Shown here: piece after piece, positions 1-35,410 of the stretch
How the letters are laid out: every line of letters begins with the position of its first letter
Numbering within the stretch: position 1 is the stretch's first letter
Source: a virus
Reading direction: 5' to 3' (one strand)
DNA length: 35,410 nt
IMG/VR virus record: IMGVR_UViG_3300000116_000079
Coordinates: 1-35,410 of that record
The notes under the pieces: model-generated
What the model saw: only the letters and a program-made list of their open reading frames with translations
The model's database searches: none
What the model was told of the DNA's origin: nothing
Translations under genes and position numbers: made by a program

Positions 1-8
1 TAGTAAGG

Positions 9-16
9 TTTATAAG
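9..16 (+). promoter_or_regulatory. TATA-box promoter of the nuclease-primase module
   Basis: TTTATAAG is centred about 26 nt before the ATG at 38, the usual distance from an archaeal TATA box to the transcription start. The mRNA would therefore begin at or next to the ATG (leaderless). There is no clear ribosome site between box and start, which agrees. Inferred from position and sequence only. Confidence 0.6.
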
Positions 17-37
17 CCCTCAAACCTATGGTAAAAC

Positions 38-946
38 ATGGGCGAGAAGAAGCGGTCGGTATATGACCCAACCAAAGTTACAGAAGAATTAGTGCTACGC
101 GTTAGCAAGTCATCGTACACACAGTATGCTATGTGTCCCCGTCAATATTGGTGGAACAAGATTGCACTTCCCGACATGGACATTCCTTCAAGTGATGCCG
201 CTATTCGTGGTACTGCGATACATCAAGTCATGGAGGATTCGCTTCGTGAATTGTCCCTTGATAAGTCATGCGATATATCGCCATTGGTTCACATGGACAC
301 CACCTTCAACAAATACGCCATCGCTCAAGGTGTGCAAAGCGAAGCGGGCGTTGATGCCCTCCGTGAAATCCTTGAATCGGTTGCCGATGAATGGGGCTAC
401 ATTGAAATTGTTGAATTGGAAGACAAGCATGTTATTCCTTCATCGGTTGAAGTCCTTATTGATAATGAAGCGGGTGATGGTGCGGAAACTATCGTTTACC
501 CTGTTGAGTTTGTCGGCATGATTGACGGTGTGTTCCGTCATCCCGATGGACACCTTGTTGTGGTTGAATTGAAGACGGGGAATGCGAACCAAAGCAAACT
601 TTCACGAACAAGGGGCGAATTGTGCTTTTATCGTAAACTTCTTATGTTGGCCGGATATGACGAACCCACACATTTCTTGACTATCTTCCCCGATGCGGAT
701 AATCCCGAATTTCTTCTCAAGATGATGGAGAAGCGTAACTGCGAGACATACATTGGGGACTTCATGGGTGTTGCTGTTTACGAGAAGGTTGGGAAAAGAA
801 GCATAACTGCTATGGAGAAAAAGTTAAGCAACAGTGTGCATGGTATTATGACCCAAGAGTGGCCGATGAAGTGGAATGACTACTTTTGTACCCAATGGTG
901 CGAGTTTCATTTATCATGCAACGAAGAATTGATAGGAGTTAATTAG
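38..946 (+). CDS. Cas4/RecB-like PD-(D/E)XK exonuclease with Fe-S cluster cysteines
   Basis: Predicted 302-residue DNA nuclease of the PD-(D/E)XK superfamily, Cas4/RecB/AddB type. Seen: an N-terminal cysteine C33 in AMCPRQY, RGTAIH with H62, a GMIDG aspartate D163, the catalytic pair E177-L-K179, an E194-x3-Y198 element like the QhxxY motif, and a C-terminal triad C284, C288, C294. C33 plus these three reproduces the four-cysteine [4Fe-4S] layout of Cas4-like nucleases. No CRISPR genes are nearby, so a role in viral DNA replication, recombination or end processing is more likely than adaptation. It heads a four-gene + strand group with a zinc ribbon, primase and ERCC4 nuclease, and is preceded by a TATA box that implies leaderless translation. 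The family call is firm; the biological role is inferred. Confidence 0.85.
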   Translation: MGEKKRSVYDPTKVTEELVLRVSKSSYTQYAMCPRQYWWNKIALPDMDIPSSDAAIRGTAIHQVMEDSLRELSLDKSCDISPLVHMDTTFNKYAIAQGVQSEAGVDALREILESVADEWGYIEIVELEDKHVIPSSVEVLIDNEAGDGAETIVYPVEFVGMIDGVFRHPDGHLVVVELKTGNANQSKLSRTRGELCFYRKLLMLAGYDEPTHFLTIFPDADNPEFLLKMMEKRNCETYIGDFMGVAVYEKVGKRSITAMEKKLSNSVHGIMTQEWPMKWNDYFCTQWCEFHLSCNEELIGVN

Positions 947-947
947 A

Positions 948-1091
948 ATGAGTAAAGGATGCGAGAAGTGCGACAGTGGAAACATAGTGGTTGAAGTGAT
1001 GTGGAGCGTTACAGGTCAAGAAGGCCATGTTCCGTCACAAATAGATGTGTTCAATTGTAGAGGTTGTGGACACCGATGGACGGCAAAGTAA
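948..1091 (+). CDS. Small zinc-ribbon protein
   Basis: A 47-residue protein with two CxxC knuckles (C5/C8 and C37/C40), a typical one-domain zinc ribbon. The start ATG lies 2 nt after the nuclease stop and is preceded by AGGAG about 10 nt upstream, which supports translation. Its 3' end overlaps the start of the primase gene in another frame, so translational coupling is likely. Function unknown. Tiny zinc ribbons of this kind are common in archaeal viruses and may bind nucleic acid or act as partners of the replication proteins beside them. Confidence 0.7.
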   Translation: MSKGCEKCDSGNIVVEVMWSVTGQEGHVPSQIDVFNCRGCGHRWTAK

Positions 1092-2089
1092 AACTATTCC
1101 CAATGCCTCGCGAAATTGGTTTGAAGCGAGTCATGTGCAAAGACAAAAACCAAGCCTCAAAGTATATTACTAAACTTAACGGTAAAAGTAATCTATACAC
1201 ATCTTTGTATTCTTTCCGAGATACAGACCACACGGCTTCGTGGAAGTTTGATACGACGACCGCCATAATTGATAGAGCATGGTGGGACTTTGATGCGGGG
1301 GAACGGGGAGGCATTGAAGAGGTTAAACGCGATGTTCGTGAATTGCTCACCCGCCTACAAGGAGATGTACGGGTCGTTGCGACGGGTCGTGGATTTCATG
1401 TTCATCAATTGTTCAAGCGAGCAGTTATGGGAGCATCTTTCCATAATCATTTGGCGCGATACCAAAAGCGAATGAGTGAAGGATTGAAGACGCTTGACGG
1501 CTTCGCTTTTCCCGCAAAACTAACTCGCATACCAAACACATACAATGTCACCCGTAAGCGTTGGGCCGTTGTTATCCCTGCCGAGCAAATGATGAACGAG
1601 GATTTCAAAATACCCAAGCGACCCGTTAAGGAATGGGCCGAGTTTTGTCCATTCTTCGGTAAACCAAACGAAAGTAGTTTTGACTTTGTTCTTTGGGTGA
1701 ACAACAATCCCCAACCAAAGGTTGAGATGCACAAATTCACGGGTGATGTAGGTTTGGCCGGTGATGTACCAATCATGCCTTGTTTGGAAAAGGCGGTCAA
1801 TGCTGATAACCCACCCCATGCTATACGGGTCGCTCTTGTTCAGCATATGTCGCAAGAATTACGATGGTTCGCTGACCCATCAAGCCTAAGCCAAGAACAG
1901 AAAACTGAAATTGAAAATACAATTTTTGATTACCTTAAAACTCTTAATTGGTCAAATTGGAATGAGTACCGAAGTCGTCAAGGAATACGAAGCACGATTG
2001 GGTACGGTAATGCTCCTTCCTGCCGATGGTTCAACCTGCGTGGTATGTGTGAGGGCAAGTGTTGGCGATATGATGGTACGATAGATTGA
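1076..2089 (+). CDS. Archaeo-eukaryotic primase (AEP) family DNA primase
   Basis: A 337-residue protein with the AEP catalytic signature: WWDFD (D71 and D73, metal ligands), then GRGFHVH (about 104-110, the sxH nucleotide-binding motif), then a basic RIPNTYNVTRKRW stretch (about 151-163) resembling the third conserved block of small primase subunits. The C-terminus has three cysteines within SCRWFNLRGMCEGKCW, a possible metal-binding end. It should make primers for viral DNA replication and could also have polymerase activity. Start choice: ATG 1076 has AGAGGTTG about 10 nt upstream, while an in-frame TTG at 1064 would overlap that ribosome site. It overlaps the zinc-ribbon gene by 16 nt. The family is well supported; whether it needs a large subunit is unknown, and none is visible here. 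Confidence 0.82.
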   Translation: MDGKVKLFPMPREIGLKRVMCKDKNQASKYITKLNGKSNLYTSLYSFRDTDHTASWKFDTTTAIIDRAWWDFDAGERGGIEEVKRDVRELLTRLQGDVRVVATGRGFHVHQLFKRAVMGASFHNHLARYQKRMSEGLKTLDGFAFPAKLTRIPNTYNVTRKRWAVVIPAEQMMNEDFKIPKRPVKEWAEFCPFFGKPNESSFDFVLWVNNNPQPKVEMHKFTGDVGLAGDVPIMPCLEKAVNADNPPHAIRVALVQHMSQELRWFADPSSLSQEQKTEIENTIFDYLKTLNWSNWNEYRSRQGIRSTIGYGNAPSCRWFNLRGMCEGKCWRYDGTID

Positions 2090-2114
2090 TAAAACGAAGT
2101 ACCAATTCACCACC

Positions 2115-2831
2115 ATGCTTCTCATAGACCATCGGGAAAACGACAAACTAATTCATAAATTACTCGTAAAGTTAGGTGACGCTGACAAGAACCCAAAGGG
2201 ACAGGCTCGTATTCTTCAATTGAAAAGTGGGGATTATGTGCTTGGTGATTGGGGAATTGAGGCAAAAGAAATCAATGACCTTTACCGTAGTATTCTTGGG
2301 ATTGGTCGCAGTCGTACCATCGTTGGTCAATTAAATGATTTATGCGAAAAGTTTGAAAAACCATTTCTCGTGGTTTACAATACAGAATTGAAACCGTGGT
2401 TCCACGGTCGCCGTCCATCGGCAAGAGAAATTGCGGAGGAACGGAGAAAAATGTTGGCCGTCATCAATTCGTTCAAGATGACTATGCACCACCGATTCCC
2501 CAATCTCCACTTCCTACAATTGACTACGATGGATGACTTCGTGGAATGGCTTTACACCAACCACCGACAAAATGTTATCGCAAAAATAAAACCACCGAAG
2601 GCACATGAACCGGAGCAGGTTGTTGTTGAGGAAACCGATGACCGAATCAAGGCGTTGATGGGTTGTGGTATCTTGAGAGAACAAGCCGTTGCACTTCTTC
2701 AACACTACGGCTCCCTTTCTTGCCTCCTACAAAAGAAGACTCGCCAAAAAGAAATGGTAAAAGTAAGTGGTATTAAAAACAAGCAAGCCAAGCGTGTGTT
2801 ATCTTTAAGGAAAGACTTTACGCATCAGTAG
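2115..2831 (+). CDS. ERCC4/XPF-type structure-specific nuclease with HhH domain
   Basis: A 238-residue protein. The N-terminal ERCC4 nuclease core shows D5 in IDHRE, G39-D40-Y41, and E49-A-K51 with D55, matching the GDx(n)ERKx3D signature of XPF/Mus81/Hef nucleases. The middle Arg of ERK is Ala here. Residues about 178-235 form two helix-hairpin-helix elements (GCGILREQAVALL, then VSGIKNKQAKRVL), the usual DNA-binding tail of archaeal XPF. It is far shorter than cellular Hef because the helicase half is absent. Likely job: cutting forks, flaps or branched intermediates during viral replication or recombination. Its 3' end overlaps by 7 nt, tail to tail, with the giant tail-hub gene on the other strand, so the two operons converge here. 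Confidence 0.88.
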   Translation: MLLIDHRENDKLIHKLLVKLGDADKNPKGQARILQLKSGDYVLGDWGIEAKEINDLYRSILGIGRSRTIVGQLNDLCEKFEKPFLVVYNTELKPWFHGRRPSAREIAEERRKMLAVINSFKMTMHHRFPNLHFLQLTTMDDFVEWLYTNHRQNVIAKIKPPKAHEPEQVVVEETDDRIKALMGCGILREQAVALLQHYGSLSCLLQKKTRQKEMVKVSGIKNKQAKRVLSLRKDFTHQ

Positions 2832-5800
2832 GGTTTGAATCCAAGAGAAGATGTTCCGTAACCTTTCAAACTGAATCGTTGGAAATTGACGGAAACATTG
2901 TGTAGGATAAGGGACGAGAAACTTGCGTCGTCGTCGCCCGTTGCCGGTGTACGCTTCATAGTGACCTTGATGGTATTCCCTTGCGTAGAAGCACCGTTTA
3001 AAGCAGAGGAAACGATAGGGAATGATTGACGCTCGGCATCCCCGCTTAGAGTCATTGTTCTCGTTAGTGTTGCTCCTGTTTCAACACATTCAATTGTAGC
3101 CGTTACAACCGCCTTTGTCGTACCGTCACCACCAAGAGAATAATACCCTCCCACGGTAAACATTTCGTTGGCTACATCGTCGGGTACTTTTACCGTAATA
3201 CTGTGTGTCTGCGTGTATCGGTTGCTTGATTCGGGATTGACAATTCCTGTGAATACCATCCCCTCGCTTGAAATTGTTGATGTTCCCGATGTTGGTTGTT
3301 GGTTGTCACCGATACCATCAACGGCTCGTTGGGTGTTCAGTGGTGGTGGCGTTCTCTTCTGTCCAAGTATGCCGAAGTTTGAACCGGACACCCCGCCTTC
3401 CAAGAAATCCATACGACCACTCATGTTCCCATATGCGGTTGAAGACATATTATTGGCGGTACTCTTTTTGAGGAATCCTCCCCCAATATCGGGGTTTTTC
3501 GCACCTTCGGGTATTGATGTGTCGGGTGTGCTTGTCCCGTCCGGCTTCTGTGCTGGTGGGATTGGGCCGGTTGGTGGTCTTGGTCGTTGTCCACCGCCAC
3601 CGCCACCAACAGGATTACTTGCGGGAGTTTGACCACGACCACGAGAAACGGATGGGTACAGATAACCTGCTAACCCTCCGGCATCCTTTGTTTGGTCACG
3701 CTCAAGTGCAAGATTTACGGACTCAATATCGCGCCCATCAACCCGCCAATCAATTCGTGTGATAACCATAGGTTCAGCGGTAAGACCCAACCCGCTATCG
3801 GTGAATGTCACCGTTGTAGCGGGTCGCCACCTCAAGTCTTCAACGATGTGTAGGCGAGGTGCATACCATCCCGCCCTAATACCCATCAGTCCCGACATAT
3901 TATCGTACTTCCTTGCACCGAGAGGGAAGATGCTATCTGTGTTTGTTGCCGTCCATGCGCTCGGCCCGAAGTCGGTTATGTCGTGAGCGTTGTGAAGAAT
4001 GCCCGAAGCGGAAGGGTCGCCGCATCGGTGGTACAACAAAGCCTTTAGGTAATCTACATTTACCGAAAGAGTAAATTTAGCACCGGAAGGTTTGCTCGCC
4101 CAATATGTTGAAGGAATGTCAATTTCGTAAAACCCATTTCGGTTTACATTCAATGCTATATGTGAATCGTCACTTGCCGCAAGAGTCGGAGAGTAAGTAC
4201 TTGACCCTCCGGTGTAATTTGTAAACGAAGATACTCCCGTAGTGAATGACATATCAGTTAGCCCAATAGTAAACTCGGCGTTTTCAATATCTGTTCCTGT
4301 TTGTCCATCCTTCAAAGCAACCCAAACTCTCAATTCGTTTCCGTCGCCGTCGCTAACCAAAGGACAACCGCTTGGTATGTTCACCACTTGAACGGCGTGA
4401 CTAACGCTCGCCGCACCAACCCACCAATAATTATCGTAATACTGTTCTGTTTGGTCTGCGTTTGCATTTGTCGGAGAGATGAACCCTTTACCGAATCGGT
4501 CACGATAAAATGCGTCGCTACCCGTCTGCCTTCCCATGTTCCCGTCTAAGGCGTTTGTCATCCCCGACATAAATGTTCCTTGTGTGGATGACCATGTGTG
4601 GTTATTTGCCGCCGTTACTGCGGCGTAGGAGGGGCCGAGGACTACTTGTTGAGCAACACCTCGCTCGCCGTGTCGGGTCGGGTCAGCGATATATCCATAC
4701 CGCCCCTTGTCAAGCATCTTATCATCATGGGTCAAGTCGCGAAGTACTTCGCCCTTAACCTTTATCGCTTTAGTTTTAGCCTTGTAATATTCTTCTTTTG
4801 CTACACTTAGTGCCTCGTCAGCAAATGTAATTTCGGGTACTTCAACAATTTTCCAACGGTAGGTTTGATTGAGTGTTGGTTCGGGGAAGTCGGAAAAAGA
4901 TGAGCCGTTGTTGTAGTAAACCCGAACATTTGTAATCTGTCCCGACATTTGAGCGTCAAGATTTGAAACTGAAAGAATATCACGATTGACAACCTCTCCG
5001 CTGTTGTAGGTTGGTCGGATTTCTAACTTGTTGTCCCTTCCCATTTGGTAAGTCATAGGTAAACGCTTACTGTTGTCGTAACCAAATCCGGTAGCCTCTA
5101 CCGATTCACGAAGAATTGAAAACATTGACTTTCCACCTCTTGCATCGTAGGCCGTTCCGAATGAATCAAAGTTTGCGTTGCTACCATCGGTAGTCATGTT
5201 ATTTGTCATAGGGACTGACCCAATATCAAACCATGAAGATATTGAAGATTGGGCAAGCCATGTCTTAGATAAGTTTAGTGACCAAAGGAAGCGGGCTTTG
5301 TCGCTCATCCAATAAGTACCAATGTTAGGGGAAACAACATGACCATCAATATTCATCATAAACCTAAGAGCGTATCGTGGACTTATACTTCCGACAATAA
5401 TAACTTCATCAAACGCACCTGCGGTCGTTGTTGTACCAGCCGATGTTATGTCAATTTCCACTGTGGAACCGTTAGCCTTGCGGGTAGGGTCTAAAAGAAT
5501 GCCCTGCAACTCCGCTTCGGCGGCTTGAACGCTAAGACTCATCGGGTCGGGCATGATGTAAACACCGTACAATTGCTGAGGAATGCTAATACTGTCACCA
5601 ATTTGAACATCTTGTCTTGTACTACCCGTTTCCGCACCTGCCCCGCTATCATCAACAACAATTGTTGTTGCCGTTAAAGAAGTAATTTGGGCAACCCATT
5701 TAGCGGTTACATTTCTAACCCGCATACCCACCTTGATACCGTCATTTACGAAGTCTGCACCGCTACAAGTAATTGTCAAAGCCCCCGCTACTGCGGCGTT

Positions 5801-8800
5801 AGAGGTTGCCGTTTCAACAATTGCTGAATCTAATTTAGCGTCATAAGTATAATAGAAATTTTGGAAGGATGGTGTTTGGCTGTTTATTCCACGAGAACCT
5901 TTTATTTTTCCAAAACCGTTTGAAGGGAAATCTGTTATCAAAGTGGAAGAAGGTTTTGTTTCAATAACACTATCGCCAACCTCAATCTTGCGATTTAGTT
6001 CTCCGGTTGCACCAATCCACTTTCGGAAGTTTTCATGGAAACCGTAAGGGGAAGCGTTGTTTTGATTTGTGCTTGTTGCTTGCGCCCAATAGTTATCCAT
6101 TAACACAGGGAAGCCGTGAAATTCTGTTTCGTAATCGCCAACATTTCTTGTCCCACCGCTTCGTTGTCCGTAGGTTCCACCGTTAATAAAAGTATTAAGG
6201 TTAAAGAATTTTGAGCAATCGTAAATAAGCAAAGAACCTGCCTTGTCTTCCCATCCTCTCAAAGCCGATTCGCGATTATCAGCATCAGCGTTTTTAACAA
6301 ATGGCCCTGTTGCCGTGTATGGGTCAGCGTTAATATATGCCGTAGCAAGTTCGTAAACGGTGTAGGTTGCTCCTGTTGTAACAGTATCAACAGTATGTAT
6401 TCCGTTGTAGTAGGCACTGTTCATAATGTATATCTTGTCACCTGCGGCAACGGTTGTTATTTTTTGTGTACCACTACCAATGCTTGCATTTGGGATTCTA
6501 AATTCAATATTAGCACTTCCCCCACCAATTGCTTTAATCGCATTCCCGCCGTTATTGTTTATTTGTACGCAACCGGCATCTTGCTTAACACTTCCACCGG
6601 CAAGAGTGGATGACCACGGAGCGTTTGTGGATGGGTCAATTTCAGCATCTAACTCCCAAATATCCAAATCTGTTCCAATTTTCAAATCTGTAAAATTGTC
6701 ATAACTTCCGTCATCATTTAATTGGTCAGTGAATGCAATACTAACATTGTAATTTTCTGCAACGGGTTTCATTAAGCCAAAACTTTTCTTTCGGAAGCCA
6801 CCGTCAGCGTCAGCGTCAGCGTTGTTTCTCATGTCAGCCCACTGCAACCATATGTGCTTGTAGTCTTGGCTTGTTGTAAGGAAGTAAATCTCGTCACCGT
6901 TTGACGAATGCCCATAGTGGTCAAGAGAAAGACCATTGACCCCAACAAGATATGTGTTGCCGTCTAAGGCGGGACTGATATATCCTTCGTAGGTAAATGT
7001 GTCCAAGAACCCATCGGAGGTTTCAATTTGTGCAACACCGTTACTCATAGCGTCTTCATCAAAAAGACTTGTTTCTATTTGCATAACGGTAGCGTCAGCA
7101 GTTATGCTTGCTTGAAGAATTGACCTATCGGTACGGTTGTAATCAAACACACCAAAATGTTTCTTAAACCACGGACTTTTTGCTAACTGTCGCATCCAAA
7201 CGGCGTGAGAATCCCTTAGCACTAAATTTTCTGTCGTGTCCGAAATAAAACCTTTTTCAATTGTGTAATCAACAGTCTTACCTGTGCTTGTTGTTAATGC
7301 GGTTTGAGTACTATCAGTTTTAACATAAGACTTACCACCATACGAAATAATTGCATTTACCGTATAAAACCCCGAAGGAGGGATGCCTGTTCCCGATGCT
7401 GATTCGGGGATGGTGATAATATCCCCTGTTGTCAATGCGCTACCATCACTTCGCAAAGGTAATGTGCTAAAAGTAAATACTTTGTAGCCGGTTTCCGCTT
7501 GTGTTCTTGGATGCTTACTTCCATATCCCTCAAGAACACCGGAACCAACAGAAGCATTGGGTACATAGGTCAATCCCGTTATAGCAAGGACTTGTTCTCC
7601 CGTAGCAACACCAAAGGGATTTGTGCTTACTGCGTTAATAGTAACATTGTTTTTGTTGTGGTCAAGGAAGCCGAACAAGTCCGGCGTACTTGATGTAGTG
7701 TAGGAAGTCCCTGTGTAAGCAAGAATAACTTCGGTAGCCCCTCCACCTGTTTTATTAACTCCCTTAATCCAATATCCCGACCATTCTTCCTCAACATTAT
7801 TTGGGCCGTCCACATCTTCATTGTTATACATTTGAATTGGGTGAGCAGAATTGAGTTTGGTTCGTTGGGAGGTAAACTCTTTGTATGAGGTTGCTGATTC
7901 ATAACCAATTGAAGGTTGTGTTTCTTCAAACTTTTTAACACCCATAAACATAGAATCTGTTAGTGTTGCTATTTCTCCTGTACGAGCGAGTACCTTGTCT
8001 TCTGTACCCACACCAATTTGTCCTATTTCCCAAGAAGTAATTTGTCGGTCAAGCAGTGAAAGTGAATCGCGAGCCTGTACTACAATTTTTCGTGTACGGT
8101 CGCTTGCTGTTTGTGTGATATTTACTTTTTCAATAATACCATTCCACAACGGCCTATCAATGCCCCCACTAAACATAAGAAGTCGCCAATCGGTAATGTC
8201 GTCGCTCGTAAACCACGGAGTAAGATTTTGTTCGGTGTCGTCATCAAGTATTGAAATTTGTGCTTGGCTAACACCATTAACAGGCATAGTGCAAGTCCAT
8301 GAATCAACGGGGGCAGGTAGGAGTGTACCATCGGGAATGTCCGTTAAGGGTCTGTAAAGAGCCACACGGTCAATCATTGTAGCCACTACTACATTGTTAT
8401 AGGTTGATGAATTAGGGGTCACAAATAACTCCCATCCGGTCATTTCCGAAGGTAGGAAAGCGGCACTTGTTTGGGAATTGTTAGCCATAGTATAACCGGA
8501 AGAATAAGCACCCGCCGTCGCATTAGTCGCAGTGACTTCTGTACCATCGTGATACACCTTAAACTTATTATTAGTGTAATCTAATTTAAAATCCAAGTCA
8601 AACCAAACATCAGCAGTTTCGCTACCTACTTTTAGTCCGGCAACCCACAGGGAGTGATATGTGCTAACAAAGGCACTAAGCCCTGTTCCATCGTGGGGTC
8701 GTATTGTCCAATTGATTGCGGGAGTACCACCACCACTACCTGTTGTTCCCCAAGAAGTATTTACGGGAAAACCAACCTTTAGAACATACTCAACCTGTGC

Positions 8801-9712
8801 GCTTGAGTCAGCCGTTTCGTTGGGAATAACCGCTGAATATCCCATCATAGCCTGTGCCGACATTCTTATTGTAAAAAAATCATTGTCGGACTTGCTGTTT
8901 AGAGATGCGGAAGATGCGATTACGGGACGGTAAGCACCGCTTGGTGTTTGGTTGTCTAACTGATGAGCCGTATTATCTTTAAGGTAGGTTGTGACACACA
9001 AAAAAGGTTTTTTTGACTTGCTTTTTATCGGAATAAAATGCCCTTCGGGAGTATTCTCATGCGTTGTTGCCGCACCTGTTGTTCCGTTATACGCACCTAA
9101 TTGGGTACGCTCTCCCATCCAAACTCCGGTTAAATGCGCCCACTGCATAAAGTCGGGAGTGTTGTGTTGAGTATTAAGTCCCGATTGACCCTTAAACCAA
9201 TTTTTCCCATTGTAGGAATAAGTAAGAGAACGACCATAAGAAGCATCGGTGTCACCATTAGGAATGTAGTATCGTATAGATGAATCGGATGAACCCGACA
9301 TTAGCATATACGCATCGTCGGTTGAAGCGGTATCGGCTTGTCTAAACCGTACACGATTGGAATTGAAATTTGAGTTTGGGTATTGTAATTGAGAGCGACC
9401 GGCCCAATGCACACCTTTACCCAATCGGTTTTTGTCAAGAGTGGCCCAACGAGCGACACCATCATTACTTGACAAGTAAGAAGAAGCAGATGAAAACTCA
9501 TTGTTATTAGCGCGGTCGCGAACAGACCAACGGTAGCGAGGATTTAGTATAGCCTCTCCGTTAAGAGTATTTCCATGATGTGTACTATCGGCATTGTACG
9601 CCCTATCTGTTGATGGGACATTGTCGTCATCGGCTATTACACGAGAGCCGAGCCAATCTTCATAATAACCTGCGAGCCAAAACCCGTATTTGCTTGTTGC
9701 TGTTCTTGACAT
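2825..9712 (-). CDS. Giant tail hub / tail-tip protein
   Basis: A 2295-residue protein, last gene of the late operon and directly after the tape measure, the classic place of the central tail-tip or baseplate hub. Residues about 290-460 look like a LamG/concanavalin-like sandwich (KLDYTNNKFKVYHDG, then a TMIDRVALY strand). Residues about 470-570 resemble the first hub domain (PVNGVSQAQISILDDD, later WNGIIEKVNI). Another hub-like part lies near 1600-1990 and includes the SVNLALERDQTKDAGG segment. About 1000 residues of mostly beta-rich, Thr/Ser/Asn-rich sequence are inserted between these. A Gly/Pro-rich linker (about 2010-2070) leads to a C-terminal beta domain, probably exposed for host binding. 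I chose ATG 9712 because GAAGTGA lies just upstream; the in-frame GTG at 9721 is part of that ribosome site. Host-cell adhesion is inferred. Confidence 0.75.
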   Translation of the reverse strand: MSRTATSKYGFWLAGYYEDWLGSRVIADDDNVPSTDRAYNADSTHHGNTLNGEAILNPRYRWSVRDRANNNEFSSASSYLSSNDGVARWATLDKNRLGKGVHWAGRSQLQYPNSNFNSNRVRFRQADTASTDDAYMLMSGSSDSSIRYYIPNGDTDASYGRSLTYSYNGKNWFKGQSGLNTQHNTPDFMQWAHLTGVWMGERTQLGAYNGTTGAATTHENTPEGHFIPIKSKSKKPFLCVTTYLKDNTAHQLDNQTPSGAYRPVIASSASLNSKSDNDFFTIRMSAQAMMGYSAVIPNETADSSAQVEYVLKVGFPVNTSWGTTGSGGGTPAINWTIRPHDGTGLSAFVSTYHSLWVAGLKVGSETADVWFDLDFKLDYTNNKFKVYHDGTEVTATNATAGAYSSGYTMANNSQTSAAFLPSEMTGWELFVTPNSSTYNNVVVATMIDRVALYRPLTDIPDGTLLPAPVDSWTCTMPVNGVSQAQISILDDDTEQNLTPWFTSDDITDWRLLMFSGGIDRPLWNGIIEKVNITQTASDRTRKIVVQARDSLSLLDRQITSWEIGQIGVGTEDKVLARTGEIATLTDSMFMGVKKFEETQPSIGYESATSYKEFTSQRTKLNSAHPIQMYNNEDVDGPNNVEEEWSGYWIKGVNKTGGGATEVILAYTGTSYTTSSTPDLFGFLDHNKNNVTINAVSTNPFGVATGEQVLAITGLTYVPNASVGSGVLEGYGSKHPRTQAETGYKVFTFSTLPLRSDGSALTTGDIITIPESASGTGIPPSGFYTVNAIISYGGKSYVKTDSTQTALTTSTGKTVDYTIEKGFISDTTENLVLRDSHAVWMRQLAKSPWFKKHFGVFDYNRTDRSILQASITADATVMQIETSLFDEDAMSNGVAQIETSDGFLDTFTYEGYISPALDGNTYLVGVNGLSLDHYGHSSNGDEIYFLTTSQDYKHIWLQWADMRNNADADADGGFRKKSFGLMKPVAENYNVSIAFTDQLNDDGSYDNFTDLKIGTDLDIWELDAEIDPSTNAPWSSTLAGGSVKQDAGCVQINNNGGNAIKAIGGGSANIEFRIPNASIGSGTQKITTVAAGDKIYIMNSAYYNGIHTVDTVTTGATYTVYELATAYINADPYTATGPFVKNADADNRESALRGWEDKAGSLLIYDCSKFFNLNTFINGGTYGQRSGGTRNVGDYETEFHGFPVLMDNYWAQATSTNQNNASPYGFHENFRKWIGATGELNRKIEVGDSVIETKPSSTLITDFPSNGFGKIKGSRGINSQTPSFQNFYYTYDAKLDSAIVETATSNAAVAGALTITCSGADFVNDGIKVGMRVRNVTAKWVAQITSLTATTIVVDDSGAGAETGSTRQDVQIGDSISIPQQLYGVYIMPDPMSLSVQAAEAELQGILLDPTRKANGSTVEIDITSAGTTTTAGAFDEVIIVGSISPRYALRFMMNIDGHVVSPNIGTYWMSDKARFLWSLNLSKTWLAQSSISSWFDIGSVPMTNNMTTDGSNANFDSFGTAYDARGGKSMFSILRESVEATGFGYDNSKRLPMTYQMGRDNKLEIRPTYNSGEVVNRDILSVSNLDAQMSGQITNVRVYYNNGSSFSDFPEPTLNQTYRWKIVEVPEITFADEALSVAKEEYYKAKTKAIKVKGEVLRDLTHDDKMLDKGRYGYIADPTRHGERGVAQQVVLGPSYAAVTAANNHTWSSTQGTFMSGMTNALDGNMGRQTGSDAFYRDRFGKGFISPTNANADQTEQYYDNYWWVGAASVSHAVQVVNIPSGCPLVSDGDGNELRVWVALKDGQTGTDIENAEFTIGLTDMSFTTGVSSFTNYTGGSSTYSPTLAASDDSHIALNVNRNGFYEIDIPSTYWASKPSGAKFTLSVNVDYLKALLYHRCGDPSASGILHNAHDITDFGPSAWTATNTDSIFPLGARKYDNMSGLMGIRAGWYAPRLHIVEDLRWRPATTVTFTDSGLGLTAEPMVITRIDWRVDGRDIESVNLALERDQTKDAGGLAGYLYPSVSRGRGQTPASNPVGGGGGGQRPRPPTGPIPPAQKPDGTSTPDTSIPEGAKNPDIGGGFLKKSTANNMSSTAYGNMSGRMDFLEGGVSGSNFGILGQKRTPPPLNTQRAVDGIGDNQQPTSGTSTISSEGMVFTGIVNPESSNRYTQTHSITVKVPDDVANEMFTVGGYYSLGGDGTTKAVVTATIECVETGATLTRTMTLSGDAERQSFPIVSSALNGASTQGNTIKVTMKRTPATGDDDASFSSLILHNVSVNFQRFSLKGYGTSSLGFKPY

Positions 9713-9729
9713 TTTCTTCACTTCTCTAT

Positions 9730-12700
9730 CTATGCGTTAGGGATATTGAGTCCCAACCCATTCAAATTCTCTACTACTTGCTTTGTGATTTCATTTGCGG
9801 CTTGGGTTGTTGTCATTCCCGTAAAGTTATTTGTCATAATAACTTCCGTAGTGTTGATGAGTGTTTCTACGCCCTTGTTCACTACTTGCTTCACCATGTC
9901 TCCTGTGATATTACCTTTACTCATACCAAAGAACATTTCTTCACGAGCGTTGCTAAATTCAAACGCCGCTTCCTTAGCGGCTTCAATCGGCCCAACAAAG
10001 TTTTCTTCAATATCATTTCCTAATTGTTTAAAGGGGTTTACTATGCCTGTGTCCTTTAGTGCTTCATCAACCTTATTCATAAATTCTTCAAAGGTTGCAG
10101 AAGATTTAGCCATTTCTTCAATTGCGCCACGATACTGTTCGGGAATTTGTTTAAATGCTTCTGCCGCAGAAGCCGCCATAGCATCTATGTCATCCTGTGG
10201 CCCTGTCATACCTGCTCCCTTGGTTCCCTCGCCAAAGTTGCCCCCAAGCGTACTTAGATACTGCGCCCCTTGACTGTATCTGTGAAAGAAATTTTCTTCC
10301 GAGAATACCCCTCTTGCATCAAAGGCGTTTTGAGCCGCAGTCGCCGCATCTTCCTCTGCTTGAGCCGCTTTTATTCTGTCATAAATCCCTTCTCCCATAA
10401 TTTGTTGGTCTTGTAGTAATTGAAGTGTCTTAACAGTTTGTATGTCTTGACTTATGGCTAACTCTTCTCTTAGACCTGCTAACTTTTCATCTTGAGCAGT
10501 TTTTAACACACCTTCGGTAGTTATTCGGTTATCTAAAATATCGTTAATTTCTAACTGTGTTCTGTAAGCATAACCCATTACTCCTTGTGGGGTAGAGTAA
10601 ACTGATAATTCTTCGGCCAATGCTTGATAAGATTCTTGCGTATAACTAACGGCTTTATTCATATCGTTAATAGAAAGGGTAGCCATGTCAAATTCGTCTT
10701 TTACATTGGGCATAAGATAATAAATAGCACCCATTACTGCCGCAAGCGTACCTAAAACTATTGTAGTTTTTGATACAATATGAAGTTTTGCGAAAGCGGC
10801 GGTAAGCCCATTAGTGGCGGTAGTCGCACCCGCCATTCCTCCCATCAAGCCCATAGAAGCCTTTGTCATTGTAAACATTTGAATAGTCATTGGAATCATA
10901 GCAAAATTCATCAAAATCATACTTGCTCTTGCCGCTTTAGCATCATCTCTAAACATAGAAAAGCCCATTGACATAGCACCTAAAGTACCCGATAATTGCA
11001 TCATTCTCATATTTAACATCATAGCGGAATTTACTGTTTGCTCTGATTTTTGCGCTACCTTATCTAATGAACCTGTAAACATACCTAATGTTGGGATTAA
11101 CTGTCGTAGCACTTGTTCATCCATTTGATATGCAATTGCTAATTCACGAGCAACCCGTTCCGCTACTTCCATAATAGCAACATTTTGGGTTTCAGTGTTA
11201 GAAAGACCGGCGGTAATTGTTGTCAATTCCACCTTTGCCGCACCTAATATCTTATGTGCTTCGGTGGTTCCATGAACCGCATCAGTATGCGCCATTGTCA
11301 TTAGAATAGCCATACCTTCGGCTTGCATTTGTTCGCTTTCGTATTGAACACCTTGTCTTGCTAACTCAAGTGCTTTTTGTTCTTCTTTAGTTAATAATCC
11401 TGCTAACACTAATCCCCTTTCTTTAAGTGTAACCAGCGTTCTTTCGTTTGTGGCGATATTTCTTTTAACTCTTCCAAGTTGCGCTTGCTGTTTTAATTCA
11501 TCTATGTGAATTTGTGTAGTGTGTTGGGCGGTTTTGTTTTTATCTATTAAAACTTGCAGGTTTCCTTGTTCAAGAGAAATTTCTAAAGAGGTCGCTTTCA
11601 TTTGTCTTTGCTTTGTAGTTAATCGTTGGACTTCAAGCATATGCAATTGTTGTTTCTTTCTAAAAAGACCTACATTGTTTGTTAATTCAAGATTACTCAT
11701 AAAAGTAATATGTTCTTGTTCAGCACCATAGGATTTGTTAAAACTTAACTGCGAGGCTAATATCATCGCTTTTTTTGATTCAGCCGTAGCCTGTTCATTG
11801 ATAAGACCAAGATTGGTTCTCAATTGTGCCGCTTGTCCACCATATGCACTTGCTCGTACTAAGTCTTGTCCCGCAAGGGCGCGTTGAATCTGCACTTGTG
11901 TTTGAAGGGACACAGTAAGGCTCATCATGTTTAGGTTGGCTTCAACAAGGGGAGCGTACATTTTTCCAAACTGTTGAATGGTAAATAGACCATCCATCAT
12001 CGCTCTAATTTCGGGTGAGGTTTCAGCCATTTCCGCTAATGCAAAGTTAAGGTCGGCTTGTGCTTTTGTGGCTTTAACAACGGCGGGGGCTAATAAGTCA
12101 CCAATTGCGGCCTTTGAGTTTTTTAGTCGAGCCTCTTGATGTGTTAATTGGAATGCCGTTTCTTTAAAACGCTTATTCAATTCAGCCTGTGCCGTGTCCA
12201 ATTCATTGACTGCATCGGTTTGTAACTGCATGGTTCGGTTAAATCCTTCCATCAATTTGATAGCACGAACATAGTGGTCGTTTCCGGCCATAGCCTGTGA
12301 AATTTGTAATTGTTGGTCGTTTGATAAAGTGGGATAAATTGTTGATAGGTCGGTAAGAATTTCCTCAAGACTGCGAAGTGAGCCATTAGCGTTCTTAGTT
12401 TCAACACCAAACTTACGAAGGATTTTGGAGTTATTGCCTGTGTCAGCACCAAGACGGGCGTAAATCATTTTAAGCGCACGACCGGCCTTACCTTGTTCTT
12501 CACCGGCTTCAATCAGTGTAGCGGATGCCGCCGCCATAAAGGAAGTTTCGTCACCGGCTAATCTTGCCGACGAAGCGAATTGGTTCATAACATGGGTCAT
12601 TTGGGCCATTGTTGCGGATGAACGGTTTTCAATTGTGTTCAATTGATTGAGCATTTTTACACTTTCGTACCCAACAAGATTTGCTTTTTCTTGTGTACTC

Positions 12701-13284
12701 AATCTGTCAAACTGTGCTTTTGTTAAATCACCATACATAAACTTAGTTTGTTGTTGTAGGGAAATTAACTTCTTCATAGCATCTTCTGTTTCCATACCAC
12801 CAATCAAACCAAACTGAATACCCACTTCGGTAGCGACTCCGGTTGCTTCTCCACCACCAACAATTTGTGATAACTGCGCCATTTTTGCACCTGCGGCAAG
12901 TGCTTGGTCGGCGGCAAACCCGTAGGTTTCACCGATTTCAATTATTCTGTCACCAATTTCTTGTGAGTCAGCAAAGTTAGCAAACTTTTCAAATTCAATA
13001 CGAGCAAATCCAATTTCTTTTGATAGGGGAACGGTACTGTCCACTAACTGTTGCATCTGTTCGCCAATTAACCCTACTCCTTCCGTAATACCGGAAAGAC
13101 CGTCAAGAACCAATCCCTGCAATACAGTAATTTTTGCTTGAGCATCACCAATCAATCGCGTGGCTTGGAACGAGCCGACAACATCAAAGAAAATACGGGA
13201 TGCACCGGCTCGGAGTACGAGCAGGGTTACGGTGGCGAATAAGGCCACTACGGGCATAAGGGAGGTGAACAAATGTGCAATCAC
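9730..13284 (-). CDS. Tail tape measure protein
   Basis: 1184 residues, between the tail assembly chaperone pair and the hub, as in long-tailed viruses. Residues about 90-400 resemble the TP901-type tape measure core: helical, with GDRIIEIGETYGFAADQALAAGAKMAQLS and similar Ala/Gly-rich helices plus an AGRALKMIYARLG segment. There is a hydrophobic N-terminal helix (about 7-28) and a Met/Ala-rich hydrophobic stretch in the second half (about 770-900) that may insert into the host membrane. A long helical coiled-coil middle fits a ruler. At about 0.15 nm per residue it predicts a tail of very roughly 175 nm. The start is GTG at 13284 with GAGAGGG about 9 nt upstream. No lysozyme or peptidase motif was recognised in it. 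Confidence 0.87.
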   Translation of the reverse strand: MIAHLFTSLMPVVALFATVTLLVLRAGASRIFFDVVGSFQATRLIGDAQAKITVLQGLVLDGLSGITEGVGLIGEQMQQLVDSTVPLSKEIGFARIEFEKFANFADSQEIGDRIIEIGETYGFAADQALAAGAKMAQLSQIVGGGEATGVATEVGIQFGLIGGMETEDAMKKLISLQQQTKFMYGDLTKAQFDRLSTQEKANLVGYESVKMLNQLNTIENRSSATMAQMTHVMNQFASSARLAGDETSFMAAASATLIEAGEEQGKAGRALKMIYARLGADTGNNSKILRKFGVETKNANGSLRSLEEILTDLSTIYPTLSNDQQLQISQAMAGNDHYVRAIKLMEGFNRTMQLQTDAVNELDTAQAELNKRFKETAFQLTHQEARLKNSKAAIGDLLAPAVVKATKAQADLNFALAEMAETSPEIRAMMDGLFTIQQFGKMYAPLVEANLNMMSLTVSLQTQVQIQRALAGQDLVRASAYGGQAAQLRTNLGLINEQATAESKKAMILASQLSFNKSYGAEQEHITFMSNLELTNNVGLFRKKQQLHMLEVQRLTTKQRQMKATSLEISLEQGNLQVLIDKNKTAQHTTQIHIDELKQQAQLGRVKRNIATNERTLVTLKERGLVLAGLLTKEEQKALELARQGVQYESEQMQAEGMAILMTMAHTDAVHGTTEAHKILGAAKVELTTITAGLSNTETQNVAIMEVAERVARELAIAYQMDEQVLRQLIPTLGMFTGSLDKVAQKSEQTVNSAMMLNMRMMQLSGTLGAMSMGFSMFRDDAKAARASMILMNFAMIPMTIQMFTMTKASMGLMGGMAGATTATNGLTAAFAKLHIVSKTTIVLGTLAAVMGAIYYLMPNVKDEFDMATLSINDMNKAVSYTQESYQALAEELSVYSTPQGVMGYAYRTQLEINDILDNRITTEGVLKTAQDEKLAGLREELAISQDIQTVKTLQLLQDQQIMGEGIYDRIKAAQAEEDAATAAQNAFDARGVFSEENFFHRYSQGAQYLSTLGGNFGEGTKGAGMTGPQDDIDAMAASAAEAFKQIPEQYRGAIEEMAKSSATFEEFMNKVDEALKDTGIVNPFKQLGNDIEENFVGPIEAAKEAAFEFSNAREEMFFGMSKGNITGDMVKQVVNKGVETLINTTEVIMTNNFTGMTTTQAANEITKQVVENLNGLGLNIPNA

Positions 13285-13298
13285 TACTAAACCCTCTC

Positions 13299-13568
13299 TT
13301 ACTTCGCACTACGCTCTATGGGCAAGCCTAAGCCCTGTAAAAATGCTACACTTTCGGTGTCGTTTAATAATTGGCGTTGCTCTTGCTTTTGTTTGCGACG
13401 AGCCGCCATACCTTTACCGTCAAATTTCTTCTTTGACTTTTGCGTAGCGTCGTTGATTTTATCGGACATATCCATAGCAACCAATAAGTCAATTGTCATT
13501 TGCTCTTGACCGCCTTCGCCGTCGTACCTGTCCCATAATTCCGAGGGGAGCGTTCCCTTATACGCCAT
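13299..13568 (-). CDS. Tail assembly chaperone, frameshift extension (gpT-like)
   Basis: An 89-residue reading frame lying in the -1 frame relative to the upstream chaperone. Rich in Lys, Gln and Arg (KKKFDGKGMAARRKQKQEQRQ), like the T part of lambda gpGT. The ATG at 13568 has no recognisable ribosome site, and its frame stays open back through the slippery heptamer at 13601-13607. The protein is therefore probably made only as a C-terminal extension of the upstream gene. The calculated fusion has 215 residues (115 from the first frame plus 100). It sits directly before the tape measure, the conserved position. It would bind tape measure and tail tube subunits during assembly. Confidence 0.75.
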   Translation of the reverse strand: MAYKGTLPSELWDRYDGEGGQEQMTIDLLVAMDMSDKINDATQKSKKKFDGKGMAARRKQKQEQRQLLNDTESVAFLQGLGLPIERSAK

Positions 13569-13582
13569 ACAAAGCGTTGGGG

Positions 13583-13945
13583 CTACTCGGAAGAATTGTC
13601 CAAAGGGGGCGCACCATCCGGGTCATCCCCACGCACAAAGCCAAGAATCATTCGCAATTCTTCGCTTGTCAATGAATCAATGTCAAAATCCTTTGGTTCA
13701 ATAACACACTTAGGAATCCACGCTTTAATTTGGTCTTCCATACCTGCGCCTTCCTTTTCCAAAGCGTCAGCAAATGTTTTTTGTTGTTCGGCAGTCCATT
13801 CGGTTGTGTCTAAACCGAAGTGCATATGGTCACGAAAAACTCTCGCTTGGATATTTTCAATCCGAAGTTTAGTCATACCACCTGCTTGTCGGCAGGTGAT
13901 TTTTGTTCCATCGTCTAATTCAAACTCTTTCTTCAATACGGGCAT
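13583..13945 (-). CDS. Tail assembly chaperone, first frame (gpG-like)
   Basis: A 120-residue acidic protein between the tail tube protein and the tape measure. It has the usual make-up of a tail assembly chaperone: an N-terminal beta part (KKEFELDDGTKITCRQ) followed by helices (TAEQQKTFADALEKEG, SLTSEELRMILGFV) and an acidic Pro/Gly end. GAAGTGA lies about 6 nt before the ATG. Near its 3' end it carries C CCT TTG in frame, a canonical X XXY YYZ -1 slip site, five codons before its own TAG. Assigned by position, size and frameshift architecture; sequence similarity to a named family is not claimed. Confidence 0.78.
   Translation of the reverse strand: MPVLKKEFELDDGTKITCRQAGGMTKLRIENIQARVFRDHMHFGLDTTEWTAEQQKTFADALEKEGAGMEDQIKAWIPKCVIEPKDFDIDSLTSEELRMILGFVRGDDPDGAPPLDNSSE
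13601..13607 (-). promoter_or_regulatory. Programmed -1 ribosomal frameshift slippery site
   Basis: On the minus strand the chaperone reads GCG CCC CCT TTG GAC. The heptamer C CCT TTG fits X XXY YYZ in the zero frame. A -1 slip continues GGA CAA TTC TTC CGA GTA with no stop until the end of the downstream frame. The downstream frame is exactly the -1 frame and has no ribosome site of its own. Tail chaperone frameshifting is widespread in long-tailed phages. Use in this virus is inferred. Confidence 0.75.
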
Positions 13946-13985
13946 ATATCTTTCACTTCTCTTTCCTTTTAGGGGAATACTATTC

Positions 13986-14180
13986 TCATGCTATGATAGC
14001 AACAATCGTACAGGTTATGTGGTTGCTATCCTTCTTTCTTGTTGTTGAGCAATTGATGATAACATCATCGTTTGCTATTGCGGCCCGTAGAGCCGTTTGT
14101 ACTGCGGCGGCAGTACCTTCAAAGTGCAAAACATTTAATTTTGTTTTGTCGGGAATTGTTGTTCCACCGTTATGAGCCAT
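13986..14180 (-). CDS. Small tail-region protein, unknown function
   Basis: 64 residues, starting MAHNGGTTIPDK. A GAGGTG ribosome site lies about 8 nt before the ATG. It sits between the tail tube gene and the tail chaperone and is read in the same direction. The middle is Ala-rich and helical (GTAAAVQTALRAAIAND), and the end is beta-like and hydrophobic (HITCTIVAIIA). No family recognised. From its position it could be a minor tail or decoration component. Confidence 0.6.
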   Translation of the reverse strand: MAHNGGTTIPDKTKLNVLHFEGTAAAVQTALRAAIANDDVIINCSTTRKKDSNHITCTIVAIIA

Positions 14181-14189
14181 TTAAACACC

Positions 14190-15170
14190 TCAGTATGCGG
14201 ATGATTGAGCGTTTCGCAAAGTAATATCCATCATTTTGCTATCGTTGGGACTGAAAAGAGCGACAAAGGGAACGGTCATGGTTTGTGTGTCACGACCGGA
14301 AACATTTGCGTCGGGTGCTTCAAAGCGAATTTTGTAAAAGTTAAATGTTAGAACATCTGCAACGGATTCGTCGCCAAACTGAACCTTCAATTCAATTCCA
14401 CTACCGGACAATTCCAATCCATCAGCCGCAGTTAATTCAGTGTATGTTGGCTCGCTTTCAACGGCAGTGTGAATAATCTTGTTAAACTCAATTGTTCCAC
14501 TGATTTCACGGCGTTGGAATGGTGGCGCACGAATATAGGTTGCGTCACCAAGACCACAGGCGTTGTCACCATCACGGTTCATGTTAATGTCAAAGGAAAT
14601 TGATTTAACAAGGTTAGAAGCGGTTGCATCACCGTTAAAGAAAACCTTTGCATCCGAGAAATACAAAGCGTCATTTGTGTTAAAAGAGGGGGTTGCGAGA
14701 GTGGCTACTGCGCTTTCCGCTTTACCCATAAAGGATGCTGAAACCATAGCGTACTCATTTAGATTTGCACTGATTGAAAGACTGTCCACAACAATACCTG
14801 TGTAAGTGTGTTCTTTTTCTTCACGACCTACTTTCATGGTAAAAGAACGGTCTGTTCCTGCTTCGGTGTAAACATGGGGATAAAGACCGTCGGCTACACT
14901 ACCTACTGTATCGGTTGGGAAAAGACCTGTTAGAGCAAGTCCTGTAAAGTTATCAGCAAGCATAGCCATGTTAATGTCGCCTTCGGAATACTCCTTTCCT
15001 GTGTTTGACTTGGCCGCACCGTATCGGCTCATGTCGGTTCGTTGTAGCACATCGTAATTATGCTTGATAGACTCGTCATCAACCTCTCCATAAACATAGG
15101 CTGAACCGGGGTCGGTTCCATAGGCTGATTCTTTGACAAGTCCGACATATCTGTTTGTAAATCCTGACAT
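14190..15170 (-). CDS. Major tail tube protein
   Basis: A 326-residue beta-rich protein immediately after the tail terminator and before the chaperones, where long-tailed viruses encode the tail tube subunit. It begins MSGFTNRYVGLVKESAYG, like tail tube proteins whose first strand carries a conserved YG(T/S) motif. Middle segments (SLSISANLNEYAMVSASFMG, SISFDINMNRDG) and a long beta-strand C-terminus fit the tube fold. I chose ATG 15170 because GAAGTGATT is about 5 nt upstream; an in-frame GTG at 15179 lies within that site. Assigned by position and fold-like pattern. Confidence 0.78.
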   Translation of the reverse strand: MSGFTNRYVGLVKESAYGTDPGSAYVYGEVDDESIKHNYDVLQRTDMSRYGAAKSNTGKEYSEGDINMAMLADNFTGLALTGLFPTDTVGSVADGLYPHVYTEAGTDRSFTMKVGREEKEHTYTGIVVDSLSISANLNEYAMVSASFMGKAESAVATLATPSFNTNDALYFSDAKVFFNGDATASNLVKSISFDINMNRDGDNACGLGDATYIRAPPFQRREISGTIEFNKIIHTAVESEPTYTELTAADGLELSGSGIELKVQFGDESVADVLTFNFYKIRFEAPDANVSGRDTQTMTVPFVALFSPNDSKMMDITLRNAQSSAY

Positions 15171-15221
15171 AGTAATCACTTCTCGGTGTTTACACTACCA
15201 ATGCGTTGATATTTAAGCGTT

Positions 15222-16277
15222 TCATCTGTGCCGCATATTTAGGCGGCGCATATAGGTTAATGTGAGCAAGTGTGTGCAAATTGTGACTTCATCATCTAAG
15301 CGGGACTGCAATTCTAATTGATACTCATACAGACTGTCTGTCGTTCCGTTTAGACCTGTCGTGGTGTATAACTCATCAAAGCATTCTCCTAAAATGTTCA
15401 AGCCTAATCGGTAAGCATCTTCATAGGTTGTACCTCTTGTTGTGACATAGATGAGAACATCGTATTCTTGGTCAATACGACCGCCTCCAAGAGCCGCAAA
15501 GGTAGGTGAACCTAATCCACGCAGTAAGACATGAATAAAGGGAGGGATTGAGCGTGTAAGCATTTCTTGGGATATGTCATAACCATAACGAATTGACCCT
15601 GCATCTAAGTGTGTTTTCAAATGCGCCCTTCGGCTATTTCTTAGATTCTCAACAATTGATAGACCCATACGCAATAGTGTATCGGTAGCCAAGTCGGAAG
15701 GGGCTAATTCAAGGGGAGAAAACGCCCCCATATCGGTCATGTAAACGGAAGCCCACTTGACTGTGCCTGTGTTGTTTCCCCAAGCCACATTTCGGCTTGA
15801 GCCTGTTGCACCTGCTACGCTTAGGTAAGCCGTCTGTGCGTCATCATCTTCAATGATTTCACGAAGATATAGCCGAGCGTTGCCCGAAGCATCAAGAGTC
15901 AAACGCAACGAAAGGGGAACGGGGTTATCTTCCGCCATTGAAATATCCAAGTCATCACTTGTAACGGTGCTTGCACCGACAAGTTTTACTTTTTGTCCAA
16001 AGGCTTTTACTTCCACTTTTTTAGAACCGTTATCAAGGGAAAGCAACACTTCGTCATTGTCGGGTACTCCTGTGTATTGTATAACGCTAAAAATAGTATA
16101 AGCATTTGTTGTTGGTGTGACATTGTAGCGAGCATCAGTGACTACCCAATACTTGTCCACTTCGCTTGCACCGCTTCCTGTTGCACTCCAAGCAGTGTTG
16201 TTTTCACCTGTCGGGCTTGTTGGGTCTTCACCGTTTAGTCGGTGGTTCCAAAATTCTTCTGTCTTTGCTATCGCCAT
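15222..16277 (-). CDS. Tail terminator/completion protein with N-terminal lectin-like domain
   Basis: 351 residues. The C-terminal half (about 205-351) looks like a tail terminator: RMGLSIVENLRN, a DYDVLIYV-type strand (IDQEYDVLIYV), a helix TYEDAYRLGLNILGECFDEL, and a final strand CTHLLTLTYMRR. It lies between the gp10-like protein and the tail tube, the expected slot. The N-terminal half (about 1-195) is different: WSATGSGASEVDKYWVVTD, LSLRLTLDASGNARLYLRE and VKWASVYMTDMGAF resemble a LamG/concanavalin sandwich. Tail terminators are usually only 130-200 residues, so this seems to be a fusion with a surface carbohydrate-binding type domain. GGAAGT lies upstream of the ATG. The stop and start overlap the preceding gene by 1 nt (TAATG). 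Confidence 0.62.
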   Translation of the reverse strand: MAIAKTEEFWNHRLNGEDPTSPTGENNTAWSATGSGASEVDKYWVVTDARYNVTPTTNAYTIFSVIQYTGVPDNDEVLLSLDNGSKKVEVKAFGQKVKLVGASTVTSDDLDISMAEDNPVPLSLRLTLDASGNARLYLREIIEDDDAQTAYLSVAGATGSSRNVAWGNNTGTVKWASVYMTDMGAFSPLELAPSDLATDTLLRMGLSIVENLRNSRRAHLKTHLDAGSIRYGYDISQEMLTRSIPPFIHVLLRGLGSPTFAALGGGRIDQEYDVLIYVTTRGTTYEDAYRLGLNILGECFDELYTTTGLNGTTDSLYEYQLELQSRLDDEVTICTHLLTLTYMRRLNMRHR

Positions 16278-16918
16278 TACTCTAACTTCCTTTTCATCTT
16301 TCTTTTTACTGCGGTATTTATTCTCGCATCAAAAACCCTCATGGCGAAATCTATGTAGTCTGCACCAATAATACCTAAAAATTCTGCTTGCCCTGTTCCT
16401 TTACCGGCGTACCATGCTGAATTACCATGCTTAGTCTTAACTTGACGGCTATAAGTTTGCGCCCCACTTGATTTCCAAGAAAATGTTTTTGGGCTTATAC
16501 CTTCTTCAACGGCCCAACCAATGTTAAATGTCCCTCCGTTATCATCGGGACTTGTATGAACACCAAAACCAATTTCACCGTTTCTTTTATCCGGCCCACG
16601 GCTACCAAACATGGCTTCAATTGTTACTTCACTATCAGTAATTTTGATTGATTTTTTTCTTTCCGGGCCTTTAGTGTAGTCCAACGAATCGGCTACCTTT
16701 TTTGCTTGTGGGGTATGTGCTACCCTACCCTGCAAATACCTAAAGGTTCTGTCTAAAGCGGCGGCAAAAGCAATTCCGCTACCTTCAAACATAGCCTGTG
16801 CAATATCCTTTTGCGCTTTATCCATAGCCCTATTAAATTGGGTCATATCAACGGAAATTTTAGTTTTTCCGCCGCCACCACTGCTAACCATTCTGTCAGC
16901 AATACGAATAGGGCGCAT
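16277..16918 (-). CDS. HK97 gp10-like head-tail joining protein
   Basis: 213 residues, rich in Lys and Arg. It sits between the connector (ending at 16918) and the tail terminator, the standard place of the gp10-like protein that helps join head and tail. Seen: an N-terminal helix (MTQFNRAMDKAQKDIAQAM), then beta-strands with TFRYLQGRVAHTPQAKKVADSL and SIKITDSEVTIEAMFGS. A C-terminal helix (YIDFAMRVFDARINTAVKRKM) completes the usual alpha/beta outline. Slightly longer than the usual 110-160 residues because of a Gly/Ser/Lys-rich insertion. GGAAGTG precedes the ATG. Assigned from position and layout. Confidence 0.65.
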   Translation of the reverse strand: MRPIRIADRMVSSGGGGKTKISVDMTQFNRAMDKAQKDIAQAMFEGSGIAFAAALDRTFRYLQGRVAHTPQAKKVADSLDYTKGPERKKSIKITDSEVTIEAMFGSRGPDKRNGEIGFGVHTSPDDNGGTFNIGWAVEEGISPKTFSWKSSGAQTYSRQVKTKHGNSAWYAGKGTGQAEFLGIIGADYIDFAMRVFDARINTAVKRKMKRKLE

Positions 16919-17454
16919 TAGTCCACACTTCCTAAGTGAGCCAACCTCTTAAGGTTATCAAATCCACGCTCTCTTAGGTTGTTGCCTCTAATGCTACCTT
17001 TGGTGTCAGCAGTTTGAAAAACCGCTTCGTCTTCAAGATAATACCCTGCGGCAATATCAGCGCAAATTTCACGCAGTACATGAGCAAACTCTCCTTCTTG
17101 AACAGTCACACCTGTTGCATGGTCAAAAGAAATACCCGTACAGCCCGTAAGGTCATTTGATGATTTCCCCGTCCAAGCGAATGAATCACCGTCAATGTTT
17201 CCGTTCCCTGCACTTGTAAATGAGGATGCAGAAGTTAGTGTGACCGTTGTTGCACCAGCACTAATAGAGCCGTTAAGTGTTGTTTCAGCAATACTTTTAC
17301 TTGGGACACTGCGCCCGTAATCACGAAACATTTGGTCAATATCAATCGTAGCCCGACGAATAACACTTGTTAGTCGGGTTGCGGCTCTTGTGCGCTGTGC
17401 GCTATCAAGAGCAAGGCGTGAACCTACATCGGAAGTAGTGCAATAGTAAACCAT
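16918..17454 (-). CDS. Head-tail connector (gp6-like) with inserted beta domain
   Basis: 178 residues. Two helical parts, residues about 1-55 (TTSDVGSRLALDSAQRT, RRATIDIDQMFRDYG) and about 120-178 (EFAHVLREICADIAAGYYLEDEA), match the small helical connector that plugs under the portal. Between them sits a beta-rich insert (about 60-118, SISAGATTVTLTSASSF and so on) ending in ATGVTVQEGE. Such inserts occur in related adaptor proteins of tailed viruses. The ATG at 17454 overlaps the stop of the preceding tiny gene (TGATG), so translation is probably coupled; an in-frame GTG at 17457 is the alternative start. A connector role is likely. Confidence 0.65.
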   Translation of the reverse strand: MVYYCTTSDVGSRLALDSAQRTRAATRLTSVIRRATIDIDQMFRDYGRSVPSKSIAETTLNGSISAGATTVTLTSASSFTSAGNGNIDGDSFAWTGKSSNDLTGCTGISFDHATGVTVQEGEFAHVLREICADIAAGYYLEDEAVFQTADTKGSIRGNNLRERGFDNLKRLAHLGSVD

Positions 17455-17606
17455 CACATCACACCCTGCACATCAACGCCAAGCGAAGCGAACAGGGCAA
17501 TTGCGGCGTACTTTAGGTACTTCGCCATCGTGGACAATTCAAGAACCGCTTGCTCAAGCAAACGGGTTCTGTCTTCTAACGAATCTATTCGCTCATCGGT
17601 ATTCAT
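17454..17606 (-). CDS. Tiny coiled-coil/membrane protein
   Basis: 50 residues. The N-terminal half is a short amphipathic coiled coil (ERIDSLEDRTRLLEQAVLEL) and is followed by a hydrophobic helix (YLKYAAIALFASLGVDV). ATG 17606 overlaps the end of the preceding gene by 4 nt, and its stop overlaps the next start (TGATG), so it is embedded in a coupled string. Function unknown. The coiled-coil-plus-one-helix layout is like many small viral membrane proteins, possibly involved in lysis, but there is no direct evidence. Confidence 0.6.
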   Translation of the reverse strand: MNTDERIDSLEDRTRLLEQAVLELSTMAKYLKYAAIALFASLGVDVQGVM

Positions 17607-17818
17607 TCTTCTTCGCCGCCCAATTTGTCTTTAACATCTTTAATGGTTTCAACGACTTCTTCTACGCCGTCTATAATTTCATCGGCGGTAATTTTACCAT
17701 CAGCGTTAATCTTACGCCAAAAAGCCAAAAGACGCTTACCTGCATATGTGATAATCAAAATGTCAAGTATAACCGCAGTTATAATAAATAATATTGTTTC
17801 AATTTCCATGTTTCTCAT
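17603..17818 (-). CDS. Small single-pass membrane protein with EF-hand-like tail
   Basis: 71 residues. One transmembrane helix (about 5-27, ETILFIITAVILDILIITYA), then a basic stretch (GKRLLAFWRK) and an acidic helix. The segment INADGKITADEIIDGVEEV resembles the calcium loop of an EF-hand, a feature of several small phage membrane proteins. The ATG at 17818 overlaps the stop of the gene before it (ATGA); an in-frame ATG at 17809 with AAGGA 8 nt upstream is an alternative. A holin-like role is possible but not shown. Confidence 0.65.
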   Translation of the reverse strand: MRNMEIETILFIITAVILDILIITYAGKRLLAFWRKINADGKITADEIIDGVEEVVETIKDVKDKLGGEEE

Positions 17819-17988
17819 TCCTTACTGTATAGTACTTCTTTGGTGGAAGATAGGGGAATGACTGTAAAATGGCGCGCTTCGCCTATCCGATAAACCTTGT
17901 AGCCGTGGGGTGTCTCTTCAATGTTTACATTCGTATAACATCTTTCGGGAGGTTGATACACTATTTTTCCTTTTCTTTTCTCACTCAT
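17815..17988 (-). CDS. Small unknown protein
   Basis: 57 residues starting MSEKRKGKIVYQPPERC. Beta-rich with a basic N-terminus; no membrane helix and no recognised motif. The ATG at 17988 has AGGTGA 6 nt upstream, which favours it over an in-frame GTG at 17997 that is part of the ribosome site. It overlaps the preceding tiny gene by 8 nt and the following one by 4 nt, so it belongs to a tightly packed run of small genes. Function unknown. Confidence 0.6.
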   Translation of the reverse strand: MSEKRKGKIVYQPPERCYTNVNIEETPHGYKVYRIGEARHFTVIPLSSTKEVLYSKE

Positions 17989-18091
17989 TTTTTTCACCTG
18001 TTATCAAATCTTTCTTTGTTTCTTTTTCTTTTTTGTCAAGTTTTTTTGACTCAGCATCAAACCAAGCGTCTAATAAATTACATCTTGTCAT
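17981..18091 (-). CDS. Tiny charged helical protein
   Basis: 36 residues starting MTRCNLLDAWFDAESKK, followed by a highly charged Lys/Glu helix (KKLDKKEKETKKDLI). A good ribosome site (GGGGTGG) precedes the ATG, and the start overlaps the stop of the upstream 57-residue gene (ATGA). Too short for family assignment, but the ribosome site and the chained overlaps on both sides argue that it is translated. Confidence 0.5.
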   Translation of the reverse strand: MTRCNLLDAWFDAESKKLDKKEKETKKDLITGEKNE

Positions 18092-18261
18092 TCTAACCAC
18101 CCCTTAATATCATCCGATGAGGGAATAGTAGGGTATATGTCCGTGGGCCATAAATGAGCAAGGACTCGGTATTCTCCTGTACCCGACATCAAGACAATAG
18201 GACTAACCTCCATTGTCGCCCAATTAAAGTTAGGGTATCTTTCAATTAGTATAGATAGCAT
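18088..18261 (-). CDS. Small protein following the fibre gene, unknown function
   Basis: 57 residues starting MLSILIERYPNFNWATMEVS, with a C-terminal part rich in Pro, Trp and Asp (LAHLWPTDIYPTIPSSDD). It starts 2 nt after the fibre gene stop and ends in an ATGA overlap with the next gene. Genes directly downstream of fibres are often fibre assembly chaperones or adhesin modifiers, so this is a candidate. Nothing in the sequence proves it. Confidence 0.55.
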   Translation of the reverse strand: MLSILIERYPNFNWATMEVSPIVLMSGTGEYRVLAHLWPTDIYPTIPSSDDIKGWLE

Positions 18262-18263
18262 TA

Positions 18264-20552
18264 TTAAACCTTCCTTATATCAAGATAAGTCCTTGTTTCG
18301 CCGGTAGTGATGGGTGGTGTTGGCGCAATTAAACCACCCACTTGATAAGTCATACCACCACAAAATACGCTAAAATACACAGTGTCCCCTACGCCCAAAT
18401 AAACGGTTGTCACGGCAGTATTAGTGTATCGGTCAACGGTGGAGGTTCGGTTTCGTAATGAAAGCAAGTCACCCGTAAGTGATGAGGTAGAGGATATTGT
18501 TATACGGTAATCGGGATTTGAGCCGCTTATTCCCGCTAAAAATCCCCCAAAGGTAAATTGATAAAGTCCAGCCTCTTGAATTATAATGTGGTCACTGCTA
18601 ATTGGGTCAGTAATCCAAGCGGTAGGGGTAGTGTAGGTTTCAACAAAAACTGCTCCTGTTGCCCCAAATGTTAGTTGAGTCGTTGTTCCAGCAGAAATGG
18701 CTACGGGGGAGCCTATGGAGTCTTGAAGAACATACTTTTGGTATTGGGTTGCAGTCTGTATTGGAATATCAACCCAAGAGAGGGTATTAGCCCCGTCAGT
18801 TTGAAGGATTTGGCCTGCCGCACCGTCAGCGTTAGGGGTGCTTCCATTAGACCCTATGGGGAAGGTTAGTACCTCCCTCATAGCACCCCAACCCGCATCC
18901 TCTCCGCTACGAAAATACAATGGCTCGGTGTCTTTGTTGCCTTGGGCTGTCCCCTCACTTGTTGCTGAGGTCATTAACTGCGCAACACGGTATGAATCAC
19001 TCCACCCTTTGAAAGTCATGACACTTGCCCAATATGCGCTCGGCAACAATGAACTGTATTGGTCGGTGAAGTCAAACGACACTTGTTTGTTTCCCCAATC
19101 GTCGGGGGTCAATGCGCCATCATCCCTTGAGTCTCGGATTCTTAGTTTATTTACGCCACCATTACGACCAACAAGAACCCCACCACCACGAATCCACTCA
19201 GCGACCTCGGTAAAAGTAATTTTGCGGTTTGTGCCGTTAGCCCCGTCGTCCAACAAAAGCAAATCAGCATCAGCAATTTGTGTGTTAGCGGTCAAGGCTG
19301 AAATGTCAAGTCCTAATGTACCTGCGCCTGTAATTGTTCCACCCGTAATTGGAGCAGTAGTAGCAACGCTTGTGACTGTACCGCTACCACCACCTCCACC
19401 ACCGACTTCGCTTGAACCATGATACAGTTTGTCACTATCTCCACTGTTAAGCCAAAGGGTGTTTGCGGCTACACCACCCGGATTTGAACCAACGGGATTT
19501 AATTCAAGCCCTGTTGGGTCAATAAGACCATCAACATCTAATTTTCCGGTAATATGAAAATTACCATTTACTTTAGGCATTGGGCCGGGTGCATGGCGTG
19601 GACTTCGGTAAATACCTTGAGATATTTGGCTAAACGACCATGTTCCTCTAATCTTAGGAGTTTGTATGCTTCGTATATCTGCTCCTTGTGAAGTATCATC
19701 AACCGGCCCTTTTAGAGCGACCCCATCACCAATTTCAAACTCTTCAACAGATATAAATGTGTTATCGGCTATCAAACATTTATGTCCTGCTGTATTTGCT
19801 TTTAATACAATTTTACGATGGTATGCGGTAAAACCGGCAGGATAACCCGTAGCCCCTTCTGTGGGAATGTAAAACCCACCGCTTGTAGCGTAGTATTCAA
19901 CAGTGGCTAAACCAAAATTAAGTACTGTTGTCGTTGGTATTGTAAAGGCTTCCATTGAAAATACTTTTAGTCTATCATTATCTACCAAATCACCATCGGG
20001 AGCGAAAGTTGTTTTGTTAAAGAAAGAAGTAAAGGATGCTTTGCCGCTTGTACCTGTGGGGGCTACATAATCCGGTGCAAATTTTCCTGCGCTTAAAATT
20101 ACTGTTGGGTGCGGGCCATCATCAAATTTTGTTGATTGTGTCGCATCGCCTGTTAAATTAAATGTAAAACCTGTTGCATTTGCATTATTACCTAAAAGAA
20201 TAAACCTTTCATTGTATGATTTGTATGTACCATAAAAATTAGGGGATGACCCAATTTGAAAATCTATTCTATCTACCCCACCACCCGTAGTTAATGTTCC
20301 ATCAAGATAAAGACCTTTAATGCGTGGATAGGTATTAAATGATAGTGTTTGGGAAAAACCCGATTCAACAATAATTTCATCTACGGATAAAGCAACCCCT
20401 CCGGGAACGGGAATATCCCAAATACAATTTCCTGCGGCGGGAGTGTCAAAAAGGGCAACATCACCTGCGGCGGGTACGGCAACAGGAGGCAACCAATTAG
20501 CGGCATTGTTAGCACTTGTACTAATTCCGCCTATCCATGTAATAGTAGCCAT
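18264..20552 (-). CDS. Fibre / receptor-binding protein with C1q-like head
   Basis: 762 residues of modular beta-rich sequence. The N-terminus (WIGGISTSANNAANWLP, VPAAGDVALFD) resembles a beta-helix-type entry seen in surface and fibre proteins. Residues about 385-470 contain a poly-Gly linker (VGGGGGGSG), then TVTSVATTAPITGGTITGAG and a DADLLLLDDGANGTNRKITF module typical of phage fibres. The C-terminal ~160 residues look like a C1q/TNF-type jelly roll (DHIIIQEAGLYQFTFGGFL, TVYLGVGDTVYFSVFCGG). This should form a trimeric head that binds the host surface. It sits among head/connector genes rather than after the hub, so it may be a head or neck fibre. GAGGTTG lies upstream of the ATG. Confidence 0.72.
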   Translation of the reverse strand: MATITWIGGISTSANNAANWLPPVAVPAAGDVALFDTPAAGNCIWDIPVPGGVALSVDEIIVESGFSQTLSFNTYPRIKGLYLDGTLTTGGGVDRIDFQIGSSPNFYGTYKSYNERFILLGNNANATGFTFNLTGDATQSTKFDDGPHPTVILSAGKFAPDYVAPTGTSGKASFTSFFNKTTFAPDGDLVDNDRLKVFSMEAFTIPTTTVLNFGLATVEYYATSGGFYIPTEGATGYPAGFTAYHRKIVLKANTAGHKCLIADNTFISVEEFEIGDGVALKGPVDDTSQGADIRSIQTPKIRGTWSFSQISQGIYRSPRHAPGPMPKVNGNFHITGKLDVDGLIDPTGLELNPVGSNPGGVAANTLWLNSGDSDKLYHGSSEVGGGGGGSGTVTSVATTAPITGGTITGAGTLGLDISALTANTQIADADLLLLDDGANGTNRKITFTEVAEWIRGGGVLVGRNGGVNKLRIRDSRDDGALTPDDWGNKQVSFDFTDQYSSLLPSAYWASVMTFKGWSDSYRVAQLMTSATSEGTAQGNKDTEPLYFRSGEDAGWGAMREVLTFPIGSNGSTPNADGAAGQILQTDGANTLSWVDIPIQTATQYQKYVLQDSIGSPVAISAGTTTQLTFGATGAVFVETYTTPTAWITDPISSDHIIIQEAGLYQFTFGGFLAGISGSNPDYRITISSTSSLTGDLLSLRNRTSTVDRYTNTAVTTVYLGVGDTVYFSVFCGGMTYQVGGLIAPTPPITTGETRTYLDIRKV

Positions 20553-20555
20553 TAC

Positions 20556-20942
20556 TCACAACCTCGTTTTGGTTTGACTGAACTTTACTGCCGTTCCGCC
20601 AACCTCCGAGATAAGTGCTAACATTTCTTCACCACGCTTGTTAAACCCACGCAATTGTGCGGTTAAGCGTATGTCTTGCTCTTTCTTCTCGTTCTCATTG
20701 ACATAGGATGGAAGGGTATCAATCATAACTTGAAGACAGTCAGCACATACAAGAGCCTTAATAGCACTTTCTTTTTGTGCGGCTGTCACAACATTTACTG
20801 AATCGGTAGCAAGAAACGCTGTGTTTCGTGCTGATTTATTTACTTGTTCGGTACGAATACTAATGTATTCTGTAATAGTAGCGTCATTTAGACCACGAGG
20901 GCGATTTAACAAATCACGAATATTGTCGTTTGTAATCGCCAT
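20556..20942 (-). CDS. Small helical head-tail adaptor-like protein
   Basis: 128 residues, almost entirely helical (NIRDLLNRPRGLNDATITEY, ISIRTEQVNKSARNTAFLA, QKESAIKALVCADCLQVMID). The pattern of an N-terminal LLNRP..L.d..I.eyI.ir followed by helices is like connector/adaptor proteins that line up grid position and capsid exit. It overlaps the preceding gene by 1 nt (TAATG) and has AGGTGA upstream. Both this and the 178-residue protein at 16918 could be gp6-type adaptors; which one contacts the portal is not decidable here. Confidence 0.5.
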   Translation of the reverse strand: MAITNDNIRDLLNRPRGLNDATITEYISIRTEQVNKSARNTAFLATDSVNVVTAAQKESAIKALVCADCLQVMIDTLPSYVNENEKKEQDIRLTAQLRGFNKRGEEMLALISEVGGTAVKFSQTKTRL

Positions 20943-21292
20943 TACTCTTCACCTAATCCCGATACAGGCCATTTGTCGTTATAATCTTTCGGGACTTCTA
21001 TAACTTCTGTACCTTTTGGGACTTGTGGTGTACGACCAAGAACAAATACTAATTGTGTTTCTATTATATCATGAGCCATACGGCTATCGGGCAACCAATA
21101 GGTGTTTGTGTCGGGAAGAAGGGTAAGTGGGCTGTTAGGTTTGCGTGATGCAGGTTTAGCCAAACGAACAAGCCATCCTTTAGAGGATAACCAATATTCA
21201 GCACGATGGCGAAGGTCAGCGAGTTTCGCTCCTTCGGGGATTTCAATACCTTTTTTGTTTAATTGCTTGACTAATTTTGCCTTCTCGCTCAT
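20942..21292 (-). CDS. Small head-region protein with SAP/HeH-like N-terminus
   Basis: 116 residues. The N-terminal 35 residues (KAKLVKQLNKKGIEIPEG, then KLADLRHRAEYWL) form a helix-extended loop-helix pattern like SAP/HeH DNA-binding motifs. The rest is a small beta-rich part with LPDTNTYWLPDSRMAHD and many prolines. The ATG has AGAAGGA upstream. Position between capsid genes and the adaptor suggests a minor head protein that could touch packaged DNA. Function is inferred only from the motif. Confidence 0.5.
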   Translation of the reverse strand: MSEKAKLVKQLNKKGIEIPEGAKLADLRHRAEYWLSSKGWLVRLAKPASRKPNSPLTLLPDTNTYWLPDSRMAHDIIETQLVFVLGRTPQVPKGTEVIEVPKDYNDKWPVSGLGEE

Positions 21293-21294
21293 CT

Positions 21295-21453
21295 TTATTC
21301 CTTCTTCTTACTCTTACTCTTACTTTTCTTTGCGGGGGCTTTAGCCTTAGCAGGTGCTTTTACCTTCTTTACAAGAAGATAACGAACAACACCTTCGGGT
21401 GCATCTGCATCCAAACGGTAAACATCACCGTTTTTGTCAGTCCACTCATCCAT
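21295..21453 (-). CDS. Small Lys/Ala/Pro-tailed basic protein
   Basis: 52 residues. The N-terminal part is acidic (MDEWTDKNGDVYRLDADAP) and ends in VVRYLLVKKV. The last ~22 residues are a histone H1-like tail of Lys, Ala, Pro and Ser (KAPAKAKAPAKKSKSKSKKK). A clear GAGGTGA ribosome site precedes ATG 21453, and the stop is 2 nt from the next gene. Such a tail suggests DNA binding, perhaps as a minor virion protein, but that is inference. Confidence 0.6.
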   Translation of the reverse strand: MDEWTDKNGDVYRLDADAPEGVVRYLLVKKVKAPAKAKAPAKKSKSKSKKKE

Positions 21454-21463
21454 TTAATTCACC

Positions 21464-21907
21464 TCAAACGGCGGAGGATTCAGTGTACTCAACAATGATT
21501 CGGAATTTACCAGCGATAAGTGCGGCGGTAGCAATTGTACCAAGTACGCTTACTGCGGCGAGTCCGACCTTAAGTGGAACCTCGTTGTGCATATGGGTAG
21601 CCTCTGCTGTATATGCGGCGTTGTCAAAAGCAGTAGCGGCCTTGAATGCGTCAGTGTTTCCTGTAACACCTAAAGCGATAGTAGCGGAACCAACGGAAGC
21701 AGGTGCGCCTTGATTATCATAAGTCACTTTTGTAATGACTGCTGATGCAGGAAGGGTGGCGGCATTACCATAGATGTCTGTTAGTGTGACTGCCCCTATG
21801 TCCCCACCTTGAACGGTAAAGTCGTAGAGGAATACAGCGTGTTTCTGCATTGTTGCATCGGTTCTGTCGTTTCCGACAAAATCTTGGAATTTGCGGTTTT
21901 GAGCCAA
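21464..21907 (-). CDS. Beta-rich head decoration-type protein
   Basis: 147 residues, Ala/Thr/Val-rich, directly downstream of the major capsid gene. Strands VFLYDFTVQGGDIGAVTL, ATIALGVTGNTDAF and GKFRIIVEYTESS give a single beta-sandwich, similar to capsid decoration or stabilising proteins made in high copy. The start codon is TTG at 21907 with a strong GAGGTGAG about 6 nt upstream; no in-frame ATG is better placed. Could also be a minor tail protein; the location makes a head role more likely. Confidence 0.55.
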   Translation of the reverse strand: MAQNRKFQDFVGNDRTDATMQKHAVFLYDFTVQGGDIGAVTLTDIYGNAATLPASAVITKVTYDNQGAPASVGSATIALGVTGNTDAFKAATAFDNAAYTAEATHMHNEVPLKVGLAAVSVLGTIATAALIAGKFRIIVEYTESSAV

Positions 21908-21917
21908 TTAACTCACC

Positions 21918-22847
21918 TCAAATAACGCCTGTAATCTTAGCAATTCTGTTTGACTTACCGGAAGCCGCACCGTCTTGGTGTTGGTGAACAACACTTCCCA
22001 TGTAGCCGGTCAAGAGCCAATCAAAGCCAACACCGGGTAGGCGAGTCAATTCAGTTTCTTGGTAGCCAGCACCATTGTAGGTGAAGAACTCAGCAGTTTC
22101 GGAGCCGGGTATAAGCAAAAGAGCATCGGAGCCGATAGCGGCGGAGGAAGCACCATCAAGAAGTTTACCGCCTGTGTAGTCACGGGTGTAGTAAACGCTC
22201 ATTGAGGCGATTCGGCGCATGTGGTCTTGAAGGGACTCCACGACATTTCCGTATAGTTGGGTGTTGAGAAGCGCACTTCGGCTTGAAGCAGGAAGGACAA
22301 GAGCCATTGGTTCGTCACCGGAAACTCGGCCTTCTGCGAAAACCTTGTCCATAGTAGCCAAAAGGTCAGCCTCTTCGTCTGCACCTGCACTACCAAAGGT
22401 AGCGGTTGCGGCTTGAGTCTGTCCTGCTCCACCGTGAAGGGTGGATAGAATGTTGTTGTCTATAACATCAGCACGACCTCGCACGATTGCGAGTTGTTGT
22501 CGGTCAATGTTCTCAAAGGATTCACCACGAAGGCGAACAGTGTCAAGGAAGACACATCGGCCTTGTCCCTTGTTGAGTTGAACGGTGTAGTTGGCCGTAC
22601 CAATCTTGGTAGCGTCCACAGTTGCCGCATCATCCAATGGGTATGAGAAGGTTCCTTGAACTCCTGTGTACCACTTGAACTCAAGCCACGGAACAGTACG
22701 AGTACCAACAAGTTGAGTACCGACTGCAATACGAGTGGATTGAAGTTGGATAAAGTCACGGAGCGTTTGTTCAAGCACTGCGTCGCCGGTTCCAAATGGC
22801 CCTGCGGCGGCGGATGCGTTCATAATTTCATGCAAAGATTTGTTCAT
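21918..22847 (-). CDS. Major capsid protein (HK97 fold, inferred)
   Basis: 309 residues. Located just after protease-scaffold and cement genes, as in HK97-type head modules. Motifs seen: an N-terminal helical arm (EQTLRDFIQLQSTRIAVG), an E-loop-like part (VPWLEFKWYTGVQGTFSYPL), a spine helix (ENIDRQQLAIVRGRADVIDN), and an A-domain with ALVLPASSRSALL plus DALLLIPG. A C-terminal LLTGYMGSVVHQH follows. ATG 22847 has a strong GGAAGTGA 5 nt upstream. An in-frame start 15 codons earlier lacks a site and adds a poorly fitting basic leader. Fold is inferred from position and pattern. Confidence 0.8.
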   Translation of the reverse strand: MNKSLHEIMNASAAAGPFGTGDAVLEQTLRDFIQLQSTRIAVGTQLVGTRTVPWLEFKWYTGVQGTFSYPLDDAATVDATKIGTANYTVQLNKGQGRCVFLDTVRLRGESFENIDRQQLAIVRGRADVIDNNILSTLHGGAGQTQAATATFGSAGADEEADLLATMDKVFAEGRVSGDEPMALVLPASSRSALLNTQLYGNVVESLQDHMRRIASMSVYYTRDYTGGKLLDGASSAAIGSDALLLIPGSETAEFFTYNGAGYQETELTRLPGVGFDWLLTGYMGSVVHQHQDGAASGKSNRIAKITGVI

Positions 22848-22878
22848 ATTTTTCACTTCCTTTTTTATTTTTTTATCA

Positions 22879-23292
22879 TCATGCAGTTGCACATTGAGAT
22901 GTGTTTACGGGGATGAGAAGTCCGGCAGTACCGACGACTTCTCCTTCACCGACATAGACTCCTACGAGTTTGTCCGAACCTGCGGTTCCTCCGACTCGTC
23001 CTGCTCCCTTAAGGTAAACAAGTTGTCCTGTGGTGTAAGTTTCTGCGAGTGCGGCAATCATTTGTACTCCGCCCATAGGGAAGTAAGAGCAAGTTGCTCC
23101 GGTTGTTTCAAGCACTTGGTCAGCGTCACGGCTTGACTCTCCGGCTGAAACACCGAGGGGTACATCTGTTGCGGCTCCAAGTTGAACCTTGTTGTTCGTT
23201 CCGTCTTTTGCGACAAGAATACCAACACCGCTAATGGTGTTAGCATCTTTCAAAGTTGCGTTTCGTGTATCGTTTCCTGTAAATGCTACCAT
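22879..23292 (-). CDS. Capsid cement-like protein (DUF2190-type)
   Basis: 137 residues, rich in Gly, Val and Ala, between the protease-scaffold and the major capsid gene. Pattern of short strands with SGVGILVAKDGTNNKVQLG, DVPLGVSAGESSRDADQVLE and a VYLKGAGRVGGTAGSDK loop resembles the DUF2190 / small beta-barrel family of capsid-associated proteins. GGAGATGA lies about 8 nt before the ATG. Likely decorates or stabilises the head lattice. Confidence 0.65.
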   Translation of the reverse strand: MVAFTGNDTRNATLKDANTISGVGILVAKDGTNNKVQLGAATDVPLGVSAGESSRDADQVLETTGATCSYFPMGGVQMIAALAETYTTGQLVYLKGAGRVGGTAGSDKLVGVYVGEGEVVGTAGLLIPVNTSQCATA

Positions 23293-23293
23293 T

Positions 23294-23785
23294 TCAAATC
23301 ATCTCCTTCATTTGTGTAAAGTTTGGCGCACCAATGCGCTCATCTCCACGCTCGCTACCACTTAGAGTCTTGTTCCAAGCGGAGGCCCAAGCGTTCCATG
23401 CTTGTGCGTAGAGTGATTCGGGAGTTTCCACCATCTTGCCGTTAAGGTAGTTTGCGATAACCTTTTCGGACACAGGGGAAGGGGTTGGGACTTCGGAAGC
23501 GACCGCAGGTTCAGCGGGCTTCATCTCAACCACAGGTGTAGCAGGGCGGGATGATTCCCACGATGCAATAAGGGAGGTAAGGGTTTCCGAAGAAAGGTCT
23601 TCGTGACCCTTTAGACCAAGTTCTGTTGCGGATGCAACAAGTCCAAGTCGTGCTTCTTCTGTCTTTGAGGCTTCATGCGCCTTCATTTCTTCAAGTTCTG
23701 CACGAGCGAGAACCAATTCTGCTTGCAGTGCTTCCATTTCGCTTGCGGAAATGTTTTCTTCGTTGATAATTTCTTCTTCGGACAT
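23294..23785 (-). CDS. Nested in-frame scaffold protein (internal start)
   Basis: Predicted 163-residue product from Met579 of the protease gene. AAAGGAG lies 9 nt before the internal ATG at 23785, a better ribosome site than that of the full-length start. The product begins MSEEEIINEENISASEME and is a highly charged acidic coiled coil with a Pro-rich linker and a small helical C-terminus (SLYAQAWNAWASAWNKTL), the usual build of a head scaffold. Lambda (C/Nu3) shows the same protease-plus-nested-scaffold arrangement. Translation from this start is inferred. Confidence 0.6.
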   Translation of the reverse strand: MSEEEIINEENISASEMEALQAELVLARAELEEMKAHEASKTEEARLGLVASATELGLKGHEDLSSETLTSLIASWESSRPATPVVEMKPAEPAVASEVPTPSPVSEKVIANYLNGKMVETPESLYAQAWNAWASAWNKTLSGSERGDERIGAPNFTQMKEMI

Positions 23786-25519
23786 ATTCTCATACTCCTT
23801 TCGGTAATCTTTCCGAGATGCCGTTTGACTTATCAAGGTTTCTTTTGTGGAAGCAGTTCTTTTACTACGAGGATGCCCTTTGGGAAGTAAGTCATTGTCT
23901 TGCTTGTAGTTGGGGTTAGAGGGTCGGCCATTCCGTAAAAGGTAAAGGAAGGCATTAACTCTTGCGACTCCCCAACCGTTTCTTGACATATTGGGTGCGT
24001 GACTTGTGGAAAAAGCACCAGCACCACGACGAAAAACAGAAAGAAGTGCGCCCATAGAGGCTTTACTTCCTTTTCCTTTTTTATTATGTTCTTGCATTTT
24101 TGTGCTAATAGTTTTACGGGTTGCAGGTGAAACAACAATTGACTTATTGGGTTTCTTTGCTGAATCGGGTTTATTTTTCTTAGAGCCTTTTCGTCGCTCA
24201 TCGGGTTTAGCGGGAGTTTTTCTTGGGTCATTCTTTTTTGGTTTTCCATATTGAACAGCCTCAGCATTTTCTTCAAGTTTTTTAGCCGAATCAATTGTTG
24301 CTCTTTGGTAAGCGGGTTTGTGTACGATAGCCAAGTGGTCAAAAGTAAAGTCCATATCAAACACCATACCTTTTTCATTTGCAGATATAGGAATACCATA
24401 TCCACCAATACTTACTCCATAATCAGCCTTTAACCAAAGACCCGACTCTAAAGCCTCAAACAATTCGGAACGCTTTACATGAGCAACATACTTTACTTCG
24501 TAATCTTTTTCTCCGATATAATTCATACTTGCTTCTGTAACAACACCAACATTGGCTTCGTTTACTCCACCATCAGTATTTCTTTCAAAGCCGACATTTT
24601 TTGCCTTTGGGTGATTAAGTGTCAAATCCGAGCCAAACATTTGTTTAACTGCATTTTCAGCACCACGCTTTGTCAAGGCCCACTTGTTTTTGTTAAATCC
24701 TTCGTGGAATGCAACACCTTTTATTTCCATAATAGTATTACCTGTTGAGGCTTCAACGGTGGCTGAAATAGTATCAATGCTAATATCCATTGTGACATTT
24801 ACAGGCTGACAGGAACCTGCAATCATTTCTTCACCAATGGGACATTCACCGGCCATAGCCTTCTTGTCTTTGTCATCGTGGTAGGAAGCATCTTCTTTCT
24901 TAGGAATGTCTTTACCCTTATTTTTACTCATGTACTCTTCATGATTTTTTCCGGGCATGAATACTTTTTGTCCGTCTTCGTCATGGGAATGAATACCATC
25001 TAAGCCCATTTCTTTTGCTCGGCCCATAGCCTCTGCGGGATTATCATAAACATCTTTGCGAATCATTTTGGCTTCAACGGCTTCGGTGCAACCGCAACCA
25101 CAGTCTTCTTCTGCTTGACCACAACCTTCTTCGGCTTCAATAATTTGTGGTTCAGTTTCCGACCAAATATCAAACCATAGAGGATAGTCTTTGTTATCAT
25201 CTTCGTCGGTTTCGCTTGCTTCAACACGATTACTGCTACGCCACTGTCGGCATGACCAATAGCCGGGTGTAGTGCGGTCTTTCTTGTTGGCGCAATCGTG
25301 ACGGTCACGGAACGCCTTTCGTCGCTTAGGGTCGTCACGCTTAATTTCCATGTTAGGGTCGCCAAAGCGTACAATAACGACTGTACCACTTGAGTTTTGC
25401 ACATAAACTGCAAATTTCTTTTTGCCGCCTTGTGTACGGAATGGTTTGTTAAGTGTTACCTTTTTGCCTTGATATTCGGCGGCTTCAATTAACAATTCAC
25501 CTTCGCCAACATCGGACAT
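23294..25519 (-). CDS. Prohead protease-scaffold polyprotein
   Basis: 741 residues combining at least four parts. (a) About 40-95: a virion-associated motif RFGDPNMEIKRDDPKRRKAFRDRH followed by cysteines (C76, C90). (b) About 250-415: a prohead protease-like domain with LTLNHPK (H303, candidate catalytic) and DYGVSIGGYG (S370, candidate nucleophile). (c) About 440-555: a basic module with STSHAPNMSRNGWGVARV and LPKGHPRSK, which recurs in head proteins of other viruses. (d) About 579-741: acidic coiled coil, scaffold-like (SEMEALQAELVLARAELEEM). It precedes cement and capsid genes. Cysteine-rich GCGQAEEDCGCGC at 132-144 is unusual. There is no ribosome site at ATG 25519. Part (d) also starts from an internal ATG with its own ribosome site. 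Confidence 0.72.
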   Translation of the reverse strand: MSDVGEGELLIEAAEYQGKKVTLNKPFRTQGGKKKFAVYVQNSSGTVVIVRFGDPNMEIKRDDPKRRKAFRDRHDCANKKDRTTPGYWSCRQWRSSNRVEASETDEDDNKDYPLWFDIWSETEPQIIEAEEGCGQAEEDCGCGCTEAVEAKMIRKDVYDNPAEAMGRAKEMGLDGIHSHDEDGQKVFMPGKNHEEYMSKNKGKDIPKKEDASYHDDKDKKAMAGECPIGEEMIAGSCQPVNVTMDISIDTISATVEASTGNTIMEIKGVAFHEGFNKNKWALTKRGAENAVKQMFGSDLTLNHPKAKNVGFERNTDGGVNEANVGVVTEASMNYIGEKDYEVKYVAHVKRSELFEALESGLWLKADYGVSIGGYGIPISANEKGMVFDMDFTFDHLAIVHKPAYQRATIDSAKKLEENAEAVQYGKPKKNDPRKTPAKPDERRKGSKKNKPDSAKKPNKSIVVSPATRKTISTKMQEHNKKGKGSKASMGALLSVFRRGAGAFSTSHAPNMSRNGWGVARVNAFLYLLRNGRPSNPNYKQDNDLLPKGHPRSKRTASTKETLISQTASRKDYRKEYENMSEEEIINEENISASEMEALQAELVLARAELEEMKAHEASKTEEARLGLVASATELGLKGHEDLSSETLTSLIASWESSRPATPVVEMKPAEPAVASEVPTPSPVSEKVIANYLNGKMVETPESLYAQAWNAWASAWNKTLSGSERGDERIGAPNFTQMKEMI
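23795..23801 (-). promoter_or_regulatory. Internal ribosome binding site for the nested scaffold
   Basis: AAAGGAG on the minus strand, 9 nt upstream of the in-frame internal ATG at 23785. It lies exactly at the junction between the basic module and the coiled-coil scaffold part of the polyprotein, which makes a chance match less likely. Confidence 0.6.
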
Positions 25520-25544
25520 AGGCTAAGGACATATAGACTGTCTT

Positions 25545-25985
25545 TTAATTCATTCGCCATATTTGTTGTTTATGGTTAAGAATTTCAAGATATAATTTTT
25601 CACTCATAATATCTTTAACATTATCATAAGAATATACCGGAGAATAACCAAGATTACTTACAACCTTAGCAAGATGGTGCATTTGTGAATCTTCTATTGG
25701 GTTAAGAATAGTTATTTTTGGTTTAAGAGAAAGGTGTTTGTTTCTTTCGGACAACAAAAAAGAATGACAGCCATTTTTTCTATACTGTGGTAATATGTAT
25801 GTATTGCCTACAAAATAAAATAACCCCATGTTTAAGGAGCCGGTATAACCAATTCTTTTATTGTCGTTGTAAAGAACCCAATAATTCATTAACTCAAATA
25901 TTTCGGGATAACCTTTTTCTGTTGAAGTTTCAAAGGGATAAGGCCATATTTGGCTTAATAGTCCGTGTTTCTCAACGCGCATCAT
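25545..25985 (-). CDS. GNAT-like acetyltransferase
   Basis: 146 residues with the layout of GNAT acetyltransferases: an N-terminal helix (PEIFELMNYWVLYND), a beta pair (KRIGYTGSLNMGLFYFVGNTYILPQYR), and a phosphate-binding loop region (QYRKNGCHSFLLSERNKHL). A strand then follows (KITILNPIEDSQMHHLAKVVSNLGYSPVY). The loop RKNGCH fits R/Q-x-x-G-x but with a Cys/His ending. It lies between the membrane protein and the polyprotein inside the head module, an uncommon place. The substrate might be a virion or host protein. The fold is reasonably supported; activity is not. Confidence 0.58.
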   Translation of the reverse strand: MMRVEKHGLLSQIWPYPFETSTEKGYPEIFELMNYWVLYNDNKRIGYTGSLNMGLFYFVGNTYILPQYRKNGCHSFLLSERNKHLSLKPKITILNPIEDSQMHHLAKVVSNLGYSPVYSYDNVKDIMSEKLYLEILNHKQQIWRMN

Positions 25986-25989
25986 TTAC

Positions 25990-26412
25990 CTATTCCTCTT
26001 TTTTGGGTAATTTAAATGCGGCTTTTCCTTCGGCAACAAGTTTAATCTTGGCTCGTCGTTCTTCGGCATCCATAGTGTGCTTGTGTTCTTGGGCTTTAAG
26101 GGCCATTTGTCGCTCAATAGTGGCTCTTTCTTCCATAACACGAGTTTGGGATTCAATGACTGATGGGTGCAATTCTGTTTCAATTTGTTGCTCCTGCTTC
26201 CACAATTCAAGCATTGTAGCAAAAGCAGGTTGGGCGGTAGTGCCGATAATAGCGAGAAGTGCAACAAACTCACCAATGTTGTTAAGAACGACTTCGGGTT
26301 TAAGAATACCCATACCAACGACTGCGGCGGAAGATAAGAGCCATAGATAAACTGCGGGAAGTGCAGTCCACTTTACCATGCGGTCATTCACAGAATCTTT
26401 ATTGTTTCTCAT
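25990..26412 (-). CDS. Two-helix membrane protein with coiled-coil tail
   Basis: 140 residues. Two transmembrane helices (WTALPAVYLWLLSSAAVVGMG, about 14-36, and IGEFVALLAIIGTTAQPAF, about 45-65) are followed by a long charged helix (about 70-125, EERATIERQMALKAQEHKHTMDAEERRAKIKL). The ATG at 26412 has AGGTGA 6 nt upstream and starts 2 nt after the portal stop; an in-frame GTG at 26421 overlaps that site. Holin-like topology is possible, but the position beside the portal could also mean a membrane anchor for head assembly. Function unknown. Confidence 0.65.
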   Translation of the reverse strand: MRNNKDSVNDRMVKWTALPAVYLWLLSSAAVVGMGILKPEVVLNNIGEFVALLAIIGTTAQPAFATMLELWKQEQQIETELHPSVIESQTRVMEERATIERQMALKAQEHKHTMDAEERRAKIKLVAEGKAAFKLPKKEE

Positions 26413-26413
26413 A

Positions 26414-27769
26414 TTATTCACCTTGTTGATTTGTTCGGGGTAATTCGCCCATTGTTGGTTTTGACGATTTTTCTATGCGGTCATCACCTTGACTTTCGGG
26501 TTGCATACCCACTATGTCAAGTGATTGATTAAGGGTTAGTATTCCTGCTTGATAACCTAAGACTGACCGCTTCATAGATTCCATAGGGGATTCTTCTGCA
26601 ATAGGTTCAAAGATAAACTCCGGCAAGTCTTTCATTTGGTGTGGAATACCAAGCAATTCTAATTGTTTAGAAAATAATTGTATAATACCTTGCTTTACAA
26701 TAGATTGTAGGCGACTTATAGCAGTGTTAGCCCACATATTTGCATTGTATGTAGCGGCAAAGGTTGAACCTTTTTCTTGTCCTGCGGCCACACGAGGTAC
26801 ATGGAGTACGGCGGCTACATTTGCGCCCACCATATCAAGGAATGCGCTATTATCGGGAATGGTGTTATTCAAATCAACATGGTGCAAGGAAACATACGAT
26901 GGTAGGATAGGCATTTGGTCGCCCCGTAGTCCTTCAAACAATTTTACGACTTCATCCATAATAATACCCAAACGCTCGGCTTGTTCATCGGGGTCTGTAA
27001 TGTGTTCAATGGCTGACTTGTCAATTGTAATAAATTGTTTTGTCATGCTATCTTCAAGGGCTATGCGGTTGTTCATAGTGTTGTATTTGACACGCACGAC
27101 TTGTTCAAGTGAGGAAAAGCGGGATTGACCCCACACACCATAGGTTTGTCGTAGTTTTGTGTCTTCATACCAATTACTACGGAAGTCTGTTCGGAAGTGG
27201 ATAATTTCACTACGAGGGAATACCATAGTGTCAATACCATTTTCACGGAGAATGTAAAAGTCGTTTGTCATAATTGGGCTGTTTTCATCGGCGGTAAACG
27301 GAAGACCATTAGCCCCTCGGTTATCAACAATGGTGATTTGGCGAATTGGTAGGCTTTGAATGTTAGTGATTCCAACACCTGTGCGACCTACAAGTTTGTT
27401 AATGTCGTTGCCGTACACTTGTAGGTTTCGTAGGGTATTGATAAGAAAGTCATCAAAATCAACCTTTTCAACCATCATCATAATAGCGTTGCGTATGGCG
27501 TTGTTTTTGGCTTTTGTATAGTCAATACGGTAATTGTTAGCCGTAAGCGATACAGAGCGCACTGCACCATTTAATTCGGGGTCTAACTTGACCATGTTAT
27601 CATACAAGTCAAATTTGTTCACAAAGTTTGTGTCGCTTTGGAATTTTTCGGTATCTTCAAAAATGTTAGGTAAACCTGCGGCTACACTAAGGGTTACATT
27701 TGACCCTACTCGTTGTACCGGCCTTTCGTCGGCGGTTGCGTTTCGCTTGAACCTATCAAAGATACCCAT
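26414..27769 (-). CDS. Portal protein
   Basis: 451 residues, first gene of the late operon, upstream of the protease and capsid genes and divergent to the terminase module. The sequence has portal features: KFDLYDNMVKLDPELNGAVRSVSLTANNYRIDY at the start, then FDDFLINTLRNLQVYGNDINKLVG. IKQITI-type strands and a helix-rich wing and stem follow (SRLQSIVKQGIIQLFSKQLELLG). The Pro/Glu-rich tail (PIAEESPMESMK) is typical. Forms the dodecameric DNA gate. No ribosome site precedes the ATG, but a TATA-like GATAAAA is centred about 26 nt upstream, so the mRNA is probably leaderless. Confidence 0.85.
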   Translation of the reverse strand: MGIFDRFKRNATADERPVQRVGSNVTLSVAAGLPNIFEDTEKFQSDTNFVNKFDLYDNMVKLDPELNGAVRSVSLTANNYRIDYTKAKNNAIRNAIMMMVEKVDFDDFLINTLRNLQVYGNDINKLVGRTGVGITNIQSLPIRQITIVDNRGANGLPFTADENSPIMTNDFYILRENGIDTMVFPRSEIIHFRTDFRSNWYEDTKLRQTYGVWGQSRFSSLEQVVRVKYNTMNNRIALEDSMTKQFITIDKSAIEHITDPDEQAERLGIIMDEVVKLFEGLRGDQMPILPSYVSLHHVDLNNTIPDNSAFLDMVGANVAAVLHVPRVAAGQEKGSTFAATYNANMWANTAISRLQSIVKQGIIQLFSKQLELLGIPHQMKDLPEFIFEPIAEESPMESMKRSVLGYQAGILTLNQSLDIVGMQPESQGDDRIEKSSKPTMGELPRTNQQGE

Positions 27770-27986
27770 GTCTTAACGCAGATGTTGTATGTTTTATCAA
27801 TGTAGCGAATTATTTCTTTTTATTCTTTCAATTTTCACAAAAAGAATTAAATTAAGAGCAGTATTGCGTTTTTTGCTAATTCTTTTATTGTTTCTAAGGT
27901 GGGTAAGAAAAAGAAGTTATTATAATAAACAGTTAAGCCCCCATTACATACCTATGAAAGAAAAAAAGAATTGGTTGTCTGTTGGA

Positions 27987-28002
27987 GCAGTCACGCGTTT
28001 AT
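27987..28002 (+). repeat. GCAGTNNNNCGTTTA motif, copy in the late divergent region
   Basis: GCAGTCACGCGTTTAT here. The same 15-mer GCAGTCACGCGTTTA occurs twice at 35.2-35.4 kb, and looser copies (GCAGTNNNNCGTTTAG) lie at 33167-33182 and 33306-33321. A shared 15-mer in noncoding sequence more than 7 kb apart suggests one regulator acting on both regions. Confidence 0.55.
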
Positions 28003-28004
28003 TT

Positions 28005-28034
28005 CTTTTTGTTAGGTACATAATCAACAAAAAG
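28005..28034. repeat. Inverted repeat between divergent late promoters
   Basis: CTTTTTGTT at 28005-28013 and AACAAAAAG at 28026-28034 form a perfect 9-bp inverted repeat with a 12-nt centre. It lies just upstream of the CATAAAG box of the packaging operon, a plausible operator. AT-only repeats arise by chance in such sequence, so confidence is limited. Confidence 0.4.
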
Positions 28035-28043
28035 ATAAACCTT

Positions 28044-28050
28044 CATAAAG
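28044..28050 (+). promoter_or_regulatory. TATA-like box of the packaging operon
   Basis: CATAAAG is centred about 25 nt before ATG 28072, matching the spacing seen for other genes in this window. No ribosome site precedes the ATG, which fits a leaderless mRNA. GATAAAC at 28034-28040 is an alternative box. Confidence 0.5.
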
Positions 28051-28071
28051 GGTTCATGTGTGGATTAGTTT

Positions 28072-29508
28072 ATGAGAAGCACACCGGAATACGGTTATGA
28101 CACAATATCGGAGCATTTTGATAATTCTTTGTCAGTCTTGGCTAATGCAAGAAAACTTTATGCGATAGATGATAAGAAAAGCGTTAAGGGTTGGGAAATG
28201 TCAATTTATCGTTGGAAGAGAGGCGACCATAAAAAGGTAAGCAAAAAAGAGGTAAAGGTTGAAAACGAGTTAAATTCTGTCAATGCTTCCTATCATTATG
28301 ATTCTGTAAATGACATTTACTACACATATTTGTCTATTGCTGACCAAATGGTATCTGTTGAAGGTGACAAACACCGAGGTATGAAAGAAGCGTACTCAAA
28401 TATGGTAGGAAAACCGGCATCAATGAATGAAATTTGCCGAGACTTTGGTATTCCTCGTGCTTGGTTTGATGAGTACCGACGACGACATGGATGGACACAC
28501 GATATGTCACCGTACACTGATGAAGAAATTGCTACCACTGATATTGACCAATTGGTACAGGACTTGGTTTTGCGAAACAAACACAGTCTTCACAAGAAGT
28601 ATGAACGCCGTAAGTGGAAAAACATTGAAGAGTCTGCTGAAAAGTATGAAATGTTCAATACTTATGTGCTGAATGAGTTTAAACAATTGGTCGGAGAAGC
28701 AAAAAGTAATGTCCCTAAACTAAATATGGTTGAAGACGAAAGCGAGTATTCTCTTGTTATTAGTCCCACTGATTTTCATTGGGGTAAATATGGATGGGTT
28801 GATGAAGTCGGAGAAACATACCACTTTGAAGAAGCGCGTAAAAGGTTGATGGAAAAGACAGAAGAATTGATTTGTCGCCTTCCATCCCGACCGGAGCAAA
28901 TTATTTTGGCTACGGGTAGCGATTGGTTCCATGTTGATACCGACGCAGGTACAACCACAAAGGGTACACCACAAGATATGTGCGGTAGCCCTGCTGAAAT
29001 TTTGATGACGGGCTGTAAATTAGCAAGAGAGCATATTGATTTGCTACGACAAGTCGCTCCCGTTAAGGTAGTCTTTATGCCGGGTAATCACGATAGAATG
29101 TCGGCTATTGCTTTGATGATGTATTTATCAGCAGTTTACGAAGAAACCGAAGATTGCGAAGTGGTTGTTAGTCCATCTACACGACAGTATGTTCATTACG
29201 GTAATAATCTTCTTGGGTTTATTCACGGCGACGGGGCTAAGAACCTTGAAGAGTTAATGTCATGTGAACAAAGAGAGTTATGGGGCAAGTGTGAGCATCA
29301 CGCTTGGTTCCACGGACATTTGCACCATCGTAAGGTTTTGGAAAGTAAAGGTTGTTTGATTATTCAATTACCAAGTCTTGCAGGTCACGATAGATACCAC
29401 GCACGACAAGGATATACAACAAGTCAAGCAGGATTGGCGGCTCATCTAATTGACAAACAGAAAGGACTTATTGCTACATACTTTGCGCCTGTGGAGGGTC
29501 AGCATTGA
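28072..29508 (+). CDS. HTH-metallophosphoesterase next to the terminase
   Basis: 478 residues. The C-terminal half is a calcineurin-like (Mre11-type) metallophosphoesterase with all blocks visible: TDFHWG (D234, H236), GSDW (D284), GNHDR (N339, H340), IHGDG (H385) and the GHLH block (H416, H418). The N-terminal ~220 residues are helical and basic. They contain a helix-turn-helix-like part (SMNEICRDFGIPRAWFDEYRRRHGW, about 117-141) and a long coiled helix (LRNKHSLHKKYERRKWKNIEE). The gene is first in the packaging operon, where a small terminase is expected, and none is seen elsewhere. It may therefore combine DNA recognition with nuclease or phosphatase activity. Phosphoesterase call firm; packaging role inferred. 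Confidence 0.8.
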   Translation: MRSTPEYGYDTISEHFDNSLSVLANARKLYAIDDKKSVKGWEMSIYRWKRGDHKKVSKKEVKVENELNSVNASYHYDSVNDIYYTYLSIADQMVSVEGDKHRGMKEAYSNMVGKPASMNEICRDFGIPRAWFDEYRRRHGWTHDMSPYTDEEIATTDIDQLVQDLVLRNKHSLHKKYERRKWKNIEESAEKYEMFNTYVLNEFKQLVGEAKSNVPKLNMVEDESEYSLVISPTDFHWGKYGWVDEVGETYHFEEARKRLMEKTEELICRLPSRPEQIILATGSDWFHVDTDAGTTTKGTPQDMCGSPAEILMTGCKLAREHIDLLRQVAPVKVVFMPGNHDRMSAIALMMYLSAVYEETEDCEVVVSPSTRQYVHYGNNLLGFIHGDGAKNLEELMSCEQRELWGKCEHHAWFHGHLHHRKVLESKGCLIIQLPSLAGHDRYHARQGYTTSQAGLAAHLIDKQKGLIATYFAPVEGQH

Positions 29509-29651
29509 ACCCACAGGTCAAAAAGTTTAGAGAATGTCAAAACTGCGGCCATAGATGTTATTCAAGATATACTTCCCATAAAAAATGGTGTAAAATAGAA
29601 AAGAAAATGATGTACTGTGGTTGTTTACGGGTGATTAGAAATGAAGCGTGA
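29505..29651 (+). CDS. Small zinc-ribbon protein
   Basis: 48 residues with start codon TTG and a strong GGAGGGT site 5 nt upstream. Cysteine pattern: FRECQNCGHRC, then KWCK and YCGC, giving seven cysteines and two histidines in a basic protein, most likely a zinc ribbon or knuckle. It overlaps the phosphoesterase stop by 4 nt and the next gene by 11 nt, so the three are coupled. Function unknown. Confidence 0.55.
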   Translation: MNPQVKKFRECQNCGHRCYSRYTSHKKWCKIEKKMMYCGCLRVIRNEA

Positions 29652-29760
29652 AAGTGTAGTGTGTGACGATTGCGGTTGGGCAAGTAAGGGTCTTTCTCAA
29701 GAAAAGGCTTTTACGAGAATCTGTCCTTACTGTAATATGCGCTCTCTGCGCCCGTGGTAA
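29641..29760 (+). CDS. Small zinc-ribbon protein
   Basis: 39 residues with CDDCGW (C8, C11) and CPYCNM (C28, C31), a minimal zinc ribbon. GGGTGATT lies about 5 nt before the ATG. It lies between another zinc ribbon and the large terminase, a pairing common for tiny nucleic-acid-binding accessory proteins. The exact role is unknown. Confidence 0.6.
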   Translation: MKRESVVCDDCGWASKGLSQEKAFTRICPYCNMRSLRPW

Positions 29761-29820
29761 ATATGACTGTAAAAATTGATGTGTTTTGGACTTTCCCAAT
29801 AAAAATGTATGTGATGCCTA

Positions 29821-31308
29821 ATGAGTCAAATAAAACAAGCGTTGGCCTTTGAGCGAGCAAGAACAGATGTTTCGTATTTTTATCGTTGGCTTGGTTATTC
29901 TTGGGGCGACCACATAGGCGAATGGATGAATATTTACAGTGATAGGAAAGGTAGCCATGTTCACCGCGTTTGTATTATTGCTCCGAGAAGTCATTCAAAG
30001 AGTACGACGCTCGGTGTAAAACTGTTGCATATGTGCTTGTTCCAAAAGTTTAACGGTAAACCTATGGACATTTGGTTGTTTTCAGCGAGTCAAGATACGG
30101 CAGTAAGGCGATTGGCTGAAATTAGAAAGGATTTAACAACCCATAAGGAATTGGCTCGGTACATTGATTCTAAAAAAGGTGGTAAGCGAGAATTGTGGTT
30201 GAACAATGGAGCAGTCATTCGTTGTTCCTCTGTTGGCTCTGCGATTCGTGGCGACCATCCGGCGGTTGTTGCTCTTGATGATGTACTGCTTGATGCAAAG
30301 AAAGAATTGAATAATGAACAATTAAGACATTGGTTGCGTAAGGTTGTAATGCCGATGCTTGACCCCGGCGCATTTTTGTATTGTGTTGGTACTCCTATGA
30401 GCATGGCTGATTTGTACCACACTGAAATGCTTGAAAACCCCGAATGGAAAACGGGCGTTTGGTCGGCTATTCCTAATTGGGATAAAGATAAACATGAACC
30501 GGAAAAATTAGAGGCGTTGTGGCCGGAATTTAGACCGATTGATTTTCTTTTAGAGCAAAAGAAAGTCACAGGTGACTTAGAGTTTGCACAAGAGTTTTTG
30601 TGTAAAGTTATTGACGATGAGGCGGCAGTGTACCCTCGCAAGTTTACACGAGCGAATATGGACTTAGAGCAGGTGTTTGACAAAGAAAAGCGAGAAGGTT
30701 GCCGATATATGGTTGGATTTGACCCGTCACAAGGATTGGGTAAGGATTATTCCGTATTGGTGTTAGTTAGACAAGAATCCGATGGTTCGTTGGTAGTAGC
30801 AAATGTATGGCGACGAAATGACTTTTCCCCCGATAGACAGGCTGACATGATAGGTGAGTGGTGTAAAAAGTTTAGCGCACCTTTGGCGGCAGAAGATGTA
30901 GGATTTCAACGACTGTTCAAGAGTTTACTTGAGGCTAAAGGTATCAATGTTGAATATCGGGAGTCAAGGGTAAGCAACAAGGGATTAAAACAAGGATTGT
31001 TGAATCGGTTGAGAGTTTGGTTTGAACGAGGCAAGATTCAATTCCCCTATGGTAGTGACGGCACACGAAGGGTTGTCAATGAAATGCTTGAAGAATTGGA
31101 AAGCCATGCGTGGAAATCCGGCGACATTGTAGATACGGGCAAACACAACGATTTGGTCATGGCGTTGGCTCATGCGATTGACCAATTCAGCCACCAAAAT
31201 TCGGGAGTAGCATGGGAAGCAAGAACGATGGGAAGTAGTGATTGGTTCGGCGGCAAGAAAAAAAGTAAGGGAGCAAGCAAGATGTTCCGAAGTGTTAGGC
31301 GACGATAA
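29821..31308 (+). CDS. terL: Terminase large subunit
   Basis: 495 residues. ATPase part: Walker A-like APRSHSKST (54-62), Walker B VVALDDV (D153, D154) and a coupling motif VGTP (189-192). RNase H-like nuclease part: GFDPSQGLGKDYS (D301), AAEDVGF (D359) and KHNDLVMALA (D444). Length and order are standard for TerL, the packaging motor that pumps viral DNA through the portal and cuts it. The tail is Ser/Lys/Arg-rich (GKKKSKGASKMFRSVRRR). No clear small terminase lies beside it except the HTH-phosphoesterase. The ATG lacks a strong ribosome site and may be coupled upstream. Confidence 0.92.
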   Translation: MSQIKQALAFERARTDVSYFYRWLGYSWGDHIGEWMNIYSDRKGSHVHRVCIIAPRSHSKSTTLGVKLLHMCLFQKFNGKPMDIWLFSASQDTAVRRLAEIRKDLTTHKELARYIDSKKGGKRELWLNNGAVIRCSSVGSAIRGDHPAVVALDDVLLDAKKELNNEQLRHWLRKVVMPMLDPGAFLYCVGTPMSMADLYHTEMLENPEWKTGVWSAIPNWDKDKHEPEKLEALWPEFRPIDFLLEQKKVTGDLEFAQEFLCKVIDDEAAVYPRKFTRANMDLEQVFDKEKREGCRYMVGFDPSQGLGKDYSVLVLVRQESDGSLVVANVWRRNDFSPDRQADMIGEWCKKFSAPLAAEDVGFQRLFKSLLEAKGINVEYRESRVSNKGLKQGLLNRLRVWFERGKIQFPYGSDGTRRVVNEMLEELESHAWKSGDIVDTGKHNDLVMALAHAIDQFSHQNSGVAWEARTMGSSDWFGGKKKSKGASKMFRSVRRR

Positions 31309-31660
31309 ATATAAAGTTGCTTTTTCAAAAATTTTATTGCGAATTTTGAACGGTGCTAAGCACTGCCGTTGTGGGTGGCGGGTCGGATTTTTGGAGCCTA
31401 TCATGAACGGGTTGCCCTGTACGGCCCCATAAACGCACCTTCTCGGCATTTCATGGGGTAGGTGGTACATCGTGACCTTTTACCATACGCAACGGCAAGG
31501 GAGGGGTGTTTATGTGGATTTAACGGGGTATTTTGGGGGCTGGATTGGGTGCTTTTTCGGTCGGATTGGGTCGGGCCGGTTTGAAAACCCTGAACATTTG
31601 AACCCTAAACGATGGACTGAGAGCCTGCGGCGTCGTCGATTTTTTCGGTTGGTGAAAATG
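31309..31660. other. Gap after terL: T-tract, hairpin and shared 14-mer, no gene
   Basis: T-rich tracts follow terL (31321-31338). A 31347-31368 imperfect hairpin (AACGG/CCGTT arms) comes next. CCTATCATGAACGG at 31397-31410 recurs exactly at 33330-33343. GTCGATTTTTTCGGT at 31635-31649 recurs at 34193-34207. An 80-codon + strand frame (31472-31714) has no ribosome site and odd composition, so I do not call it. A TATA-like ATAAATATAAAG lies at the start of the gap. Confidence 0.4.
31321..31338 (+). terminator. T-rich terminator of the packaging operon
   Basis: TTTTTC and ATTTTATT runs begin 13 nt after the terL stop. Archaeal RNA polymerase terminates on oligo-T runs of the non-template strand without needing a hairpin. 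Position is the main argument. Confidence 0.5.
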
Positions 31661-31698
31661 AAAAAAGCCCCCCGCCCCGCCGAAGCGGGACGAGGGGC
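31661..31698 (-). terminator. Hairpin-plus-U6 terminator of the 418-residue gene
   Basis: On the minus strand a 14-bp stem (two G-U pairs) capped by TTCG is followed directly by TTTTTT. Arms are at 31685-31698 and 31667-31680, and the T-run is the plus-strand A6 at 31661-31666. It starts 54 nt after the stop of the - strand gene. The two G-U positions would be A-C mismatches if read from the + strand, so the functional RNA is the minus one. Confidence 0.75.
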
Positions 31699-31752
31699 GA
31701 TGTACCTTTCATGATTGAACGGCGGTGTTGTGTCTATTGGTTTCGGTGTGCT

Positions 31753-33009
31753 TCAAAGTTCGCCGTGGTGCATGGTTTCAACCACAAGGCCGAAGCGGTC
31801 TTCTTTGTTTGTTGCATTGACGCACTCAAACCAAGCGGGCTTCAACATGGCCTTGACCCAAACGATTTTGGTTTCTGTGTCGCCGTATTTGTTCACGGTT
31901 TCCATGGTCTTTCGCACTGATACGGGTTTGCTCAGTATGTACTTGAGAGCATCCGAGGCGGTCATGAGTCCTTGAGAGGCAAGCATCAAGCGGTTGAATG
32001 CTGGCTTTCCAAAGCGGAAGGACTTCATCAAAAGGCGGTGTCCTCCGACCATCTTCAAGCCCTCTTCATTTGATTCAATGAAGGGCAGGTGGGCGGTGTT
32101 GGAATTGTACCCAAGGTTGCGCTTTGGGTTTCCGCATTTAGGGCAACCGTTGGCGGCCTGTTGAACGCCGAATTGGTCACCACATGGAGAGCAATATCGG
32201 GCCGTCGGGAACACCGATTTCCTGAACCATTGAATCAAGGTGTGGACATTCACGGTAAGGTGGCTGTTCTCGCTGTAATTCTCAAGGGTGGCGGTTCTCA
32301 AGGTGTGGCTTGATGTGTCAATGAATCCGTTTCCTTCTTCCATGAGTTTGGCCTTCATGCTGTGGAAGGCTTCCCGAAGCATGGCGTGGTTCTCGATTTC
32401 AAAGTAACGAACCGGCGAGCCGACTTCAAGGTTGAATGCGGCGGCGGCGACTGATGGAGTGAGTCTCATTCCTTCGGGGACTTCTTCAACGGCTTGGCCG
32501 GTGCGCTGTTTCATCAATCGGAAGGCCTCTTCATGTTGTGCTGTGCTTGCCTCGTTCCACTGTTGGAAGGCGATGTATGCGGCGGCGGCTCGCTGAAACT
32601 TCTTGGCCGTTTTGGTGTCACTCTTCAACATCTTGGCGATAAGTGGCGATGACATGAGGATTCGTTGCGGTGGTTGTCCATCGTTGAAGTACACGGACAA
32701 ATGAGAGCAACCGGAAACGGTCAAATCATAGCCCATAATTTTCTTTTCATTCACTTGCATGAATTTCGCCATCCGTCCCAATTCTTGATGCTTGACGGCT
32801 TCCTTCTTGAAGGTGTAATTTGCCGCCTTCCTTGTGTTTCGGAGGGTGTTGGTGTTGAACACATAGCCTTCTTCCGTTGTAAGGAAGTTAAGCAAGGTTT
32901 CAACCATGCTTGCTATGATGCCCCGCATCAGTGTTTCGTTCTCTCCTTCCGTGTTTCCACGGAAGGGTTCTTCATTCCCGTTAGGGGTTGTGGTGGTTTC
33001 ATCCGCCAT
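31753..33009 (-). CDS. Zinc-ribbon protein of unknown function (418 aa)
   Basis: Acidic Thr/Asn/Glu-rich N-terminus (about 1-25), then helices including RAAAAYIAFQQW. A zinc ribbon follows at residues 273-292 (YCSPCGDQF, then NGCPKCGNP; cysteines 273, 276, 289, 292). The C-terminal ~110 residues are basic and helical (LLMKSFRFGKPAFNRLMLAS). No family recognised. The gene is visibly richer in GC than the late operon, with many GCG codons. It has its own TATA box 27 nt before ATG 33009 and a hairpin terminator. Lying beside the iterons and TTTAGTCGG arrays, it is the best local candidate for a protein that binds them (origin initiator or regulator), but that is inference. Confidence 0.7.
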   Translation of the reverse strand: MADETTTTPNGNEEPFRGNTEGENETLMRGIIASMVETLLNFLTTEEGYVFNTNTLRNTRKAANYTFKKEAVKHQELGRMAKFMQVNEKKIMGYDLTVSGCSHLSVYFNDGQPPQRILMSSPLIAKMLKSDTKTAKKFQRAAAAYIAFQQWNEASTAQHEEAFRLMKQRTGQAVEEVPEGMRLTPSVAAAAFNLEVGSPVRYFEIENHAMLREAFHSMKAKLMEEGNGFIDTSSHTLRTATLENYSENSHLTVNVHTLIQWFRKSVFPTARYCSPCGDQFGVQQAANGCPKCGNPKRNLGYNSNTAHLPFIESNEEGLKMVGGHRLLMKSFRFGKPAFNRLMLASQGLMTASDALKYILSKPVSVRKTMETVNKYGDTETKIVWVKAMLKPAWFECVNATNKEDRFGLVVETMHHGEL

Positions 33010-33030
33010 GAATCAAAGTATGAGGCCTCC

Positions 33031-33040
33031 GCATATAAAG
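33031..33040 (-). promoter_or_regulatory. TATA box of the 418-residue gene
   Basis: CTTTATATGC on the minus strand is centred about 27 nt before ATG 33009, so the transcript would start at the start codon. No ribosome site is visible in between. Same spacing as the other leaderless promoters here. Confidence 0.65.
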
Positions 33041-33397
33041 GAGCAAAGCAGGGCATTCTTTGGTTTATTTAGGCGGTTTTTGGGCTATTTAGGCGGATTT
33101 CATGGGGTTTTTTGGTTCATTTTTTGCCTCTGGGTGATTCGGTTAATTTTTGGGTGAAACAGGCTCGCAGTGTCCCGTTTAGGGTCGTCGATGATTTGAT
33201 TTCTTGAAGGGCTGATTTCGGGCGACCTAACAATTTTGAAGCGGGAGCGATGCACTAAGCCGAAGGGTATATATTCATTTTAATATCGGCCCTTTTAGCA
33301 GGCTTGCAGTACAGCGTTTAGGCTTGAACCCTATCATGAACGGTGTGTTTTTTGCACTGACGATTTTTGAAGGTGAAGTTTACTTGGCTACACTTGG
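33041..33397. other. Intergenic sequence with AT-rich TATA-like site and two GCAGT motifs
   Basis: No convincing gene. It holds GCAGTNNNNCGTTTAG at 33167-33182 and 33306-33321, and an AT-rich stretch GTATATATTCATTTTAATAT near 33267-33287 that could be a promoter or a melting site. The CCTATCATGAACGG 14-mer shared with the gap after terL lies at 33330-33343. Together with the iterons that follow, it may belong to a replication origin. Confidence 0.4.
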
Positions 33398-33469
33398 TTT
33401 CATTTTGGTACTCGGTTTTATTTTTGCACCAAGTTTCATTTTGGTACTTAGTTTCATTTTGATACCAAG
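33398..33469 (+). repeat. Four tandem 18-bp iterons
   Basis: Four head-to-tail 18-bp units (33398-33415, 33416-33433, 33434-33451, 33452-33469) of consensus TTTCATTTTGGTACYNAG. The second unit is the most divergent. Repeats of this type bind replication initiators in many plasmids and viruses. They sit between an AT-rich stretch and the first TTTAGTCGG array. Confidence 0.7.
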
Positions 33470-33487
33470 TGCGGAAAGTAAACTCTG

Positions 33488-33711
33488 TTTAGTCGCGACT
33501 AAAATCTCAGCCCTTGGATTTTTTTAGTCGGTCTTTTTAGTCGGAATAAAAAAGATTTAGTCGGAAAAATTACCGAAAAAAAAAGCGTTTTTTTAGTCGG
33601 AAATTACCGAGTTTAGTCGGTCTTTTTTAGTCGGTAAAAAAAGAAATTTAGTCGGAAATTACCGAAACTTTTAGTCGGATAAATTAGTCGTTAGTCGGAT
33701 AAATTAGTCGG
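33488..33711. repeat. TTTAGTCGG repeat array 1
   Basis: A perfect 16-bp palindrome TTTAGTCGCGACTAAA (33488-33503) is followed by eleven TTTAGTCGG-type sites, all in plus orientation. They start at 33523, 33536, 33556, 33592, 33612, 33626, 33647, 33670, 33683, 33690 and 33703. Spacings are near multiples of 7 (13, 20, 36, 20, 14, 21, 23, 13, 7, 13). Between sites lie T-runs and TCGGAAATTACCGA, itself nearly palindromic. The array ends TTAGTCGGGGGC. Confidence 0.85.
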
Positions 33712-33717
33712 GGGCAT

Positions 33718-33743
33718 CCACCCCCCGCCGAGGCGGGAGGCGG
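33718..33743 (-). terminator. CTCG-capped hairpin after the 33801 gene
   Basis: 11-bp stem on the minus-strand RNA (arms 33733-33743 and 33718-33728, loop CTCG), beginning 57 nt after the gene stop. Two G-U pairs exist only on the minus RNA. No T-run follows directly, but T-rich array sequence comes next. Same design as the hairpins at 31661 and 34738. Confidence 0.6.
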
Positions 33744-33800
33744 TGCGCTGTTCAAGATTGTGTTCAATCCTGTGTTGGTGAAAAATCGACGGGGTGGCGT

Positions 33801-34070
33801 TCAGAGGATAACGCGAGCCACGATGAGGAACCATTCTTGCATGAAGTCTTCGGGCGTGTAGTCTTCGGGCGTTCCCCAATTGTCCGTACCTTCTTTGGTG
33901 CGTAGTGCGTCAAGGGTTACGGTTGCGTGGGCGAGAGCGTCACGGTATGCCTGAACGGGGCCGGTGCGGTCGGGGTGTTGGTAGCCGGTGCATTCAACAT
34001 CGCTGAATTGTCCACAGGCACAAATCCATTCGTATTTTATCATGTGAGGGTTATTGATAGTGAAGCGCAT
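33801..34070 (-). CDS. Small protein with possible zinc-binding cysteines
   Basis: 89 residues from ATG 34070 (MRFTINNPHM); GTG at 34085 or 34079 would extend it by 5 or 3. A WICACGQFSDVECTGYQHPD segment has C-x-C, C and H and may bind metal. The rest is helical and acidic (YRDALAHATVTLDALRTKEG). It follows the 110-residue gene (ending at 34082) with a short gap or overlap depending on the start, and the two probably share one transcript from the TATA box at 34433-34444. Function unknown. Confidence 0.55.
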   Translation of the reverse strand: MRFTINNPHMIKYEWICACGQFSDVECTGYQHPDRTGPVQAYRDALAHATVTLDALRTKEGTDNWGTPEDYTPEDFMQEWFLIVARVIL

Positions 34071-34081
34071 TATTCTCACGC

Positions 34082-34414
34082 TCACATCAAGGATTCAATC
34101 AATTCAAGTGCTTCCGTTTTAGCGTCGCAGTCATACCAATCGTCGCCGGCAATATCTTGAACCAATACATACAATTTTGAAAGTCTGGAACCGTCGATTT
34201 TTTCGGTGATGATGCGTCCAAACATTGTGTTGTGAGCAGGAACGGCGTACTTGGCGTTGATGAGGTGGTGTTGAACCTTAATGAGGTCTTGAATGTCCAC
34301 TTCGTGATGACTGTTGCGAATGACCATATTCATTAGGTCAAGGGCATAGCCAAGGTGCTTCAACGAGGCGGATTCTTCCGCAATAGGGTTGGTTTCGGAG
34401 GGGTTTTGTCCCAT
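34082..34414 (-). CDS. Small helical protein, unknown function
   Basis: 110 residues, mostly helical (SASLKHLGYALDLMNMVIRN, EVDIQDLIKVQHHLINAKYA, RLSKLYVLVQDIAGDDW, TEALELIESLM). No recognised motif. A CTTATATACCTG promoter centred 26 nt before ATG 34414 gives a leaderless transcript. A CGACTAAA site lies exactly 10 bp further upstream. It is the first gene of a two-gene cassette. Confidence 0.6.
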   Translation of the reverse strand: MGQNPSETNPIAEESASLKHLGYALDLMNMVIRNSHHEVDIQDLIKVQHHLINAKYAVPAHNTMFGRIITEKIDGSRLSKLYVLVQDIAGDDWYDCDAKTEALELIESLM

Positions 34415-34432
34415 GATTTATTGTAGGGCTGA

Positions 34433-34444
34433 CAGGTATATAAG
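34433..34444 (-). promoter_or_regulatory. CTTATATACCTG promoter
   Basis: The 12-mer (plus strand CAGGTATATAAG) is identical to the one at 35092-35103. It is centred about 26 nt before ATG 34414. The first repeat site, GCGACTAAA at 34455-34463, begins 10 nt beyond it. A bound factor there would sit next to the BRE/TATA site, where archaeal activators or repressors act. Confidence 0.72.
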
Positions 34445-34454
34445 CGGTACTGCG

Positions 34455-34735
34455 GCGACTAAACAGGAATCCGACTAAAGGAGTTTAGTCGGAAGGGGCC
34501 AAGTATAGTCTTTTAGTCGCGACTAACTGATAGGGGTTGCGTGGTGCGTTTAGTCGGAATTTTTAGGCGCGCCTAATCTTACCCCTACTTTTCGTGGAAA
34601 TTATTTAGTCGGAATATTTAGTCGTTAGTCGGGGCAGTTTAGTCGGACTTTTTTAGTCGGAAAAAAGAAAATTTAGTCGGAAAAATTACCTAAAGAAAAA
34701 AGAAAATTTAGTCGGAAGTTACCGAGTTTAGTCGG
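34455..34735. repeat. TTTAGTCGG repeat array 2
   Basis: Two reverse sites near the promoter (34455-34463, 34471-34479) come first, then forward sites starting 34484, 34549, 34604, 34617, 34624, 34638, 34652, 34672, 34707 and 34727. Two palindromes are included: TTAGTCGCGACTAA (34513-34526) and TTAGGCGCGCCTAA (34563-34576). The array ends TTTAGTCGGGGGC, the same boundary as array 1, directly against a hairpin. Confidence 0.85.
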
Positions 34736-34737
34736 GG

Positions 34738-34769
34738 GCCACCGCGCCCTCCGAGGAAGACGCGGCGGC
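34738..34769 (-). terminator. CTCG-capped hairpin after the 34823 gene
   Basis: 14-bp stem on the minus RNA (arms 34756-34769 and 34738-34751, loop CTCG) with three G-U pairs, beginning 53 nt after the gene stop. It is followed on the minus strand by T-rich array sequence (TTTTCTTTTTTC). Same design as the hairpins at 31661 and 33718. Confidence 0.65.
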
Positions 34770-34822
34770 GTTGGTACGAGCCGTGACCGTTCGCATTTTG
34801 TGTCCTAACATCGTCGATTTTT

Positions 34823-35062
34823 TTAACCGTCAAGGTAGTTATCAATTAGTGCCGCCGTAAGTGCGGGCCACTTCATTGCGAACTCCAACGGGTTGCGTTG
34901 CATCATGTTGAATTGGTCACCAACATAGCCGCTAAGTTCGTGCGCTGTACCTCCATTTTGATACAGTTTGTTATATGCCGCTACGAATGTTTCTCCATCC
35001 GTCCATGTTGCAGTGTGGTACAATGCTTTGTACGCCGCCGTTATTTCTTCTTGTGTTTTCAT
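34823..35062 (-). CDS. Small protein, unknown function
   Basis: 79 residues, MKTQEEITAAYKALYHTATW at the start. Helical and aromatic-rich with repeated A-x-Y-x-x-L-Y features (TAAYKALYH, VAAYNKLYQ) and a QRNPLEFAMKWPALTAALI end. GAGGTGA lies 4 nt before ATG 35062, and the TATA box lies further upstream, giving a 10-nt leader. No family recognised. Single-gene cassette between two repeat arrays. Confidence 0.6.
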   Translation of the reverse strand: MKTQEEITAAYKALYHTATWTDGETFVAAYNKLYQNGGTAHELSGYVGDQFNMMQRNPLEFAMKWPALTAALIDNYLDG

Positions 35063-35091
35063 CTTTTCACCTCAATATATCGTAGAGGGTG

Positions 35092-35103
35092 CAGGTATAT
35101 AAG
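35092..35103 (-). promoter_or_regulatory. CTTATATACCTG promoter
   Basis: Identical 12-mer to the promoter at 34433-34444, centred about 37 nt before ATG 35062. CCGACTAAA (35114-35122) begins 10 nt upstream of it, exactly as in the other cassette. The 10-nt gaps themselves differ in sequence, so spacing rather than sequence is conserved. Confidence 0.72.
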
Positions 35104-35113
35104 GCTGTCTACG

Positions 35114-35395
35114 CCGACTAAACGGGCATTTTCAGTTTGTATTATTATTTAGTCGTGACTAATTAGGCGGCGTTATTATTGTTTTTTAGTCGGAATAGGC
35201 TGTTTTGGGGCGTTTAGTCGCGCCTAATTTATGGGGTCGCAGTCACGCGTTTAGTCGGAATTTTTTTGGGAAGCGGCGCGAATGTAGCATAGGAGGCAAT
35301 CGGATTTTTTTTCCGCCTAAACAAGAGTAGAGAGGCAGTTTTTTAGTCGGGGGCGACCGACTAAATTATCATAACGCAGTCACGCGTTTAGTCGG
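35114..35395. repeat. TTTAGTCGG repeat array 3 (runs toward the window end)
   Basis: Sites include CCGACTAAA 35114-35122, the near-palindrome TTAGTCGTGACTAA (35149-35162), forward sites starting 35185, 35250, 35342 and 35387, and a mixed palindrome TTTAGTCGCGCCTAA (35213-35227). Reverse sites lie at 35313-35321 (CCGCCTAAA) and 35357-35365. CGCAGTCACGCGTTTAGTCGGAAT (24 nt, partly quoted) is duplicated at 35238-35261 and 35375-35398. No gene is seen in the last 348 bases. Confidence 0.8.
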
Positions 35396-35410
35396 AATCG
35401 TTGGTGCTGT

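Follow-up and report, generated by a model that had tools for sequence, protein, structure and literature searches.

Dense virus-specific repeats in a family of marine, probably archaeal viruses as candidate operator sites of a putative zinc-ribbon regulator

The short repeats crowding the right end of the viral genome studied here are best read as operators at which a sequence-specific regulator, encoded by the virus itself, would control early transcription, each virus lineage using a private word; we place the probability of this reading at about 0.6. The sites are most likely bound by a 418-aa zinc-ribbon protein encoded beside the arrays (hereafter P418), or by a partner evolving with it, which would thereby control early transcription. 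The virus belongs to a family of uncultured marine viruses that probably infect archaea. To our knowledge, next to nothing has been learned about how viruses of such archaea regulate their genes, and a literature search found no paper describing these repeats. Their interest lies in a cis code that can be read directly from the sequence, an explicit promoter geometry and a single protein family as the natural suspect.

The window, i.e., the whole stretch of DNA analysed, is one virus record of IMG/VR (35,410 bases). Its left end carries two nuclease genes (PD-(D/E)XK and ERCC4) and an uncharacterised gene, followed by a long leftward late operon that includes the portal gene, and then by rightward genes including that for the terminase. 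The last 3.7 kb hold the leftward P418 gene and three small leftward genes (94, 110 and 79 aa), with repeats filling the gaps:

31753-33009 (-): gene for P418, the candidate site-binding zinc-ribbon regulator, of no known family; it adjoins the arrays in relatives
33033-33039 (-): TATA-like box TTTATAT of the P418 gene, read from the sequence about 24 bp before the ATG
33069-33096 (+): two TTAGGCGG sites (isolated TTTAGGCG copies; TTAGGCG starts at 33069 and 33089), 20 bp apart, upstream of the P418 gene and its TATA box
33488-33711 (+): array 1, 13 sites, 12 in + orientation and one - in the palindrome 33489-33502; its end is TTAGTCGGGGGC
33714-33746 (-): terminator-like hairpin past the stop codon of the 94-aa gene
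33801-34085 (-): small leftward gene, 94 aa, without family
34082-34414 (-): small leftward gene, 110 aa, without family
34437-34443 (-): TATA box TTATATA of the 110/94-aa operon
34456-34462 (-): promoter-slot site of that operon, 12 bp upstream of its TATA box and in the promoter's orientation
34472: second site near the same promoter, 28 bp upstream of the TATA box
34456-34735 (+): array 2, 16 sites including the palindromes 34513-34526 and 34563-34576; the + run ends in TTAGTCGGGGGC
34738-34769 (-): terminator-like hairpin past the 79-aa gene
34823-35062 (-): small leftward gene, 79 aa, without family
35096-35102 (-): TATA box TTATATA of the 79-aa gene
35115-35121 (-): promoter-slot site of the 79-aa gene, 12 bp upstream of its TATA box
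35115-35394: array 3, the left end of a divergent control region, 11 sites in both orientations; the window stops inside it
35221-35257, 35314-35349 and 35358-35394: outward pairs of array 3, with gaps of 22-23 bp

A preliminary description of this DNA had claimed a dense system of TTTAG(T/G)CG repeats, and a count bears this out, with 37 copies observed in the window against 2.4 expected (28 against 0.8 for TTAGTCGG). The core TTAG(T/G)CG occurs 42 times in 33.0-35.4 kb as against 6 times in the remaining 33 kb, and none of the 42 falls inside the four genes of that region; an equal density throughout coding sequence was thus not seen. The three intergenic arrays, their palindromes and their TTAGTCGGGGGC ends (at 33704, 34728 and 35343) are as had been described. 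The hairpins flanking arrays 1 and 2 are strong (-29 and -30 kcal/mol, z ~ -3.5). Arrays 1 and 2 each begin right past such a hairpin, downstream of the stop codon of a leftward gene, and array 2 extends as far as the TATA promoter of the next operon. The site runs point rightward, opposing the leftward transcription, with the minus-strand sites being either palindromes or promoter sites. The proposed underlying 7-bp unit, by contrast, is weak: the observed spacings (7, 13-14, 20-21, 28 and 35-37) are matched better by a helical-turn period, of about 21 or of 10.5-11 bp. A CRISPR array, which needs near-identical repeats and unique spacers of similar length, had already been discounted and is rejected here too, given a 7-9-bp word found on both strands at start-to-start spacings from 7 to more than 40 bp. 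Separately, about four 18-bp tandem repeats (TTTCATTTTGGTAC...) lie upstream of the P418 gene at 33392-33470 of the window; they are partly retained in one relative (L012) and missing from another (L006).

The relationship between the sites and promoters was assessed in 23 representative records, which furnished 34 non-redundant TTATATA boxes with a site within 300 bp. A site in the same orientation ends 11-13 or 22-24 bp upstream of the box in 24 of these 34, and a site in the reverse orientation does so in 2; jittered controls for slot occupancy averaged 1.0 and reached a maximum of 5 across 2000 jitters. The two slots lie one helical turn apart, and one or both are used depending on the clade. 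Both small-gene promoters of the window show the 12-bp spacing, and five right-arm promoters of a long contig (G003) carry sites in the slots 22 and 11 bp upstream, in the layout TTAGTCG-N4-TTAGTCG-N11-TATA. In the long contigs the sites occupy a control region of 2-4 kb and the promoters of the early arm; where the control region is present on the contig, the exact word has 26-74 copies. Outside that region in G003, G001 and G002, the remaining sites are mostly at early-arm promoters and none were found at the late-operon promoters, which agrees with the earlier claim that the late operon lacks them. About one in two TTATATA boxes on the G003 early arm lacks a site, and most site copies have no TATA box nearby. 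The promoter of the P418 gene itself differs in that its TATA box often has a site, at times a reversed one, at a distance of 1-10 bp, and in that it carries a conserved upstream element; because of this TATA-close site and element, we infer that P418 may regulate its own gene. The element upstream of the P418 homologue in L018, L022, L029, L034 and L053 is often AATTTCAAG or ATTTCATGG.

The full divergent control region, in which the window breaks off, is visible in the relatives L036, L051 and L053. Between the divergent operons about 1 kb is free of genes. The arrays in the leftward gaps are almost entirely in + orientation and the central region is mixed. Counts of pair spacings over fourteen records show that, among some 150 outward pairs (CGACTAA-N-TTAGTCG), 60 are separated by exactly 23 bp and 102 by 21-24 bp, and that inward pairs favor gaps of 0 (the palindrome, 58 cases), 28 and 55-56 bp. 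The 23-bp interval often contains another conserved element (GCAGTnACGCG or, in reverse complement, ACTGCGAGC), which is possibly the site of a second factor. It can be seen between outward pairs at L036:7430-8200, L051:4200-4850, L098:7200-7700 and 35221-35394 of the window. The product of the first rightward gene past the control region (L036:8600-8770; L051:5285-5445) is a zinc-ribbon protein, conserved and some 50 aa long.

Comparison with close relatives indicates that the sites are selectively kept. In the alignment of the window with L012, identity is 99.3% over the site bases (294 bp) and 75% over the remaining 1823 aligned bases, where gaps are numerous; in that with L006, the sites are 98.4% identical and the remainder 81%. 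The repeats look like the binding sites of a sequence-specific factor. The preliminary description had made the conservation of the arrays in close relatives a test of their meaning: they are indeed retained, with changed words. One word dominates the copies within each genome; between genomes the words differ, with the closer relatives displaying TTTAGTCGG, GTTAGTCG, CTTAGTCG, ATTAGTCG, GTTAGACGa, GTTAGCCGa and AATAGTCGC. In relatives with a terminase near 60% identical, the layout is unchanged and the words are different again (GGTTACAAAAAC, ATGCTACAAAT and TCACGGCCAAAA). By record, these dialects are:

TTTAGTCGg: the window, L006, L012
GTTAGTCG: L036
CTTAGTCG: L029, L028, L022
ATTAGTCG: L098, L096
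GTTAGACGa: L020, L052
GTTAGCCGa: L027
AATAGTCGC: L053, L038
GGTTACAAAAAC: L159, with 65 copies of GTTACAA; the distance between site and TATA box is 8 bp
ATGCTACAAAT: L169, where three promoters have the site 6 bp away from their TATA box
TCACGGCCAAAA: L153

At aligned positions, the TTAGACG of L020 stands opposite the TTAGCCG of L027. Two further observations were made: in L159 (11770-12580) the GGTTACAAAAAC sites appear to enter the coding sequence of small genes, such that site gain may override protein sequence, and in L170 (8751-9623) a terminase-adjacent CxxC protein of 290 aa lies on the + strand, the array word being GGACAAAA. The promoter spacing, the outward pairs with their 23-bp gap and the change of words between relatives all lay beyond the view of the preliminary description, which had taken the repeats to be either stoperator-like or enhancer-like binding sites of a viral factor or an origin; the proposal of binding sites now appears well supported, because the sites are conserved, their promoter geometry is fixed and the word follows the tree of the neighboring P418.

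P418, which had already been named as a protein to be tested for binding, is now the best candidate for the binder. Relatives whose arrays are of the TTAG or the ATAG type carry a homologue next to the terminase. In L027 the homologue was found on the other strand: a 527-aa open frame (11852-13435, +), which is probably an artefact of GC-rich sequence, runs antisense over it (11870-13159, -) and masked the real gene in longest-ORF calling. When 53 newly fetched loci were scanned by motif only, all 11 with at least 49 sites encoded a homologue, as did 4 further loci with 9-18 sites, and the 38 loci without a homologue had 3-16 sites. Relatives without arrays (the L160 and L157 groups) have no ORF of the size of P418 at the locus; in the arrayless L157 (3281-3616) and L168 (10425-10736), a small zinc-ribbon protein of 103-111 aa near the terminase replaces the large one. 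A regular-expression test of zinc-ribbon ORFs against array presence was discarded, having missed real homologues. P418 is the most divergent of the 38-42 reciprocal-best orthologues in three genome pairs, with an identity of 22-27% where that of the terminase is 78-86%. The word groups correspond to clades in the P418 tree (100/100 for the C-dialect). AU tests on the terminase tree reject two of them, that of the C-word (p-AU 3e-5) and that of GTTAG(A/C)CG (p-AU 0.016), these groups having been picked once the trees were seen; by parsimony, either tree calls for a similar number of word changes (5 versus 6, and 7 versus 7). As the P418 gene adjoins the arrays, linkage alone could account for part of this co-inheritance.

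The P418 family has a zinc ribbon and no recognized fold. Profile searches of Pfam, PHROGs and PDB returned nothing significant and no recognized DNA-binding domain, and neither the full model nor the N-terminal domain (pLDDT 88.6) matched anything convincingly in Foldseek and VIA-align searches; a winged helix considered for the N-terminal helices is accordingly unsupported. The C-terminal part weakly resembles single-strand DNA-binding proteins of the OB-fold (OB-fold/MCM-N/SSB). The family is too divergent for its whole-family alignment to serve in scanning, and the proteins beside the most distant words align to it over the zinc ribbon only, so that homology across those words derives from a match of 45 columns.

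We picture the operation of such a system as follows. Seated in the promoter slot, P418 would touch the TBP/TFB machinery and thereby switch the early genes, and the TATA-close site at its own promoter would provide feedback. The strict spacing from the TATA box, in suggesting contact with TBP/TFB, slightly favors activation at the slot, with repression being possible. The + runs past each terminator-like hairpin, which face the incoming leftward polymerase, may act as roadblocks or insulators, and the dense control region as an enhancer-like or origin-like hub; an origin function of this hub would be compatible with the picture. Since a regulator of this kind would act in trans on any virus sharing the cell, word and protein would be expected to change together, and the dialects might be comparable to heteroimmune phage groups. 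The family would then offer a natural experiment in the co-evolution of a regulator and its sites, with dozens of sites rewritten while the terminase is still about 88% identical, and the words might serve to tell apart the interference groups of viruses that coexist. A bolder version, which we advance as a tentative possibility, is that of an archaeal tailed-virus family with private operator codes, wherein a fast-evolving zinc-ribbon protein of a new DNA-binding class reads a 7-12-bp word in 40-70 copies and serves as a master switch at the promoter slot, in the roadblock arrays and possibly at the origin, with repeated whole-genome word switches giving rise to mutually blind immunity or interference groups.

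The host is probably a member of the Poseidoniales, because the gene set of the relative G003 (PolB, an RFC-like AAA protein and a GroEL-type chaperonin, Cpn60) and the promoters, which are of the archaeal TATA type with short leaders, are consistent with magroviruses, the viruses of Poseidoniales, which are thought to be lytic (PMC10768690). A search of GTDB genomes for terminase relatives that might name the host found none. A rival reading is that a host transcription factor binds the sites, with each dialect marking a different host lineage. Archaeal viruses commonly use the TBP, TFB and RNA polymerase of their hosts, and two contigs with different dialects (L036 and L097) come under one IMG sample number, perhaps a sign that their hosts differ. 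However, the words track a viral gene rather than the structural backbone, and this reading fits less well on that account; wholly different 8-12-bp words within one virus family also better suit a fast-changing viral protein. Moreover, no Poseidoniales genome is among the matches listed in a triple-site scan of GTDB, which are almost all bacterial with one to three each and look like chance or tandem repeats. We therefore hold a host factor to be very unlikely.

That the dense control region is primarily a replication origin, at which an initiator would bind iteron-like sites and from which that protein would have been put to secondary use at promoters, we judge unlikely, even as several features point that way: the gene-free kilobase between divergent operons with its ordered outward pairs, palindromes and GCAGTnACGCG element, the PolB and RFC-like AAA protein encoded by relatives, and the weak resemblance of the P418 C-terminal part to OB-fold proteins. 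Against it, single or paired sites recur at promoters many kilobases away at a fixed spacing from the TATA box, and arrays also fill the ordinary gaps between small genes; the cumulative GC skew tracks the gene strand and is not diagnostic. Strict stoperators, i.e., repressor-based superinfection immunity with the virus silenced in a carrier state, appear distinctly unlikely: the number and asymmetry of the sites, their main orientation in the leftward gaps, the virus-specific words and the link to one protein all match cluster A phages, but there is no integrase among the 20 early-arm proteins of G003 scanned, viruses of the magrovirus type are thought lytic (PMC10768690) and the fixed TATA spacing is not described for stoperators. 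Finally, functionless selfish or mutational repeats (MITE-like elements or slippage) can hardly be the explanation. The high copy number and the sites that appear to enter coding sequence in L159 would suit them, but only the 7-9-bp word is common to the copies, with no longer unit, and the conservation of the sites while their flanks drift, along with the fixed TATA spacing, contradicts them. An operator system read by a viral regulator accommodates these observations best.

Among known systems, iteron origins likewise have clustered direct and inverted short repeats beside the gene of a candidate binder, but in the window's family there are promoter-locked sites far from the cluster and no initiator family is recognized. 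The nearest archaeal precedent is the tailed halovirus HF2, which has intergenic repeats tied to early-middle promoters, for which its authors suggest virus-encoded sequence-specific factors, possibly CxxC proteins (PMC8707807). The HF2 repeats (seven of class I and two of class II) are 29-58 bp long, include both TATA box and start site, and are found at late genes as well (PMC8707807). In contrast, the window's family has a unit of 7-12 bp, repeated dozens of times and with virus-specific words. Promoter repeats of the HF2 type were rejected, as the unit (7-9 bp) sits upstream of the TATA box and most copies have no such box nearby. The stoperators of cluster A mycobacteriophages (L5, Bxb1, Trixie) are many short asymmetric sites, mainly in one orientation, whose consensus differs between related phages, whose word distance correlates with the distance of one regulator and of which one is present at the regulator's own promoter (PMC6550527). 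Site number, asymmetry, word variation, the link to one regulator and the site at its promoter are thus common to both. Where stoperators comprise 20-30 or more short asymmetric sites, the window region has 42 and the long contigs 26-74 of the exact word, and the consensus follows P418 clades that the terminase tree rejects, subject to the linkage of gene and arrays. Unlike in stoperators, the 40-70 sites are concentrated in one control region and at early promoters, are locked to archaeal-type TATA boxes and include palindromes and 23-bp outward pairs; the words change completely, and the candidate binder is an unrelated zinc-ribbon protein. Hence, we claim membership neither in the stoperators nor in the HF2 repeats, and regard the site system as one that appears to resemble the mycobacteriophage stoperators.
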